Source: Verrucomicrobiales bacterium
GTDB lineage: Bacteria; Verrucomicrobiota; Verrucomicrobiia; Verrucomicrobiales; V1-33
Length of the DNA: 64,000 nt
Assembly (NCBI GenBank): GCA_028293125.1
Contig: JAQGPJ010000030.1
Location: forward strand, 1-64,000
Reading direction: 5' to 3'
Positions within the stretch are counted from its first letter, which is position 1. The number at the start of each line of letters is the position of its first letter. Under the pieces are notes generated by a model. The model had not been told where the DNA came from and did not search any database. It saw only the letters and a list, made by a program, of their open reading frames with translations. Both the position numbers and the translations under genes were made by a program. This document shows, piece after piece, positions 1-64,000 of the stretch.

Positions 1-342
1 CAGATTCCCTTCATTATCAACTTCTTCGCCAGTGCCTTTGTCGGTCGGAAGGCAAGTGACAACCCATGGAACGCCACCACTCTGGAGTGGAACACGCCCA
101 CACCTCCCCCCCATGGCAACTTCCTGACAGAACAGGTGGTTTACCGGGGACCTTATGAATACAGCGTTCCCGGCGCGGACAATGATTTCAGTCCTCAATG
201 GGAGGTGCCCACCCCCAGGGAGAAGGAAGCTGAGGATCATGCCGGCCATCCGGCCGCCACCATCGCTGAGCGGGTGGTGCATTCCGTTGAAGGCGAGGAG
301 GGCCATGGGGACGTTTACCGCCCTGGCATTTCCAACAACTGA
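1..342 (+). CDS. ctaD: Cytochrome c oxidase subunit I, C-terminal end (partial)
   Basis: The reading frame is open from the first base and stops at 342, so the gene begins outside the window. The first residues (QIPFIINFFASAFVGRKA) read as the end of a last transmembrane helix, followed by NPWNATTLEW, the characteristic tail of heme-copper oxidase subunit I, then a hydrophilic His/Glu-rich cytoplasmic end. The catalytic heme and CuB ligands lie upstream and cannot be seen. Subunit III follows after 54 bp, which supports the assignment. An internal ATG at 136 is not a real start. Confidence 0.88.
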   Translation, partial: QIPFIINFFASAFVGRKASDNPWNATTLEWNTPTPPPHGNFLTEQVVYRGPYEYSVPGADNDFSPQWEVPTPREKEAEDHAGHPAATIAERVVHSVEGEEGHGDVYRPGISNN

Positions 343-396
343 TCCGGCGACCTCCGCAAGCCCCGAAAAACTTCCCACTCAGTCCACCTTTTCCAG

Positions 397-1941
397 ATGG
401 AGATTCCCTATACCGTTTCCGCCCGGCCAGATACCGGCCTCTACAATGCCAAAGTCGGCATCTGGCTGTTTCTGGCATCCGAGGTCATGCTCTTCGGCGG
501 CCTGTTTTCCTCCTATGTGTTCCTCCGCATCGGCGCGGACTTCTCCTGGCCGTTCCATGAGCTGAATGTCCTTCCGGGCTTCATCAACACCATGGTGCTG
601 ATCGCCTCCTCCGTGACGGTGGTGGCGGCGTGGGCGGCTTTGAAAGCCCGGCGCTACGGATGGTTCCAGATCAACATGATCATCACCATCGCGTGCTCGC
701 TGGCGTTCATGGGCATCAAGAGCTATGAATACTACGGGAAGTTCATGCACTACAGCGTGATTCTCAAGGACGGCACCATTCTCGATGGCCACCCCGCCCA
801 CGCCTCCGAGGAGCATGCGGGGGACAAAATCACGCTCACGGAAGTCAGGGAGATCACCCTCGCGCCCGCTTGGAGCACGCTTAATTTCCTGAATAACCGC
901 CGTGTTGCCGAGGGCTCGAGACCCTTTGCCTCAGTGCCGGAGGGTCAGCATGTCAAAGTCCGTCTTCCCTCCACAGGAGCGGAGACCGAACTGACCAAGG
1001 AGTGGTTCAAAGAAATTAAAAAGCAGTATTGGGAACTGCGTAACGCCCGCTCCGAACTGGCCACCCTGACCGCCCGTTTGGAGGCTCCCCGGATCCGCGC
1101 CGAGGAACTTCGGAAAACCGGGGAAGGGGAGAACAAAGTGGAGGTTGATTACCGCAGGGTGGAAAGCCTGCTGAAGGATTACGCTGAGGGCAAAAAGGAG
1201 AATAACAACAAGATCGCGGAGCTTGCCCAGAAGGTCAAATCCCTGGAGACCGCCCATCCGGATGTGGTGGGCGACACCCTGACCCTTCAGGTGGTGGGCA
1301 ATCCGCTGGTGTTCCTTGTGGGGGAAAAGAACCTCCAGACCTACAGCCCCACGCAGATCGTTTTCCGCGACACCACCATCCTGAATGGTAAAATGACCGG
1401 GGACGCCATTCCCTTCAACATCGACGCCATCGACCTCCGCAAGGTGAAGAAGCCCGAGGAGTCCATGGCTTGGAAATATTTCCCGCAGCTCAAGGGGAAT
1501 TATGAGAAGCACCGTGAGGAGAAAACCGCGGAGTATATCAAAAAGCACCCGGACCATGCCGGCAACTATGTGGAGGTGGGCGATTGGCAGCACGAAGTTC
1601 TGCGCATTCCGCTGCATGAAATGCTGTCCGAGGAGGACGCTCACGCGTATCTTCACGATGAGGCCCACACCGTTCAGATCAACCGTGCCGACCGGCAGTT
1701 CTACTCCAACTTCTCCCCCAGCCGCAGCCCCTACTATGCCATCTACTTCCTGATGACCGGTCTGCACGGCCTGCATGTGATCGGGGGAGCCATCGTCCTG
1801 ACCTACTTCCTTGTCACCGGCCGCCGGATGTACCGCACCAATCCCGAACATTTGGCCAACCGGGTGGAGGTCGGGGGTCTGTTCTGGCACTTCGTTGACC
1901 TTGTCTGGATCTTCCTGTTCCCTGTCTTTTACCTGATGTAA
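397..1941 (+). CDS. ctaE: Cytochrome c oxidase subunit III with large soluble insertion
   Basis: This is the subunit III core of a heme-copper oxidase. Transmembrane segments are predicted at about residues 20-43, 61-82, 89-110, 447-473 and 494-513, and the last two carry subunit III signatures (YFLMTGLHGLHVIGG and GLFWHFVDLVWIFLFP). The protein is 514 residues, against about 200 for bacterial five-helix subunit III. The excess is one hydrophilic insertion, about residues 115-430, between helix 3 and helix 4. It contains a charged, probably coiled-coil stretch at about 200-285 and then beta-rich sequence. The frame and codon use stay uniform, so this is not a simple frameshift artefact. Subunit IV follows 12 bp downstream. 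Confidence 0.9.
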   Translation: MEIPYTVSARPDTGLYNAKVGIWLFLASEVMLFGGLFSSYVFLRIGADFSWPFHELNVLPGFINTMVLIASSVTVVAAWAALKARRYGWFQINMIITIACSLAFMGIKSYEYYGKFMHYSVILKDGTILDGHPAHASEEHAGDKITLTEVREITLAPAWSTLNFLNNRRVAEGSRPFASVPEGQHVKVRLPSTGAETELTKEWFKEIKKQYWELRNARSELATLTARLEAPRIRAEELRKTGEGENKVEVDYRRVESLLKDYAEGKKENNNKIAELAQKVKSLETAHPDVVGDTLTLQVVGNPLVFLVGEKNLQTYSPTQIVFRDTTILNGKMTGDAIPFNIDAIDLRKVKKPEESMAWKYFPQLKGNYEKHREEKTAEYIKKHPDHAGNYVEVGDWQHEVLRIPLHEMLSEEDAHAYLHDEAHTVQINRADRQFYSNFSPSRSPYYAIYFLMTGLHGLHVIGGAIVLTYFLVTGRRMYRTNPEHLANRVEVGGLFWHFVDLVWIFLFPVFYLM

Positions 1942-1953
1942 TCCGCTCCCTGT

Positions 1954-2313
1954 ATGGAACCTTCCCCTGATAAATCACACGGGCACGACAGCGGTCACGA
2001 CGCCCATCCGCCGGTTGATCTGGCCAAAAGCGTCCGCACCTACCTCAAGGTGGGCGGCACCCTGATCCTCTTCACCGGTATCACCTGGGCAGTGGCTCTG
2101 GTGGACTTTGGCAGCCATGCGGCCAACTACGCCATCGGTCTCTCCATCGCCACTTTCAAGGTGTCGCTCGTTGGCCTGATTTTCATGCACCTTAATCACG
2201 AGCGGCCCCTGATCTACAAAGTGCTGCTTTTCACGGTCATTTTCGCCGCCGCCATGATGTTTCTCACCGTGCTGTCGTATCTTGATCCGATCAAAGCGCG
2301 TTTCGGCTTCTGA
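1954..2313 (+). CDS. Cytochrome c oxidase subunit IV family protein
   Basis: This 119-residue protein has a His/Asp-rich N-terminus (HGHDSGHDAH) and three hydrophobic helices at about 31-51, 59-79 and 88-109, the layout of bacterial oxidase subunit IV (CyoD/CtaF-like). The segment KVSLVGLIFMHLNHE matches the family's central helix. The protein is presumed to stabilise the oxidase and has no catalytic residues. It lies 12 bp after subunit III. Its stop codon overlaps an ATG of a longer form of the next gene at 2313, although that gene probably starts at 2364. Confidence 0.88.
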   Translation: MEPSPDKSHGHDSGHDAHPPVDLAKSVRTYLKVGGTLILFTGITWAVALVDFGSHAANYAIGLSIATFKVSLVGLIFMHLNHERPLIYKVLLFTVIFAAAMMFLTVLSYLDPIKARFGF

Positions 2314-2363
2314 TGGAAACAATCCGGCTTCGTTCGGCAATCCTCTTCACAAGGCATCACCCC

Positions 2364-2576
2364 ATGTCCCTCAAATCCTTCCACCTCTTCTTTCTCGCGG
2401 TCGCTGTGCTTTTCGACTTTGCTCTCGCGGCATTTTCGTGGCTGGGGCCGGACAATTCCATCACCCATGAGCTGCGGACCAGCGGCATGGGGGTGGGAAG
2501 TGGGATTTTCGGTCTGGCGCTGACTGTTTATGGAATTTGGTTCATGCGCCGCAAAGCTCCCAAAATCATCATCTGA
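2364..2576 (+). CDS. Small two-helix membrane protein in the oxidase operon
   Basis: This is a 70-residue hypothetical protein. The ATG at 2364 is preferred because translation from 2313 adds a polar segment before the MSLKSFHLFFLAVAVLF start. Two hydrophobic segments, about 5-26 and 42-58, flank a short loop, and the C-terminus is basic (RRKAPK), suggesting a cytoplasmic end. I do not recognise a family. Its position between subunits IV and II suggests an accessory or assembly role in the oxidase, which is an inference from context only. Confidence 0.65.
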   Translation: MSLKSFHLFFLAVAVLFDFALAAFSWLGPDNSITHELRTSGMGVGSGIFGLALTVYGIWFMRRKAPKIII

Positions 2577-2635
2577 CCCTGCGGGTTTTCCAGACCCGGC
2601 AGGGCATTTTTCCTCAATCCGATTAGCTGACCGCC

Positions 2636-2848
2636 ATGACTCTTCCTCTTCTTCCTGTTGCCTGCGCGACCTGCATCAGCCAAAGCGGCCAGGTCACCAC
2701 CATGGCCGCCAACGGAGCGGTGTTCGTCATGTTCGGCGCGCTGGCACTGGTCTTCTCCGCTTTCATCGGCGTTTTTGTCTCTTTTGCCCGGCGCGCGCGC
2801 CGGTACGCCGCCTCTCAGGCGGCGGAGGGAGAAACTCCTCTTTCCTGA
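2636..2848 (+). CDS. Small single-helix membrane protein with CxxC motif
   Basis: This 70-residue hypothetical protein has an N-terminal ACATC (a CxxC pair at about residues 10-13), a single hydrophobic helix at about 27-50 and a basic then acidic tail. It lies 59 bp after the preceding small gene and 33 bp before subunit II on the same strand. The size, helix and operon position support a real gene. The CxxC pair could bind copper or form a disulphide, but nothing shows this directly. No known family is recognised. Confidence 0.55.
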   Translation: MTLPLLPVACATCISQSGQVTTMAANGAVFVMFGALALVFSAFIGVFVSFARRARRYAASQAAEGETPLS

Positions 2849-2881
2849 TTTCTGCCCCCGCTTTTTCCTTTTTCCTTTCCT

Positions 2882-4425
2882 ATGGGCTTCCTGAATAAAC
2901 TCTTCGGTATCATCGACAACGGCTCGGAGCACGGGTCGATGGTGGACCACATGCTTGAAATTGTGCATTGGTTCATGGCCGTCCTTTTTGTCGGCTGGTC
3001 CATCTACTTGGTGATCGCTGTGTGGAAGGGCTACCATAAGCGCACGCCCAAAGCAAACTACCATGGCATTCAAAGTCATGCCTCCAGTCACATTGAGATC
3101 GGGGTGATCATCACCGAAATCATCCTGCTCATGGGCTTCGCCTTCCCGCTGTGGGCCAACCGTGTGGATCAGTTTCCGGATCCGGACGTTAAAATCAAAG
3201 CCCTCGCCGAGCAGTTCGCTTGGAATTTCCAGTATGCGGGAGCCGATGGAAAGCTGGGGGCGACAGACCGTTTTCTGATCAGTTCCCAAAATCCCGCAGG
3301 TATTGATCCTGAGGACCCGAACGGCTGGGATGATTTTATCAGTGGTTCGCTCACACTGCCCAGAGGCAAAAAGGTGGAGATCAATGTCACGTCCAAGGAC
3401 GTGATTCACAACCTCGCACTGCCGGTGATGCGCATCGCCCAGGATGCCGACCCCGGCAAGGAGTCCCGCATGTGGTTCATTCCCACCAAAGTCGGCAAAT
3501 CCGAAATCATCTGTGGCCAGCTTTGCGGCCCTGCCCACGCCAACATGCGTTCCGTGTTGGAGATCGTTCCCGACGACAAAACCTTCGCCACTTGGATGGG
3601 CGAGCAGAATGTTTTTGGGGACAGCGCTGCTGCGCAGGAAGTAAAAAAGAAACTGCAGGCCTCCGGCCGTCTGCCGGTTACTCTGACTCCGGCACCTGCC
3701 GCCGCACCGGCACCAGCGGTCCCGGCCACGCCTGCTCCGGCCCCGGCCCCGGCAGCCACTCAGGTCCCTGCCCCCGCACAGGTGGCCCCGGCTCCCACAG
3801 TGCCTGAACCTGCTCCCACCGCAGCCCCGGGGGTTCCCACTGCCGCCCCCGTTCCCGCCGCCCCCGCCGCTCAAAACCCGTCGGCACCGACTGCGGCCCC
3901 TGCCCCGGCTCCCGCAGTGCCTGAACCTGCTCCCACCGCAGCGCCGGGGGCTCCCACTGCCGCCCCCGTTCCCGCCGCCCCCGCAGCTCAAAACCCGCCG
4001 TCACCGACTGCGGCTGCTACTCCCGCTCCTGAGTCTTCAGACGAAGCCAAAATCGAACTGGGGGTGATTGCGGCAGTGATGAAATTTGACAAGCCAACTC
4101 TGACGGTGAAGCCGGGTCAGAAAGTGACGCTGCTTTTTAAAAATGCCAGATGTCCCCTGCAGCATAATTTCCTTCTCGTGAAGCCCGGCAAGTTGAGTGA
4201 GGTCGGTGGCCTTGCCGACAAAATGCTCACCGATCCCAGGCGCTGGCCAAGCACTATATTCCCTCCAGCCCGGAAATCATCGCCCACAGCAGCAAGCTGG
4301 TCGGCATCGGTCAGAGTGATTTAATCCAGTTCACCGCCCCCTCCGAAGCCGGCGATTATCCTTATCTCTGCACTTTCCCCGCGCACTGGCGCCTCATGAA
4401 CGGGGTGCTGAAAGTGGCTCTCTGA
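2882..4425 (+). CDS. ctaC: Cytochrome c oxidase subunit II with extra C-terminal cupredoxin domain, frameshifted near 4237
   Basis: Two N-terminal transmembrane helices (about 26-48 and 68-92) precede the CuA domain. CuA ligands are visible: H166 in VIHN, then C201, C205, H209 and M212 in CGQLCGPAHANM, with Gln where many homologues have Glu. A Pro/Ala-rich linker (about 265-385) leads to a second cupredoxin-like domain. The uninterrupted frame ends at 4324. Shifting by one base at about 4237 restores a typical cupredoxin end (AGDYPYLCTFPAHWRLMNG) stopping at 4425. The His of this second site (H428, in QHNFLL) lies before the shift and its Cys, His and Met lie after it. The shift may be a lost C in the CCC run, a sequencing error or a real mutation. 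Subunit II normally precedes subunit I, so the order is also unusual. Confidence 0.85.
3782..4015 (+). repeat. Two tandem copies of a 117-bp Pro/Ala linker repeat
   Basis: Within the subunit II linker, 3782-3898 and 3899-4015 are near-identical in-frame copies of 117 bp (39 codons). Both contain VPEPAPTAAPG, then PTAAPVPAAPAAQNP. Differences are scattered point changes. Slippage or unequal recombination between the copies would change linker length without changing frame. Confidence 0.85.
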
Positions 4426-4789
4426 AGCTGTTTTGTTCCAGATTGCAGCAGGGAAAACCTACAGGCAATCCGTCCGGAGTTTCACTGCCCCGTAAGCCGG
4501 GTTCAAAGCTCATTCAGTTCAACGTCAGGAAAGGGTTCACTTCATCATCCCTGCTTGATCCATCATTCCACTGTCTGGCATTTCGCCCGGCACTTCCTTG
4601 TGGAGGTTCAGTTGGATTTTCGGCAAAACCGGAAACCGCTGGAGCGTCATTTTTCAAAATCATCTCTTTAACCCGCTTCATCCGTTGCGGTGATCCGCTT
4701 CCCGACCAAGTGGAACATTGATTTCAAACCCTTCCTGGAAACCGCATCAGCGGAGCTGCCGCTCCTGAAACAACGGTTCCCTTCCCACT
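4426..4789. other. Intergenic stretch with no recognised gene
   Basis: No convincing coding region or RNA gene is visible between the restored stop of subunit II and ctaA. A reading frame at 4443-4721 has no recognisable protein features and looks like chance. Confidence 0.5.
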
Positions 4790-4838
4790 CCCGGATTTTT
4801 CCGGGTATTTGATTTTATTTTGTCCGGATTCAATCCGG
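4790..4838 (+). terminator. Hairpin with T-rich tail and adjacent palindrome upstream of ctaA
   Basis: CCCGGA and TCCGGG (4790-4795 and 4800-4805) form a six-pair stem with a TTTT loop, followed by a T-rich run to about 4822, like an intrinsic terminator. A second palindrome, CCGGATT-C-AATCCGG, lies at 4824-4838, just before the ctaA start at 4855. The pair may end oxidase-operon transcription or act as an attenuator for the heme A genes. The stem is short, so confidence is low. Confidence 0.35.
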
Positions 4839-4854
4839 TTCCTTTCTGTTTGCC

Positions 4855-5868
4855 GTGAACCCCTCCACCGCTGACCGCCGGCTCCTGCGATGGGCCATGC
4901 TCACGCTGGTGCTGCTGTATTCCACGGTGCTGGCCGGGTCCGTGGTCCGGGCCACCGGGTCCGGCATGGGATGCCCGGACTGGCCGCGCTGCTTTGGACG
5001 TCTGATTCCGCCTACGGATGTCTCCCAGCTGCCGGCGGATTACAAAACGCGGTTTCAAAAGGGGGATGCCCCCATCGCCACCTTCAACGCGGTTCACACC
5101 TGGGTTGAATACCTCAACCGGCTGGTGGGCATGAGCAGCGGGCTGGCCATGCTGGTGACCGCTATCCTGGCCTTCCGGGAGCGGTCCCGGGACCGGCTGG
5201 TGCCCGTGCTGCTGTTCTCAGCCCTGGGCCTGTTCGGCTTTGTCTCCTGGATGGGAAAGGTGGTGGTCCACACCAATCTGGAGCCCCTCAATATTACCAT
5301 CCACATGCTCGGGGCTTTGGCTTTGGTGGGCAGTGCGGTGGCCGCCATTGTGCGGGTGCGGAACCGGACCGGAGTCACCGTTCCGGTCACGGTGGGTTCC
5401 GGCGCGCGCCGGCTGCTGGGATCCCTGCTGGCGCTGGCGCTGGTGCAGATCGTTCTGGGCACCCAGGTGCGCGAGCAGGTCGATCATTTGGGAAACGCCT
5501 CCGGGGACTGTTGCCGGGACACTTGGATCAGCCAGCTGACCGGCATTTTCACCGTCCACCGGTTTACCGCCTGGGCGCTCTGCATGCTGGGCCTGGCGGT
5601 CTTTCTGGCTTTGGGGGCGGGGAATAAACCGCCTCCCCATTTCAACCGTCTGCGCTGGGCGGTGCTGGTTTTGCTGGGGCTGGAATATGCGGCGGGAGTG
5701 GTCCTGACCCGCTGGGCGCTGCCAGCCGCCGTCCAGCCGGTGCACATGATGCTGGCCGCTGTCCTGTTTGGCGTGCTGGTGGCCCTCGTCGCCGGAAGCC
5801 GCCCCCGGCCTTTGCCATTGCGGGCCTCCCCGCCTGCGGACACCCTTCCGGCTGATTCCCCGCCATGA
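4855..5868 (+). CDS. ctaA: Heme A synthase (CtaA/COX15)
   Basis: This 337-residue membrane protein converts heme O to heme A for the oxidase encoded just upstream. It has the family signature [14 protein letters not shown] near residues 36-49, the conserved [10 protein letters not shown] helix segment, further His residues in [26 protein letters not shown] and VQPVHMML, and about eight hydrophobic helices. The start is a GTG; no ATG lies nearby in frame upstream, and the first predicted helix begins normally after this start. The stop overlaps the ctaB start by four bases (ATGA), indicating translational coupling. Confidence 0.92.
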
Positions 5869-6821
5869 GTGACGCCGCCCCCCTATCCCCCGCCGTTGAT
5901 CCGGGTGCCGATGCCGCCTCACGGGCCGGCCTCTCGCGCAGTGATTTCATGACCCTCACCAAAGCCCGTCTCAGCGCGCTGGTGGTGGTCACCACCGCCG
6001 CCGGTTACGTCCTGGCGTCCGGCACCGCCGGGCTGGGATGGGGCATGATCCACACCCTTATCGGCACCACCGCCACGGCTTTCGGCTCCGCGGCCTTCAA
6101 CCAGTTGATGGAGATGGAGCCCGACGCCAAAATGCTGCGCACCGCCGACCGTCCGCTGCCAGGTGGACGGATGCCCCCGGTCGCCGCCTTTGCCATGGGC
6201 TGGCTGCTGTGCGCTTTCGGCCTGATCCACCTGGGGGTGAAGGTCAATGCCGAGGCCTCCGCCCTGGCGCTGCTCACGCTGGTCACCTACCTTTTCATCT
6301 ACACGCCGCTCAAACAGAAATCGACGCTGAACACCCTGGTGGGCTCGGTTTCCGGAGCCATTCCCCCCGTCATCGGGTGGGTGGCTGCGGCGGGCCCGCA
6401 CGGCATCCAGCGCGGCATGCTGCGCTGGGAGCTGTTTGTGCAGCCGCAGGCGCTCTGGCTTTTCAGCCTGCTCTTTCTGTGGCAGCTGCCGCACTTTCTG
6501 GCCATCAACTGGATGTACCGCACGGAATACATGCGCGGCGGGTTTGTGATGTGGTCCAACAACGATCCCACAGGCAAAAAAACCGCCAATATGGCCTTGG
6601 GCTGGACACTGCCCCTGCTGCTGCTCTGTGTCTGGCCTCCGATGGCGGGATTCACCGCCTGGTGGTTCGCCGTCCCCTCCCTGGCCGCCACCGTCTGGCT
6701 GCTGAAGCTGGGACTGGTCTTCCGCCGCACCGGGGAGCGGAATGATGCGCGGAAACTTTTCTTTGGAACGCTGCTGTATCTGCCGGTGATCCTCACCGCC
6801 CTGCTGGCTGCCCGGCGCTGA
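5865..6821 (+). CDS. ctaB: Protoheme IX farnesyltransferase (heme O synthase)
   Basis: This 318-residue UbiA-superfamily prenyltransferase attaches a farnesyl group to protoheme to make heme O, the substrate of CtaA. The prenyl-diphosphate and Mg-binding motif is clear: [21 protein letters not shown] at about residues 79-99. The protein has about nine hydrophobic helices and the [16 protein letters not shown] segment typical of the family. It is coupled to ctaA by a four-base overlap and followed 57 bp later by the SCO gene. Confidence 0.94.
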
Positions 6822-6878
6822 GCCTGGGAACACTCCGGCGGTTTTCTTATTCCCTCCCCTTGGTTTCTCACCCCCCTC

Positions 6879-7613
6879 ATGAGCACTTCTTCCTCCCCGG
6901 CGCTTCCGGACAGTCCCTCCTCCAAGGGTAAAACGGTCATGATCCTGATGATCATCATCGCCTTGGGCGTGGTCGTCTCCTTCAACTGGATGCTGAGCCT
7001 GAAGCGTCAGGACGCCGACGACCGCCTGCCCATGCAGGGCCGGGTGGAGACCGATCCCCTGCCGGCATGGCTGGATCAGAATGGAAAGGAGCGGCATCTG
7101 GAGCAACTGAAGGGCAAGGTCTTTGTGGTTTCCTATCTTTACACCACCTGTCCCATGGGATGCGCGGGCATTGCCGAGGAGATGCAGAAACTGCAGGCGG
7201 AATTCGGCAGCGACCCCAACTTCGCCCTGCTGTCCATCAGCCTTGATCCTGAGCACGACCGTCCAGAGGTCCTCAAGGCATGGCTGGATTCCAAGAAACT
7301 GGGCGGGGGGAACTGGTGGTTTCTGACCAGCCCGGACGGGAAGGGCGATGCCATCCGGGACTGGATGACCAAAACCTTCCGTATCGTGGCCACCAAACGT
7401 CCCCCGGCTGAGCTGGAGAAGAATCCCGTCGACAAGTTCGATCATCAGCTGGTCATGGTGTTGGTGGATGCCCAGGGCCGCATCCGCACTCCCACGGACA
7501 CCAATTCGGTTTATTGGCCCTTCCATCCCGGACACGACTATGGCTGGTTTCCCCGCCCCATCCGGGAGGATATCGTCAAGCTTCTCAAGGAAGCCCGTGT
7601 GGGCGGCACCTGA
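6879..7613 (+). CDS. SCO1/SenC family copper chaperone
   Basis: This 244-residue membrane-anchored thioredoxin-fold protein is likely to deliver copper to the CuA site of subunit II. One transmembrane helix (about 20-39) is followed by a periplasmic domain with the CxxxC copper motif in TTCPMGCAG at about residues 89-97 and the conserved downstream His in DHQLVMVLVD. Both are the known SCO copper ligands. The operon context with ctaA, ctaB and the oxidase genes agrees. Confidence 0.92.
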   Translation: MSTSSSPALPDSPSSKGKTVMILMIIIALGVVVSFNWMLSLKRQDADDRLPMQGRVETDPLPAWLDQNGKERHLEQLKGKVFVVSYLYTTCPMGCAGIAEEMQKLQAEFGSDPNFALLSISLDPEHDRPEVLKAWLDSKKLGGGNWWFLTSPDGKGDAIRDWMTKTFRIVATKRPPAELEKNPVDKFDHQLVMVLVDAQGRIRTPTDTNSVYWPFHPGHDYGWFPRPIREDIVKLLKEARVGGT

Positions 7614-7675
7614 TTCCGATCGGCTTTCCCATTATCAACCGCCCCCGTCTGATCCGCTTCGATTCGCTCCGCTCC

Positions 7676-8233
7676 ATGGCCGCCGTCCAGCCTTTAAGCG
7701 CTCCCGCTGAGCAAAAACTTCGCACCGTGGTGTGGATCCTGACTGTCGTGGTGCTGGGACTGGTGGTGAACATGCGCAATCCGGCCCTGCACATTTCCCT
7801 GCCGGAGGGGATGAGCCTTGGCTTTCTGCCTGCGGTTTATTCCGCCATCAATGCCTTGGTGGCGGTGTGTCTGGTGCTGGCGCTGGTGTTCATCAAACAG
7901 GGCAATGTCTCCCGGCACCGGGCAATGATCACGGCAGCCATGATCCTGTCGATCCTCTTCCTGCTGCTTTATGTGGTCTATCACCTGACCAGCACCGAAA
8001 CCAAATTCACAGGTCAGGGGTGGGTGCGTCCGGTGTATTTTTTCCTGCTCATCACCCATGTGGTTCTGGCCGCCGTCAGTTTTCCCTTCATCCTTCTGAC
8101 CTATCTGGCGGGCTGGGCGGACCGCCGGGAGGCCCACCGCCGGATGGCCAAATTCGTTTTTCCGATGTGGCTGTACGTCGCCGTGACAGGTCCGGTGGTT
8201 TACCTTATGCTGTATGTCTGGTTCGCGTCCTGA
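7676..8233 (+). CDS. DUF420 membrane protein, oxidase assembly-associated
   Basis: This 185-residue protein has four to five hydrophobic helices. SRHRAMITAAMILS and the VVYHLTSTETKF to RPVYFFLLITHVVLA region are characteristic of DUF420 (YozB-like) proteins. Members of that family are found with caa3/aa3 oxidase genes and are linked to oxidase maturation in Gram-positive bacteria. The ATG at 7676 is chosen; the longer open frame from 7514 overlaps the SCO gene and adds non-conserved sequence. Confidence 0.88.
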   Translation: MAAVQPLSAPAEQKLRTVVWILTVVVLGLVVNMRNPALHISLPEGMSLGFLPAVYSAINALVAVCLVLALVFIKQGNVSRHRAMITAAMILSILFLLLYVVYHLTSTETKFTGQGWVRPVYFFLLITHVVLAAVSFPFILLTYLAGWADRREAHRRMAKFVFPMWLYVAVTGPVVYLMLYVWFAS

Positions 8234-8305
8234 ACAGGCCGGTGCCCAATCCTTTCCCGGTTGCAAAACCACGCTCCCCACCCTTCCACTGAACTTCGAG
8301 ACTCC

Positions 8306-8518
8306 ATGAAAAAAATCACCGCTCTTTTCTGCCTTGCCGGAAGCCTTTTCCTCAACCTGAGCTGCGAACAGCAAACTTGGGAGCAGACTAAAATGTTCAA
8401 CCAGAATGCCAAGGAAGTCCACCACGGAGGCGGCCATGGGGAAAGTCATAAGGCCGAACATGGCAGTGCGTATGGAAGCGGTGGCCCGCAAGCCGGCAGT
8501 CCGGAGGCAAAACACTGA
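8306..8518 (+). CDS. Small His-rich lipoprotein
   Basis: This 70-residue protein has a signal peptide ending in a lipobox (LNLSC, Cys at about residue 20), so it is probably a membrane-anchored lipoprotein. The mature part is short and His-rich (VHHGGGHGESHKAEHG). Clustered His residues could bind copper or another metal, and the position at the end of the oxidase-assembly run fits, but this is inference. No family is recognised. The ATG at 8306 is chosen because the signal peptide starts there (MKKITALF). Confidence 0.65.
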   Translation: MKKITALFCLAGSLFLNLSCEQQTWEQTKMFNQNAKEVHHGGGHGESHKAEHGSAYGSGGPQAGSPEAKH

Positions 8519-8653
8519 ACGGGTTCCGGAGTTCCTTCCACAGGTGGTTCTTGCCAATTTTTCGCAAAACCGGTAATTTGCGCGTCCTCCTGAAAATCCG
8601 GCGCTGCCGGTTCCACCGGCTGCCGGTCCTTCCCCCTTCCGCTTTTTCCTTCC

Positions 8654-9370
<717 letters not shown>

Positions 9371-9425
9371 CCATGGACAGGCCGATGGAGCCGCCCGTGG
9401 TTCCTGCAATCCGGTTTTCAACCCC

Positions 9426-9767
9426 ATGGCTATAAACACGCCCCATCCTGATCCCATCCGCCAGGAGCGCGAGGACGCCTGGCTGGGGGATGCAGTGCTG
9501 GCCCTTTATGCGCGGCAATACATTCTGCGCACCAAGGGAGCCATGGAGCAGGAGGAATTCGCCGCCATGACCTCCAATTCCTTTCTCAGCGCCTTTGGCC
9601 CGCCCACCCGGGTGGAAAGCTGGATCGGGCTGGAATATCAGAAAGGCGGGCTTCCCGCGGCCTTTGAGTGGATCGAGCAAAGGCTGCTGCCATTGTACCT
9701 CAAGCAGAGAAAGAACCAGCAGAGGAAGAACCGGCGGCGGGTAAACGCCGGCGGCTGGACCGTTTGA
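9426..9767 (+). CDS. Mini-RNase III-like endonuclease domain protein
   Basis: This 113-residue protein matches the RNase III endonuclease fold. DAWLGDAVLALYARQYIL corresponds to the signature helix, with the catalytic Asp in LGD, and RVESWIGLEYQKGGL corresponds to the second catalytic helix, with its Glu before IG. The signature position that is Glu in full-length RNase III is Ala here, as in Mini-III enzymes. There is no double-stranded-RNA-binding domain. Mini-III enzymes process 23S rRNA ends in Gram-positive bacteria; the substrate here is unknown. The tail is strongly basic (KQRKNQQRKNRRR). The ATG at 9426 is chosen because conserved sequence begins shortly after it. Confidence 0.7.
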   Translation: MAINTPHPDPIRQEREDAWLGDAVLALYARQYILRTKGAMEQEEFAAMTSNSFLSAFGPPTRVESWIGLEYQKGGLPAAFEWIEQRLLPLYLKQRKNQQRKNRRRVNAGGWTV

Positions 9768-9951
9768 GGTTCCCTCATGGTTTGGCAGGCTTTTTCCTTT
9801 CCGGGGAAAGCGGCATCCCCATGCCGCGGGCTGGTTCCCGGGAACTCCGGTTTTCGTTTCAGGAATTGCTTTTGCCAGGGATTTGCCGCTTTATTTCAAG
9901 GCCTGCGTGTTATCAAAAACCCAGAATTCAAACCCGTTCCGTTCACATCCC

Positions 9952-11025
9952 ATGGAAAAATCCGCTAAAGCTTTTCTGTATCAGTTGCTTTCCACGCCCA
10001 GCCCCACCGGTTTTGAAATCGAGGGACAGCGGATCTGGGCAAAATATGTGAGGGAATACAGCGACCGGGTGGAGAGCGATGCCTATGGCAGCGCCTGGGC
10101 GGTGATCGAGGGGAAATCCCCCCTGAAGCTCATGATTGAGGCCCACGCGGATGAGATCGGCTTCATGGTCAAGCACATCACCTCCGAGGGCTTCATCCAC
10201 GTGGACCGCATTGGCGGCAGTGATTACGCCACCGCACGCGGGCGCAAGATCATCTTCCAAGGGGATAAAGGCCCGGTGACCGGCATCATCGGCAACACCG
10301 CCATCCACATCCGCGACCGGACCGGGGGCGAGAAGGCTCCGGAGGTGCATGAGCTGTACGTGGATGTGGGGGCGGACAGCGCCAAGAGCGTGGAGGCCCT
10401 GGGGCTGCGGGTGGGGCATCCCGCCGTGTATTCCGTCAGTGTCGAGGAATTCGGGCAGGACCGCCTCTGCGGCCGGGCATTGGACAACCGTATCGGCGGT
10501 TTCATCATCGCGGAGGTTATGCGCCGTCTGAGCAAGCAGAAGGCCAAACTGCCCGTCACCGTCATCGCCGCCAACTGCGTGCAGGAAGAGATTGGCGGCT
10601 ACGGCGCGCGCATGGTCACCTACCGGCTGGAGCCGGATGTGGCTATCTGTCTGGATGTGACCCACGCCACGGACACCCCGGGCATTGAAAAGACCAAGCA
10701 CGGCAGCGTGAAGCTGGGCGGCGGTCCCAGCGTCACCCACGGCACCTGCTGCCATCCGCTGGTGGTGCAGCGCATTGTCAAAGTGGCCGACAAGGAGAAG
10801 ATCGCCATTCAGCACGAATCCTCCTCCCGTTACAGCGGTACGGACACCGATTCCATCTATCACGTGCGCGCCGGCACCCCGAGCGCTCTGATTTCGCTGC
10901 CGCTGCGCTATATGCACAGCGTGGTGGAACTGGTGGACCTGCGGGATGTGGAGAACGTTATCAGCCTGCTGACTGCCTTCGCGCTCAACATGAAGCCCTC
11001 CGACACCTTTGCGCATAAAATCTGA
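9952..11025 (+). CDS. M42 family metallo-aminopeptidase
   Basis: This 357-residue protein belongs to the M42 glutamyl/deblocking aminopeptidase family. Metal ligands expected from the family are visible: His and Asp in EAHADEIGF, Asp in RALDNRIGG, the Glu pair in QEEIGGYGA, Asp in CLDVTHA and the final His in RYMHSVVE. It is probably a cytoplasmic oligomeric exopeptidase acting on peptides. The ATG at 9952 begins the family-typical N-terminus (FLYQLLSTPSPTGFE); the frame extends upstream without conserved sequence. It is transcribed convergently with the next gene. Confidence 0.92.
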   Translation: MEKSAKAFLYQLLSTPSPTGFEIEGQRIWAKYVREYSDRVESDAYGSAWAVIEGKSPLKLMIEAHADEIGFMVKHITSEGFIHVDRIGGSDYATARGRKIIFQGDKGPVTGIIGNTAIHIRDRTGGEKAPEVHELYVDVGADSAKSVEALGLRVGHPAVYSVSVEEFGQDRLCGRALDNRIGGFIIAEVMRRLSKQKAKLPVTVIAANCVQEEIGGYGARMVTYRLEPDVAICLDVTHATDTPGIEKTKHGSVKLGGGPSVTHGTCCHPLVVQRIVKVADKEKIAIQHESSSRYSGTDTDSIYHVRAGTPSALISLPLRYMHSVVELVDLRDVENVISLLTAFALNMKPSDTFAHKI

Positions 11026-11073
11026 CGGCTCAGCCGGCGGTGACGGAAAGGGGGACCGGCGGCGTGGGGACAG

Positions 11074-11102
11074 TTTCAGGATTTGAGATTCAAATCCTGA
11101 AA
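11074..11102. terminator. Perfect 13-bp inverted repeat between convergent genes
   Basis: TTTCAGGATTTGA (11074-11086) is followed by a GAT loop and its exact reverse complement (11090-11102). Arms start and end with A/T runs, so the structure would give a hairpin with a short U tail on either strand. It lies between the convergent M42 peptidase and DUF1501 genes, so a bidirectional intrinsic terminator is the likely role. Confidence 0.7.
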
Positions 11103-11152
11103 TCCTGTGATTTGCAATTTGGATGGCTCCCGGGCCTGACCCGCCATTTCGG

Positions 11153-12616
11153 TCATGCCAAAATCTCCTTAACCACCTGCCCATGGACATCCGTGAGGCG
11201 GAAGTCCCGGCCTTGGAAGCGGTAGGTGAGTTTTTCGTGGTCAAAGCCCAGCTGGTTGAGAAGAGTGGCGTGCAGGTCGTGCACATGGACTTTGCCCTCA
11301 ATGACTCCGAAGCCAAGTTCATCGGTAACTCCGTGGATGCCGGGTTTGATGCCGCCGCCGGCCATCCACAGGGTGAAGGCGTCGATATGGTGATCGCGGC
11401 CGGTGGAGTTGCGGACCTCGCCCATGGGCGTGCGGCCGAATTCACCGCCCCAGACCACCAGGGTGTCTTCCAGGAGACCGCGGCGCTTCAGATCCAGCAC
11501 CAGCGCGGCGCTGGCCTGATCCACATCCCGCACCACCTTCTCAAAGTCGGCGTTCAGGTTCTCGCCGGGACCGCCGTGGCTGTCCCAGTTGGTGTGGTAA
11601 AGCTGGATAAAGCGCACGCCGCGCTCCACCAGGCGGCGGGCTTGGAGGCAGTTGGCGGCGAAGGACGGCTCGCCAGGGGTGACGCCGTATAGGGCCAGGG
11701 TCTCCTGGGGCTCCTGTTTCAGATCCATGAGCTCCGGCGCGCTGGTCTGCATGCGATAGGCCGTCTCATAAGCGTTCAGCCGGGTCAGGATTTCAGGGTC
11801 GCCGGTGGCCTCCAGCCGGTCGCGGTTCAGCGCACCCACGGCATCGTGGAAGGCGCGTTCCCGTGGTCGGGTCATGCCCTCCGGACTGCGAAGGTGGAGA
11901 ATGGGTTCGCCCGATCCCCGGAAGGGCACTCCTTGGAAGGATGTGGGCAAAAACCCGCTGCTCCACAGCACCGACCCGCCACGCGGACCGCGGGGGCCGC
12001 TCTGCAGCACCACGAATCCCGGCAGATCGCTGGATTCACTGCCAAGACCATAAGTGGCCCAGGCACCGAAACTGGGGCGGCCCGGCGTCTGGAAGCCGGT
12101 GTTCATGAAAAGCTTGGCCGGACCGTGGTTGAAGACATCGGTGGTCATGCCTTGGAGCCAGCAGACATCGTCCACGATTTTCCGGTGATGCGGCAGCAGG
12201 CTGCTCAGCGTCATGCCGCACTGGCCGTATCGGGCGAATTCGCGCTGGCCGCCCAGCAGGGTCTCGGTGCCTTTGAGAAAGGCGAAACGTCTGCCCTGCA
12301 TAAGGCTGGGTGGCGGCGTTCGGCCGTGGAGTTCACGGAGCTTCGGCTTGTCGTCAAAAAGCTCCAGCTGGCTGGGCCCCCCAGCCATGAAGAGATGGAT
12401 CACCGCTTTGGCCTCCGCGGTCCGGGGCGGACGCCGGGCCTTCATGGGGTGCGCGGGATCGATCGTCGGAGCATCCGTCCGGGCGGTGGCCAAGCCGTCG
12501 GCGGCCAGCAGCTGGTTTAAAGCCATGGCTCCGACTCCCACCGCGCAGCGGCCAAAGAACTGGCGCCGGGTTGATTCCAGCAGGGCGGTATCAGGGGATG
12601 TCGGATTCGTTTCCAT
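11153..12616 (-). CDS. DUF1501 domain-containing protein
   Basis: This 487-residue protein has a twin-arginine-like leader (STRRQFFGRCAVGVGAMAL), suggesting Tat export. The body matches DUF1501, an alkaline-phosphatase-like fold common in Planctomycetes and Verrucomicrobia: VIHLFMAGGPSQLELFDDKP near residues 72-91, RPSFGAWATYGLG, YHTNWDSHG, and VVWGGEFGRTPM. Its start overlaps the stop of the upstream PSCyt gene by one base (TAATG), so the two form a coupled pair, the usual DUF1501/DUF1553 arrangement. Its enzymatic activity is not established. Confidence 0.92.
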   Translation of the reverse strand: METNPTSPDTALLESTRRQFFGRCAVGVGAMALNQLLAADGLATARTDAPTIDPAHPMKARRPPRTAEAKAVIHLFMAGGPSQLELFDDKPKLRELHGRTPPPSLMQGRRFAFLKGTETLLGGQREFARYGQCGMTLSSLLPHHRKIVDDVCWLQGMTTDVFNHGPAKLFMNTGFQTPGRPSFGAWATYGLGSESSDLPGFVVLQSGPRGPRGGSVLWSSGFLPTSFQGVPFRGSGEPILHLRSPEGMTRPRERAFHDAVGALNRDRLEATGDPEILTRLNAYETAYRMQTSAPELMDLKQEPQETLALYGVTPGEPSFAANCLQARRLVERGVRFIQLYHTNWDSHGGPGENLNADFEKVVRDVDQASAALVLDLKRRGLLEDTLVVWGGEFGRTPMGEVRNSTGRDHHIDAFTLWMAGGGIKPGIHGVTDELGFGVIEGKVHVHDLHATLLNQLGFDHEKLTYRFQGRDFRLTDVHGQVVKEILA

Positions 12617-15045
12617 TACTCGCGGGTGATAAAGTTGTCGGTGTTCAGCAGCACGCGGGCAGCGCAGGTGAGGGCAGCCGCCTCAGCGGGCGCAAGCACG
12701 GGATCAGCAGGAAAATCTCTGGCCATGCTGCGGGCTGCGGGCTCATCGGCGGTAAAATCATCCCGCGCCCCGGCGGTGTAGGCGCGCAGGGTGGTAAGTT
12801 CCCCGGCGGAGGGGCCGCGGCTGACGGTGAGGATGAAGCCGTGCCTCAGCCGGGCGTCCAGCGTGGCGGCGAATTCACCGGGGGCAGCAGTGGCCATGCG
12901 GGCGGCAAGCTTTGCGGCCATTTCGAGGAAGGCGGGATCGTTGGCCAGGGTGAGGGATTGCAGTGGGGTGTCCGAGCGCGGGCGGCGGGTGCAGACCGTC
13001 GAGAAGTCCGGGGCGTCAAACGTGCTGAACAGTGGATAGGGGGCACTGCGGTAAAGGAAGGTATAGAGGCCGCGGCGATAGCGTTCCGCGCCGGCGGAGG
13101 TTTCCCATTTTTTGGCGCGCTGGGTGAAGGAGTAAACACCGTCGGGCTGCGGCGGGCGCACGCTCGGGCCGCCGAGAGCGGGATTCAGCAGGCCACTGGC
13201 GCAAAGACCGGCGTCGCGCACGGTTTCCGCCTCCACCCGCAAACGCTCCTGACGGCCCAGCAGCAGATTGCGCGGATCCTTTTCCCGCAGATCCTGCCGC
13301 CCTTCCGACTCCTGGCGGTAGGCGGCGCTGGTAACGATGAGGCGGTGCAGTTTCTTCATGCTCCAGCCATCTCTGATGAAGCGGCGGGCCAGCCAGTCCA
13401 GCAGTTCCGGATGTGTCGGCGGGGAGCCCTGGGCACCGAAGTCCTCCTCCGTCTCCACCAGACCGCGTCCGAAATAACGCATCCACACGCGGTTCACGGT
13501 GACGCGGGGTGTCAGGGGATTCCGGGGATCGGTCAGCCACTTTGCCAGATCCAGCCGGGTCAGTCGGCTATCCGGGCCCGAGCCTTTGTCCATGGCCGGA
13601 GCCACGGCGGGCAGGACAGCGGGAAGCAGCGCGCCGGCGGCGGTGTCGGGACGGGTGAAGTCCCCGCGTGTCAGAAGGAAGGTGTCACGCGGCTGCGGCT
13701 GCTCCCGCATGATCATCAGAGCGGCTGCACGGGGATCGGCCTGCGGCTTGGATCTGGAGGCGGTTTTGGGTTTGCCGCCGTCATTGTTATTGCCGGTGCC
13801 GGTGTCCGGGGCGGAGGAAGCCTTGACTTCGAGGGGCTCCTCCGGTTTGAAGAAGCCGGGCAGAAGCTCGCCGCGGGCGATATCCACGGTGGGACCTATA
13901 TTGTTGGAATCCTGTGCGGTGTTGAAGAAAGCATAAAATCCGTAGTAGTCCCGGTGGGTGATGGGGTCGTACTTGTGCGTGTGGCACTGGGCGCAGGCAA
14001 CGGTGAGGCCCAGCCAGACCGCGCCGGTGGTGGACGCGCGGTCCATGGTGGTCTCCACGCGCACCTGCCCGGCATCGACCCCGCCCTCGTCATTGATGAC
14101 GGTGTTCCGGTGGAAGGCGGTGGCGGCCAGCTGGGCTTTGGTGGGGTTGGGCAGGAGATCGCCGGCCAGCTGATCCATGGTGAAGCGGTCGAACGGCTCG
14201 TCGGTGTTCAGGGCATGGATCACCCAGTCACGGTAGGGCCACATGACGCGCTCGCCGTCGATGGAGTACCCGTTCGAATCCGCATAGCGCGCCTGGTCCA
14301 GCCAGTGCCGGCCCCAGCGTTCGCCGTAATGCGGACTGGCCAGCAGACGGTCCACGGCCTTTTCGTAAGCATCCGGCGCTGAATCCGCCAGAAAGGCGCT
14401 GAGTTCCTCCGGAGTTGGCAGGAGACCGGTGAGATCCAAGGAAATCCGCCGTAGCAGCGTGGGCCGGTTGGCTTCCGGTGAAGGGGGTAGACTCTCCTGT
14501 TCCAGCCGGCTCAGAATGAAGCAGTCAATGGGGTTCCGGACCCATTCCGTGTTTTCAACAGACGGCGGTGGGGCCTCGGACAGGGGCATAAAGGCCCAGT
14601 GGGATTCGTACGTTGCCCCCTCCGCGATCCATTGCCGCAGGGTGGCGGTTTCCTTTTCGGTAAGCGGCGGCTTTTTGGACTCCGACGGCGGCATGATCTC
14701 ATCCGGATCGTGGGAAGTGATGCGCTCCAGCAGCCCGCTGTGATCGGGATCACCCGGAACGATGGCGGCAACGCCGCTTTTCAGCACTGCGGCGGCTCCC
14801 TCCCGCAGGTCCAGCCGCAGGCCGCCCTCGCGCTTTTTGTCGTCCGGTCCATGGCACTGAAAGCAGGCGTTGGAAAGGATGGGGCGGATGTCACGGTTGA
14901 AGCGCAAAGGCCCGGCGGCGGTGCCGGTGCCCATCAGTGCCAGCAGAAAAACGCCTGCGGGCAGAATAAGGGAAAGACTGCGGTCCAGCATCCGCCGGCA
15001 CGCGACTGTAAGGCGGCGGATGAAAGAGGAGCAGGAAAAACTCAT
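12616..15045 (-). CDS. Planctomycete-type cytochrome with DUF1549 and DUF1553 domains
   Basis: This protein of about 809 residues has a signal or anchor segment, then a c-type heme motif CFQCH (in NACFQCHGPD) within a PSCyt1 domain, a DUF1549 domain (WAFMPL through RHWLDQARYADSNGY), and a DUF1553 domain near the C-terminus (RLDLAKWLTDPRNPLTPR, then GAQGSPPTHPELLDWLA). Such proteins are exported and typically paired with DUF1501 proteins; roles in polysaccharide use have been suggested but are not proven. The ATG at 15045 starts the signal-like sequence. An upstream start at 15150 adds an unlikely N-terminus. Confidence 0.9.
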   Translation of the reverse strand: MSFSCSSFIRRLTVACRRMLDRSLSLILPAGVFLLALMGTGTAAGPLRFNRDIRPILSNACFQCHGPDDKKREGGLRLDLREGAAAVLKSGVAAIVPGDPDHSGLLERITSHDPDEIMPPSESKKPPLTEKETATLRQWIAEGATYESHWAFMPLSEAPPPSVENTEWVRNPIDCFILSRLEQESLPPSPEANRPTLLRRISLDLTGLLPTPEELSAFLADSAPDAYEKAVDRLLASPHYGERWGRHWLDQARYADSNGYSIDGERVMWPYRDWVIHALNTDEPFDRFTMDQLAGDLLPNPTKAQLAATAFHRNTVINDEGGVDAGQVRVETTMDRASTTGAVWLGLTVACAQCHTHKYDPITHRDYYGFYAFFNTAQDSNNIGPTVDIARGELLPGFFKPEEPLEVKASSAPDTGTGNNNDGGKPKTASRSKPQADPRAAALMIMREQPQPRDTFLLTRGDFTRPDTAAGALLPAVLPAVAPAMDKGSGPDSRLTRLDLAKWLTDPRNPLTPRVTVNRVWMRYFGRGLVETEEDFGAQGSPPTHPELLDWLARRFIRDGWSMKKLHRLIVTSAAYRQESEGRQDLREKDPRNLLLGRQERLRVEAETVRDAGLCASGLLNPALGGPSVRPPQPDGVYSFTQRAKKWETSAGAERYRRGLYTFLYRSAPYPLFSTFDAPDFSTVCTRRPRSDTPLQSLTLANDPAFLEMAAKLAARMATAAPGEFAATLDARLRHGFILTVSRGPSAGELTTLRAYTAGARDDFTADEPAARSMARDFPADPVLAPAEAAALTCAARVLLNTDNFITRE

Positions 15046-15298
15046 GGAGAGCACTGGCGTTAAAGCGGACGCGGAGAGGGCGAAAGGGCGGGGATCGCCG
15101 GGGTTGGACTGGAAAATGAAAGATGGAAAAACAGCCCTCCTTCCTTTCACTTCCCTTGAGTCATCCAGTTATCGTAAAAATTCCGGACCTGACCGGAAGT
15201 CCCGTCTTCGCGGTTTCTTTGGGAGGACGTGATGAGAGGCAATCGGGGGTTGCCCCTGCCAGGGACGGCTTTTATGAGGTCCCGGTTTTCCCGCCATC

Positions 15299-16645
15299 AT
15301 GCTTTCCCCCCAATCTGTTCCTGCTTCAGACTCCGGCTCCGGCCTCGCTTTTCTGCTGAGGCGCGATCCGGTGGTGATTACAGGTGCCGGCGCGGTCAGC
15401 GCGGCGGGTGAGGGAGTGGAGGCTTTATGGACGGCAGTGGTGAACCGGCAATCCCCGGCCGGGTGGTGCCGATTGCCCGGACCCGGCGGCGGGATGGTGG
15501 ACAGGGTTGGGTTTCCGGTGCCGGAACTGGACTGGGCCGGTCATCCGTGGCGGGGCATGGCCCGGCGGCTGGACGCGGGCGGGAGAATGGCGCTGCGGGC
15601 GGCGTATGCGGCAGCGGATCAGGCGGGGCTTTTGGGAAATGACAGCAGGCCGCAGCCGACTCCGGAACGGCTGGGGGTGATCTGCGGCAGTTCAAGGGGA
15701 CCGATAGGCAAATGGGAGGAGGCCTATGATCTTATGCACACAGGGCAGCGCATGAAGCCCACCTTGGCGGCCACTACCACGCTGGCGGCGGCCTCAGGAG
15801 CACTGGCGCAGGTGCTGGAGGCCAACGGGCCGTCGTGGTTGGTCAGTGCGGCCTGCGCCTCGGGGGCTTTCGCCATCGCCGCCGCAGCGGAGCGGATCGC
15901 CCTCGGTTATGCGGATGTGATGCTGGCCGGTGGCACAGACCAGAGCCTGAATGCCGTGGTGTGCAGCGGACTGGCTGCGGCGGGAGTCATGGCCCGGAGC
16001 AGCGGGGAGCCGGCGGACTGGTGCCGGCCCTTTTGCCTGGACCGGACCGGGCTGGTGCCGGGGGACGGAGCAGGCCTTCTGGTGCTGGAGTCCCTCTCCT
16101 CCGCCCGGCGGCGGGGCGTGACCCCCCTGGCGGTGCTCAGCGGCTGGGGGCTGGGCATGGACCCGGAGGGGCTGGCGGGCATGGACGCCGGAGGAGCCGG
16201 TCTGCGCCGAACCATGACGGACGCCCTCGCACTGGCCGGGCTGTCCCCGGCGGACATTGGCTACATCAACGCCCACGGAACCGGCACTTGGAAAAACGAC
16301 GCGGCGGAGGCCTCCGCCATGGCGGCTGTCTTCGGCCCGGAAATGCCGCCCTGTTCCTCCAGCAAATCCATCACCGGCCACTGCCTGGGGGCCACGCCGG
16401 CATTGGAGGCCATTCTGTGCCTGCAGGCTCTGCGCCGGGGCATACTGCCTCCCGCTTTTCCAACGGCGCACACTACGCCGGCAGCGGCAGCAGTGGAAAG
16501 AAAAGAGAAGGGTCCGGACCCGGCGGGCGCTGTCCGCTTTTCTCCAGGCGGGCCGTGTCCCGGACTGCGCCATGCACTGAGCAGCTCCGCCGGCTTCTGG
16601 GGCTTTCAGTCGTCTCTGATTTTCAGCCGGTGGGAGGAAGCGTAA
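15299..16645 (+). CDS. Beta-ketoacyl-ACP synthase (FabF-like, stand-alone)
   Basis: This 448-residue condensing enzyme has the full Cys-His-His triad: C186 in SAACASGAF, H326 in NAHGTGT and H361 in SITGHCLGA. Fold landmarks include DPVVITGAGAVSAAG and GGTDQSLNAVV. It would elongate acyl chains by decarboxylative condensation. No acyl carrier protein, reductase or chain-length factor is adjacent, so this is not a typical fab cluster, and a specialised fatty-acid or aryl-polyene-like role is possible. The C-terminal 60 residues are rich in Pro, Ala and Gly. Confidence 0.88.
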   Translation: MLSPQSVPASDSGSGLAFLLRRDPVVITGAGAVSAAGEGVEALWTAVVNRQSPAGWCRLPGPGGGMVDRVGFPVPELDWAGHPWRGMARRLDAGGRMALRAAYAAADQAGLLGNDSRPQPTPERLGVICGSSRGPIGKWEEAYDLMHTGQRMKPTLAATTTLAAASGALAQVLEANGPSWLVSAACASGAFAIAAAAERIALGYADVMLAGGTDQSLNAVVCSGLAAAGVMARSSGEPADWCRPFCLDRTGLVPGDGAGLLVLESLSSARRRGVTPLAVLSGWGLGMDPEGLAGMDAGGAGLRRTMTDALALAGLSPADIGYINAHGTGTWKNDAAEASAMAAVFGPEMPPCSSSKSITGHCLGATPALEAILCLQALRRGILPPAFPTAHTTPAAAAVERKEKGPDPAGAVRFSPGGPCPGLRHALSSSAGFWGFQSSLIFSRWEEA

Positions 16646-16713
16646 CGGGGGCAGGGTCGCAGTCCGGTCCGGCGCGGGAACCCGCCGCAATGCCTGTCCT
16701 GGCAAATCCCGGG

Positions 16714-16752
16714 AAATAAAAAGCGCCCGCCCCCGGGAGAGGGCAGGCGCTC
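16714..16752 (-). terminator. Intrinsic terminator after ilvC
   Basis: On the minus strand an 11-base stem with one mismatch (16741-16751 with 16722-16732, loop of eight) is followed by a CTTTTTATTT run. It lies about 50 bp past the ilvC stop, as expected of an intrinsic terminator. Confidence 0.8.
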
Positions 16753-16800
16753 AAGATGGTGATGGTGGCGGAATCCGGAATTTCCGGAGCCGGAGCCGGC

Positions 16801-17829
16801 TCACTTGTAGCTGGCCTGGCTGCCTTTGATGTCGCGCTTCTTGATCCAGGGCATCAGGGCGCGGAGCTTGGCACCGGTCTTCTCGATCGGATGGGCCTCG
16901 CCGTCCTTCAGGAGCTTGTTGTAAACGGGATAGCCGCTTTCGTACTCCTTGATCCACTCCTTGGCGAACTTGCCGTTCTGAATGTCCTTCAGCGCCGCCT
17001 TCATGCGCTTCTTCACCCCGGCGTCGATGATCTTCGGTCCGACATGCACGTCGCCCCACTTGGCGGTCTCGGAGATGGAGAAGCGCATCCCGGCGATGCC
17101 GGCCTCGTTCATCAGGTCCACGATGAGCTTCAGCTCATGCAGGCATTCGAAGTAGGCCATCTCGGGGGAGTAGCCAGCCTCCACCAGCACCTCGAATCCG
17201 GCCTGCACCAGCGCGCTGGCACCGCCGCAGAGCACGGTCTGCTCGCCGAAGAGGTCGGTTTCGGTCTCCTCCTTGAAATCGGTCTCAATGACTCCGGCGC
17301 GGGTGCCGCCCACGCCCTTGGCCCAGGCCAGAGCGGTCTTCTTGGCCTTCTTGCTGGGGTTCTGGTAAATGGCGATCAGAGCCGGCACGCCTTTGCCTTC
17401 GGTGAACTGGCGGCGCACGATGTGGCCGGGGCCTTTGGGAGCCACCAGGATCACGTCCACGTCCGCCGGGGGCACGATGGTCTTGTAATGGATGGCGAAG
17501 CCGTGGCTGAAGAGGAGGGTTTTACCCTTCTTCAGGTGGGGGGCGATGTCCTGGTTGTAAACGCCCGGGATCTTGGTGTCCGGCACGGCCACAAAAATCA
17601 CGTCGGCCTTCTGCACGGCCTCGGCGGCGCTGAAGACCTCAAAGCCCAGATCCTTGGCGACCGGGATGGATTTGCTGCCGGCATAGAGGCCGATGATGAC
17701 GTTGACGCCGCTCTCCTTGAGGTTGAGGGCGTGCGCATGGCCCTGGGAGCCGAATCCGATGACCGCGCAGGTTTTGTCCTTGAACACGCCGAGATCGGCG
17801 TCCTTGTCCGTATAAATTTTGGCAGGCAT
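16801..17829 (-). CDS. ilvC: Ketol-acid reductoisomerase
   Basis: This 342-residue class I enzyme performs the isomerisation and NADPH reduction of acetolactate or acetohydroxybutyrate in branched-chain amino-acid synthesis. The Rossmann motif is [16 protein letters not shown] near residues 24-39. The Mg-binding region includes [12 protein letters not shown], and [19 protein letters not shown] carries conserved Glu residues. It follows ilvN on the same strand with a gap of about 140 bp and ends in a clear terminator. Confidence 0.97.
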
Positions 17830-17969
17830 GAAGCGTGATGGTTGGTTATTAATGGGGGTGGAACAGGAGCGGGAACCCGGAGGTTGGAGAATGCAGGGAT
17901 GTCCGGGAACCTCGGCCTCCGGGCGGTCCGTGTTCCCTGTCTCAAATCCCGGATTCCCCGGGACGGAAA

Positions 17970-18488
17970 TCAGTCAGCGGAGGCGGGGTTTTCGCTTTCA
18001 TCCGGAGCATCGTTCAGGCGGGGCAGGGCGATGCGGCCGGTGCGGGTGAGATCGAGGATGCCGAAGGACTCCATCAGGGAGGTGAACTTCGCGATCTTGC
18101 CGGTGTCCCCCGTGACTTCGATGGTCAGGACGGTGCGGCCCACGTCGATGATCTTGGCACGGAAAAGCTGGCAGATCTCAATGACCTCGGCCCGCGTCTG
18201 GCGGTCCACCTTCACCTGCAGGAGCACCAGCTCGCGGTCCACGTAGTCGCCCTCGCGGAAGTCGATGACTTGGATCACATCAATGAGCTTGTCGAGCTGC
18301 TTGATGATCTGGTTGAGGACGTTCTCCTTTTCCCGGACCACAATGGTCATGCGCGAGATCTTCGGATCGTGGCTGGGGCCGACGTTGAGGCTGCGGATAT
18401 TGTAACCGCGCCCGCTGAACATGCCGGCCACACGGGCGAGCACGCCGAATTTGTTTTCAACGAGGACGGAGATGGTGTGATAGGTCAT
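17970..18488 (-). CDS. ilvN: Acetolactate synthase small (regulatory) subunit
   Basis: This 172-residue protein starts with the ACT domain signature ([19 protein letters not shown], then [12 protein letters not shown]) that binds branched-chain amino acids for feedback control. The C-terminal half ([13 protein letters not shown] through [18 protein letters not shown]) matches the second domain of the family. The catalytic subunit IlvB is not next to it; the neighbour upstream is an unrelated small gene. The frame is open further upstream, but the ACT domain begins at the ATG at 18488. Confidence 0.95.
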
Positions 18489-18646
18489 TGGACACGGGAC
18501 CGGACGGTCCGGAAAAGGGCGGGAAGACTCCCCCGCTCCAGCCCGTGCGTCAATGCGGATTTTCATACTTGAAAACCGTTTCGCCCGCTCCGCCGCAGGC
18601 CTGTTTTTTTGCCAATCCGCGGAATCCGGATCGCCGCCGCTGTTTG

Positions 18647-19060
18647 TCAGGGTGCCGGAGCGGGCTCCGCCGTCGCGGGGACCGGAATTTCCTGCTGTTT
18701 CTCCTGCTCCACCGCCGCGTGGTTCACCAAAGGAGACGTTTCGTGGCCGATGGGCCAGATGTGGAAGCCCCCTTTGGCCCAGGCATTGATTTCCCAAGTT
18801 CCCCAGATGCCCTTGGCCTCCCGGAATCCCGTGTATTCCACGGAGTGCCGCCCCACATAGCTTTTGGTCCAGAGGCATTCCCCGTTTTCCGTGCCGTATT
18901 TTCCCGCGATGATGAACATGCCGAGGCCGTCGGCCCCCTCGCCGCTCATGACCCCGTTTTTGAATTCCAGAACCAGATCCATGAGATGTTTCTGGCTGTC
19001 CTCCTTGCCATAGGTGTAAAAGCCAACCCATGGGCCGGAGGGAAAGGTAAGGTCGTTCAT
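18647..19060 (-). CDS. Small beta-rich hypothetical protein
   Basis: This 137-residue cytoplasmic-looking protein has no signal peptide. Its alternating Gly/aromatic pattern (GPWVGFYTYG, GEGADGLGMFIIAGKYG, then GIWGTWEI) suggests a small beta-barrel or beta-sandwich. The last 25 residues are Glu/Gln/Pro/Ala-rich and probably disordered. I do not recognise the family. Its stop is about 160 bp upstream of ilvN on the same strand. Confidence 0.72.
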   Translation of the reverse strand: MNDLTFPSGPWVGFYTYGKEDSQKHLMDLVLEFKNGVMSGEGADGLGMFIIAGKYGTENGECLWTKSYVGRHSVEYTGFREAKGIWGTWEINAWAKGGFHIWPIGHETSPLVNHAAVEQEKQQEIPVPATAEPAPAP

Positions 19061-19207
19061 GGAGATGCGGGAAATGCGGACTCAGTCAGTATATAGTCTC
19101 CATAACTGAATCCGGACTCAGGCTGGCCGCCTTTTTTTCAAGTTTATCCCACGGTGGGGAATCCGCTGGTCTTTCCGCGGCGGTCGGCTCTGCACGGCGG
19201 ACAGCTG

Positions 19208-19891
19208 TCACAGGGAAAGCAGGGCACCGGAAGCGTGAAGGAAGTAGTGAGCGGTGCGGCGGATTTCAAATTTCCAGCCAAGTCCGCGCAACCTTCCGGC
19301 CAGTTCCCCCGGATCGTGGAAGACTTTGTAAATCTGAAATCCACGCCCGTCGTTTAGCCGGCGGCTCAGCACCGTGGCCTCCGGCTGGGGCAGGCGGTGA
19401 TCCACGGCGGTGGAGGTTGGTTCGTGGAGGGAGTCCACGAAAAACACACGTCCACCGGGTGCCAGGCAGCAGCGGACCATCGACCAAAAGGCATCAAAAC
19501 GCTCTCGCGGAACATGGGAAAGCCAGAAACTGAAAAACACGGTGTCGTACAGCCCGTCCGGTTGCCAGTTGAATAAATCCGCCTCGATATACCGCACCTG
19601 TGGCGGTCCACAGGACCGCGCCGCATTAAGGGCGAGCATTTCCGGCGAGGCGTCCACCGCGGTCAGAGTGGTGGCAAAAGGCAGCAGCCGGCGGGTCCAG
19701 AGGCCGGTGCCGCAGGCCAGTTCCAGAATGCGGCCCTCAGGCTGAAAGGCGGACAGGGCCGCTGCCACCTCATCCGCCTCCGCAGACCATTGGGCATTAA
19801 GTTCCGGGCCCCGGTCGTAACGGCCCTCCCGGAGCCACCACTGATCGTATTCAGCGGCCCGTGCCCGGTAATAATTGATCTGCTGGCGCAG
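19208..19891 (-). CDS. SAM-dependent methyltransferase (class I), start uncertain
   Basis: SAM-binding motif I is clear (RILELACGTGLWTRRL), followed by TAVDASPEML (motif II) and FFSFWLSHVP. The first GTG in the open frame (19768) would remove a segment that looks like real protein: NYYRARAAEYDQWWLREGRYDRG. The frame remains open through it, but no ATG, GTG or TTG lies upstream in frame. A CTG at 19891 or a rare ATT/ATA-type start would be needed, or there is an error near the 5' end. The substrate is unknown. Confidence 0.78.
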   Translation of the reverse strand: MRQQINYYRARAAEYDQWWLREGRYDRGPELNAQWSAEADEVAAALSAFQPEGRILELACGTGLWTRRLLPFATTLTAVDASPEMLALNAARSCGPPQVRYIEADLFNWQPDGLYDTVFFSFWLSHVPRERFDAFWSMVRCCLAPGGRVFFVDSLHEPTSTAVDHRLPQPEATVLSRRLNDGRGFQIYKVFHDPGELAGRLRGLGWKFEIRRTAHYFLHASGALLSL

Positions 19892-19957
19892 GAGAAAGGT
19901 GCTTTCAGCGGCTGCGATTATGAATAAACCAACTGGTCCCGGCGGACTGCGGCGGAC

Positions 19958-21970
19958 TCACACCCGCGTCATGTCCAAGAATCCCTCCAATTGGCGGATA
20001 CGGGTGGGGTGGCGCATTTTCCTCAGCGCCTTGGCCTCGATCTGCCGGATACGCTCGCGGGTGACATGAAATTCCTTGCCCACCTCCTCCAAGGTGCGGC
20101 TGAAACCGTCGATCAGGCCGAAGCGCTTCTCCAGCACGGCGCGCTCACGCTCGTTAAGGGTGTCCAGCACGTCCTTGATCTTGTCCTTGAGCATGGCGAA
20201 GCCCGTGCGCTCCATGGGATTCTCCGCCCCCTTGTCCTCGATAAAGTCCCCAAACGTGGTGTCATCTCCCTCACCGACAGGGGCCTGAAGGCTGATGGGG
20301 GTCTGCGCCATCTTGAGCACGGCGCGGATGCGCTCCACGGGGAGATGGATCTCATCGGCGATCTCTTCGGGGGAGGGCTCCCGGCCATACTCCTGCACCA
20401 GCTGCTTCTGCACGCGCATCAGCTTGTTGATGGTCTCGATCATGTGCACCGGAATGCGGATGGTGCGGGCCTGATCGGCAATGCTGCGGGTGATGGCTTG
20501 GCGGATCCACCACGTGGCGTAGGTGGAGAACTTGTAACCGCGGCGGTATTCGAATTTCTCCACCGCCTTCATGAGGCCCATGTTCCCCTCCTGAATGAGG
20601 TCCAGGAAGGGCATGCCCCGGTTGGTGTACTTTTTGGCGATGGAGATGACCAGCCGGAGGTTGGCCTCCACCATCTCCTGCTTGGCGCGCTGGGCCTCCC
20701 GGAGGTGGGAGCGCATTTCATTGTAGGAGACATGGAAGTCGGCGGCGTTCTGCCAGACCCGGCGCTCCACGGCGTCGATCTCCGTCAGAGCCTCCGCGTC
20801 GTTGGGATCCTGGGCCAGGCGGCTTTCAGCGGCGGACAGCTCGTCCATCAGTTCGCGGGCCAGGCTTTCAAACTCCTCAACGGTCTTCTGCTTGAAGTAA
20901 TATTTGACGAAGGTCTTCTGAATGACGGTGTGCGCCTTTTTGAACTCGGCCAGCGCGGCATCGCGCTTGGCTGCAATTTTAGCGGACCGGCTCTTCTCCC
21001 AGGCGTCCTGAGCGGTCTCATGGGCGTCGCTGACCTGGGCGTTCAGCTTGAGGAGACCCTTCATATACCGCTCGCGGCTTTCAATCTTCTTGTCCTGCAC
21101 TACACGGTCGGTGCGCTCCTCGTTGTCGATCAGCTTGCGGGCCAGGTCCAGGTAGGCGTCGGCGATGAAGCCGAAGGTGTTCAGCAGGCACTGGACCTGC
21201 TCCTCGGATTTCTCAATGCGGATGGAGATTTCGACCTCCTGCTCGCGGTTCAGCAGGGGCACCTGACCCATCTGCTTCAGATACTGACGGACCGGGTCAT
21301 CCAGCGTGTCCGAGCGCAGGTTGTCCGCCTTGTCATCCAAATCCGGCATATGGCGCAGGACGGCGGATGCGGAGGGAACGGGCCGCACGCGGTCCACCTG
21401 GGAGGCGTCAATGATGTCGATCTCCAGATTCCGCAGGCGCAGGATAATCTCCTCCACCACATCGGGGGAGATCAAATCATTCGGCAGGGCGTCATTGAGA
21501 TCATCGTAAGTGACATGGCCCTGCTCCTTGGCCAGCTTGACCAGCTCCCGGATTTTGAACTGGATGTCCGGCGAGTCGATGGAGTAAGCATCCAGTACCG
21601 GCGGCGGGGCGGGGGCGGCCTCCGGCGCATCTTTGCGCGGGCGTCCGCGTCCCCGTTTGGCCGGGGTGGAGGCGGCTTCGTCGGACAGGGATGAAGAGGG
21701 GGATGAGGTTGCTGCGGCGGGCGGCGGGGAATCCGCGGAAGTGGTGGACAGAGGGTCGAAATCGGAATCGGAATCGGACACGGAGGCTTGGGGGGGACTG
21801 GTGGCGGAGGTGGAGCCTTCGCCGGGGGGATGGCGCGGGAGGGGGGAGGAATCCGGCATCTGCGGATCAGTTTCCACAAGTGTGTGCCGTGGAGGGCTGT
21901 CCGATGAATTGTTTGGAGGCTGGGGAACTGGCGGTGCTCCGGAATCGGGGGAGGAGGAGCGTCTGGGCAT
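19958..21970 (-). CDS. rpoD: RNA polymerase primary sigma factor (sigma-70)
   Basis: All sigma-70 regions are present: region 1.1 ([13 protein letters not shown]), 1.2 ([17 protein letters not shown]), 2 ([17 protein letters not shown], then [15 protein letters not shown]), 3, and 4.2 with its helix-turn-helix ([20 protein letters not shown]). Region 2-3 spacing and the [20 protein letters not shown] core motif are canonical. A Ser/Pro-rich, low-complexity N-terminus of about 120 residues precedes region 1.1. The start is uncertain: the ATG at 21970 gives 670 residues, and another at 22123 would add 51 non-conserved residues. Confidence 0.95.
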
Positions 21971-22048
21971 AAGGAACCGATCAGGGGATGTGAGGATACG
22001 CCCGGCAGCCTTGCCCGGACACAAAGATTTCCGCCAGGGCCGTAAGGC

Positions 22049-22068
22049 GGTCAAGAAATTCCTTGACC
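22049..22068. promoter_or_regulatory. Palindrome upstream of rpoD
   Basis: GGTCAAG (22049-22055) and CTTGACC (22062-22068) form a perfect 7-bp inverted repeat around a 6-base centre, about 80 bp upstream of the preferred rpoD start. On the minus strand it embeds a TTGACC element resembling a -35 box. It could be a regulator site, but it would lie inside the gene if the longer rpoD start is used. Confidence 0.3.
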
Positions 22069-22197
22069 CTTTTGGTCCTGTCTTTCCCGGAATCATTTCC
22101 GGCTCTGTCCCGGCGCGCGCCATGGCGCTGGAAAGAATATGATTCCGCTGTCTCCGCCAATTAAAGCCGGCGGCGGGAAACAGAGTGGCGCAGTCTT

Positions 22198-23100
22198 TCA
22201 GCTCAGAGTGGGCCGGATGCGCTCCAGAAGCGCCTTGGTGGCCTTGATGCCATCGGGCTCGGAAAGCTGCGTGCCCTCGTATTCAATGCCCACAAAGCCA
22301 TGATAGCCATGTTTTTTGACCACGATTTCCATCATTTTCACATAGTCCGTCTCCGCCTCATTGCCTTGGGCGTCGAAAACATTGGATTTGGCGCTGACCC
22401 CCTTGGCAAAGGCCATCATTTCATCCACGCCCTTGTATCGGTCATATTCCTTGAAATTGCCAAAATCGGGCAGAGTGCCGCAGTTGGGCAGACCGACGCT
22501 TTTGATGACCCCTGTAAGCCAGCCGCCGTCCGAGGAGTTGCCGCCGTGGTTCTCCACAATTACATTCAGCCCCAGCGGCTGGGCGAAGGCGGAGAGCCGG
22601 TGGAGGCCATCGGCGGCCAGTTTGGCCTGCTCCTCCCGGGTGCCGCTGCTGTGGGCGTTCACCCGGATGCTGTGGCAGCCGAGGAATTGGGCGGCATCGA
22701 GCCACTTGCGGTGGTTGTCAGCAGCCTTGCCGCGCCGGGCTTCATCGGGGTCGCCTAAATTGCCCTCGCCGTCGCACATGATCAGGACATTGGTCACTCC
22801 GTGGTCGGCGGCGCGGGTTTTCAGGCCGTTCAGGTAGTCTTTGTCCTGGGCTTTGTCCTTCCAGAACTGGTTCACATACTCCACCGCTTCGATGCCGTAG
22901 TCCCGTTTGGCGATCACGGGAAAGTCCAGGTGCTCCAGCTTTTTCGAGAAGAAGGCGAGGTGCAGAGACCAGCCGGCAAGGGAGATTTTGAAGGGCGGCG
23001 CTTTGGCGGCGGTTTCCTGCGCTTTCACGGAGCGGGTCAGGGAAAGGGTGGCAGCGGCGGCCGTGAGGCCGGCTCGGAGAAAATGACGGCGGTTTTTCAT
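22198..23100 (-). CDS. Tat-exported sugar phosphate isomerase/epimerase-like protein
   Basis: This protein of about 300 residues begins with a twin-arginine leader ([19 protein letters not shown]), then a TIM-barrel of the AP endonuclease 2/xylose isomerase-like superfamily. Family landmarks include [35 protein letters not shown] with the metal-site Glu, LPDFGNF, and FVGIEYEG near the end. The exact substrate is unknown; homologues act on sugars or inositols. The ATG at 23100 sits directly before the Tat leader. Another at 23136 is possible. Confidence 0.85.
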
Positions 23101-23209
23101 GGAGAGGGACGGCGGATTGGTTGGGCGCTGATTCATTCCTACGACAGGAAGTCCGCTGGAGGAAATCCCTTTTTGCCGGAAACACGCCGGGTGTCCCCGG
23201 TCACCCGTG

Positions 23210-24130
23210 TCAGCCCAGGGCCATCACCTCCAGGCTGCCGCCGCGCTGCACCTCCAAATCCGGTGCGGTGCCCGCCAGTTCTCCGTCGGCCTCAAAGGGC
23301 AGGGGGATATTCCCGGCATGGATGCGCAGGCTGGCAGTCTGAAAATAGGTCACACTGTGCCTCTCCCCGCCGCCGGGGGCATAGTGGCCGGAGAGCATTC
23401 CTTTGATCATGGTGTAGAACTCCCAAGGTCCGTGCCCCCGCATGACCACCACATCCAGCAGCCCGTCGCCCGGCAGTGCGGCGGGGAAAAAAGGAAATGG
23501 ACCGCCGTAGCGCCGGCCATTGCCCATCAGCACCACCGTGCCCTCCACGGGAGGGCGGCCCTCGGCTTGGACGGTCATCAGCGGCGCGGGCCGAATGAGC
23601 TGCCCCACGCCGGCGATGATGTAGCTCAGCGGTCCGAAGCGCTTTTTCAGCTCCCAAGTGGTGGCCCGGATGATGGCGGCATCCATACCGGCCCCGGCCA
23701 GCTGCACAAAGCAGGTGTCCTGAATGCGCCACAGATCCACCCGGCGGCGCTGGCCCTGCTCGATAATGCGCCAGCACGCGTCCAGCCGGCTGGAGGGCAG
23801 CCCCAGTTCCGCCGCGAACACATTCATGGTCCCCGCCGGCAGCACTCCCAGCGCCGTCCGGTCTGCCGCCCCCGCTTGGACGATGCCGTTGACCACCTCG
23901 TTCACCGTGCCATCCCCGCCGGCGGCCACCACCAGGGGCTCCCCGGCGCGGGCCAGCTTTTCCGCGATGAGGGAGGCGTCCCTGGTCCCCGTGGTCTCAT
24001 GCAGCTCCACCAACGGGCTCAGCGCGCGGATGACCTCCCGCATCCCGCCGGCGCGGGCACTGCGCGCGTTGGGATTGATGATGACTGGAATGGGTCGCCG
24101 GACGGTCTCCGGCGGCGTTGGCGCGGCCAT
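23210..24130 (-). CDS. Diacylglycerol kinase/lipid kinase family protein (YegS-like)
   Basis: This 306-residue protein matches the DAGK catalytic family. The N-terminus has VIINPNARSARAGG, followed by the nucleotide-binding AAGGDGTVNEVVNG near residues 68-81 and LPAGTMNVFAAELG. The C-terminal beta-sandwich half (PFEADGELAG) is typical. It would phosphorylate a lipid such as diacylglycerol or act as a related lipid kinase at the inner membrane; specificity cannot be read from sequence. Confidence 0.92.
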   Translation of the reverse strand: MAAPTPPETVRRPIPVIINPNARSARAGGMREVIRALSPLVELHETTGTRDASLIAEKLARAGEPLVVAAGGDGTVNEVVNGIVQAGAADRTALGVLPAGTMNVFAAELGLPSSRLDACWRIIEQGQRRRVDLWRIQDTCFVQLAGAGMDAAIIRATTWELKKRFGPLSYIIAGVGQLIRPAPLMTVQAEGRPPVEGTVVLMGNGRRYGGPFPFFPAALPGDGLLDVVVMRGHGPWEFYTMIKGMLSGHYAPGGGERHSVTYFQTASLRIHAGNIPLPFEADGELAGTAPDLEVQRGGSLEVMALG

Positions 24131-24355
24131 CCGGCCAGTTTGGAGGGATTCAGCCCCGTCCGCGATGGGAATTATTGCGCTTACGGCATATTAATTATTC
24201 ATGACCGTAATTCGGGGGGACGTGGCTTTGTCTAGTTAACTGCTTGACTGATTTAAATCATCGGTACATTTCCGCCCGCAGGCGGCGGGGGATTCAGGTG
24301 GCGGGAACTCTTTGGTGGAGGCGCCACCTGCCGGCACTGTCATTCCCTCCTCCCA

Positions 24356-24844
24356 ATGAAATATTGGTTTCTCACGCTCATCACCATCGCCGGCTGCGCC
24401 GGATCGCTGGCGTGGCTGATCCGTGGGAGGATCCTGCCGGGATTTTTGGTCAACGCCAATCAGGAAATGGTGGCCGACTGGCATGCGGCCCTGATGGAGC
24501 GCCACCGCGAAACCAACTCCTGGCCCGACATGGCCAATCCCGGCGTGTTCGCCGATCAGCTGTTCAACCTCACGGGGGCGGGGGGGCGCCGCATCTCCAA
24601 CGGGTATATGCATGGGCGGGAATACATCCGTGACGCCACCACCGGCCAAATCCTGGATGTTTACTGGAACCCGATGAAATTCACCTTTTCCGGGGACACC
24701 TGCCTGGTGGTCAGCGCCGGACCGGACGGCGTGCCGGGCACGGCGGACGACGTGTCCTCCGACAAGGTTCGTGAGCGCGATTTCCAGGAGACGCTGACCC
24801 AGGCGCGGGCGGCGCTTGAAGCCCACGCGGCGGGCAAAAAATGA
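24356..24844 (+). CDS. Hypothetical protein with pseudopilin-like C-terminus
   Basis: This 162-residue protein has one N-terminal hydrophobic helix (about 3-21) and a soluble domain. VVSAGPDGVPGTADDVSSD near the C-terminus resembles the calcium-binding end of GspG-type major pseudopilins, but the characteristic prepilin cleavage motif is absent. It may be an anchored relative of type II secretion pseudopilins or a coincidental match. It lies 36 bp upstream of thyA on the same strand. Confidence 0.65.
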   Translation: MKYWFLTLITIAGCAGSLAWLIRGRILPGFLVNANQEMVADWHAALMERHRETNSWPDMANPGVFADQLFNLTGAGGRRISNGYMHGREYIRDATTGQILDVYWNPMKFTFSGDTCLVVSAGPDGVPGTADDVSSDKVRERDFQETLTQARAALEAHAAGKK

Positions 24845-24880
24845 ACCCTCTGCCTCCGACTCTGATTTACCAACCCTGCG

Positions 24881-25681
24881 ATGCAGACTTACCTTGATCT
24901 CCTCCGGCTGGTGCTGCGCGAGGGCAAACCGCGCACCGACCGCACCGGCACGGGCACGCTTTCCTGCTTCGGAGCCCAGGCGCGGTATTCCCTGTCGGAG
25001 GGTTTCCCCCTGCTGACCACCAAAAAGGTCCACCTGCGCTCCATCATCCACGAGTTGCTGTGGTTTCTGAAGGGGGACACCAATATCGGCTATCTGCGGG
25101 AGAACGGGGTCACCATCTGGGACCAGTGGGCGGATAAAAACGGTGATCTGGGACCGGTTTACGGAGCCCAGTGGCGCTCTTGGCCGGCGGCGGATGGCCG
25201 AACGATTGATCAGATCGCGGATGTGATTGACCAAATCCGCCGCACGCCCGACAGCCGCCGGCTGATGGTCAGCGCGTGGAATCCGGCGCAGATCGCCGGC
25301 ATGGCCCTGCCTCCGTGCCATGCGCTGTTCCAGTTTTATGTCGATCAGGACGCCGGCACCCTCAGCTGCCAGCTTTACCAGCGGAGCGCGGATCTTTTCC
25401 TGGGCGTGCCCTTCAACATCGCCTCCTATTCTCTGCTGACCATGATGATCGCCCAGGTCACCGGCTACAAACCGGGCGATTTTGTCCACACCTTCGGGGA
25501 TCTGCACCTTTATCAAAATCACCTTGATCAGGTCCATGAGCAGTTGTCCCGTACTCCACGCGCCCTGCCGGTCATGCGGCTGAACCCGGAGCGGAAATCC
25601 ATCGACGAGTTCCGGTTCGAGGACTTCACCTTGGAAAACTACGATCCCTGGCCGGCGATCCGGGCACCGATTGCGGTATGA
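24881..25681 (+). CDS. thyA: Thymidylate synthase
   Basis: This 266-residue enzyme methylates dUMP with methylene-tetrahydrofolate to make dTMP. The nucleophilic Cys is C146 in [12 protein letters not shown], the same position as in the E. coli enzyme. Other signatures are [45 protein letters not shown] and the C-terminal IAV. The folA gene overlaps its stop by four bases (ATGA), the common thyA-folA pairing, which regenerates the tetrahydrofolate that ThyA oxidises. Confidence 0.98.
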
Positions 25682-26208
25682 GGACGGAAATGGAAGCAGA
25701 AAGGAAAATCGCTGTGCCGAATGATGTATTGGAAACAACCCTGAAATTCATTGCTGTCGCCGCCATGACACCAAACCGTGTCATTGGGCTGCACAATGAG
25801 ATTCCGTGGCATTTGCCTGAGGATCTGAAATTCTTCAAAAAAACCACCAGTGGCCACCCCATCCTCATGGGCCGGAAAACTTGGGAAAGCTTGGGCCGCC
25901 CGCTGCCCAACCGGCGGAATCTGGTTCTCTCCCGCACCTTGGACAATGCGCCGGGCGCGGAAATCCTACGGCATCCCGATGAGATCAGCAAACTGGGGCT
26001 GAAGGGAACCGTGTATGTAATCGGTGGAGCTGAGATTTACCACCTGCTGATGCCGCGGACGTCTGAAATTCTCCTGACCATGGTGGAGTTCGCGGCGGAG
26101 GGCGACACGCTGTTTCCGCCCTTTGAGGAGGAATTCGAACTGGCAGAGGTGCTGGACCGGATGCCCGGTGTGGCGGAATGGCGCCGGTATGTCCGGCGAG
26201 GAGTTTGA
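25678..26208 (+). CDS. folA: Dihydrofolate reductase
   Basis: This 176-residue enzyme reduces dihydrofolate, the product of ThyA. Family motifs are [44 protein letters not shown] and [13 protein letters not shown]. About 22 residues precede the usual N-terminus (the conserved core begins near residue 24). The ATG at 25678 is accepted because of the four-base coupling with thyA; an internal start cannot be excluded. Confidence 0.96.
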
Positions 26209-26377
26209 TGGCGGGAAGCCGGTGTGGGGAGCGGACGGTGGATTCGGTTCGTCCGGTCGGGAGCTGGGAATCGTTCCCGTGAATGAACAGACGGCGCTGC
26301 TGTCCTCCCTGCCGCCGGCAAATGATGGCGCGGGCGGGCTGACGGTTCCCGCTTTTCCGCTCCGACATTTCAGGCTT

Positions 26378-26974
26378 ATGCAAAGGCTTATGCAAAAACT
26401 GCTTCTCCCATTTCTGCTGCCCCTTTTGCTGGCGCTTCTGCCCTCCTGCCAAAGCATGGGCACACCGGCCTCCGCCACCGGAGGCCATCCGCCGCTGCCG
26501 ACGGTGAAGCGCGTGGATCTGAAGCGGTATTCCGGCAGCTGGCATGAGGTGGCGCGCCTGCCTCAAATCTATGAGAAGGGCTGCCTGCAGGCCACGGCGG
26601 AATACACTCTGAATCCGGACGGCACTCTGAAGGTGGTGAACACCTGCTACAAAAAGCGCGGCAGAGTCACCTCCATTGAGGGCAAAGCCGAGGCGGTGCC
26701 CGGTTCAGGCAATGCCCGGCTGAAGGTCAGCTTCCACGGACTGGCCGCTCTGGTTCCGGTGCCCGATGAGGGGAACTACTGGATCATCGCTCTCGACCCC
26801 GGTTATCAGTGGGCCATGGTCGGCACTCCCAACCGGCAGGCCCTGTGGATTCTGTCCCGCGTGGCGGCGCTGCCTTATCCCACTTACCAAATGCTGAAGG
26901 AGAAAGCCCGGTCGCTCGGTTTTGACACCGGCAAGCTGCTGCCGGAGGCCGCTGCCAAAAAGCGCCCAGGCTGA
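26378..26974 (+). CDS. Lipocalin family outer-membrane lipoprotein (Blc-like)
   Basis: This protein of about 198 residues has a signal peptide with a lipobox (LLPSC) and then a bacterial lipocalin domain. The GxW signature is present (YSGSWHEVARLPQIYEKG), followed by ATAEYTLNPDGTLKVVNTC and YWIIALDPGYQWAMVGTP, all typical of Blc/apolipoprotein D-like lipocalins that bind lipids. The start may be at 26378 or 26390, both preceding the signal peptide. An in-frame extension to 26123 overlaps folA and is rejected. Confidence 0.9.
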   Translation: MQRLMQKLLLPFLLPLLLALLPSCQSMGTPASATGGHPPLPTVKRVDLKRYSGSWHEVARLPQIYEKGCLQATAEYTLNPDGTLKVVNTCYKKRGRVTSIEGKAEAVPGSGNARLKVSFHGLAALVPVPDEGNYWIIALDPGYQWAMVGTPNRQALWILSRVAALPYPTYQMLKEKARSLGFDTGKLLPEAAAKKRPG

Positions 26975-27024
26975 ATCAGCCTCATGGATGGTGCGGAGGC
27001 ATCCAACGCGGAAAAATCTGGTGC

Positions 27025-27495
27025 TTATTGCCAGAGGGAGGACTGGCGGCTGCCGATCTCCTGCCCGTTCTGAATCAACGTGGCGCGCCAGGCCAGCACC
27101 TTGCCGTCCGTATGGTATTCATCGCCGGTCACCAGGATCTGCGTGATATTGGAGCGGCGGACTTTGTCGATCATCACCGTTTTCTGCTTCTTTTTGAAGC
27201 CGGTGGCGGACTGAAGGTATTCAAAGCGGATCTGCGCCGGCTGTTTGGTGTCCTGGGCGTTCCAGAAGAAAGTGTAATAATTGCCGCGCCGGGCCTCGCG
27301 CTCCACATTGCTCACCGCCCCGTAAAGATAGTGCTGCTGTTCGAAGGAAACGCTGGGATCCACGGAGGCGATACGGGCCGACGGATTCAAACGGTAGATT
27401 TTGACTTTGGTGAACCCTGTGGCCTGGGAGGCGCAGGAGGATAAAGCCGCCGCGGCGAGAAGCGGGAGCAGGCGGAGGACGGAGCGGAAAGTCAT
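27025..27495 (-). CDS. Putative lipoprotein
   Basis: This 156-residue protein begins with a signal peptide and lipobox (LSSC). The mature part is rich in charged and aromatic residues (YLYGAVSNVEREARRGNYYT, then IRFEYLQSATGFKKKQK). No family is recognised. It is convergent with the lipocalin gene. The ATG at 27495 starts the signal sequence; the ATG-less extension to 27531 is not preferred. Confidence 0.72.
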   Translation of the reverse strand: MTFRSVLRLLPLLAAAALSSCASQATGFTKVKIYRLNPSARIASVDPSVSFEQQHYLYGAVSNVEREARRGNYYTFFWNAQDTKQPAQIRFEYLQSATGFKKKQKTVMIDKVRRSNITQILVTGDEYHTDGKVLAWRATLIQNGQEIGSRQSSLWQ

Positions 27496-27722
27496 GCCCG
27501 GATATAGAAGGGGAAAGCGGCACACTGTCAACGTCGCGCCGGTGCACTGGAAAACGGATTTTCATGGGTCATTGCCGGCTTTGGCCCTGCTTGGTGCCAT
27601 GAATCCACAGCTTCTTCCGGATTGCGCCTCCGGGTCTGTCAAAGGCCAGCCCGGATTTTTTCTCCGCCTCTCTCCCTCCCCATCTGCGGTGTGAACTGTG
27701 GGCGGGGTGGCGGCGAATGTCA

Positions 27723-28598
27723 TTATCGGACAATCTCCGCCCGCGGCGCGGGGCCGGAGGAGTGGCGGACCACCTCGCCCTGGGCGGAGGCCCTGATGAG
27801 GTCGTTCACGGGGATGGCGCGGAGGGTGTCGCGGATGGCGGGGACCTCCAGCGCCTCCCTCAGCTCCGGCATGGTGAGGAGTTCGCTGTAGTGGGAAAAA
27901 CTCAGGGCGTGCAGCACGGTGTTGTCCTTCAGCAGATGCTGCAGGACCTCCTGGCGGATCAGGGGGGCGATCTGCGGCTGGGACATGAGGTTTCTCCAGG
28001 CTTGGTCGCTGTGGCGCATGGCGAGGATGGATCCCAGACTGGAAATGTCGCCGGAGCGCAGCGGATCCACTTTGTCCAGCATGGCACCAACCGTGCCGGA
28101 GGACAGGTTCTCACGCAGTTTGGCTAGCAGCGGCAGTTCCGCCGGATCCTCCTGGGCCGGGGTTTTGGCGGCGGTCTCCGCCCATTTCATGCGTGACACT
28201 GACCCGCCCCAGCGGATGGCCATGGCCATGCACCACAACACCAGCAGGGCGGGCACGAGGCTGAAGATGCCGGCCTTGGCGCGGGAGCCGTTGCCGGAGG
28301 GCAGCAGCAGCCGGCCACTGAACAGAGCGGACAAAAACCGGTGGGTGATATAAAAAACCACCGCAGCACAGATGACGGCACCCCATTGCAGGGCGTCGGG
28401 GTGGAATCCGCTCAGCCAGGTGATCAGATTTCCCGGAGCGTGCCTGAAGAAGAGCCATCCGCCGAAGGCTCCGGCCACCGCCGACGTTCCCAGCACCGCC
28501 ATGCGGGCAATGCCCTTCACCACGCCCCACAGGACACAGGCGGCCCCAAAGCCGAGCATGGCCAGGCGGAGGGTGGGTTCGGAGGTCAGGAGGGACAT
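27723..28598 (-). CDS. CvpA-like membrane protein of unknown function
   Basis: This 291-residue protein has about four N-terminal hydrophobic segments (within residues 8-130) resembling CvpA/colicin V production family proteins, then a soluble, helix-rich region (about 140-291) with leucine-rich heptads. The family assignment is tentative. It has no operon partner; aroC begins about 200 bp further upstream of it on the same strand and is separated by a non-coding gap. Confidence 0.7.
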   Translation of the reverse strand: MSLLTSEPTLRLAMLGFGAACVLWGVVKGIARMAVLGTSAVAGAFGGWLFFRHAPGNLITWLSGFHPDALQWGAVICAAVVFYITHRFLSALFSGRLLLPSGNGSRAKAGIFSLVPALLVLWCMAMAIRWGGSVSRMKWAETAAKTPAQEDPAELPLLAKLRENLSSGTVGAMLDKVDPLRSGDISSLGSILAMRHSDQAWRNLMSQPQIAPLIRQEVLQHLLKDNTVLHALSFSHYSELLTMPELREALEVPAIRDTLRAIPVNDLIRASAQGEVVRHSSGPAPRAEIVR

Positions 28599-28806
28599 GG
28601 GCGAGTTTTCAGTTTTTCAGTTTTCAGCGGCGGGACCGGGAACGGTTGCTTATTCGGCGGGATTCAGGCGCAGTTACAGCGGAAATTTGAGCAGCGGGGA
28701 GGTGCTTCGGGCCTTGTCGGGGGAGGATGAATGAAGGTGGATCCATGCGGTTGGCAGTGGCCGGTCCTGGCTTTGTGGGAACGGGAAATGGAGCCCGCCC
28801 GCCTGT

Positions 28807-29895
28807 TCAGCCATTCTGGCCTCGCTGTCTCAGCACATGGTCCAGGATCACCAGCCAGGTCATGGCCTCCACGATGGGGACGGCGCGGGGCAGGACGCAG
28901 GGGTCATGGCGGCCGCGGCCCTTCAGGGTGGTGTCGGTGTGTGGGGCGCTGGTCACGGTGTCCTGGGCGTGCATCACAGTGGCCACGGGCTTGAAGGCCA
29001 CACGGAAGAGGATGGGTTCGCCATTGCTCATGCCGCCCTGCACGCCGCCGGAGTCGTTTTTAGTCGTATGGACCTGGCCGTCCGTGCCCATGCGGAAAGG
29101 GTCGTTATGTTCCAGCCCGGTGAGCATGGTGCCGGCGAAGCCGCTGCCGATTTCGAATGCCTTGGTGGCTGGCAGGCTGAGCATGGCTTTGGCGAGATCG
29201 GCGTCGATTTTATCAAAAACAGGCTCGCCCAAACCGGCGGGGCAATTCCGCACCACGCACTCCACCACGCCGCCCACGCTGTTGCCAGTGGAGCGCATCT
29301 CCTTGATCAGGTCCGTCATGGGCTCTACCAGCGCGGGATCGCCGGTGCGGACGATGTTGCCCTCAATGGTCTCCCGCGAAACAGTCAGAGGATCCACGGA
29401 GGCGTTGAGATGCTTCACGCTTTTCACCCACGCGATCACGTCCAGCCCCGGTGCCAGCACCTCCAGCACCTGCTGCGCCACCGAGGCCGCGGCCACACGG
29501 CCGATGGTTTCCCGCGCGCTCGACCGCCCGCCGCCGCGCCAGTCGCGGAAGCCGTATTTGGCGTCGTAGGTGTAGTCCGCGTGGCTGGGGCGGTATTTGC
29601 CGGCCATCTCGTTGTAGGCCTCGGACCGGTGGTCCTCGTTGCGCACGAGGATGGAGATGGGCGTGCCCGTGGTCCGGTCCTCGAAAACACCACTCAGAAT
29701 CTCGGCGCGGTCCCCCTCCTTCCGGGGAGTGGTGATCTCGCTCTGACCCGGACGGCGGCGGTCCAAAGCCGCTTGTATTTTATCCAGCGACAGGGGCACG
29801 CGGGCGGGACAGCCGTCAATGACGACCCCCACACCCCCGCCATGGGATTCACCCCAGGTTGTAACACGGAAAGCCTGACCCCAAGTGCTGGACAT
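28807..29895 (-). CDS. aroC: Chorismate synthase
   Basis: This 362-residue enzyme makes chorismate from EPSP in the last shikimate-pathway step and needs reduced FMN. Family signatures are [20 protein letters not shown] at residues 12-31, [24 protein letters not shown] near residues 106-129, and [13 protein letters not shown]. Length is normal for the family. No other aro genes are in the window. Confidence 0.97.
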
Positions 29896-30035
29896 ATGCC
29901 TGTTCCGCTAAGACAGGATTTTTCCGGCGGCAAGAGGGAGTGGAATTCCGGGTTGTAAGCTGACAACCGGCCTGCTGCGGGCTGAAACGCCGGTCCACGC
30001 TGGCAATGGGGCACGCGCCGTGAATCAGTCGCGGC

Positions 30036-30809
30036 ATGAAGTTCATCACATGGAATGTCAATGGCCTGCGCTCCGTCTTTGGAAAGGGATTCGACGGCTT
30101 TGTGAACGCGGAACGCCCGGACTTTCTGCTGCTGCAGGAGACCCGGGTGGATCCCCACTCCATGGAGTGGGACTGGCTGCCGGGCTACCACCGGCACTGG
30201 AACCGCGCGGCCAAGCCCGGCTACAGTGGCACCGGCATCCTGACCCGGCATGAGCCTCTGAGTGTCCGGCACGGCATGGGCCTGCCGGAGCACGACAACG
30301 AGGGCCGCGTGCTCACGCTGGAGTATCCGGGCGCATGGATCGTCTGCGTTTACACTCCCAATGCCCAGGCGGAACTGGCGCGGCTGCCCTACCGCCAGAC
30401 TTGGGATGCCGCTTTCCTGAAGTATGTCAGCGGACTGGAGAAAACCAAACCGGTGCTTTTCGCCGGCGATCTGAATGTGGCACACAAGGAGATCGATATC
30501 ACCCGGCCGGCCTCCAACCGCCTGAGCCCCGGATTCTCCGATGAGGAGCGCGCAGGATTTGACAATATCCTGACCGCGGGGTTCCACGACGCCTTCCGGG
30601 AATTCGACTCCCGGCCTGCGCAGTACTCGTGGTGGAGCTTCCGGGCCAACGCCCGCGCCAACAATGTGGGATGGCGCATCGACTACTGGTGCACTTCCCC
30701 GCGGCTTCGCGCCGCATTGAAGTCCTGCGTCATCCGTCAGGACATTCATGGCTCTGATCACTGCCCGGTGACTCTGGAGACCGATGACAGGATTCTCACC
30801 GGCATGTGA
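30036..30809 (+). CDS. xthA: Exodeoxyribonuclease III
   Basis: This 257-residue Mg-dependent enzyme cleaves abasic sites and degrades DNA from 3' ends. Active-site motifs are NVNGLRS near residue 7, LQETR with the metal-binding E35, YTPNA, GDLNVAH (D145, N147), and GSDHCPV with the catalytic Asp-His. It is divergent from aroC with about 140 bp between, which may hold promoters for both genes. Confidence 0.97.
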   Translation: MKFITWNVNGLRSVFGKGFDGFVNAERPDFLLLQETRVDPHSMEWDWLPGYHRHWNRAAKPGYSGTGILTRHEPLSVRHGMGLPEHDNEGRVLTLEYPGAWIVCVYTPNAQAELARLPYRQTWDAAFLKYVSGLEKTKPVLFAGDLNVAHKEIDITRPASNRLSPGFSDEERAGFDNILTAGFHDAFREFDSRPAQYSWWSFRANARANNVGWRIDYWCTSPRLRAALKSCVIRQDIHGSDHCPVTLETDDRILTGM

Positions 30810-30949
30810 CAGGATCGGCTGCCGGCGTGCAGGAATCTCTGAATACCTGCAACAGTCCGGGCAGAGCAGCGAGGAATGGCTGCCACCGCCCGGACTGCGG
30901 ACAGGTTAGGTCAGGTCTGATCTGACTGGCTGGAAACTACCAGCTTCCG

Positions 30950-30967
30950 AAGCCGGATGTCCGGCTT
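30950..30967. terminator. Perfect 8-bp hairpin between convergent genes
   Basis: AAGCCGGA, a TG loop and TCCGGCTT form a perfect stem about 140 bp after xthA and 14 bp before the EF-hand gene's stop. There is no strong T run, so a bidirectional terminator is only plausible. Confidence 0.35.
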
Positions 30968-30980
30968 TGCCCGGTTCAGC

Positions 30981-31364
30981 TCAGGCCTTTTTAGTTTCCT
31001 CTTTTTTAGGATGCTCAGCGGCTTTGCCGCCTTTGCCCTGTTTGCCTTTTCCGGCAGGCTTGGCGGTGAATTCCTCAAGACTCACCTTGCTGTCGGCGTT
31101 GGTGTCCTTCCGTTTGAAGATCTCGTCAGCCTTGCTGTTGTCCTTTTTGAAGCGCGGCAGGGCCTTGAACTCCTCCAAAGTAAGGTGGGAGTCGCTGTTG
31201 GCGTCCGCCTTTTTGAAGTTCTCCTCCTGCTGGGCTTTGGCGTCATCCTTTTTTTCGGATTCAGCAGCGGGAGCCGGAGTGGCGGGAGCCGCCGGCTTGT
31301 CCTCCGCATGCAGGCCAATGGCCAGGAAAGGAACCGTCAGGAGGGCGATCAGCTTGATTTTCAT
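30981..31364 (-). CDS. Exported EF-hand domain protein
   Basis: This 127-residue protein has a signal peptide (about 1-20), an Ala/Pro/Lys-rich segment and two EF-hand-like loops: DANSDSHLTLEEF and DTNADSKVSLEEF, each with Asp at positions 1, 3 and 5 of the loop and Glu at position 12. Both should bind calcium. The C-terminus is Lys/Gly/Glu-rich. Such small EF-hand proteins are common in Verrucomicrobia and Planctomycetes; function here is unknown. Confidence 0.85.
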   Translation of the reverse strand: MKIKLIALLTVPFLAIGLHAEDKPAAPATPAPAAESEKKDDAKAQQEENFKKADANSDSHLTLEEFKALPRFKKDNSKADEIFKRKDTNADSKVSLEEFTAKPAGKGKQGKGGKAAEHPKKEETKKA

Positions 31365-31572
31365 ATGCGGGGTTTGCTTGATTACTTGGTTGTATTGGCT
31401 TCCAGGTTGGAAATGGCGGACGGTGCCTATGCGCGCTGCCCGCCATTGTGGTATCAGGCGGGAATTCCACGCCCGGCGTTACACGCGAACGCGGGAACTT
31501 GGCGGTTTTCCGCCCGCCGATAGCCATTGATGCGGATTTCCCTGTCCGCACCTCCAAGTTTTTCACTATCCG

Positions 31573-32502
31573 TTAATCGGATTTCGAATTGCCAGCCTTG
31601 GACAAAGGATTGGCGAAGACGCCCAAATGGCTGCCGGAGGGGCGCTCGCGCCCGGGAATGCCGAGCTGAATGGGGCGGTTGATCACTTTGGGGTTCCCCT
31701 GTGCATCCGCCATAACCATGGTGGTGGTGCCGCCGCCGTCGAGATTGATGGCGTCTGTGGCTCCCATGGCGGTGAACCACGTGCCCATCTCCACCGTGGT
31801 GCAGCCCTCGCTGTAGCCGGCTTGGCGGCCATCCACGGTCAGCAGCCAGAGGGTTTTGCCGTCGCCGCTGATGGCGGCCCCCGTGCGGGGATGCAGCTTG
31901 GTGTCGGTGGCGATGCTTTTGCCGTTTTTCAGAATGATCTGAAAGCCGCAGACCGCCTGACTGATTTCCTCAAGGGGAAAAGGCGGGGCGCTGATCCGCA
32001 GGGTGCCATCCTTCATCTGAAGCAGGGCGGGATGGCTACTGGCGGGGGAGACCACTTTGCCGTCGGAGATTTGAAGGCCCACAATATCCTCCGGCAGCCC
32101 CTCCAGCGCATACACCTTGTCGAAAGGCGCGGCGTTGACCGCCGCCTGGCAGCGCCAGGCTTTCAGAAATGAGGACGTGAACTGACTGGTGGTTTCCCCG
32201 GGAGCCTCACCGTTGTCCGGCGTGGCCAGCAGCCGCACGCCCGGCGCGGCCAGATCCACCCGTAGCACCTGGGCGCGGATGGGGCGGGGTTTGGGAGCCG
32301 TGATTTCGGCCAGGTCAACGCCCTGAAACACCGGCTTCCAGACGGCGGCGCGGAAGGCGGGTTCAACCGCGGCACCGGTGCTCTCCTTGTCCGATGGCGC
32401 CTCCTTTTCCTCAGCCCGCAGCGGTGAGGAAAAGGAAAGGGAAAACGCGCTGACCACGGCCAGCAGCAGTGCCGGAGGGAGTCTCTTCGTTATTCCCCTC
32501 AT
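31573..32502 (-). CDS. Phosphodiester glycosidase family protein
   Basis: This 309-residue protein has a signal peptide (about 1-30) and the NAGPA-type domain. Motifs include CQAAVNAAPFD, LWLLTVDGRQAGYSEGCT, and ATDAINLDGGGTTTMV, where the Asp-Gly-Gly-Gly run is characteristic. It would hydrolyse phosphodiester-linked sugars outside the cytoplasm. It is coupled to the propeller gene by an ATGA overlap (start codon 32502). Confidence 0.88.
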   Translation of the reverse strand: MRGITKRLPPALLLAVVSAFSLSFSSPLRAEEKEAPSDKESTGAAVEPAFRAAVWKPVFQGVDLAEITAPKPRPIRAQVLRVDLAAPGVRLLATPDNGEAPGETTSQFTSSFLKAWRCQAAVNAAPFDKVYALEGLPEDIVGLQISDGKVVSPASSHPALLQMKDGTLRISAPPFPLEEISQAVCGFQIILKNGKSIATDTKLHPRTGAAISGDGKTLWLLTVDGRQAGYSEGCTTVEMGTWFTAMGATDAINLDGGGTTTMVMADAQGNPKVINRPIQLGIPGRERPSGSHLGVFANPLSKAGNSKSD

Positions 32503-33830
32503 GGTTTGCGGCCGATGCAGTGAAGCGCGGCGTTGGTGCGGATAAACAGGCAGCCCTGGGCGGCGGCGATGCTGGAGCGGATATCCTTCTCCGCGGGGCC
32601 GCCCATGTCCACTTGGTAAACCACCTTGGCCTCGTCGCCGGCCTCCATCACCGTGACTTTTCCGCGCTGGTCCATGAAGTATATTTTCCCGTCCGCGCCG
32701 GTGGGGGAGGACTCGATTTTCACGCCGTCCATCCGCTGCTCCCAATACATTTTGCCGGTTTTGGGCTCCAGGCAGCTGAGCGCCTTGCGGTCGCTGTTCA
32801 TGATGTAGAACCGGCCCTTGTAATAAAGCGGCGTGGAGACATCGGAGGAGACATCCTGGCTGTTCACCTCGTCGCTGCTGGACCACGCGATGAAGTCGTC
32901 CTTCAGCAGGCCTGAGCCGCCGGTTTTGATGGCGTAGGCGGGGGCACGTTTGGGGGCGCAGACCAGTACCGTGTCCTGGGCCACCACCACACTGGGCACC
33001 AGACGCCAGTGCGAGATTTTCTCAGGGTTCCAAGTCCCCCAGCGCCAGATCTCTTTGCCAGTCGCCGCCTCGTGGGAGGTCAGGCAGTCCCCACCCGCCA
33101 CGATCAACTCCGTCTTTCCCTCCCGGACGACCGGCACGGGAGTGTTGAAGGCCTCATGGGACTCTCCGTTGGCGTCGCTGGGACGCACGTGCCGCCAGAT
33201 CTCTTTGCCGCTGGCGGGATCCATGGCCAGCAGATAGGACTCATTGTTGCCATCCTTGCGGCCCCGCAGGGTGCCGTTGCTTTCAAAGGTGGTGTCGCGC
33301 TGGAGCACCTGCAGGTAGAGATGCCCGTTAAAAAGCACCGGGCTGCTGGAGAAGCCCCACAGGAACGCGAAGTTGCCGTATTCCTTCTGGATTTGGCGCT
33401 TCCACAGCTCCTTGCCGCTGAAGTCGAAGGCCGCCAGGTCACCGGTGCCGAAGAAGAAGATCACGCGCTGGCCGTCCGTCACCGGCGAGGGGCCGCTGAA
33501 GGTGCTGCGGTCATCCGAGCGGAAGCCGGTGCCAATCTCCCGCCGCCAGCGCTCCTGACCGGTTTTGCGGTCCAGGCAGATGCCCCACAGCTTCTGGTTG
33601 GGCTCGTCGGTGGTGGTCAGGAACACGCTGTCCTCCCACACCACCGGCGTGGAGGCGGCGGGGCCAGGCAGGGAAAAGGACCACAGACAGTTTTCGGTGG
33701 GCGAGAACTTCTCCGGCAGGTTGGTCTCGTCGCTGGAGCCGTCAAAGTGGGGGCCGCGCCAGTTCGGCCAGTTGCCGGCGTGGCTGGAGAGGGTGCCCAG
33801 GGCAAATACCAGAGTGGTCAGCAGTTTCAT
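32499..33830 (-). CDS. PQQ-like beta-propeller protein, exported
   Basis: This 443-residue protein has a signal peptide (about 1-18), then a repeated beta-propeller with blade motifs ending in Trp (ASGKEIWRHV, ATGKEIWRWG, KTGKMYWEQRM) as in BamB/PQQ-dehydrogenase-type propellers. NWPNWRGPHFDGSS at the N-terminus is typical of such proteins in Planctomycetes and Verrucomicrobia. It has no identifiable catalytic residues. Its stop overlaps the start of the glycosidase gene (ATGA). Confidence 0.88.
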   Translation of the reverse strand: MKLLTTLVFALGTLSSHAGNWPNWRGPHFDGSSDETNLPEKFSPTENCLWSFSLPGPAASTPVVWEDSVFLTTTDEPNQKLWGICLDRKTGQERWRREIGTGFRSDDRSTFSGPSPVTDGQRVIFFFGTGDLAAFDFSGKELWKRQIQKEYGNFAFLWGFSSSPVLFNGHLYLQVLQRDTTFESNGTLRGRKDGNNESYLLAMDPASGKEIWRHVRPSDANGESHEAFNTPVPVVREGKTELIVAGGDCLTSHEAATGKEIWRWGTWNPEKISHWRLVPSVVVAQDTVLVCAPKRAPAYAIKTGGSGLLKDDFIAWSSSDEVNSQDVSSDVSTPLYYKGRFYIMNSDRKALSCLEPKTGKMYWEQRMDGVKIESSPTGADGKIYFMDQRGKVTVMEAGDEAKVVYQVDMGGPAEKDIRSSIAAAQGCLFIRTNAALHCIGRKP

Positions 33831-33895
33831 GGGAGGACTGAAGATGTCAGGAGGGGGAATGATTGAGGAGGCAAAGGAAAGATGAAGGGACTTGG

Positions 33896-34675
33896 TTATT
33901 CATCGGTGGGGGGCACCAGTTCGCCGGCCTTCAGCGGGCGGATCCGCACGTTGCGGATGGCTCCCTTGGTGTCGTAGCTAGCGAAGCCCAGAGGCATGCA
34001 CTTCTGGATCTCGCTGTGGTGCATGCTGACGGTGCGGCCCTGGACAGCCACCTTGAACTGCTCCTTGCCGTCGATCAGGCCACGCAGGCAGTCCTTGGTC
34101 ACTTGGAGCGTGAACTCATACCAGCGGCCGGTCACAAACTCCGTGGAGCCCGTGGTGTCATTCTCGTTGGCATACTGGTGGCCGAGGGCGGTAATGCCCG
34201 TGGTCCAGCCGCCCCAGCCGCCGGTGACGAAGGTGCCGCAGGTTTTCTCAGAGCCGAAGGGAAAAGTCATGGAGGCGAAAAAATCGCGCCCCTCCAGCCG
34301 CATGCCCTGCCACGAAATTTCGTAATCGGTCAGCAGCAGCGGGTGCTTCCCCTCATAACGCACCGCCGTCAGCATCTGCCCTTTGCCCAACACCAGCACA
34401 CCGGCCTTGACGGCCTCCTCGCTGAGGGGCGGGCGTTTGTCAGGAACCGGTGGGCTGGTCTCCGGGATCTCCTTCACGATGGTCACGCCCTCGCCGTCGC
34501 CGGTGTCCTGCTTTTTCCACTCCGTCCAGTCCGACACCGTCCATCCCTTGGACGTGGTGCCGGCGGCCGCGGCGGGTTTGGAGTCCCCGGCGGCGGGCAC
34601 CTCCGGTTTCTCGCCGCAGCTGGAGAGTGCCGGCAGCGACAGGCTGGCGAGGAGGGAGAGGAGAATGGGTTTCAT
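33896..34675 (-). CDS. DUF1080-like lipoprotein
   Basis: This 259-residue protein has a signal peptide with a lipobox (ALSSC). The soluble part (YEISWQGMRLEGRDFFASMTF, HHSEIQKCMPLGFASYDTKG, then RNVRIRPL) matches the jelly-roll 3-keto-disaccharide hydrolase/DUF1080-type fold. It precedes the propeller gene by about 65 bp on the same strand, suggesting one exported cluster. The ATG at 34675 starts the signal peptide. Confidence 0.8.
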   Translation of the reverse strand: MKPILLSLLASLSLPALSSCGEKPEVPAAGDSKPAAAAGTTSKGWTVSDWTEWKKQDTGDGEGVTIVKEIPETSPPVPDKRPPLSEEAVKAGVLVLGKGQMLTAVRYEGKHPLLLTDYEISWQGMRLEGRDFFASMTFPFGSEKTCGTFVTGGWGGWTTGITALGHQYANENDTTGSTEFVTGRWYEFTLQVTKDCLRGLIDGKEQFKVAVQGRTVSMHHSEIQKCMPLGFASYDTKGAIRNVRIRPLKAGELVPPTDE

Positions 34676-34952
34676 AAGGCTGGCTGGGAAACGCCGGATG
34701 GCGGGGTGGTCTGTCAGCGGGCGGGCTCCGCACGGGCTCAAAAAAATCCGCCGGCGGCTGAATACTTCACCATGCCTCCCGTCCTAGAAACTGGAATCTG
34801 AAGCTGTGCGGGCAGGACCGCACCGGATCTGAGGATTCCAAACTCTCCCAGCAAAGCCAAAGCCGACTGATTCCCTGACTAAATCAACTGCAGCGGCAAC
34901 CGCCGCCACAACAGCCAGCCAACCAACCAATCATCCAAACAAACAAGCCGCC

Positions 34953-35381
34953 ATGAAAAAGCTCACCCTGCTCCTCGCCGCCATTGCCGGATTCGCTGCC
35001 CTCACTCCCGTCACGGCCTCAGCCGATGGTGGTCACTGCCGGCCCGGCAGCACCCGTGTCAGCTATGACAGCTGCGGCCACCGGGTGGTCTCCATCTACA
35101 CCTTTGTCGGTCGGGCCCGCGACGGCTGCCCGATCTTCCGCTGGGTCGTCCAGCCCCGCTTTGAACGCCCGGTTTACCCCGGCCGTGGCGGTTGTGACCG
35201 CGGTGGCTACGACCGCGGAGGCCGCGGAAGCTATGACCGTGGACACCGTGGTGACTATGACCGCGGAGGCTATGACCGCGGAGGCCGTGGCGGTTATGAC
35301 CGCGGTGGCTACGACCGCGGAGGCCGTGGTGACTATGACCGCGGAGGCCGCGCGGATATCAGCATTCGCATTGGCGGCTGA
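34953..35381 (+). CDS. Exported Gly/Arg/Tyr/Asp repeat protein
   Basis: This 142-residue protein has a signal peptide (about 1-24), a Cys-containing middle (DGGHCRPGS, YDSCGH, RDGCPIF) and then about 60 residues of repeats built from YDRGG and RGGYDRGG-like units, ending DISIRIGG. The DNA repeats (GACCGCGGAGGC-type units, about 35185-35355) are imperfect. Four Cys residues in the N-terminal half could form disulphides. No family is recognised. Confidence 0.8.
   Translation: MKKLTLLLAAIAGFAALTPVTASADGGHCRPGSTRVSYDSCGHRVVSIYTFVGRARDGCPIFRWVVQPRFERPVYPGRGGCDRGGYDRGGRGSYDRGHRGDYDRGGYDRGGRGGYDRGGYDRGGRGDYDRGGRADISIRIGG
35185..35355 (+). repeat. Imperfect tandem repeats encoding YDRGG units
   Basis: Short units (about 12-24 bp, GACCGCGGAGGC and variants) recur through this segment of the surrounding gene. 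They encode Tyr-Asp-Arg-Gly-Gly and Arg-Gly-Gly combinations. They are in frame, so slippage would change repeat number only. Confidence 0.8.
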
Positions 35382-35689
35382 GCATCCCCCGGTCGGGACC
35401 GGCCTGAAATTCCGGTTCGGTTTCTGACCGCTCCTTCCCTAAACTCCATTCAAATTCTCCGGAGCCCGTTCCGCCTTCATAAGGCAGCACGGGTTTTCCG
35501 CGTCTCCGGACGGGACAGATGACAGGGAAAAAGGAGCAGTCCAATGGGAGCTCCCGGCTGGAAGCCATGAAAGGCGAAAGGCGGCAGCTGTGGAAAACGT
35601 TCGGAATGCTTCCGGCAATTTTTATGCAGGTATAGCGTGGCAGGAATGGCACCCCTTGATTTTGTCTTAACGTGTCTTTCCGTCAACAT
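35382..35689. other. Non-coding stretch after the repeat gene
   Basis: No gene is supported here. It leads into the decayed region beginning at 35690. Confidence 0.5.
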
Positions 35690-36060
35690 ATGCACCGGTC
35701 CGCTTTGAAACCCGCCCGCTGGTCTGCCGGAGGGGGCGGCCCGGAACTCGGCCATCAATGAGGCGGGCGGCTTGTGGATTGAGCAGGACACGATGCAGGT
35801 GTCCGCTTGGCTGGGGTCGCTGCCGCAAAGTCGGGGAAGGGGCAGTGCCGTGGCTTATCCCGTGGAAAAATCACCGGCGAAACCCAGGGCGATGCCTTGG
35901 AATAGGCTCTCACGGTAAAAACCCCCACCTTGCGGAAATCAGCCCTGAAACAGCTCACCGACAACTGGATCCGCAAAGACCCGGAAGCCTCCCGCCAAGC
36001 GCTGGAGGCCTTGTCAGCCGAAGAGCGGAGCAGTTTGCAGGAGCCGGGGGGGAAGTCAAA
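35690..36060 (+). pseudogene. Remnant of an Asp-Pro-Glu-Ala helical-repeat protein
   Basis: A start-like sequence (MHRSALKPARW) at 35690 is followed by an in-frame stop at 35759. Further on, two frames encode pieces of one protein: MQVSAWLGSLPQSRG, then, after a one-base loss near the A run at about 35870, ITGETQGDALE, a TAG in place of an expected Trp codon, then ALTVKTPTLRKSALKQL and WIRKDPEASRQALEALS. The repeat pattern (W...DPEA..AL) is common in Verrucomicrobia. No continuous frame exists, so this is a decayed gene. Confidence 0.65.
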
Positions 36061-36145
36061 ATAACCCGGCTGTCAGGGGGCATCGCCGCGGTGGGCCGCT
36101 TGAACTCACTTTGGCCAGTCTTTCCATGCAATCCTGCATGTGCCC

Positions 36146-36365
36146 ATGAACCGGCCTGCTTTGAAATCCGCCTGCTTTCTGCTTTTGAGCTTTGCGCTTG
36201 ACTGGGAATAGGACGTCTGGCGGAGGGGAAGCCCGGCAGGAAGTGGATCAACTGGCGCCATGGCACGAGGGCGGCCTGCTGAAAGTCATCGGGAAATCAG
36301 AAAAGGACGAATCGGCCAAGGGCAAAAAAATAAACCGCCTGGCTCAAACCGTCACGCTCCCATAA
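36146..36365 (+). pseudogene. Second decayed gene start and fragment
   Basis: A signal-peptide-like start (MNRPALKSACFLLLSFALD) at 36146 closely resembles the start at 35690, but stops at 36211. A later frame to about 36365 reads QEVDQLAPWHEGGLLKVIGK and resembles the end of a coding sequence. The two starts look like copies from one duplication, with both copies decayed. The 3' end overlaps recJ by a few bases. Confidence 0.5.
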
Positions 36366-38073
36366 AACTCACCGAAGGCCGCAGCGCCTGCACCAAAAGC
36401 TGCACGCTGACGTGGCCGCGGAAGACGTTGCGGTCCACGTGGAAGGCGATGTCCCAAGGCGGGGGCGGGAGGGTCTGGTCGCCGGCGTTGAACCACATGG
36501 CGGTGCGCATGGTGCCGTCCTGGATGACCTCCAGACGCCAGTGGCGCTCGCGGAGAAGCCGGGGCTCGGCGGAGGGATAGACGCCGCGCGCCATAAAGAC
36601 GGGCTGGGGGTTGGAGTTGCCGAAGGGCTGGAGCTGGTCGTAGTCCTCCAGGAACCCCATGGTCAGCTCCTCCAGCCGGGTTTCGGCGTCCACGTAGAGA
36701 TGGGGCTCCAGTTTGCCGCCGTTGATCTGGCGGCGGACGTGCTCGTGGAATCCCTGACGGAAGGCCTCGAGGTTCTCCTCCCTCACCGTCACGCCCGCAG
36801 CCATTTCGTGGCCGCCGCCGCCCAGCAGCAGGGGGCGGCAGGAATCCAGCGCGGCCACCAGAGACACGCCCGGCACACTGCGACCGCTGCCCTTGCCGTT
36901 GCCCTCATCATCGATGGCGATGACAAACACGGGACGGTAGAACTGCCGCATCAGCCGGGCGGCCACGATGCCCACTACGCCGGGATGCCAGCCGCGGGAG
37001 GCCACCACCAGGCTGCACAGGGGTTCCGTGCCCTCCATCCACTGGCTGGCCAGGGTCAGGGCCTCGGCCTGGATCCGCTGCTCCAAGGTTTGACGTTCCC
37101 GGTTCTGAAGGTCCAGATCACGGGCGATATCCCGAGCCTCTTGGATGTCGCGGCACAGCAGCAGATCCAGGGCGGCGTGCGCCGTGTCCAGACGCCCCGC
37201 GGCGTTCAGACGGGGGCCCAGCCGGAATCCCAGATCCATGGAGGTGTAGGGCTCGTGGATGCCGGACACCTCGATCAGCGCGCGCAGCCCCACACGCCGC
37301 GTGCTGCCCAGGCGGTCCAGTCCCTGGCGCACCAGCAGGCGGTTCTCCTCCACCAGCGGCATGATGTCCGCCACTGTGGCGAGGGCCACCAGATCCAGTT
37401 CCGACTTCAGATCAAAATGCGGCAGCCGCCGCCGCTTGCCCATGGCGTGGGCCACCTTGAAGACCACGCCGGCGCTGCACAGGTAGTGCCAGCCGCCTCC
37501 GCGCTTGGGGTTCACCACCGCCACCGCCTCCGGCAGCCGGTCGGGGTCGGGCTCGTGATGGTCCATCACAATGACTTCAATGCCCTGATCCGCCAGCCAC
37601 GCGGTCTCCGCTTTGGAGGTCGTGCCGCAGTCCACCGCCACCAGCAAGGTGGTTTCCCCCTCCGCCAGGCAGCGTTCCAGACCGCAGCCGGTCATGCCAT
37701 AGCCCTCCTCCATGCGCAGCGGCAGGAAGCACCGCACCTTCAGCCCGTAGGCCTTCAGCAGATCGTGCAGCAGGGTCAGCGAGGTCACGCCGTCCACGTC
37801 GTAATCGCCGTAAAGCACCACCGCCTCCTGGCGGTCCACCGCCTGCAGCAGCCGGTCCACGGCCTTGTCCATGTCCGGCAGCAAAAAAGGATCACCCAGC
37901 TCCTTCAGCCGGGGATTGAGAAAACGCTCCGCGGCCTCCCCGCCGCCGATGCCGCGCTGGGCCAGCAGGCGGCGCACCAGCACTGATTTGGCCCGCACCA
38001 GACCACACGCATTCAGCGACTCCAGACACTCCGTCTGGGCCGGCCGTAAAATCCATTGGGTGGGTGCTGCCAT
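36352..38073 (-). CDS. recJ: Single-stranded-DNA-specific exonuclease RecJ
   Basis: This 573-residue DHH-family 5'-3' exonuclease acts in recombination and mismatch repair. Conserved motifs are LYGDYDVDGVTS near residues 89-100 (DHH motif I), VDCGTT, MDHHEP (DHH motif), GPRLNAAGRLD, RSVPGVSL and GGGGHEMAAGV (DHHA1 motif). Length matches the family. The start ATG at 38073 is preceded by a 208-bp gap shared with the divergent hydrolase gene. Confidence 0.97.
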   Translation of the reverse strand: MAAPTQWILRPAQTECLESLNACGLVRAKSVLVRRLLAQRGIGGGEAAERFLNPRLKELGDPFLLPDMDKAVDRLLQAVDRQEAVVLYGDYDVDGVTSLTLLHDLLKAYGLKVRCFLPLRMEEGYGMTGCGLERCLAEGETTLLVAVDCGTTSKAETAWLADQGIEVIVMDHHEPDPDRLPEAVAVVNPKRGGGWHYLCSAGVVFKVAHAMGKRRRLPHFDLKSELDLVALATVADIMPLVEENRLLVRQGLDRLGSTRRVGLRALIEVSGIHEPYTSMDLGFRLGPRLNAAGRLDTAHAALDLLLCRDIQEARDIARDLDLQNRERQTLEQRIQAEALTLASQWMEGTEPLCSLVVASRGWHPGVVGIVAARLMRQFYRPVFVIAIDDEGNGKGSGRSVPGVSLVAALDSCRPLLLGGGGHEMAAGVTVREENLEAFRQGFHEHVRRQINGGKLEPHLYVDAETRLEELTMGFLEDYDQLQPFGNSNPQPVFMARGVYPSAEPRLLRERHWRLEVIQDGTMRTAMWFNAGDQTLPPPPWDIAFHVDRNVFRGHVSVQLLVQALRPSVSFMGA

Positions 38074-38281
38074 TAATTACAAAGGTTCTGCCATAATGCG
38101 CCTGTTCCGGATTGCAACCCGCGTGCCGGTCCCACGCTGTTTTCCCTTTCGGCAAAAAAGCCGTCCGATGGAGTTTCCGCTCCTGAATTCCGCTTCCAAG
38201 CGCGGCAGCTTGGCGTTTTATGGCGTTTTGCCTTCCTCCTTTCCACATTTTCAGATTCCGTTGCCCCTTTGACATTCAACT

Positions 38282-39685
38282 ATGAAAATCACCTTCCACG
38301 GCGCCGCCGGGACCACCACCGGGTCCCAGCATCTCATCGAGATCAACGGCCAGCGCATCCTGCTGGACTGCGGACTTTACCAAGGGCACCGCGGGGAAGC
38401 CTACGACATCAACAAGCATTTCCCCTTCAATCCGGCGGAACTGAACGCTGTGATTCTCTCCCACGCCCATATCGACCACAGCGGCAATCTGCCCAATCTC
38501 ACCCGCCAGGGCTACCGGGGAAACATTTACGCCACCCCCGCCACCCGCGACCTCTGCCAGGTGATGCTGGCCGACTCCGCCAAAATCCAGACGGCGGACA
38601 TCGAGTATGTGAACAAAAAGCGCGGACGCGAAGGACTGCCCCTTTACACCCCGCTCTACACTCCCATCGACGCCGAAAAATGCCTCCGGCAGTTCGTCAC
38701 CTTCGACTATCACCGTCCCATGCCGGTGGCGGATGGAGTGGAGGTGACTTTTATCGATGCCGGCCACATCCTCGGGGCTGCCCAGGTCATCCTCGACCTG
38801 CACGACCGGGCCACAGGATCTAAAAAGCGGCTGCTTTTCTCCGGGGATATCGGGCGGGGCCGCAATGACCTGCTGCGGGATCCGGAACACGCCACGGATG
38901 TTGACACCCTCATCATGGAGAGCACCTATGGAGGCCGGGAGCACGAAATGGCCACCGATTCCCGGGAGCGGCTGTGCGAAATCCTGCGCCGGGCTTTGCA
39001 GGATCAGGGCAAGGTGCTCATCCCCGCCTTCGCCGTCGAGCGCACCCAGCAGCTGCTGTATGCCATCCACGAACTGCTGGAGTCAGGTTGCATCAGCGAC
39101 ATCCCCGTCTATGTGGACAGCCCGCTGGCGGTGTCGGCCACGGAGATCTTCCGCCTCCATCCCGAGGGGTTCAATAACACGGTTTACCAGTTCCTCTTCG
39201 AAAAGCGCGATCCCTTCGGCTTCGACGGACTGCACCTTCTCCGCTCCGCGCAGGACAGCAAATCCCTCAATGGCCGCCAGGGACCGTTCATCATCATCTC
39301 CGCCTCCGGGATGTGCGAGGCGGGGCGCATCGTGCATCATTTGAAAAACAATGTCAGCGATCCCCGCACCACGGTCCTTTTTGTGGGCTACTGCGCGGAG
39401 AACACCCTCGGCTGGAAGCTGCGCGAGGGGCATCGCGAAGTGAACATCTTCGGCGAACCGGTCAAGGTGCGGGCCCATATTGAAATCCTCGACAGCTTTT
39501 CCGGCCACGCCGACCACAGCGAGCTCTGTGACTGGTTCCGCCGGACCACCGGACCGAAAAAGGAGGTTTTCCTGGTTCACGGCGAGCCGCTGCGCTCCCT
39601 GGCGCTGCAGGCGGCGCTGATGGAGGACTATCCCGGCAAGGCCATCACCATCGCCAAACGCGGCCAGAGCGTGGAGCTGTCATAA
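38282..39685 (+). CDS. Beta-CASP metallo-beta-lactamase-fold hydrolase
   Basis: This 467-residue protein has the metal-binding motif SHAHIDHSG near residues 60-68, an MBL core, a beta-CASP region with LIMESTYGGREH, and later HGDS-type signatures (SGHADHSELCDW, LVHGEP). The pattern matches the RNA-processing MBL group (CPSF73-like/YSH1-like, exonuclease or endoribonuclease of RNA). It lacks the RNase J C-terminal domain. It is divergent from recJ. Confidence 0.93.
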   Translation: MKITFHGAAGTTTGSQHLIEINGQRILLDCGLYQGHRGEAYDINKHFPFNPAELNAVILSHAHIDHSGNLPNLTRQGYRGNIYATPATRDLCQVMLADSAKIQTADIEYVNKKRGREGLPLYTPLYTPIDAEKCLRQFVTFDYHRPMPVADGVEVTFIDAGHILGAAQVILDLHDRATGSKKRLLFSGDIGRGRNDLLRDPEHATDVDTLIMESTYGGREHEMATDSRERLCEILRRALQDQGKVLIPAFAVERTQQLLYAIHELLESGCISDIPVYVDSPLAVSATEIFRLHPEGFNNTVYQFLFEKRDPFGFDGLHLLRSAQDSKSLNGRQGPFIIISASGMCEAGRIVHHLKNNVSDPRTTVLFVGYCAENTLGWKLREGHREVNIFGEPVKVRAHIEILDSFSGHADHSELCDWFRRTTGPKKEVFLVHGEPLRSLALQAALMEDYPGKAITIAKRGQSVELS

Positions 39686-39740
39686 CGGAAACTCCCCGGC
39701 ACGGGGCAGGGCCGGCATGCCGCTTCAGGTTTCAGGCATC

Positions 39741-40607
39741 TCACAGATCCGCGCCGTAGGCAATGAAGCCGCGGTAGCTCTGGAGGATCTCCCGCATGGC
39801 CATGACGAAGGCCTTGCGCTGGAGCTCCAGCGGCGCGCCCTGCGGGCTTTCCAGAATGACCTCGAACGGCTGCGGCTGCTGGGTGGGCGGAGCGCAGAGA
39901 ATGCCGTCGTAACGGGAGGGCTGTACGCCCTTTCCGGCGTGGAATCCGCCGAGGCCGCCGCTGGGCGCGCCTTCCGTTTGGGAAAGAATGCGGTCCGCCG
40001 CCTGAAGGGCCGGAGCCACCATCTGCTCGGCAATCAGCGGATCCTGCGCCAGACCGTAAAAACCACCGCCGGTGTCGCCGGAGTGCAGGGAGAGAATGCC
40101 GTCGAAATTACGCTTCAGGATTTCCTGTTCCAGCATGCTCACCTCTGGCTCCGCCGAGTTTTTCCAGAATTCCCGGTTCAGATCCCGGCCATTGCCGGAG
40201 CAACGCTGACCGGCCAGATAGCCGGAGGGGTTGCAGAGCGGGTATATCCAGAGCTCATACTCCCGGCCCAGCTCCGGCTGGTCGTCAAGCATCCGCACAA
40301 AGTCCATCAGCCCCAGAATGCCGGCCGGCTCATCCCCGTGGATGCCGGCAAAAATCCCCACCCGGATGCGCCGCTTGATCACCTGCGTGCGCTGGAAAGT
40401 AAACCTCGGCAGCCATAAGCGGGAGAGACCGTCCTCCCAGAAACCGACGGAGTCGCCTTTCAGATAAGGCGAGGACGCGACCTGAAGGAGCAGCGGCATC
40501 AGCAGGTCCTTCACCGGCAGCCGCAGGCCCTCCATCACTTGGGCGGCCACGGACTCGGCAGACTCCTGCCACAGCGTGCGCATGTCATCCTCGGGAGCCT
40601 CTGTCAT
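39741..40607 (-). CDS. M14-family zinc carboxypeptidase/desuccinylase-like protein
   Basis: This 288-residue protein has the zinc motif FAGIHGDEPAG (His and Glu ligands) and a third ligand in LSLHSGDTGGG, with NPSGYLAGQRCSGNGRDLNR between. These are the features of the M14 peptidase/succinylglutamate desuccinylase superfamily. The substrate is not clear. The ATG at 40607 is preferred; the open frame extends to 40883 without conserved sequence. Confidence 0.85.
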   Translation of the reverse strand: MTEAPEDDMRTLWQESAESVAAQVMEGLRLPVKDLLMPLLLQVASSPYLKGDSVGFWEDGLSRLWLPRFTFQRTQVIKRRIRVGIFAGIHGDEPAGILGLMDFVRMLDDQPELGREYELWIYPLCNPSGYLAGQRCSGNGRDLNREFWKNSAEPEVSMLEQEILKRNFDGILSLHSGDTGGGFYGLAQDPLIAEQMVAPALQAADRILSQTEGAPSGGLGGFHAGKGVQPSRYDGILCAPPTQQPQPFEVILESPQGAPLELQRKAFVMAMREILQSYRGFIAYGADL

Positions 40608-40997
40608 GGGTTTGGAGCGGAAAAAGCTTTCCCGCCTTTGAAGATTCCACTGAATTTTCCGGAAACACAAGCCCGTGATCCGGAATGCGGGCATTTTAAA
40701 GATTAATTCCACTGGGAAAATAATCAGTTTCACCGGGGAAACGCGGGAGCGAAGGGCCTTTTGGCGCTGCCCGGGAAAAATCAAAAAAATCACGTCACGC
40801 AGCATGCCGCCGGCAACGTGAGCCTGATGGGAAACGCCCGTGCACCCCGATGAAGCCATGACCCGTCTCTCTGCCGCTCCCATGGATGGAAGGTGCCTTG
40901 GCAGCGGTGCATCATCGAAACAACGGGAGGAATCCGCATTGAACCGGAGGCTTGTCAGGCGTAGAGAGAGTGTTTCCGGAATTCCGGCCCCCTCCCC
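40608..40997. other. Non-coding divergent intergenic stretch
   Basis: About 390 bp separate the divergent M14 peptidase and TPR genes. The first half is relatively AT-rich (about 40640-40800), probably holding promoters for both. A GTG-initiated open frame at 40840 has no recognisable protein features. No RNA gene is seen. Confidence 0.5.
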
Positions 40998-41864
40998 ATG
41001 CCATTCCCTCTGTCCAGAGTTCTTTTCAGCGCCGCTGTGCTGGCGCTGAGCGGAGCCCTTTTGCCGGCGCGGGACAGGCCTGCCGGGGAGACGGCGAAGC
41101 CTGGCAAAGCAGCGGCGGCCGCCGCTGCTGCGGAGAAACCGGCAACGATGCCCCCTCAGATCCGCCGCGCCATCGCCGCCATGCGCGCCGGACAGTGGAA
41201 AGCCGCCCGCACCGCCTGGGAGGCGGTCCTGGACGCGGAGCCGGACAATGCCGCGGCGCTTTCGAACTTGGGGAAGGTGCTGTGCCAGCTGGAGGATTAC
41301 CCCGCCGCCCGGACCGCCTTGGAGAGGGCCACCACGCTGAAACCCTCACTGGCGGATTCCTGGCTGACGCTGGGGCAGACCTTTCTGGCGCTGCATGAGC
41401 CTATGAGGGCCCTGTCCTGCATGACACGCGGCGTGGCGGAGAATCCATCCGATCCGGGGGCGCACAATTCCTTGGCGATCGCGCTCAAAAGCGTCGGCTG
41501 GGCGGACGGGGCGGAATCCGAGCTTCAGAAGGCTCTGGATCTGAATCCCGAGTACGCCGAGGCGCATTTCAATCTGGCCGTGATGTATCTGGAGCGGAAG
41601 CCGCCCTCATTGGAAATGGCCAACCGCCACTACCAGCGCGCCCGCGAGCTGGGCGCGGAGCCTGACACCCTGGTGGAAAAGCAGCTTCAGGGGGAAACCG
41701 TTATCGACGCCGGGGCATCGCCGGCGGCCAGTGCGGACCCGACGGCTTCATCCCTCCCCCCGGCGGCATCCGTATCCCTCGGAATCCCCGGAGCCGCGGT
41801 TCCCAAATCCGCTGATCCTTCCCCTCCCCCCTCCGCTCCGAAAAAATCCTCCCGAAAATCATGA
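40998..41864 (+). CDS. Exported tetratricopeptide-repeat protein
   Basis: This 288-residue protein has a signal peptide (about 1-24), an Ala-rich linker and at least four TPR units (WKAARTAWEAVLDAEPDNAA, YPAARTALERATTLKPSLAD, ALSCMTRGVAENPSDPG, AESELQKALDLNPEYAEA), then a Pro/Ser/Ala-rich tail. Such repeats mediate protein binding. The stop overlaps the D,D-carboxypeptidase start by four bases (ATGA), suggesting a functional link with peptidoglycan remodelling. Confidence 0.88.
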   Translation: MPFPLSRVLFSAAVLALSGALLPARDRPAGETAKPGKAAAAAAAAEKPATMPPQIRRAIAAMRAGQWKAARTAWEAVLDAEPDNAAALSNLGKVLCQLEDYPAARTALERATTLKPSLADSWLTLGQTFLALHEPMRALSCMTRGVAENPSDPGAHNSLAIALKSVGWADGAESELQKALDLNPEYAEAHFNLAVMYLERKPPSLEMANRHYQRARELGAEPDTLVEKQLQGETVIDAGASPAASADPTASSLPPAASVSLGIPGAAVPKSADPSPPPSAPKKSSRKS

Positions 41865-42781
41865 AGCGCCGCACGCTCCTCAGCCACGCTGCCCTCGCCC
41901 TCCCGGGCGTGGCTTTTGCCGCCAGTCCCTTTCCTTCCCGGCCTGCTGTCGAGGATCTTCTGGCTCCGGATCAGGATGGCTATCAGGATTGGAAAATCCT
42001 GCGCCTGCCCCCGGCGCCTCCCACCACCGCCAAGAGCTGCATGGTGCTGGATGCCGTCACGGGCACCGTGTTTTTCGAGAGAAATGCCGACGAGCGCCGG
42101 CCCGTGGCCAGCACCCAGAAGCTGGTCAGCGCCATTGTCTGCACGGAGAGCACCCCCTTGGAGAGGGTGGCCACCGTCACCCCCTTTGACACTGCAGTGG
42201 AGCCCCACAAGATGCCTTTGGTGGTGGGTGAGCAGTATCCGCTGCGCACCCTCCTGCAGGTGATGCTCATCGAGAGCTGCAATGATGCCGCCCGCTGTGT
42301 GGCGCGGACCTGTGCCGGCAGTGAGGACCGGTTCGCCGAATGGATGACCAAGCGTGCCTTTCAGCTGGGCATGAAGAACTCGCAGTTCCGGAACGCCAGC
42401 GGCCTGCCGGCGGAAGGCCAGTACTCCACCGCCCGCGATATGTCGCGCGCCGCGCGCGCCGCTCTCTACAATCCCACGATCCGCGGCATCGTGGGGCAGG
42501 GAGAGCTGACCGTCACCCGCCCTGATGGACGGGTGAAGAAGCTGCAGAGCACCAACTATCTCCTGCGCCGCAGCTCCAGCTTCCACCTGCCGATCTGCAC
42601 GGGTATGAAAACCGGCTTCACCAACGCTGCCGGCAAATGCCTTGTCTCCAGCGCCACCTACCGTGGCCGCAGCGTGATCTGCATCATGCTTGGCAGCAGC
42701 TCCAAGGTCATCTGGAAGGAAAGCCGCAACCTGCTCAACTGGAGCCTGGGCCTGACCCCGCCGCCCAAGTCTTCCGGTTAG
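41861..42781 (+). CDS. D-alanyl-D-alanine carboxypeptidase (S11 family)
   Basis: This 306-residue penicillin-binding protein trims D-Ala from peptidoglycan stem peptides in the periplasm. The three motifs are S84-T-Q-K in VASTQKLVSA, S139-C-N in ESCNDAA and K-T-G in GMKTGFTNAAG. A leader with KRRTLLSHAALALPG precedes a cleavage-like AFA-AS site and looks Tat-like. It is translationally coupled to the TPR gene. A C-terminal membrane anchor is not obvious. Confidence 0.95.
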   Translation: MKRRTLLSHAALALPGVAFAASPFPSRPAVEDLLAPDQDGYQDWKILRLPPAPPTTAKSCMVLDAVTGTVFFERNADERRPVASTQKLVSAIVCTESTPLERVATVTPFDTAVEPHKMPLVVGEQYPLRTLLQVMLIESCNDAARCVARTCAGSEDRFAEWMTKRAFQLGMKNSQFRNASGLPAEGQYSTARDMSRAARAALYNPTIRGIVGQGELTVTRPDGRVKKLQSTNYLLRRSSSFHLPICTGMKTGFTNAAGKCLVSSATYRGRSVICIMLGSSSKVIWKESRNLLNWSLGLTPPPKSSG

Positions 42782-42947
42782 ACATTCTTCGTCCGGCGCG
42801 TCCATCCCGGAGGGTATGGCATTTATGACGTGAGGGGGAAATCAGACGGCTTTCCCAAACGGTCCCGTCATCACGCCGTTCTGTTCCACCGCCTCCAGCC
42901 TTCGCCGGGCCTGCCTTTCCCTTGGTGCCTGACTGAACATTCCGCCC

Positions 42948-44123
42948 ATGCGCTCTTTTTCCGACGATCTGGATCCGCTTCATGCGGCCTCGCTGCACCG
43001 GACGCTGCGGCTGCTGGATTCACCGCAGCTGCCGGTGGTGCGCTCGGAGGGCCGGGAGCTGCTGAATTTCTCATCCAACGACTATCTGGGCTTCGCCTCC
43101 GCCTCCGCCGTGCGGGAAGCCTTCAAGCGGGGCATCGACCAGCACGGCGCAGGATCCGGCGCCTCCCGTCTGGTCTGCGGCACCCAGCGCCCGCATGCCG
43201 AACTGGAGGCGGCGCTGGCCCATCTCAAAAAAACTCAGGCGGCCCTGACCTTCTCCTCGGGCTACGCCGCCGCAGTGGGCTGCCTGCCAGCTCTCTGCGG
43301 TCCGGACGATTTCATCATTCTGGACAAGCTCGTCCACGCCAGCCTCATCGACGGGGCACGGCTCAGCGGGGCCACGATCCGGGTGTTTCCACACAACCAT
43401 CTGGAGAAACTGGAGCATCTGCTGCAATGGGCGCGCTCCAAAGCCACTGCCGCCAGCCGGGTGCTGGTGGTCAGCGAAAGTGTGTTCAGCATGGATGGCG
43501 ACTGGGCCGAGCTGTGGGATATCGTGCGGCTGAAGGAGACCTACGGAGCCCTGCTCCTGGTGGATGAGGCCCACGCCTTCGGCATCATGGGGCCGCAGGG
43601 CAGGGGACTGGCCGCCAAGCTGGGGATCAGTTCCCGGATCGATATCCACATGGGCACTCTCAGCAAGGCCGCCGGCCTGTCGGGCGCCTACCTCTGCGGC
43701 AGCCGGGAGCTGACCGATCTTCTCATCAACCGCGCCCGCTCCTTCATCTACAGCACCGCGCCCTCGCCGGCCCTCGCCGCCGCCGCCTTGGAGGTGGTGG
43801 GGCTGTTGCTGCCCGGAGCCTACGGAGAGGAGCGACGGTCGCGGCTTTGGGGAAACCTGGCGCTGCTCACGGAGGCCTTGGAGGGCCGTATTTCCGAGCC
43901 TTCCAGCGCCATCGTGCCACTGATCATCGGAGCCGAGGACGGGGCCCTGCGCCTGAGCCGGCGGCTGGAGGAGGAGGGCATTCTGATTCCCGCCATCCGC
44001 TTCCCCACGGTCGCCCGGGGCAAAGCGCGCCTGCGGCTCACCATGACCGCCATTCACACGGAGGATCAAATCCGGCAGCTGGCCGCCACCCTGCTGCCGC
44101 TGCTGCCGCCGTCCCCGGTTTGA
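42948..44123 (+). CDS. bioF: 8-amino-7-oxononanoate synthase
   Basis: This 391-residue pyridoxal-phosphate enzyme condenses pimeloyl-thioester with alanine in biotin synthesis. The Schiff-base Lys is K240 in [13 protein letters not shown]. Other family signatures are [31 protein letters not shown] and [14 protein letters not shown]. Other PLP alpha-oxoamine synthases share these motifs, but length and N-terminus fit BioF best. No other bio genes are in the window. Confidence 0.92.
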
Positions 44124-44156
44124 CCGGCTGAAGCGGGACGGAAGAATTCTGGAATC

Positions 44157-46154
44157 CTAACCCCCCAGCATCTGGCGCATGGCGCTGAAGCGGGATTTGG
44201 CCTCGTCCAGGGAAACGGGACGGTTTCTGATTTCATTCCAGGAGCTGCGCTGCACGCACTGCGGATCCAGCTCGCGGAGGAAGCTGCTGCCTTGGGACGG
44301 CAGCCGGTCGCCCCACTTCGTCCGGGCGGCGCACCAAGTCAGGGTCAGCCGTTCCCGGGCGCGGGTGATGCCCACGTAAAGCAGGCGCCGCTCCTCCGGC
44401 AGGGTGCCTTCCTCGATGCTGCGCTTGTGCGGTAGGATCCCCTCCTCCAAGCCGGGCAGATACACGTGCGGAAACTCCAGTCCCTTTGAGGCGTGGAGCG
44501 TGATGAGGGTCACGCCCTGCTGCTTCTCCAGCTCGTCCTTTCCGCTGTCGCGTTCGTCGTCCAGACAGACGGTGCCGAGAAAATCAATCAGTTCCGTCTC
44601 ATCCCGCACCGGGCGCAGGCGGATGCTTTCCAGCAGTTCGCGCACGCCGTTGTCGCGCTTCATGGCCTCCTCCTCATCCTTGCAGGCGCGGCGCAGCCAC
44701 GGCAGGTATTCGATGCTCTCCAGCATGGCCATGGCCATCTCCGACATCGTGGGATATTCGCCGGCCATGGCATCCTGCCATTTGGCGACAAAGGCGGTGA
44801 ACTCCTGCACCGCGCCCGCTCCCCGCTTGGAGAGCGTGGCTTGGAAGTCCTCGCTGGCAAGGCTTTTAAAAACGCTCTCCTTCCGCTCCTGGCTCATCAG
44901 GGTGGCCTGCTCCACGATGGTGTCGCTGAGGCCCCGCGGCGGGGTGTTCACGATCCGCAGCAGATTGATGTCGTCGTCCGGATTCACCAGCACCGCCAGA
45001 TAGGCCAGCACATCCTTCACCTCCCGCCGGTCGAAGAAGCTGCGTCCCCCTATGATGCGGTAGGGGATTTTGTTCTTCCGCATGCCCTCCTCGAAGACCC
45101 GCGTCTGGGAATTGGTGCGGAACAGAATTGCGAAGTCATCGTGCTTCAGGTTCTCCCGCTCCTTGGTGACCATCAGATCCTCCACCACAAAATCCGCCTC
45201 CTCCTGCTCGCCCGGCATCGAGATCAGCCGGACCAATTCAGTGCTTTTTTTTCCGCTCCACAGTCGTTTTTCCCGCCGGTCGCGGTTGTTGCGGATCAGG
45301 CCGTTGGCGGTGTTGAGGATCACGTCCGTGGAGCGGTAGTTCTCCTCCAGCTTGATGACGGCCGGATCGGGGAAGAAGCGCTCGAACTGGAGAATGTTGG
45401 CGATTTCCGCCCCGCGCCAGCCATAGATGGACTGATCGTCGTCGCCGACCACGCAGATATTCCGGTGCGGCCCCACAAGGTGCCGGATGAGGTCCATCTG
45501 CAGCTTGTTGGTGTCCTGGAACTCGTCCACCATCACATACTCAAAACGGTCCTGCCAGGCCTGTCGCACCTCCGGGAACTCCTTGAGCAGGCGCTCCGCG
45601 AGGATCAGCAGGTCATCAAAATCGACCGCGTTCAGCATCTTCAGCTGGTGCAGGTATTCCCGCATCACCACATTCACCAGCGCGTCCTCCTCGGGGGCGG
45701 CGGAGACCCCTTTGTTACGCTGCCGGCTGATCAGGGAGATGGCCAGATCCGGATCCAGCTTCTCACCCTTGCCCGCCTTTTTGACAATGATGCGGCGGAC
45801 CAGGCCCAGCTGCTCGCTGCCGGTGTAGATGGCGAAGGTTTTCTTGTAGCCCAGGCGTTCGATGTCCCGCCGGAGAATCCGCACACAGAGACTGTGGAAC
45901 GTGGAGATGGTGAGTTTTTTGATGGTCCCCTTGGGCGTCATCTGCTCCACGCGCTCCGCCATTTCCCTCGACGCCTTGTTGGTGAAGGTCACCGCCAGGA
46001 TCTGCTCCGGACGCACGCCCTTGGTCAGCAGGTGGCAGATGCGGGTGGTGATCACGCGTGTTTTCCCCGTGCCGGCACCGGCAAGGATCAGCACCGGTCC
46101 ACGGATGGTTTCGACAGCGAGTCGTTGGGCGGAATTCAGGTCCGAAAGGCGCAC
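44157..46154 (-). CDS. UvrD/PcrA/Rep-type DNA helicase
   Basis: This 665-residue superfamily 1A helicase translocates 3'-5' on single-stranded DNA. Motif I is LAGAGTGKTRV near residues 25-35, Ia is AVTFTNKASREM, II is VMVDEFQDTN, III is VVGDDDQSIYGWRGA, IV is LEENYRS, V is LITLHASKGLEF and VI is RRLLYVGITRARERL. Length is near Rep/PcrA. It may be repair or replication-restart helicase. It is convergent with bioF. Confidence 0.96.
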   Translation of the reverse strand: MRLSDLNSAQRLAVETIRGPVLILAGAGTGKTRVITTRICHLLTKGVRPEQILAVTFTNKASREMAERVEQMTPKGTIKKLTISTFHSLCVRILRRDIERLGYKKTFAIYTGSEQLGLVRRIIVKKAGKGEKLDPDLAISLISRQRNKGVSAAPEEDALVNVVMREYLHQLKMLNAVDFDDLLILAERLLKEFPEVRQAWQDRFEYVMVDEFQDTNKLQMDLIRHLVGPHRNICVVGDDDQSIYGWRGAEIANILQFERFFPDPAVIKLEENYRSTDVILNTANGLIRNNRDRREKRLWSGKKSTELVRLISMPGEQEEADFVVEDLMVTKERENLKHDDFAILFRTNSQTRVFEEGMRKNKIPYRIIGGRSFFDRREVKDVLAYLAVLVNPDDDINLLRIVNTPPRGLSDTIVEQATLMSQERKESVFKSLASEDFQATLSKRGAGAVQEFTAFVAKWQDAMAGEYPTMSEMAMAMLESIEYLPWLRRACKDEEEAMKRDNGVRELLESIRLRPVRDETELIDFLGTVCLDDERDSGKDELEKQQGVTLITLHASKGLEFPHVYLPGLEEGILPHKRSIEEGTLPEERRLLYVGITRARERLTLTWCAARTKWGDRLPSQGSSFLRELDPQCVQRSSWNEIRNRPVSLDEAKSRFSAMRQMLGG

Positions 46155-46337
46155 GGCGGGATCAGATTAAAGGGGAGGAAAAACGAAATTTGGAGGGCCG
46201 CCAACCTGCCCCGCCAGCCCGTTCCGTCAAACGGGCGCGCAGGGAGGATGCCACCCGCTCCGGTTTTCGGCTGTTGGCCTGTGCCGCAGGTTTGGCTCTA
46301 TCCTCCGTCCTCCGCGCGGGAGGGGGCGGGTCGCCTG

Positions 46338-47480
46338 TCAGCCTTGGGCGAGAGCGTTGGACTGGCGGATGAAGTCCTCGCTGGTCCAGTCGCGGTCCGA
46401 GGCGACCACCGCCGGTGCCGCGCCGGCCGCGGGGCTGGCTTTTGCTGGAGCGGCTTTTCGGGCGGCCTGGCGCTGCACGAGGCCGGCGTGGGTGTCGAAG
46501 TAGTCCAGACTGCGGCCCTTGAAGTCGGCGGGGCTTTCAAAACCGTGCCGCTCCATGAAGGCCAGCAGCCCGTCGCATAGGGATTTGACATGGCCGTAGC
46601 CGAATTTCATGACGCCCGTGCAGACCTGCACGGTGTCGGCTCCGAGCAGGATATACTGGGCGGCATCGTGGCCATCCTCCACCCCGCCGATACCTGAAAG
46701 ACTGCGTCCGGGATATTCCGTGCGGATCATCTGCGCCAGCTCCATGACCATGCGCAGGGCGATAGGCTTGATGGCCCGGGAGGAATAACCCCCTGGCGTG
46801 CTGTAGCCCTCGACGGTGGGCTCGGGCCGCAGAGTTTCGAGATTGACCCCCATGACGCAGCGGAGGGTGTTGATGGCGCTGATGCCTTGACAGCCGGCTT
46901 TGAGGGACGCGCGGGCGGGTTCCTCGATGTGGGTGATGTTGGGCGTCATCTTGGCCCAGACCGGTTTTTTGGCGGCGTCCATGACCCAGCCGCAGACCTC
47001 CTCCAGCAGCTCCGGGTCCTGCCCCATGGCGGAGCCCATACGGCGTTCCGGCAAGCCGTGGGGACAGGAGAAATTCAGTTCAAAACCATCGACGCCAGCG
47101 TCCTGGCAGCGCTCCACGATCTCCACCCAGGCGTCCCGCGAATACTCCTCCATGATGGAGGCGATGAGACAGCCGTCCGGGTAGGCGTCCTTGCAGCGCT
47201 TGAACTCATCCAGCCAGGTGGAGAAGGGCCGGTCGCTGATGAGCTCGATGTTCTCCCAGCCGATCACCTCCTTCCCGTCGGCGGAGTGCAGCTTGGCGTA
47301 GCGCGGGGTCACATTGACCACCTTGGAGGCGTCCAGGCTCACAGTTTTGGCGATGACCGCGCCCCAGCCTTCGCGGAAGGCGCGCGTGATGACGTTCAGA
47401 TTGGTGCCGGGAGGACCGGAGGCGATCACAAACGGATTCGGCAGCGTGAGGCCGTCAACATGGGTGGTGAGGGAGGGCAT
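46338..47480 (-). CDS. PreA-like dihydropyrimidine dehydrogenase catalytic domain protein
   Basis: This 380-residue FMN TIM-barrel protein matches the dihydropyrimidine/dihydroorotate dehydrogenase family. NPFVIASGPPGTN, GWGAVIAKTVSLD, ELNFSCPHGLPERRMGSAMGQ (with the catalytic-loop Cys) and KMTPNITHIEEPARA are PreA-like. Unlike E. coli PreA, the C-terminus has no Cys-rich ferredoxin domain but an Ala/Pro-rich tail. The partner PreT is not in the window. The ATG at 47480 fits the family N-terminus; the frame extends to 47522. Confidence 0.85.
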   Translation of the reverse strand: MPSLTTHVDGLTLPNPFVIASGPPGTNLNVITRAFREGWGAVIAKTVSLDASKVVNVTPRYAKLHSADGKEVIGWENIELISDRPFSTWLDEFKRCKDAYPDGCLIASIMEEYSRDAWVEIVERCQDAGVDGFELNFSCPHGLPERRMGSAMGQDPELLEEVCGWVMDAAKKPVWAKMTPNITHIEEPARASLKAGCQGISAINTLRCVMGVNLETLRPEPTVEGYSTPGGYSSRAIKPIALRMVMELAQMIRTEYPGRSLSGIGGVEDGHDAAQYILLGADTVQVCTGVMKFGYGHVKSLCDGLLAFMERHGFESPADFKGRSLDYFDTHAGLVQRQAARKAAPAKASPAAGAAPAVVASDRDWTSEDFIRQSNALAQG

Positions 47481-47594
47481 GGTTTGAAGGGCGGATTCTA
47501 TAGCCTCCGCCATCCTTCCCACAAGCGGGCAGGGCGGCGGCCGTCGGCCGTTCCGGATGTCGCGTTGATTTCCGAACGGCGAACACGGTCTGTT

Positions 47595-49364
47595 TCAGGT
47601 CGGCCCGCTGACTCCGGCGGCGGCGCGTTTGGCTTGGAGGGCGGACCACACCTTGTCCAGCGGCAGGGTGTTCAGGACATCGGCGCGGGTGAGCCATCCT
47701 TTGCGGGCCGCGCGGATGCCGTGCCACAGATCCTGAAGCCCGTCGGTGCTGTGGGCGTCGGGATTGATGGAGCATTTCACGCCTTTGGCGGAGGCCATGC
47801 GCCACCAGCGCCAGTCGAGATCCAGCCGCCACGGGCTGGCGTTGAGTTCAATGATGGTGCCATTGGCGGCGCAGGCTTCAATGATGGCGGGGATGTTCAC
47901 TGCATAACTTTCACGCTTCAGCAGCAGCCGGCCCGTGGGATGCCCCAGCATGGTGATGTGGGGATTGGCGACGGCGCGGAGGATGCGCTCCGTCATTTCC
48001 GCCTCCGGAAGATTGAAGACGCTATGCACGCTGGCGACGGCATAGTCGAGCTCCGCCAGCAGATCATCTGGGAAATCGAGCGAGCCATCCTTCAGGATAT
48101 CCACCTCCGAGCCGGCGAAGAGCCGGAAATCGGGCGCGAACTCCCGGTTCAGCTCCCGGATCTCCTCCAGCTGCGCCCGGAGCCGGGCCTCGTCGAGACC
48201 ATTGGCTTGGAACGAGGCCTTGCTGTGGTCGGCGATGCCCAGGTATTCCAGTCCCAGCTCCATGGCCGCCTCCGCCATCTGGCGCAGAGTGGCATGACCG
48301 TCGCTGGCGGTGGTGTGGTTGTGGAAAGTGCCGCGCAGGTTGCCGGTCTCAATCAGTTTGGGCAGGGTGCCGGCTTCGGCGGCCTCGATTTCTCCCGAAC
48401 CCTCGCGGAGTTCTGGTTCGATGAATTCCAGCCCCAAGGCGCGGTGGAGCTGCGATTCGTCGTAAATATCGTCGGGGGGCTCCGGGGAATCCGCTCCGGT
48501 GGGCGCGAAGCGGTATTCGTTCAAGGTCCAGCCGTGCTTCAGAGCGCGGCTGCGCATCTGGATATTGTGCTCCTTGCTGCCTGTGAAATAAGCCAGAGCA
48601 AAGGGGAATTCGGCATTCGATACCGCGCGCAGGTCGCACTGCACGCCATTCTGCAGGCGCACGGAAGTCTTGGTGGGACCGGAGGCAATGACGCTCTGCA
48701 CCCAGGGCGGTTTCACAAACGCCTCCATAAGCGCCTCCGGCTTTTTGGTGGCCACCAGAAAGTCCAGATCATGCACCGTCTCCTTCCCGCGCCGGAAGCT
48801 GCCGGCGACCTCCGCCCGCGAGGTGTCTGGGTGGCCCCGCAGGTATTCCAGAATATCCTCAACCGCCGGAGCCGCCTGGTCCGCGCGGAAGCTCTCCGCG
48901 TACTGAGCGCGGGACTGGATGGCCTCCAGCAGGTTGGCCACGGTTTTCTCACCGAAGCCCGCCAGCTTCGATGCCTCGCCGGATTCGCAGGCGCGCTGAA
49001 GGTCGGAGATGGAGTTGACTCCCAGCTCGCTGTGCAGCGCGGCGATCTTTTTGGCCCCCAGACCCTGAAGGTCGAACAGCTCGAAAATGGTCTCGGGAAA
49101 CTCCGCCCGCAGCTTTTCAAAAAAGCCCAGCTTCCCGGTGCAGGCCAGTTCATGAAGCTTCGAGCGCAGCGCCTCGCCGATGCCCTTGATGCCTGCCAAG
49201 GCGTTGTCCGCCGCCAGCTGCACAATATCGCCGGGATAGGTGCGCACCGTGTCCGCCCCGGTCCGGTAGGCGCGGATTTTGAAAGGATTCTCGCCTTTCA
49301 GCTCCAGCAGCAGGGCAATCTGCTCCAGAGTCTCGATCAGTTGCTCGCGGGTGGCTTCAGGCAT
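47595..49364 (-). CDS. polX: DNA polymerase X with PHP exonuclease domain
   Basis: This 589-residue enzyme combines a helix-hairpin-helix/Pol X polymerase domain with a C-terminal PHP domain. GIKGIGEALRSKL and GLGAKKIAALHSELG are HhH units. The polymerase catalytic region reads GSFRRGKETVHDLDFLVA, with two Asp residues, and VQCDLRAV with the third. The PHP domain has FHNHTTASDGH, IADHS and NPDAHS. Such proteins fill gaps in base-excision repair. The ATG at 49364 is the family start; the frame extends to 49514. Confidence 0.95.
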   Translation of the reverse strand: MPEATREQLIETLEQIALLLELKGENPFKIRAYRTGADTVRTYPGDIVQLAADNALAGIKGIGEALRSKLHELACTGKLGFFEKLRAEFPETIFELFDLQGLGAKKIAALHSELGVNSISDLQRACESGEASKLAGFGEKTVANLLEAIQSRAQYAESFRADQAAPAVEDILEYLRGHPDTSRAEVAGSFRRGKETVHDLDFLVATKKPEALMEAFVKPPWVQSVIASGPTKTSVRLQNGVQCDLRAVSNAEFPFALAYFTGSKEHNIQMRSRALKHGWTLNEYRFAPTGADSPEPPDDIYDESQLHRALGLEFIEPELREGSGEIEAAEAGTLPKLIETGNLRGTFHNHTTASDGHATLRQMAEAAMELGLEYLGIADHSKASFQANGLDEARLRAQLEEIRELNREFAPDFRLFAGSEVDILKDGSLDFPDDLLAELDYAVASVHSVFNLPEAEMTERILRAVANPHITMLGHPTGRLLLKRESYAVNIPAIIEACAANGTIIELNASPWRLDLDWRWWRMASAKGVKCSINPDAHSTDGLQDLWHGIRAARKGWLTRADVLNTLPLDKVWSALQAKRAAAGVSGPT

Positions 49365-49464
49365 GGCTGGGGGGGCTTGTAAAAAGGAAATGAAGCTTGG
49401 GAAGGGAAAGGGGACACAGCCGGCAGCCGTCCGCAAGGCGTCTGAGGGGTCAGGTGCCGGCGTG

Positions 49465-49508
49465 AAAATAAAAAGCGGAGCCTGCCTCCCATTGGAAGCG
49501 GGCTCCGC
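49465..49508 (-). terminator. Intrinsic terminator after the EF-G-like gene
   Basis: On the minus strand GCGGAGCC (49501-49508, reverse complement) and GGCTCCGC (49475-49482) form an 8-pair stem followed by a TTTTTATTTT run. It sits just past the stop at 49530, as expected of an intrinsic terminator. Confidence 0.8.
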
Positions 49509-49529
49509 GGGCACTGCTGCCCATTTCAG

Positions 49530-51611
49530 TCATGCCGGCACCTTCAGCAGGCGCGGCCGGATGGCGTCGGGAACGATCTCATAGGCTGCGGGAGTCATGG
49601 ACCAGGTGGCGTGGCCCCGGGACAGGCTGCGCACGGCCCCGGAATAACCAAAGAGCTCCGACAGCGGAACCTCCGCGAGGATGCCCGCCTCCGTGCCCCG
49701 GTGCTCGATACCCGTGATGCGGGCGCGGCGGCGGTTCAGATCCCCGAGGATATCCCCCTGATGCTCCTCCGCGACGGCGCAGTCCACCCGCATGACCGGC
49801 TCCAGCAGCACGGGAGCGGCGGCCTGCACCGCCTCCCGCAGGGCGGCGGCTGCCGCCAGGCGGAAAGCCTGATCGCTGCTGTCCTTCACATGGCTGTCCC
49901 CGTCGAGGATGCGCACGCGCACATCCACGACCGGACTGCCCGCCAGCGGACCGCAGCCCATGGCCTCCTCAATGCCCCGGCGCACCGCGCCCAGAAACTG
50001 GGAGGGAATGGCGCCGCCGGTCACCGCGTCCTCGATCACCAGACCGTGTCCGCGCTCCATGGGCTGCACGGCGAGCCTCACCCGCGCATACATGCCGGAG
50101 CCGCCATTCTGCTTTTTGAGCACATGGTCGGCCTCGGCGAAGCCGGTGACGGTTTCACGCCAAGCGATTTCCGGAGCGCCGGTGAGGGTCTCCAGACCGT
50201 GGTCACGATGGAGCTTCTCGCGGATCACCTCCAGATGCAGCTCGCCCATGCCGGCGATGAGGCACTGGCCGGTCTCCGGGTGCGTGCGCACATGGAAGGT
50301 CGGGTCCTCATCACTCAGCACTGCCAGCGCGGCGGTGAGACGGCTTTGGTCCGCGGACTTCACGGGCTCGATGGCCATGCTGACCACCGGCTCCGGGAAA
50401 ACCGGGGGCTCCAGATGGATCACATGGTTCTCAAGGCACAGGGTGTCCCCGGTGCGCACCTCCGCCAGGCCGGTGAGGGCGCAGATGCCGCCGGCGGGCA
50501 CGGTCTCCAGCTCATCGCGGCGGTCCGCGAAAACACGGAGCAGCCTGCCACAGCGCGCGGCTTTGCCGGTGCGCGGGTTGTGCAGGCGCATGCCCTTCTC
50601 CAGCGTGCCGGTGTAAACGCGCACATAGACCAGACGGCCCGCCTGCGGATGCCGCACCACCTTGAAGGCCAGCGCGGCCAGGGGAGCCTCAATGACACGC
50701 GCGTTCCGGCCCTCGCCGGGCGAGGGGAGGAAATCCACCACCGCATCCACCAGGGTGCCGACGCCGATGTGCCGGTGGGCGCTGCCGCCCAGCACGGGCA
50801 CGAACCGGCCCGCCAAAGTCTGGCGGCGGATGGCGGCGCGGAGGGTTTCCGCGTCCACCCGCTGGTTGTCCAGCCAGAGCACGGCCACTTCATCATCAAG
50901 CTCCGCGATGGCCTGCACCAGCCGGTCACGCGCCGGGGTGGCGGTGCCGCGCCATTCGTCCGGAATGGGCATGGCGGTGAATCCGCCAGGGGCGGCATCC
51001 GTGTCAGCACGCAGAGCCACCTCATCAATGAGGTCGATCTGGCCGCACAGTCCGGATTCCGCGCCCCATGGCAGCATCACCGGCCAGGCGCAGGCGCCCA
51101 GCTTCGTCCGGATCTGCTCCGCCACTCCGGCGAAGTCCGCGCCGGAGCGGTCCATCTTGTTGATGAACACCATGCGGGGGATTTCGTAGCGGTCGGCCTG
51201 GCGCCAGACGGTTTCGCTCTGGGGCTGTACGCCGCCCACGCCGCAGAAAACCACCACCGCGCCGTCCAGCACCCGCAGGGAGCGCTCGACCTCGGCGGTG
51301 AAGTCCACATGGCCGGGAGTGTCGATGAGGTTCAGCCGGTATGGCTGCCCCGCAAAGAGTCGCGACAGCCCCGCATGCGGGGACTGTGTCCATTCGCACG
51401 GAGCCGCGGCCGAGGAGATGGTGATGCCCTTCTCCCGCTCGATGGCGGAGAAATCCGTAGTGGTGTTGCCATGGTGGACATCACCGCAGGAATGGATGGC
51501 GCCCGCATGATAGAGAACGCGTTCGGTGAGTGTGGTTTTGCCCGCGTCGATATGCGCGGCAATTCCAATATTACGGATGCGGGCATGAGGGGTCGGTGTA
51601 TGAAGTTTCAT
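49530..51611 (-). CDS. Elongation factor G-like translational GTPase
   Basis: This 693-residue protein has GTPase motifs IAAHIDAGKTTLTERVLYH (G1), REKGITISSAA (switch I), DTPGHVDFTAEV (switch II) and NKMDRSG (G4), then EF-G domains II-V (KKQNGGSGMYARVRL is domain IV). A canonical fusA normally sits with rpsL, rpsG and tuf, none of which are here, so this is probably a paralogue (EF-G2-type) with a ribosome-related or ribosome-recycling role. The ATG at 51611 is chosen; the frame continues upstream to 51713. Confidence 0.9.
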   Translation of the reverse strand: MKLHTPTPHARIRNIGIAAHIDAGKTTLTERVLYHAGAIHSCGDVHHGNTTTDFSAIEREKGITISSAAAPCEWTQSPHAGLSRLFAGQPYRLNLIDTPGHVDFTAEVERSLRVLDGAVVVFCGVGGVQPQSETVWRQADRYEIPRMVFINKMDRSGADFAGVAEQIRTKLGACAWPVMLPWGAESGLCGQIDLIDEVALRADTDAAPGGFTAMPIPDEWRGTATPARDRLVQAIAELDDEVAVLWLDNQRVDAETLRAAIRRQTLAGRFVPVLGGSAHRHIGVGTLVDAVVDFLPSPGEGRNARVIEAPLAALAFKVVRHPQAGRLVYVRVYTGTLEKGMRLHNPRTGKAARCGRLLRVFADRRDELETVPAGGICALTGLAEVRTGDTLCLENHVIHLEPPVFPEPVVSMAIEPVKSADQSRLTAALAVLSDEDPTFHVRTHPETGQCLIAGMGELHLEVIREKLHRDHGLETLTGAPEIAWRETVTGFAEADHVLKKQNGGSGMYARVRLAVQPMERGHGLVIEDAVTGGAIPSQFLGAVRRGIEEAMGCGPLAGSPVVDVRVRILDGDSHVKDSSDQAFRLAAAAALREAVQAAAPVLLEPVMRVDCAVAEEHQGDILGDLNRRRARITGIEHRGTEAGILAEVPLSELFGYSGAVRSLSRGHATWSMTPAAYEIVPDAIRPRLLKVPA

Positions 51612-51855
51612 ACCAATGAAGTCTGATTTGCTGGTTGGAAAAGCCGCTTCCCGGTGAAAATAAAAAGGCCCTGACGCGTCTTTCGGCATCAAGGCACCCG
51701 GGAATGGCGGCAAATCTGACTTCTGTCCTCAGGACAATGTCATCCCGTGCCTCTGCCGAAGCAGGGCTGAGTGAATTGTCTTGATGACGCGGTATTGCAT
51801 AATAATGGTTCCAGTTTCACTCTATGGTGACTTTTGTCAAGGCCGGCATCTGATA

Positions 51856-53376
51856 TTATAAACGCAGTTCCGCCATGGCGTGGCCGGCGGCGAAGGCCAT
51901 GACCTCGGAGGCGGTGCCGGGCTCGGTGAATCCGGTGGCGCGATGATAAAGCTCCGCACCGCGTCCCAGCACCCAGGAGCCAAGGGCGGCGGCCTGATGG
52001 AGCGGCATTCCCTGGGCGGCGAAGGTGGTGAGGAATCCTGTCAGGACATCCCCCATGCCGCCCCGTGCCATGAGGGGATGGCCGGTGCTGTTCCAAGCGG
52101 CGGGGAGGCCTTTTTCGACCACCAGGGAGCGCGCGCTTTTGGCCAGCAGGGTGACGGGGAAGGCATCGGTGAACGCCTTGGCCTGTTCACGCCGGGGGGC
52201 TGTGCCCCAATCCGGTTTCCAAGCCTTGATCAGCCGGGCCAGCTCGCCGGGATGCGGGGTGAGCAGCCGGGGACCGGCAAAGGCGGCGGTGCCGTTGGCC
52301 AGCCATGGGCCGGACGCGAGGGCGTTGAGGGCATCGGCGTCAATAATGACCGGTCGCGGGTCATGGAACAGAAGCTCCGTCAAGTAAGGCAAAGGAGCGC
52401 TGCCCATGCCGGGGCCGATGCCGATGGCGTCGAGTTGGAAATCACGGACCTCCAGACAGGAGGAGACGGGGCGCACCATGACCTCCGGGGGACAGGCGGC
52501 GGCGAGGATGGGATAGATGGAGTGAGGACAAAACAGCGTGACCAGCCCCCCGCCCATGAGCGAGGCGGCGGTGGAGGTCAGCCGCGCGGCTCCCGTCAGC
52601 CCCAAAGAGCCGGCGACGATGCCCACACGCCCGCTTTCGCCTTTGTGTTTGGAGAACAGCGGACGCTCCGGCAGCGCGGTGCGCAGGGACGGCGCGGTCA
52701 CCAGCCGGTCACGATCGGCCGTGTCGCCGGGAGCGGAAAGTTTTGCCAGGGGCACATGGATCAGCCGCCCGGTGCAGGCGGCGGCCTCATCCGCGAAAAG
52801 CTCCTCCTTGGGCCAGCCCAGGGTCATGGTGACATCCGCCAGAACCGGGGTGGAGGAGCCGAGGCCGCTGGGCAGATCGATAGCCAAGGTGTGGGCGCCG
52901 CTTTTGGCGCGCAGGGCATTGACCGCCCGCACGGCATCGGCGGCGGGACCGCGCAGCTCTCCCCCGGCACCGATGCCCAGGATGCCGTCCAAAAGCAGCA
53001 GCCGGCCTGAAGGGATGTCACTGGAATCCAGCGGCTGGAATTTCACGCGGGACTGGATGGCCTCCAGCTTGGCCGCGGCCAGAGGACGCAGCTCCTCCCT
53101 GGGCCAGGCCAGACGGACGTTCACTCTCCAGCCGGCGTCCAGCAGATGCCCGGCCAGCACAAAGGCGTCGCCTGCGTTGTGGCCTTTGCCGGCGAAAACG
53201 ACAGCGGTGGCCAGCTTGGGGAAAATACGCCGCACGAACCGCGCCATCCCGGCTCCGGCGTCATCCATCAGCGACTCCTCGGATATGCCGGCGGCGATGG
53301 CCTCCTCCTCCAGACCGCGCATTTCGGCGGCGGTCACGATGGAGGGAAAATCGGGGATGGAGGGCTGGCCGGGCAT
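51856..53376 (-). CDS. nnr: Bifunctional NAD(P)H-hydrate epimerase/dehydratase
   Basis: This 506-residue protein repairs damaged nicotinamide cofactors. The N-terminal epimerase domain has LMDDAGAGMARFVRRIFP and FAGKGHNAGDAFVLAG; the C-terminal ADP-dependent dehydratase domain has KHKGESGRVGIVAGSLGLTGAARL, GIGPGMGS, TPHPGELARL and LMARGGMGDVLTGF. Both parts match the fused Nnr architecture. The gene lies upstream of the EF-G-like gene with a 244-bp gap. Confidence 0.95.
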   Translation of the reverse strand: MPGQPSIPDFPSIVTAAEMRGLEEEAIAAGISEESLMDDAGAGMARFVRRIFPKLATAVVFAGKGHNAGDAFVLAGHLLDAGWRVNVRLAWPREELRPLAAAKLEAIQSRVKFQPLDSSDIPSGRLLLLDGILGIGAGGELRGPAADAVRAVNALRAKSGAHTLAIDLPSGLGSSTPVLADVTMTLGWPKEELFADEAAACTGRLIHVPLAKLSAPGDTADRDRLVTAPSLRTALPERPLFSKHKGESGRVGIVAGSLGLTGAARLTSTAASLMGGGLVTLFCPHSIYPILAAACPPEVMVRPVSSCLEVRDFQLDAIGIGPGMGSAPLPYLTELLFHDPRPVIIDADALNALASGPWLANGTAAFAGPRLLTPHPGELARLIKAWKPDWGTAPRREQAKAFTDAFPVTLLAKSARSLVVEKGLPAAWNSTGHPLMARGGMGDVLTGFLTTFAAQGMPLHQAAALGSWVLGRGAELYHRATGFTEPGTASEVMAFAAGHAMAELRL

Positions 53377-53421
53377 GCCGCCAACATGCCGGAAAGCGGG
53401 GGACGGAAAAGGCGGAAAAAA

Positions 53422-54678
53422 TCAGTCCGGACGCCGCTTGATATTGAACAGCGCCATGAGGGTGGACGCCATGGTGATCAGCGAGGTGATGGTCAGCCCC
53501 AGTCCGCCGATGGGCAGGGCTGAGCCCGACAGGAGATCGGCCAGCACCATCAGCACCCCAAGGGAGGACACCGCCCCCAAGGCGCCGTAGATTTTCCGGC
53601 CCGTGGCGTTGTCATTCCCCAGGCTGAGCGACCAAGGAATGGTCATTAGCATCAGCACCAGCCCGATGATCAGAGTGGGGAAAAGCAGCGGCGGGATGCC
53701 GAGGAGGACCAAGGCCAGACCCAGCACCGCGCCGCCGCCGACCAGAATGCCCTCCATTTTCTCCCGGGATCTCAGCGCCAGGCGCGCTTGGGCGTCCTTC
53801 AGGATAAACAGGGTGCCAATCCCTTGGGCGACATAGGACCAGAACACAAACAGTCCGTAGAGAACCATCACCAGCATGGCCAGAGCGGGCGAGACCGGTT
53901 TCAGGGCGCTGACCACGATTCTATAAACCAGCCAGGCGCCGATAAACAGCCATTGGCGGTATTTCATCTGCAGCTTGGCGACCCGGAACGAGAAGGCGAG
54001 AAAACCGCGGTAAACCAGGGAGCGGGCGCGGAAGCTGGTGAGCAGACCGTCGCGGGCACTTTCATTGTCCGGATCCAGTCTCAGTGCCTCCGCGAAATGG
54101 GTTGCGCCCTCCCGGTGATCCCCCCGGCGCAGCGCCGCGTAGCCGGCCGCCACATGGGTGAGTTCATTCTCCGGATCGCGCATCAGTCGGCTGCGGATGT
54201 GGTCCTCGCTCTCCTGCCGGCGGCCCTGCATCATCAGGGCGTGCGAGAGGATGTTCTGCGCGTTGACGTCATCGCCGTCCAGCGCCAGGGCCGCGCGGGC
54301 GGCGTTTTCGGCCTCCGGCCATTTGGTCTCCTGGTAGAACAGCGAGGCCCGGGTGGAGGGGACTCCCGACAGGTCCGAATCCAGCCCGCCAGCAGTGTCC
54401 AGAGCCTGATGCGCTTGGGCGCCGCGGTGCAGCCGCAGCAGCACCCGCGCCCGCCAGACGTGGAGATCGGCATCCTCGGGATCAAGGGCCACGGCGCGGT
54501 CGAAAGTCTGGAGGGATTCCGCCAGGGCGTCGCGCCCGTACTGGCAGATGCCGATCAGCCGCATGGACTGCGGATCCTCCGGGTCCACCGCCAGATTCTC
54601 GCGCAGCAGTTTTTCAGCCTCGGCGTAACGTTCGCGCTCCAGTAGCAGGCTGGCGCGCAGAAGCAGGGAATTCTCCAT
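53422..54678 (-). CDS. TPR protein with C-terminal membrane domain
   Basis: This 418-residue protein has about five TPR units in residues 1-210 (YAEAEKLLRENLAVDPEDPQ, ALAESLQTFDRAVALDPEDA, WPEAENAARAALALDGDDVN, HREGATHFAEALRLDPDNES), then about five hydrophobic helices in residues 242-412. It is probably a cytoplasmic TPR domain anchored in the inner membrane. It follows the TPR-AAA+ gene with a gap of only eight bases, so the two form an operon. No precise family is recognised. Confidence 0.85.
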   Translation of the reverse strand: MENSLLLRASLLLERERYAEAEKLLRENLAVDPEDPQSMRLIGICQYGRDALAESLQTFDRAVALDPEDADLHVWRARVLLRLHRGAQAHQALDTAGGLDSDLSGVPSTRASLFYQETKWPEAENAARAALALDGDDVNAQNILSHALMMQGRRQESEDHIRSRLMRDPENELTHVAAGYAALRRGDHREGATHFAEALRLDPDNESARDGLLTSFRARSLVYRGFLAFSFRVAKLQMKYRQWLFIGAWLVYRIVVSALKPVSPALAMLVMVLYGLFVFWSYVAQGIGTLFILKDAQARLALRSREKMEGILVGGGAVLGLALVLLGIPPLLFPTLIIGLVLMLMTIPWSLSLGNDNATGRKIYGALGAVSSLGVLMVLADLLSGSALPIGGLGLTITSLITMASTLMALFNIKRRPD

Positions 54679-54686
54679 GGGATTGA

Positions 54687-56057
54687 TTACTTTCTCTTCA
54701 GACCGAGGTAGGCCAGGATCTCGTCGTACTGTCCTGACTGGTTGGCGTAAAGCGCGTGGTTGCGGGCGCTTTCGAACCACGGGCCGGTGGTGGGCTGGAG
54801 GCGTTTGGCGGCGGCCTGGAGCATGCGGTTCTGGATGGGCACCACCCGGCCCTCCTTCATAGCCATGGTCAGGGCCTCCTCCGTGGCGCTGTCGAAGACC
54901 GCCTTGAGATCGGCCCCGGAGAAGCGGTCCGTCTTTTTGGCCAGAGCGCGGGCGTCCAGTTCGGCCACCGGCTTGTCGCGGGCAATGATCTCGATGATGG
55001 AGGCGCGGGCGGGCTCATCCGGCGGGGGCACGAACAGCGTGCGGTCAAAGCGTCCGGGCCGGCGGAAGGCGGGGTCCAGATGCCACGGGGCATTGGTCGC
55101 GCCGAGGATCAGCACGCCCTCATTGGCGTCGTCCCCGCCGTCCAGCTCCGCGAGGAACTGGTTGATCAGGGTGCGTCCGGCGCTGCCCCGCAGATCGCGC
55201 CGGTCGGCGGCGAGGGCGTCGATCTCGTCAAAGAAAAGCACCGAGGGCGCATGGCGGCGGGCGTTCTCGAACAACTGGTGCAGCTGCTTCTCGCTGCTGC
55301 CCAGCCACATATCCAGCACGTCGTGCAGGCCGATGCAGAAGAACGTGGCTTTGATCTCCCCGGCGGTGGCGCGGCTGAGGAGGGTCTTGCCGCAGCCGGG
55401 AGGACCGTAGAGCAGCACGCCGCCGCCCACCTTTTTGCCATAGGCGCGGAAGAGCTCCGGATTTTTGAGCGGGTGGATGATCTTCATCCGGATCTCCTCC
55501 TTCAGCGCCTCCATGCCGCCGATGTCCGCAAAGGTCTGGCGCGGGCGCTCGGCGACGGCCGCGGCATCGGTCTCCTCCGGGTCCGAAAAGGGATTATCAG
55601 GCTCCCCGCCCTCGGGTGTGAAGGGAAAGGCTCCGCCATCACCGGTGACCGGAATCCGGGTGGCGCCGGCGCCCAGATCCTTGTCCAGAGCTGGATCCGC
55701 CAGAGTGCCGTCCAGCTCCACGGCTTTCCGGTAGTGGCCGCGGGCGGCGGAGCGGTCGTTTTCACTGAGCAGCACGCGGGCCAGCAGCAGATGGGCCGGG
55801 GCGTTGCTGTCATTCCGCTGGATCAGCAGTTCCAGACGCACCGCGGCCTCGGAGGCCCGCCCGCTCATGAAAAGAGTCCTCGCAAGCCCGAGGGCGGCGG
55901 CGGCGTGGGAGGACTCGAGCCGGAGCACATGCTCATAACTGGCCAGAGCCTCGCCGGTCTCCCACTCGCCGAGACAGGCCTCCGCATAGAGCAGCAGCAG
56001 CGGAATGTTGTCCGGGGAATGCGTCAGGGCGGCTTTGAGTGCGTCGGAGGAGGCCAT
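54687..56057 (-). CDS. TPR-containing AAA+ ATPase
   Basis: This 456-residue protein has about three TPR-like units in residues 1-120, a linker, and an AAA+ domain of the FtsH/p97-like type: FADIGGMEALKEEI, Walker A YGPPGCGKT near residues 217-225, Walker B SVLFFDEIDAL near residues 272-282, and the Arg-containing RRPGRFDRTLFVPPP. There is one AAA domain and no protease motif. The TPR part probably recruits clients. The next gene (8 bp downstream) is a TPR membrane protein. Confidence 0.88.
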   Translation of the reverse strand: MASSDALKAALTHSPDNIPLLLLYAEACLGEWETGEALASYEHVLRLESSHAAAALGLARTLFMSGRASEAAVRLELLIQRNDSNAPAHLLLARVLLSENDRSAARGHYRKAVELDGTLADPALDKDLGAGATRIPVTGDGGAFPFTPEGGEPDNPFSDPEETDAAAVAERPRQTFADIGGMEALKEEIRMKIIHPLKNPELFRAYGKKVGGGVLLYGPPGCGKTLLSRATAGEIKATFFCIGLHDVLDMWLGSSEKQLHQLFENARRHAPSVLFFDEIDALAADRRDLRGSAGRTLINQFLAELDGGDDANEGVLILGATNAPWHLDPAFRRPGRFDRTLFVPPPDEPARASIIEIIARDKPVAELDARALAKKTDRFSGADLKAVFDSATEEALTMAMKEGRVVPIQNRMLQAAAKRLQPTTGPWFESARNHALYANQSGQYDEILAYLGLKRK

Positions 56058-56196
56058 GGGAGGCGTTATCAATCACAGTCATGTCCCGCTGTCGAGCGGC
56101 GCTGTCGTTGGGTCACGTGCGCGGCACTGCCCGCAGGCAGCCGGAACGTCCGTTGACCCTCCGCTTTCCCGGAGTGGTATGCGGGGAATGAAAACC

Positions 56197-57294
56197 TCAG
56201 CCGGCAAAGGCCGCGAAGCGGTCCACCTGCCACTCTGGCAGGCCGCACTCCCGGGCGATGGCGTTGAACTCCCCGATTTCGGCGGCGGTGAAGAGGAGAC
56301 CGCCGGCTTTTTGGGCCGCGGCCGCGGCTTGGGCCTCCGGCTGGCCGGGGAGGGTGCAGCTTTCATTGCCGTGGCCGAAAACATCGGCCAGCACGGCCTT
56401 CAGGTTCTCCTGCTGGGTGCGTTCTTCGGCGAAAAGCCCGCCGCTGATGGCATCGGGGTGGATCACTTGGAAGTAGAAACAGCAGGTGCGCTTTTCCCCC
56501 TCCGGCACCGGACGGCTGCGCAGGGTGGGCAATGAGCCGCCGATCAGGCCGGCGACCAGCTCATTGATCAAAGCCAGGCCGTAGCCCTTGTGGGCACCGA
56601 AGGGCACGAGGGCCGCGACCTTGTCCGGGTCGGTGGTCGGCCGGCCGTCGGCGTCCACGGCGGCGTTGGGCGGTAGTTCCTTTCCCTCGCGTTTGAACTG
56701 CTGCACGCGGCCCATGGCCACGGTGCTGGTGGCCCAGTCGATGACGATGGGATAACCGAGGGCCTCCGTGGTGGGGAACCCCCAGCTGTGGGGATTGGTG
56801 CCCAGGGTGGGGAATTTACCGCCGAAGGGCACGACCTCGGCCAGGGCGGCGGTGCAGTTGGTGTAGGCGATGTAGCCCCTCTGCGCGGCGTCCATGACAT
56901 AACCGCCGCCCCAGAGATAGTGGAAGGCGTGGTCCACGCTCACCTGGCCGATGCCGTAATGGTCCGCCAGGCGGATGGCTTCCTCCATGGCGGCGAAGGC
57001 GGTGGACTGGCCGAGCTTGCGGTTGGCATTCCAGATTTTGGAGGCGGGGAACCGCGAGGGAATCTCCTCAATCTCCGCGCCGGGCACGCAGCCGCCGGCT
57101 TTGCTGCCGAAGTGCTCGTCGAGGTGCAGGGCCTTGATGCCGTTATGGGTGCGGATACCATGGGTGCTGGCCATTTCGCAGAACCGGGCGGCGTCCTCCG
57201 CCTCCTCCGCCGTGTAGCCGCGGTGCCGGTAGGCGGCGCGGATGAGGTCGCGGTGGAGGGGCCGGGGGACAACGAAAAAGCCGGATGACGACAT
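56197..57294 (-). CDS. Malate/L-lactate dehydrogenase family (Ldh_2) oxidoreductase
   Basis: This 365-residue protein matches the Ldh_2 family, whose members oxidise 2-hydroxyacids such as malate, lactate or ureidoglycolate with NAD(P). Family signatures are the THGIRTHNG loop near residues 44-52, VSVDHAFHYLWGGGYV, GTNPHSWGFPT and GAHKGYGLALINELVAG. Specificity cannot be read from sequence. It is divergent from the DUF1552 gene, with about 170 bp between. Confidence 0.93.
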   Translation of the reverse strand: MSSSGFFVVPRPLHRDLIRAAYRHRGYTAEEAEDAARFCEMASTHGIRTHNGIKALHLDEHFGSKAGGCVPGAEIEEIPSRFPASKIWNANRKLGQSTAFAAMEEAIRLADHYGIGQVSVDHAFHYLWGGGYVMDAAQRGYIAYTNCTAALAEVVPFGGKFPTLGTNPHSWGFPTTEALGYPIVIDWATSTVAMGRVQQFKREGKELPPNAAVDADGRPTTDPDKVAALVPFGAHKGYGLALINELVAGLIGGSLPTLRSRPVPEGEKRTCCFYFQVIHPDAISGGLFAEERTQQENLKAVLADVFGHGNESCTLPGQPEAQAAAAAQKAGGLLFTAAEIGEFNAIARECGLPEWQVDRFAAFAG

Positions 57295-57462
57295 GGTCCG
57301 CCTGTGGTATGCGGGAAAATCCCTGGTGCAAGGCGGCATCAAACCTGCCTGATCCGCGCTTCCGGATTGAAAGGAACGATTCCGGTTCCGCGTCCCCTTT
57401 CCAGGCCGCCCGACGCCCGCCCCGCGGCGGTTGCGGCCCGTCATTCCCACCCTCCACGCCCC

Positions 57463-58830
57463 ATGCCGTCCTCCGCCTTTTCCCGCCGCCGTTTTCTCCG
57501 TGGTTTCGGCACTCTGATGGCGCTGCCCGCTCTGGAGTCCGCCGCACCCTTCGCCGCCCGCGCCGCCGGGTCCACCGGTGCCGCCGCCGCCGGCGGAGCC
57601 GCCCGGCTCTCGCCGGTGCGCATGGCCTTCATCTATTCTCCAAACGGCAAAAACATGCGCACCTGGAAGCCGGAAGGCGAGGGCGCGGACTACACGCTGA
57701 GCCGGGCGCTCAAGCCGCTGCAGGATCTGAAGTCCGAGTTTCAGGTCATCTCCGGGCTCCGCCATGAGAAGGCCCGCGCCAACGGCGACGGCGGTGGCGA
57801 CCATGCCCGCGCCAATGCCACCTTCCTCACGGGCATGCAGGCCCGCAAAACTGCCGGGGCGGACATCCGCAACGGCATCTCCATCGATCAGGTGGCTGCC
57901 AGCGGTGTCGGCCAGCTCACGCGCCTGCCCTCCCTGGAGCTGAGCTGCGACGAGCCCCGGCGCGCGGGGAACTGCGACAGCGGCTATTCCTGCTCCTATC
58001 AGTTCAATCTGGCGTGGAAATCCGAAACCACGCCGCTTTCGCCGGAGCGCGATCCCCGGCTGGCGTTCGAGCGCTTGTTCGGCAACGGCAGCAGCACCGA
58101 GCAGGATGCCGCGCGGGCCAAACGTGAGATGCTCAACAAAAGCGTGCTCGACTTTGTCATGGAGGACGCCAAGGCCCTGAAACGGGACCTGGGCTACACT
58201 GACAACCAGAAACTGGATGAATACCTGACCTCCGTCCGCGACATCGAGCGCCGCCTGGGCAACGCCGGCAAATTCGCCCGGGAGATGCCGGACTACATCA
58301 AGCCCACCGGTATTCCCGCCACCTACAAGGAGCACATCCGCCTGATGTTCGACCTCCAGGTGCTGGCATTCCAGACGGACTCCACCCGGATCTCCACCTT
58401 CCTGCTGGCCCATGACGGCAGCAACCGCAGCTTCCCGGATATTGGCGTGCCGGATGCGCACCACGGCATCTCCCATCACCAGGGAGATCCGGAGAAGCTG
58501 GAGAAAATCGCGAGGATCGACGAGTTCTACAGCGGCGAGCTGGCTTATTTCCTGACGAAGCTCAAGGCCATTCCCGAAGGCGGTGGCTCCCTGCTGGACA
58601 ACTGCATGATCGTTTATGGCGGCGGCATCAGCGATCCCGACGCCCACAGCCATGACGATCTGCCGGTCATCCTGGCGGGCGGCGGGGGCGGCACCCTGAA
58701 ACGCGGGCGCCACCTGCAGCTCACCGGAGGCCAGCCCATGTGCAATCTTTATGTCTCCATGATGAGCCGGATGGGACTCAAAATGGACCGTTTTGGCGAC
58801 AGCACCGGCGATCTGGAGTCCATCGCCTGA
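57463..58830 (+). CDS. DUF1552 domain-containing protein, Tat-exported
   Basis: This 455-residue protein begins with a twin-arginine leader (SRRRFLRGFGTLMALPAL) and matches DUF1552: MAFIYSPNGKNMRTWKP, RPSLEL-like SCDEPRRAGNCDSGYSC, LSPERDPRLAFERLFG, DAHHGISHHQGD and IVYGGGISDPDAHSHDDLP. The family is common in Planctomycetes and Verrucomicrobia and related to DUF1501 proteins; function is unknown. The ATG at 57463 starts the leader; an in-frame extension to 57304 is rejected. Confidence 0.9.
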   Translation: MPSSAFSRRRFLRGFGTLMALPALESAAPFAARAAGSTGAAAAGGAARLSPVRMAFIYSPNGKNMRTWKPEGEGADYTLSRALKPLQDLKSEFQVISGLRHEKARANGDGGGDHARANATFLTGMQARKTAGADIRNGISIDQVAASGVGQLTRLPSLELSCDEPRRAGNCDSGYSCSYQFNLAWKSETTPLSPERDPRLAFERLFGNGSSTEQDAARAKREMLNKSVLDFVMEDAKALKRDLGYTDNQKLDEYLTSVRDIERRLGNAGKFAREMPDYIKPTGIPATYKEHIRLMFDLQVLAFQTDSTRISTFLLAHDGSNRSFPDIGVPDAHHGISHHQGDPEKLEKIARIDEFYSGELAYFLTKLKAIPEGGGSLLDNCMIVYGGGISDPDAHSHDDLPVILAGGGGGTLKRGRHLQLTGGQPMCNLYVSMMSRMGLKMDRFGDSTGDLESIA

Positions 58831-59045
58831 GCGCGCTTCCGGGCATCATTCCCGCCTTGACGGTGTTTTTCCCGTCAGGACGGAGGCACTGCGGCAATTT
58901 GGCGAAGGAAACTAAACCGGTGCCCTGCGGGCCGCCGCTTCCTTGCAGTTGCGCCTGACCGATGGCCGCGCCCTCTGTCGGAATGCAGCCGGCACAGACT
59001 GCCTTTTGTCCTGATTAATGATCCGTCCGGTTATTTTCTGACTTC

Positions 59046-59819
59046 ATGAGTTCCCCGCATCCCATCATCCGGCTCGAGAATCTGGAGAAAACCTATGACA
59101 GCGGCGGATCGAAGGTGCATGCGGTCCGGCAGCTGAGCCTGGAGATCGCAGCCGGGGAGTTTGTGGCCGTGATGGGCTCCAGCGGGTCCGGGAAATCGAC
59201 CCTGATGAACATCATCGGCTGCCTGGACCGCCCGACCGGCGGGAAATACTGGCTGGACGGGGACGATGTGTCCCTGCTGAACCGCAACCGCCTGGCGGAC
59301 ATGCGGAACATGAAGATCGGCTTTGTGTTCCAAGGCTTCAATCTGCTCTCCCGCACCTCCGCGCTGGAGAATGTGGAGCTGCCGATGATGTACCATCATT
59401 CCAACCTGAGCCCGCGCCAGCAGCAGGAGAAAGCCATGCAGGTGCTGGAACTGGTGGGACTGGGAGAGCGTGCGGACCACATGCCGAACCAGCTCTCCGG
59501 TGGTCAGCAGCAGCGCGTGGCCATCGCCCGCGCGCTGGTGAACGATCCGGTGCTGCTGCTGGCGGACGAGCCCACCGGAAATCTGGACAGCCGGACGAGC
59601 ATTGAGATCATGGGGGTGTTTCAGAAACTGAACGACGCCGGCATCACCGTGGTTATGGTGACCCATGAGCCGGACATCGCGGCCTTCACCAGGCGGAACA
59701 TCATGATGCGGGACGGTCTGGTGCGCGAGGATCTGCCGGTGCTCCGGCGCAGCACGGCTTTGGAGGAGCTGGCCAAACTCCAGGGCGGGGACTATGTGCC
59801 GGCCGCCCCGGTGCATTGA
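59046..59819 (+). CDS. ABC transporter ATP-binding protein (MacB/LolD-like)
   Basis: This 257-residue ATPase has Walker A MGSSGSGKSTLMNIIG near residues 43-58, signature NQLSGGQQQRVAIARAL, Walker B VLLLADEPTGNLDSR and the switch His in VTHE. The sequence clusters with MacB/LolD exporters of lipoproteins or small molecules. No permease gene follows; the next gene starts with a four-base overlap and encodes a CrtC/AttH-type protein. Confidence 0.95.
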   Translation: MSSPHPIIRLENLEKTYDSGGSKVHAVRQLSLEIAAGEFVAVMGSSGSGKSTLMNIIGCLDRPTGGKYWLDGDDVSLLNRNRLADMRNMKIGFVFQGFNLLSRTSALENVELPMMYHHSNLSPRQQQEKAMQVLELVGLGERADHMPNQLSGGQQQRVAIARALVNDPVLLLADEPTGNLDSRTSIEIMGVFQKLNDAGITVVMVTHEPDIAAFTRRNIMMRDGLVREDLPVLRRSTALEELAKLQGGDYVPAAPVH

Positions 59820-59839
59820 GCGAAAGGGAAATGAATGTT

Positions 59840-61021
59840 ATGAAATTCCTGCGGTCTCCCCTTCCGGCCATGCCTGCGCTGTGCGCCGCGGCCGGACTGT
59901 TGTCAGGAAGCACCGTCGCGTGTGCGCAGGATGCGGCCGACGGCTGGGCGCGGGCGCTGCCGGGCTGGCGTTATGAGTTTCCGCGTGACCACTTCACGCA
60001 CCGGGATTTCAAGACGGAGTGGTGGTATGCCACCGGGAGGGTGCGCGCGGCTTCCGGCAAGCGGTTTGGTTATCAGTTCACCATCTTCCGCCGGGGTCTG
60101 CGACCTCCATTGGAGCAGGCGGCGGTGCGGTCGCACTGGGTGGTGAACGACCTGCCGCTGGGGCACTTCGCCCTGACCGATGAGCAGGGGGCGCGGTTTT
60201 ATTATCATCAGCGGCTGATGCGCGGAGCCTTCGGTGAGGCGGGTTTCCCGCTGCCGGGCGGCGGGGCGGGGGAGTCCCCAGCCGCCGCGGCAACAGACCC
60301 GCGGCTGGCATGGATTGGCGACTGGGCCATCGGGCTGACGGAGGAAGGCTCTTTTTCCGTGAAGGCCTCCCAGCCAGGCGCGGCTTTGGATTTGCGGCTG
60401 ATGCCGCGGCGCCAACCGGTGATCAACGGCAGGGACGGAGTGAGCCAGAAGTCCGGCGGGGCCGGCAATGCCTCGCATTATTACTCCATGCCCCGTCTGG
60501 AGACCACCGGCACCGTGACCGTGGAGGGCAGGGCGGAACCGGTGACCGGGCTGAGCTGGCTGGACCGTGAATGGGCCACCAATCAGTTGGCCGAAGGCCA
60601 GATCGGCTGGGACTGGCTATCGCTGCATCTCAGCGACGGCAGCGATCTGATGATCTATCAGCTGCGCGGCAAGGACGGCAAAGCCGATGAATACTCCAGC
60701 GGCACGCTGATCGGGCCGGATGGAGCGGTGGAGCATCTGACCCACCGCGATTTTTCCCTGACGCCGGTGCCCGGCCATCAATGGCGCAGCGTGAAATCCG
60801 GTGGCGTCTATCCCATCCTCTGGCAGGTGGAGCTGCCGGCGAAAAACCTGAAACTGGAGGTGCGCGCCCTGCTGCCCGACCAGGAGTTGGCGTTGAGTCC
60901 GGTAAGTTATTGGGAGGGCGCGGTGGACGCGTCGGGCACCTGTGGGACAGGGAAAATTGAGGCGGAAGGATATCTGGAGATGACCGGCTACAGCGGCGCG
61001 CTGAAAGCTCTGCGGGAATAA
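59840..61021 (+). CDS. CrtC/AttH-family lipocalin-like exported protein
   Basis: This protein of about 393 residues has a signal peptide and the family signature FPRDHFTHRDFKTEWWYATG near residues 43-62, then WVVNDLPLGHFALTDEQG, GLSWLDREWATNQLAEGQIGWDWLSLHLSDG and a C-terminal lipocalin-like half. AttH-like proteins are usually encoded with an ABC transporter. The frame continues upstream to a TTG (59816) overlapping the ATPase stop. ATGs at 59831 and 59840 are alternatives, and 59840 fits the signal peptide best. Confidence 0.88.
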   Translation: MKFLRSPLPAMPALCAAAGLLSGSTVACAQDAADGWARALPGWRYEFPRDHFTHRDFKTEWWYATGRVRAASGKRFGYQFTIFRRGLRPPLEQAAVRSHWVVNDLPLGHFALTDEQGARFYYHQRLMRGAFGEAGFPLPGGGAGESPAAAATDPRLAWIGDWAIGLTEEGSFSVKASQPGAALDLRLMPRRQPVINGRDGVSQKSGGAGNASHYYSMPRLETTGTVTVEGRAEPVTGLSWLDREWATNQLAEGQIGWDWLSLHLSDGSDLMIYQLRGKDGKADEYSSGTLIGPDGAVEHLTHRDFSLTPVPGHQWRSVKSGGVYPILWQVELPAKNLKLEVRALLPDQELALSPVSYWEGAVDASGTCGTGKIEAEGYLEMTGYSGALKALRE

Positions 61022-61214
61022 GGGGAACCGCATGGGACTGGGTGTGCCGGGCCTGGGCAGCGGGATCATAAGCTCACGGAAGATTGGAATCCGATGAGGG
61101 AAAAATATTCAGGATTCCGCACATGGAAAGCTTGCCTGCGGACTCACAAACCGCCATACCGGCGAACGTTATCAGCCGCTGGTTTCTATCACGGTTATTC
61201 CCGTATCCCCCCGC

Positions 61215-62276
61215 ATGTCCTCCCTCAACCGCATTATTGAACTCACCGGCATGGCCCTTCAGACGGCGGCGTCGGATTTGTTTCTGACAGAAGGGCTGCC
61301 GGCCCGTATCAAGATCGGCGGAGTGATTCAGGAACTGAGCAGTCATGTGATGACCACTGCGGATCTGGAGGCGCTGTGGAGGGCCTGCGGCGCGGATCCC
61401 GCCAGCACGCTGGATATGGACGCCGCTTGGAAAATGCCGGAGGGACCGCGCTTCCGTGTCAACTTTCACCGCCACCTGAGCGGGCTGGGAGCCGTGATGC
61501 GGCAGATCCGCACGGATATTCCCGACCTGACCGTTCTCGGGCTGCCTTATGAAGTGCTGACCTCCTGGCTGAGCCGCCGTTCCGGCCTGATTCTGGTGAC
61601 CGGCCCCACCGGCTGTGGCAAGAGCACCACCCTCGCCGCCAGTCTGGAGTGGATCAACTCCACGCGTGCGGCCCATATTGTGACTATCGAGGACCCGGTA
61701 GAATATGTTTTCCGGGACCGGCACAGCTTTTTCACCCAGCGTGAAGTCGGGCTGGACACCCCGACCTTTGAGGATGGCCTGCGCCGGGCCATGCGGCAGG
61801 CTCCGGATATCATCTTCGTGGGGGAAATCCGGGATGCGGTCACCGCGCTGACCGCCCTGCAGGCGGCGGAGACCGGGCATCTGGTTTTCAGCACTCTGCA
61901 CAGCCCGAACATCGCGGAGACCATCGACCGTCTGGTGAATCTGGTGCCGCCCCACCAGCGGGAGTCCGTGCTGTCCCTGATGTCCAACCAAACCATTGGA
62001 ATTCTCAGCCAGCGCCTGCTGCCCAATGCCTCCGGCGACGGCGTCACGTTGATCTGCGAATATCTGGAGATCGTGGCCGCCGCCCGTGAATGGCTGAGGG
62101 CGATGGATATCCCCGCACTCTCCGACTTTCTCAGGCGCGGCGGCAGCACCCACTGCCAGTCCTACCACAGCTCGCTGCTGCAGGCGGTGAATGAAGGCCG
62201 GATCGCCTACGACACCGCGCTCGCCAATGCCTCCAACCCCACGGAGTTCAGCCGCAGCATCCGCGGCATTTCCTGA
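61215..62276 (+). CDS. PilT-family type IV pilus ATPase (first copy)
   Basis: This 353-residue ATPase has Walker A GPTGCGKSTT near residues 132-141, Asp box TIEDPVEY, Walker B DIIFVGEIRDA and the His box TGHLVFSTLHS. Length and N-terminus match PilT/PilU retraction motors. Motor retraction or secretion roles both fit. No pilin or assembly genes lie beside it. It shares clear similarity with the second copy at 62773. Confidence 0.92.
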   Translation: MSSLNRIIELTGMALQTAASDLFLTEGLPARIKIGGVIQELSSHVMTTADLEALWRACGADPASTLDMDAAWKMPEGPRFRVNFHRHLSGLGAVMRQIRTDIPDLTVLGLPYEVLTSWLSRRSGLILVTGPTGCGKSTTLAASLEWINSTRAAHIVTIEDPVEYVFRDRHSFFTQREVGLDTPTFEDGLRRAMRQAPDIIFVGEIRDAVTALTALQAAETGHLVFSTLHSPNIAETIDRLVNLVPPHQRESVLSLMSNQTIGILSQRLLPNASGDGVTLICEYLEIVAAAREWLRAMDIPALSDFLRRGGSTHCQSYHSSLLQAVNEGRIAYDTALANASNPTEFSRSIRGIS

Positions 62277-62390
62277 GCGCGGACCGTGATCCCGCCAGCG
62301 CCCTCCATGGTCATGAATCCCGCGCCGCCCGCTCCTTCCGCAAAGGGGAAAAACATTGTGCCTCCGCGGCGGCAGTGGAACAATTCCGCC

Positions 62391-62693
62391 ATGAGCGACC
62401 CGTCCGCCAACCCCTGTCTGCCCTATTTGAAAGCGCTCAGCGATGACAACCGCTGGCGCATCGTGAAAGAGTTGCTGCATGACCCTCTGACCGGCAGCGA
62501 TCTTGTGGAGCGCCTGGGCATGAGCCAGTACAATGTCTCCAAGCATGCGCGGGTGCTGCGGGAGGCCGGGATCATCATTTGCCAGCGTCAGGGGAAGCAT
62601 GTCTTTTTCAGCATCACGCCGGGGTTCCAAGCGGGGGTCTGCATGGAGAAAAAAACTCTGAGCCTGGGATGCTGCACCTTTGAGTTTGACTGA
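62391..62693 (+). CDS. ArsR-family winged-helix transcriptional regulator
   Basis: This 100-residue regulator has the ArsR helix-turn-helix (LKALSDDNRWRIVKELLH, LTGSDLVERLGMSQYNVSKHARVLREAGII) and a C-terminal Cys-rich tail (VCMEKKTLSLGCCTF). The Cys residues could sense metal or redox, but the classic ELCVCD metal motif of the recognition helix is absent. It sits between two PilT genes. An upstream in-frame ATG at 62286 would add a low-complexity N-terminus. Confidence 0.82.
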   Translation: MSDPSANPCLPYLKALSDDNRWRIVKELLHDPLTGSDLVERLGMSQYNVSKHARVLREAGIIICQRQGKHVFFSITPGFQAGVCMEKKTLSLGCCTFEFD

Positions 62694-62702
62694 CTGACTG
62701 AC
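62687..62702 (+). repeat. Four tandem TGAC units at the regulator's stop codon
   Basis: TGAC is repeated four times and followed by TGA. The second unit supplies the stop codon. Because the unit is four bases long, TGA occurs in all three frames. Confidence 0.8.
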
Positions 62703-62772
62703 TGAACAAACACCGCTGCCCCGGCTGGCCTTTTCCCCGCACTCCACCCCCTTACTTCAGCCCCTCCCCCTT

Positions 62773-63870
62773 ATGTCCACCAGCCGAGACCTTGTTGATC
62801 TTCTCACCATGACCCGCGAGCTGGATGGCTCGGATCTCCACCTGAGCATCGGCGCGCCGCCGGTGGCGCGGGTGAACGGATCGCTGGTTCCCCTGGGGAC
62901 CGAGCCCCTGGAGGCCAAGCAATGCCGGGAGCAGCTGATGTCGGTGCTGACGGAAAGTGAACGCACGCGGTTGGAGAAAAACTGGGAGCTGGACTTCGCC
63001 CTGCAGCTCCGGGGCGTCGGGCGCTTCCGTGGCAATGCGCATTTCAGCAGGGGAAATCTGGAGGCGGCCTTCCGCTATGTGCCGTCCTCGGTGCCGGATC
63101 TGCAGAGTCTGGGCCACGGACCGAATGTTCAGGATTTCTGCCGCGCCCGTCAGGGACTGGTGCTGGTCACCGGCATGGCGGGAGCGGGCAAATCGACCAC
63201 CCTGGCGGCGATGACGGCGCAGATTCTCGGGGAGCGTAGCAGCGTGGTCACCACCATCGAGGATCCTATCGAATTCACCTTCGAGCACGCGGACAGTCTG
63301 ATCAAACAGCGCCAGATCGGCACCGACACCCATGACTTCGCCAAAGCTTTGAAGGCGGCGGTGCGGCAGGATGTGGATGTCATCGTGGTTTCCGAAATGC
63401 GGGATCAGGAAAGCGTGGCCGCCGCCCTGACCGCCGCCGAGACGGGACATCTGGTGATCTCCACGCTGCACAGCCGGGGGACCGTTGGCAGCCTGGAGCG
63501 CATGGTGGATATTTTCCCCGCCGCCCAGCAGCCGCAGATCATCACCCAACTGTCCGGCGCACTGGTCGGAATTGTGCATCAGAAACTGCTGCCGCGGGCG
63601 GATGTGGCGGGCCGGGTGATGGCCAGTGAAGTGATGGTAATGACTCCGGCCCTGTCCGCGGTGATCCGGGAGCACCGGTTTGAGCAGATCCACGGACTCA
63701 TGCAGGTAAGCGCCGTGCATGGCATGCACACCATGGACGACAGCCTGCTGCACCTGCTGAAGGGCGGGTTCATCTCTTTGGAGAACGCCATGCTGCACGC
63801 CCGCGATGTGGCGCTGCTGAAATCCAATTTCCAGGAATGGCTGCGCTCCACCCAGCGGGTCAAACACTGA
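62773..63870 (+). CDS. PilT-family type IV pilus ATPase (second copy)
   Basis: This 365-residue ATPase has the PilT layout: TIEDPIEFTFEHAD Asp box, TGHLVISTLHSRG His box and DVIVVSEMRD Walker B. Walker A reads GMAGAGKSTT rather than the usual GPTGSGKSTT, keeping Gly-Lys-Ser/Thr. The usual Gly before Glu in Walker B is Ser. It is a diverged paralogue of the copy at 61215 and may be a PilU-like accessory motor. Confidence 0.92.
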   Translation: MSTSRDLVDLLTMTRELDGSDLHLSIGAPPVARVNGSLVPLGTEPLEAKQCREQLMSVLTESERTRLEKNWELDFALQLRGVGRFRGNAHFSRGNLEAAFRYVPSSVPDLQSLGHGPNVQDFCRARQGLVLVTGMAGAGKSTTLAAMTAQILGERSSVVTTIEDPIEFTFEHADSLIKQRQIGTDTHDFAKALKAAVRQDVDVIVVSEMRDQESVAAALTAAETGHLVISTLHSRGTVGSLERMVDIFPAAQQPQIITQLSGALVGIVHQKLLPRADVAGRVMASEVMVMTPALSAVIREHRFEQIHGLMQVSAVHGMHTMDDSLLHLLKGGFISLENAMLHARDVALLKSNFQEWLRSTQRVKH

Positions 63871-63932
63871 ATCCGCCGCTTTTCCCCGGCTGCCTCCGGT
63901 ATATTGTTCCCCACGCTCCAAGCCCCCCTCCC

Positions 63933-64000
63933 ATGCAACTGATCAACAAAATCCTGTTTGTGGCCCTGGCCTCGGGTGCCGGCGTGTACTGGTGGACGAA
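63933..64000 (+). CDS. Start of an unidentified exported or membrane protein (partial)
   Basis: An ATG at 63933, 62 bp after the second PilT gene, begins MQLINKILFVALASGAGVYWW, which looks like a signal peptide or N-terminal anchor. The gene runs off the window, so nothing more can be said. Confidence 0.5.
   Translation, partial: MQLINKILFVALASGAGVYWWT

Follow-up and report, generated by a model that had tools for sequence, protein, structure and literature searches.

A one-base shift within an azurin/auracyanin-like domain fused to cytochrome c oxidase subunit II in a Verrucomicrobiales bacterium

Does a subunit II gene whose C-terminal copper domain is spread over two reading frames carry a disabling mutation, a sequencing error or an unusual frameshift? 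These three possibilities were raised by an original prediction for coxB of a Verrucomicrobiales bacterium (genome G000). The window analysed here covers the first 64 kb of contig C47, from an assembly of 6.48 Mb in 120 contigs that is 99.1% complete. It opens inside coxA, the C-terminus of which occupies positions 1-342, and the cox genes that follow are listed with the features of coxB in Table 1. The subunit III gene is unusually long at 514 aa, with a large insert, apparently common to relatives, that separates its first transmembrane helices from the COX3 part at the C-terminus.

The coxB reading frames and the site of the shift

The CuA part of CoxB is intact. The COX2 domain (residues 104-228) scored 46.7 bits against PF00116, for which the cut-off is 22, the CuA ligands, a His and CxxxCxxxHxxM, are complete, and residues 1-287 of the 480-aa product are 73% identical to a same-genus coxB product. 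A second full coxA-like gene is present on contig C53 (L199), yet coxB is the sole COX2-domain gene found in the genome. The linker that follows contains a near-identical internal repeat of roughly 120 bp (3796-4015), where the length may vary or the assembly may have collapsed.

It had been predicted that the frame before about 4237 encodes a cupredoxin-like start with its His in QHNFLL, and that another frame encodes the Cys, His and Met of CTFPAHWRLM thereafter. Both elements are present as described. The His codon (CAT) lies within the coxB ORF, and those for Cys (4369-4371), His (4384-4386) and Met (4396-4398) lie in the -1 frame, which closes with TGA at 4423-4425. The further claim that a full set of type 1 copper ligands exists only if the frames are joined also held, since the ligands are distributed over two frames and the protein as read carries the first His only. 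Without any homology input, a coding model based on hexamers and trained on 1.13 Mb of sequence from this genome placed the frame switch at 4237. The downstream 61 residues alone matched the Pfam Copper-bind model (E 4e-6) and the NCBIfam azurin model (E 8e-9, under that model's equivalog cut-off). The match of the downstream frame to a cupredoxin is not due to chance.

The same genome encodes this domain a second time, as an intact stand-alone gene (C31:115212-115793; L002:1408-1992). The first half of the coxB domain is identical to the stand-alone protein at 51 of 61 residues, and the second half is similarly close (Table 1), with the peptide LVGIGQSDLIQFTAPSEAGDYPYLCTFPAHWR where its counterpart reads APAEPGDYPYLCTFPGHWR. 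At the DNA level the two copies share 82.6% identity across 380 positions, and their alignment has one 1-base gap, which falls exactly at the break: the window has GAT-CCCAGG, with three C's, and the paralogue has GATCCCCAGG, with four. The run also comprises four C's in the stand-alone gene of the same-genus relative G004; in the G001 and G003 genes it comprises five (GACCCCCAGG).

Table 1 Features of the cox genes in the window
Feature	Position	Strand	Description
coxC	397-1941		PF00510
Subunit IV gene	1954-2313		PF03626
coxB (cytochrome c oxidase subunit II), ORF as read	2882-4324	+	480 aa, TAA 4322-4324; PF00116 E 3.6e-12
CuA ligand region	3407-3547	+	His CAC 3407-3409 (DVIHN); CxxxCxxxHxxM 3512-3547, CGQLCGPAHANM; intact
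Ala/Pro-rich linker	3660-4050	+	VPEPAPTAAPGxPTAAPVPAAPAAQNP present twice; same-genus CoxB end inside a similar Ala/Pro tail
First half of azurin/auracyanin-like domain	4052-4234	+	coxB frame, 61 codons; type 1 copper His 4163-4165
One-base shift site	4235-4237	+	GATCCCAGG in the window, GATCCCCAGG in the stand-alone paralogue; single 1-nt gap
Second half of domain	4237-4425	+	-1 frame, 62 codons and stop; 84% identity to paralogue; PF00127 E 4e-6
Out-of-frame tail of 480-aa product	4238-4324	+	RRWPSTIFPPARKSS..., no homology, TAA-terminated; coding score -43 past the switch

Ancestry of the fused domain

Judged by its sequence, the second domain is an azurin/auracyanin-like type 1 copper domain. 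Against Pfam Copper-bind (PF00127, cut-off 21.2 bits), the downstream half scored 27.6 bits and the stand-alone paralogue 42.9 bits. Against the azurin equivalog model TIGR02695 the scores were 35.9 and 40.1 bits; since both are below the cut-off of 105.1, the proteins are better described as azurin-like than as azurins proper. Among solved structures, the stand-alone protein is closest to auracyanin A, a blue copper protein of the Roseiflexus type and azurins. Its best sequence matches in the PDB, auracyanins A and B and related blue copper proteins (2aan, 1ov8 and 6kol, the last of which we take to be the Roseiflexus-type protein), have the same His, Cys, His and Met ligands but are stand-alone or membrane-anchored and lie outside subunit II.

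In a phylogenetic tree the window's domain is sister to the stand-alone protein of its own genome (support 99/94), within the group formed by the genus, and each half treed alone was placed beside the same copy (99/93 and 90/77). In the comparison with close relatives called for by the original prediction, the same shift was absent from the relatives, and the CoxB of three same-genus genomes (G001, G003 and G004) share the Ala/Pro tail and then end, lacking the domain altogether, as do those of G008, G011 and G012. Intact fusions in one frame were found in the CoxB of G005 (431 aa; L010:1495-2787) and G006 (405 aa; L011:1468-2682), which represent two other genera of the family; these fusions are probably of separate origin.

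The AU test rejected descent of the fusions of G000, G005 and G006 from one old event (p-AU 0.00012), and likewise a common origin of the fused domains of the window and G005 (p-AU 0.0016). Together with the sister placement, this indicates that the fusion arose in the lineage of G000 from its local stand-alone gene, and that CoxB gained similar fusions elsewhere in the family. The G005 and G006 sequences form long branches whose exact placement is uncertain, so the number of fusion events is at least two and not certainly three. Given the tree and the absence of the domain from same-genus coxB genes, we regard it as a young and optional add-on. No description of an azurin-like domain on an A-type CoxB in this group was found in the literature searched, in which journal coverage was partial.

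Mutation, assembly error or recoding

The age of the lesion was examined by comparing the two halves of the domain with the paralogue. Before the shift dS is 0.75 and dN/dS is 0.10; after it, read in the -1 frame, dS is 0.80 and dN/dS is 0.12. Third positions of the -1 frame account for 24 of the 35 downstream differences (p 2e-5 against an even spread). Purifying selection that is equal on both sides, with this third-position bias, indicates that the downstream half was coding and under selection for nearly all of its separate history. No relaxation of selection past the lesion was seen in these ratios, and any relaxation would be too recent for detection. The shift is therefore either very recent or absent from the organism, having arisen as an assembly error.

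Two other readings can be set aside with little hesitation. The existence of two ORFs might be taken to mean two separate genes, a reading to which we give practically no credence: the downstream frame has its first start codon at 4396, past the Cys and His ligands, and the alignment to the paralogue refutes it because the halves are two parts of one domain that they cover free of gaps. The strong conservation of the -1 frame immediately past the break would also be expected if programmed -1 ribosomal frameshifting or transcriptional slippage bypassed a real shift and both short and full-length CoxB were made. An open -1 frame begins only at 4201, and, in line with the earlier remark that CCCAGG is not a classic slippery site, the interval where a shift is possible (4201-4322) contains no X XXY YYZ heptamer. 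None was found in 4141-4324 either, and one partial heptamer, at 4135, is followed by a -1-frame stop. Folding of the downstream RNA is no better than that of shuffled sequence (z -0.09), and neither the fused genes of G005 and G006 nor any of the intact stand-alone genes change frame, so that the shift is not conserved. A run of three C's is, to our knowledge, too short for the known slippage sites, and the CCC-AGG context would favor +1, which is the wrong direction. The lack of a slippery site and RNA structure and the one-frame relatives make recoding very improbable. Thus, while error and disabling mutation are both still live among the three possibilities first raised, the unusual frameshift is now unlikely.

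The contest is between a true deletion and an error in sequencing or assembly, in which case the gene would be intact in the organism and would encode a CuA subunit to which a whole azurin-like domain is tethered. Error is a substantial possibility that we place clearly short of even. It is consistent with the equal selection on both halves and the absence of a second lesion, with the position of the base in a C run in a genome of 62% G+C, and with the clean one-base splits of two other genes in the same assembly, for HsdM and gamma-glutamyltranspeptidase. But four C's make a short run for a homopolymer error, and when 138 kb of the assembly was surveyed by alignment to the proteins of relatives, all of which are other species, the sole other shift lay in an already truncated GtrA remnant; a badly error-ridden assembly was rejected on this ground. 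The overall rate of split genes also predicts only about 0.2 per 64 kb from all causes. Since the assembly looks good and the run is short, we rank a real mutation over an error, and consider on balance that a recent and tolerated one-base deletion in a lineage-specific fused domain is the somewhat probable explanation. Mutation and assembly error can be separated by sequencing reads alone.

Other split genes were sought by a coding-potential scan of 1.13 Mb of G000, which besides coxB and IS630-type transposases detected three. HsdM, a type I methyltransferase (L080:15821-17316, minus strand; C31 about 35.8-37.3 kb), has a one-base shift in a C run within GQYFTP and reads one C short, a lesion of the same kind as that in coxB. 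The gene for gamma-glutamyltranspeptidase (L084:16569-18526, plus strand; C31 about 116.6-118.5 kb) has a one-base split and lies within 1 kb of the stand-alone cupredoxin gene, on its downstream side. The Pfam profile positions continue across both splits (32 to 31 for HsdM and 268 to 269 for gamma-glutamyltranspeptidase). An alpha/beta-hydrolase-like gene (L091:14512-16104, plus strand; C111) has two frame shifts and is a probable pseudogene. With the GtrA-like remnant (L083:2239-2509, plus strand; C31), which is frameshifted and lacks the N-terminal part present in G004, it demonstrates that truly decayed genes exist in this genome, a point in favor of a real mutation in coxB. Copies of the IS630-type transposase (L123:10040-10997; L136, reverse, 1380-2339) change frame twice: once at a run of A's (ATATAAAAAAAGACG), which may reflect a programmed shift belonging to the element itself, and a second time farther along. 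The same-genus G004 has 3 such candidates in 0.79 Mb. The rate of split genes is ordinary for either cause, and the two further clean one-base breaks in 1.13 Mb fit a low assembly-error rate equally well.

Proposed history and function of the fused domain

We propose that coxB gained a C-terminal azurin/auracyanin-like domain in its own lineage, from a copy of the stand-alone cupredoxin gene that was set after the Ala/Pro-rich linker. The fused domain would presumably have passed electrons to CuA as a tethered carrier. The recent loss of one C from a run of four may then have caused the frame to end midway through the domain. The predicted product is a normal CuA subunit II with the linker, half a cupredoxin and about 29 out-of-frame residues, devoid of the Cys-His-Met ligands. 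What was observed in support of this history is the one-base shift, the intact paralogue, the pattern of selection, the position in the tree and the lack of the domain in same-genus relatives; the role as electron carrier, and that the lesion is real and tolerated, are what we infer.

Loss of the domain should be tolerable, because the CuA site is intact, oxidases of the same genus do without the domain, and other carriers are encoded, namely the intact stand-alone cupredoxin and a monohaem cytochrome c whose gene is probably in the same cluster as coxB. The latter is encoded on contig C118 just before a coxA gene that runs off the contig end (L200). Since C118 breaks off within coxA and the window opens with the part of coxA that is missing there, C118 and C47 are probably adjacent. 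C118 also carries a cbb3-like subunit pair and an NrfD-family gene (PF03916), a family that comprises membrane subunits of alternative complex III. Adjacency would thus make one cluster extending from a quinol-oxidising complex through to coxB. A bc1-type cytochrome b was not found in the genome. For electron transfer to the aa3 oxidase, Flavobacterium johnsoniae does not require the monohaem subunit of alternative complex III (PMC8552683), and we liken this case to a plausibly harmless loss of the carrier domain here.

Oxidases with tethered carriers offer several points of comparison. CoxB of the caa3 type bears a C-terminal cytochrome c as electron carrier on the CuA subunit II; there the carrier is a haem protein, whereas here it is a type 1 copper protein. 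A haloarchaeal fusion of halocyanin to a subunit IIa helix likewise joins a blue copper donor covalently to the subunit II equivalent of a haem-copper oxidase, although the oxidase is of the B type (ba3) and the cupredoxin family and the joining point are different (PMC3128077). The tri-haem and di-haem forms of Neisseria CcoP provide a parallel for the loss: a tethered redox domain after an Ala/Ser/Pro-rich linker was lost in one species by a single-base change, and that domain too resembles one from another carrier of the cell, cytochrome c5 (PMC2924362). CcoP differs in belonging to a cbb3 oxidase, in carrying a cytochrome c domain rather than a cupredoxin, and in that the change is a nonsense substitution rather than a frameshift and is fixed in the species (PMC2924362).

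A frameshift is an ordinary event in itself, and the useful part of this finding is the history of the gene. We suggest tentatively, as something a little less than an even prospect, that an azurin-like carrier was joined to A-type CoxB independently at least twice, and probably three times, within one Verrucomicrobiales family, which would mark the stand-alone protein as a donor of electrons to the CuA oxidase, and that the tether was then switched off here by a one-base deletion. The repeated joining to CoxB, in bacteria mostly without a detected bc1-type cytochrome b, and the NrfD-type protein of this genome suggest that the stand-alone blue copper protein carries electrons to the terminal oxidase. 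The role of this small blue copper protein as an electron donor is directly testable.
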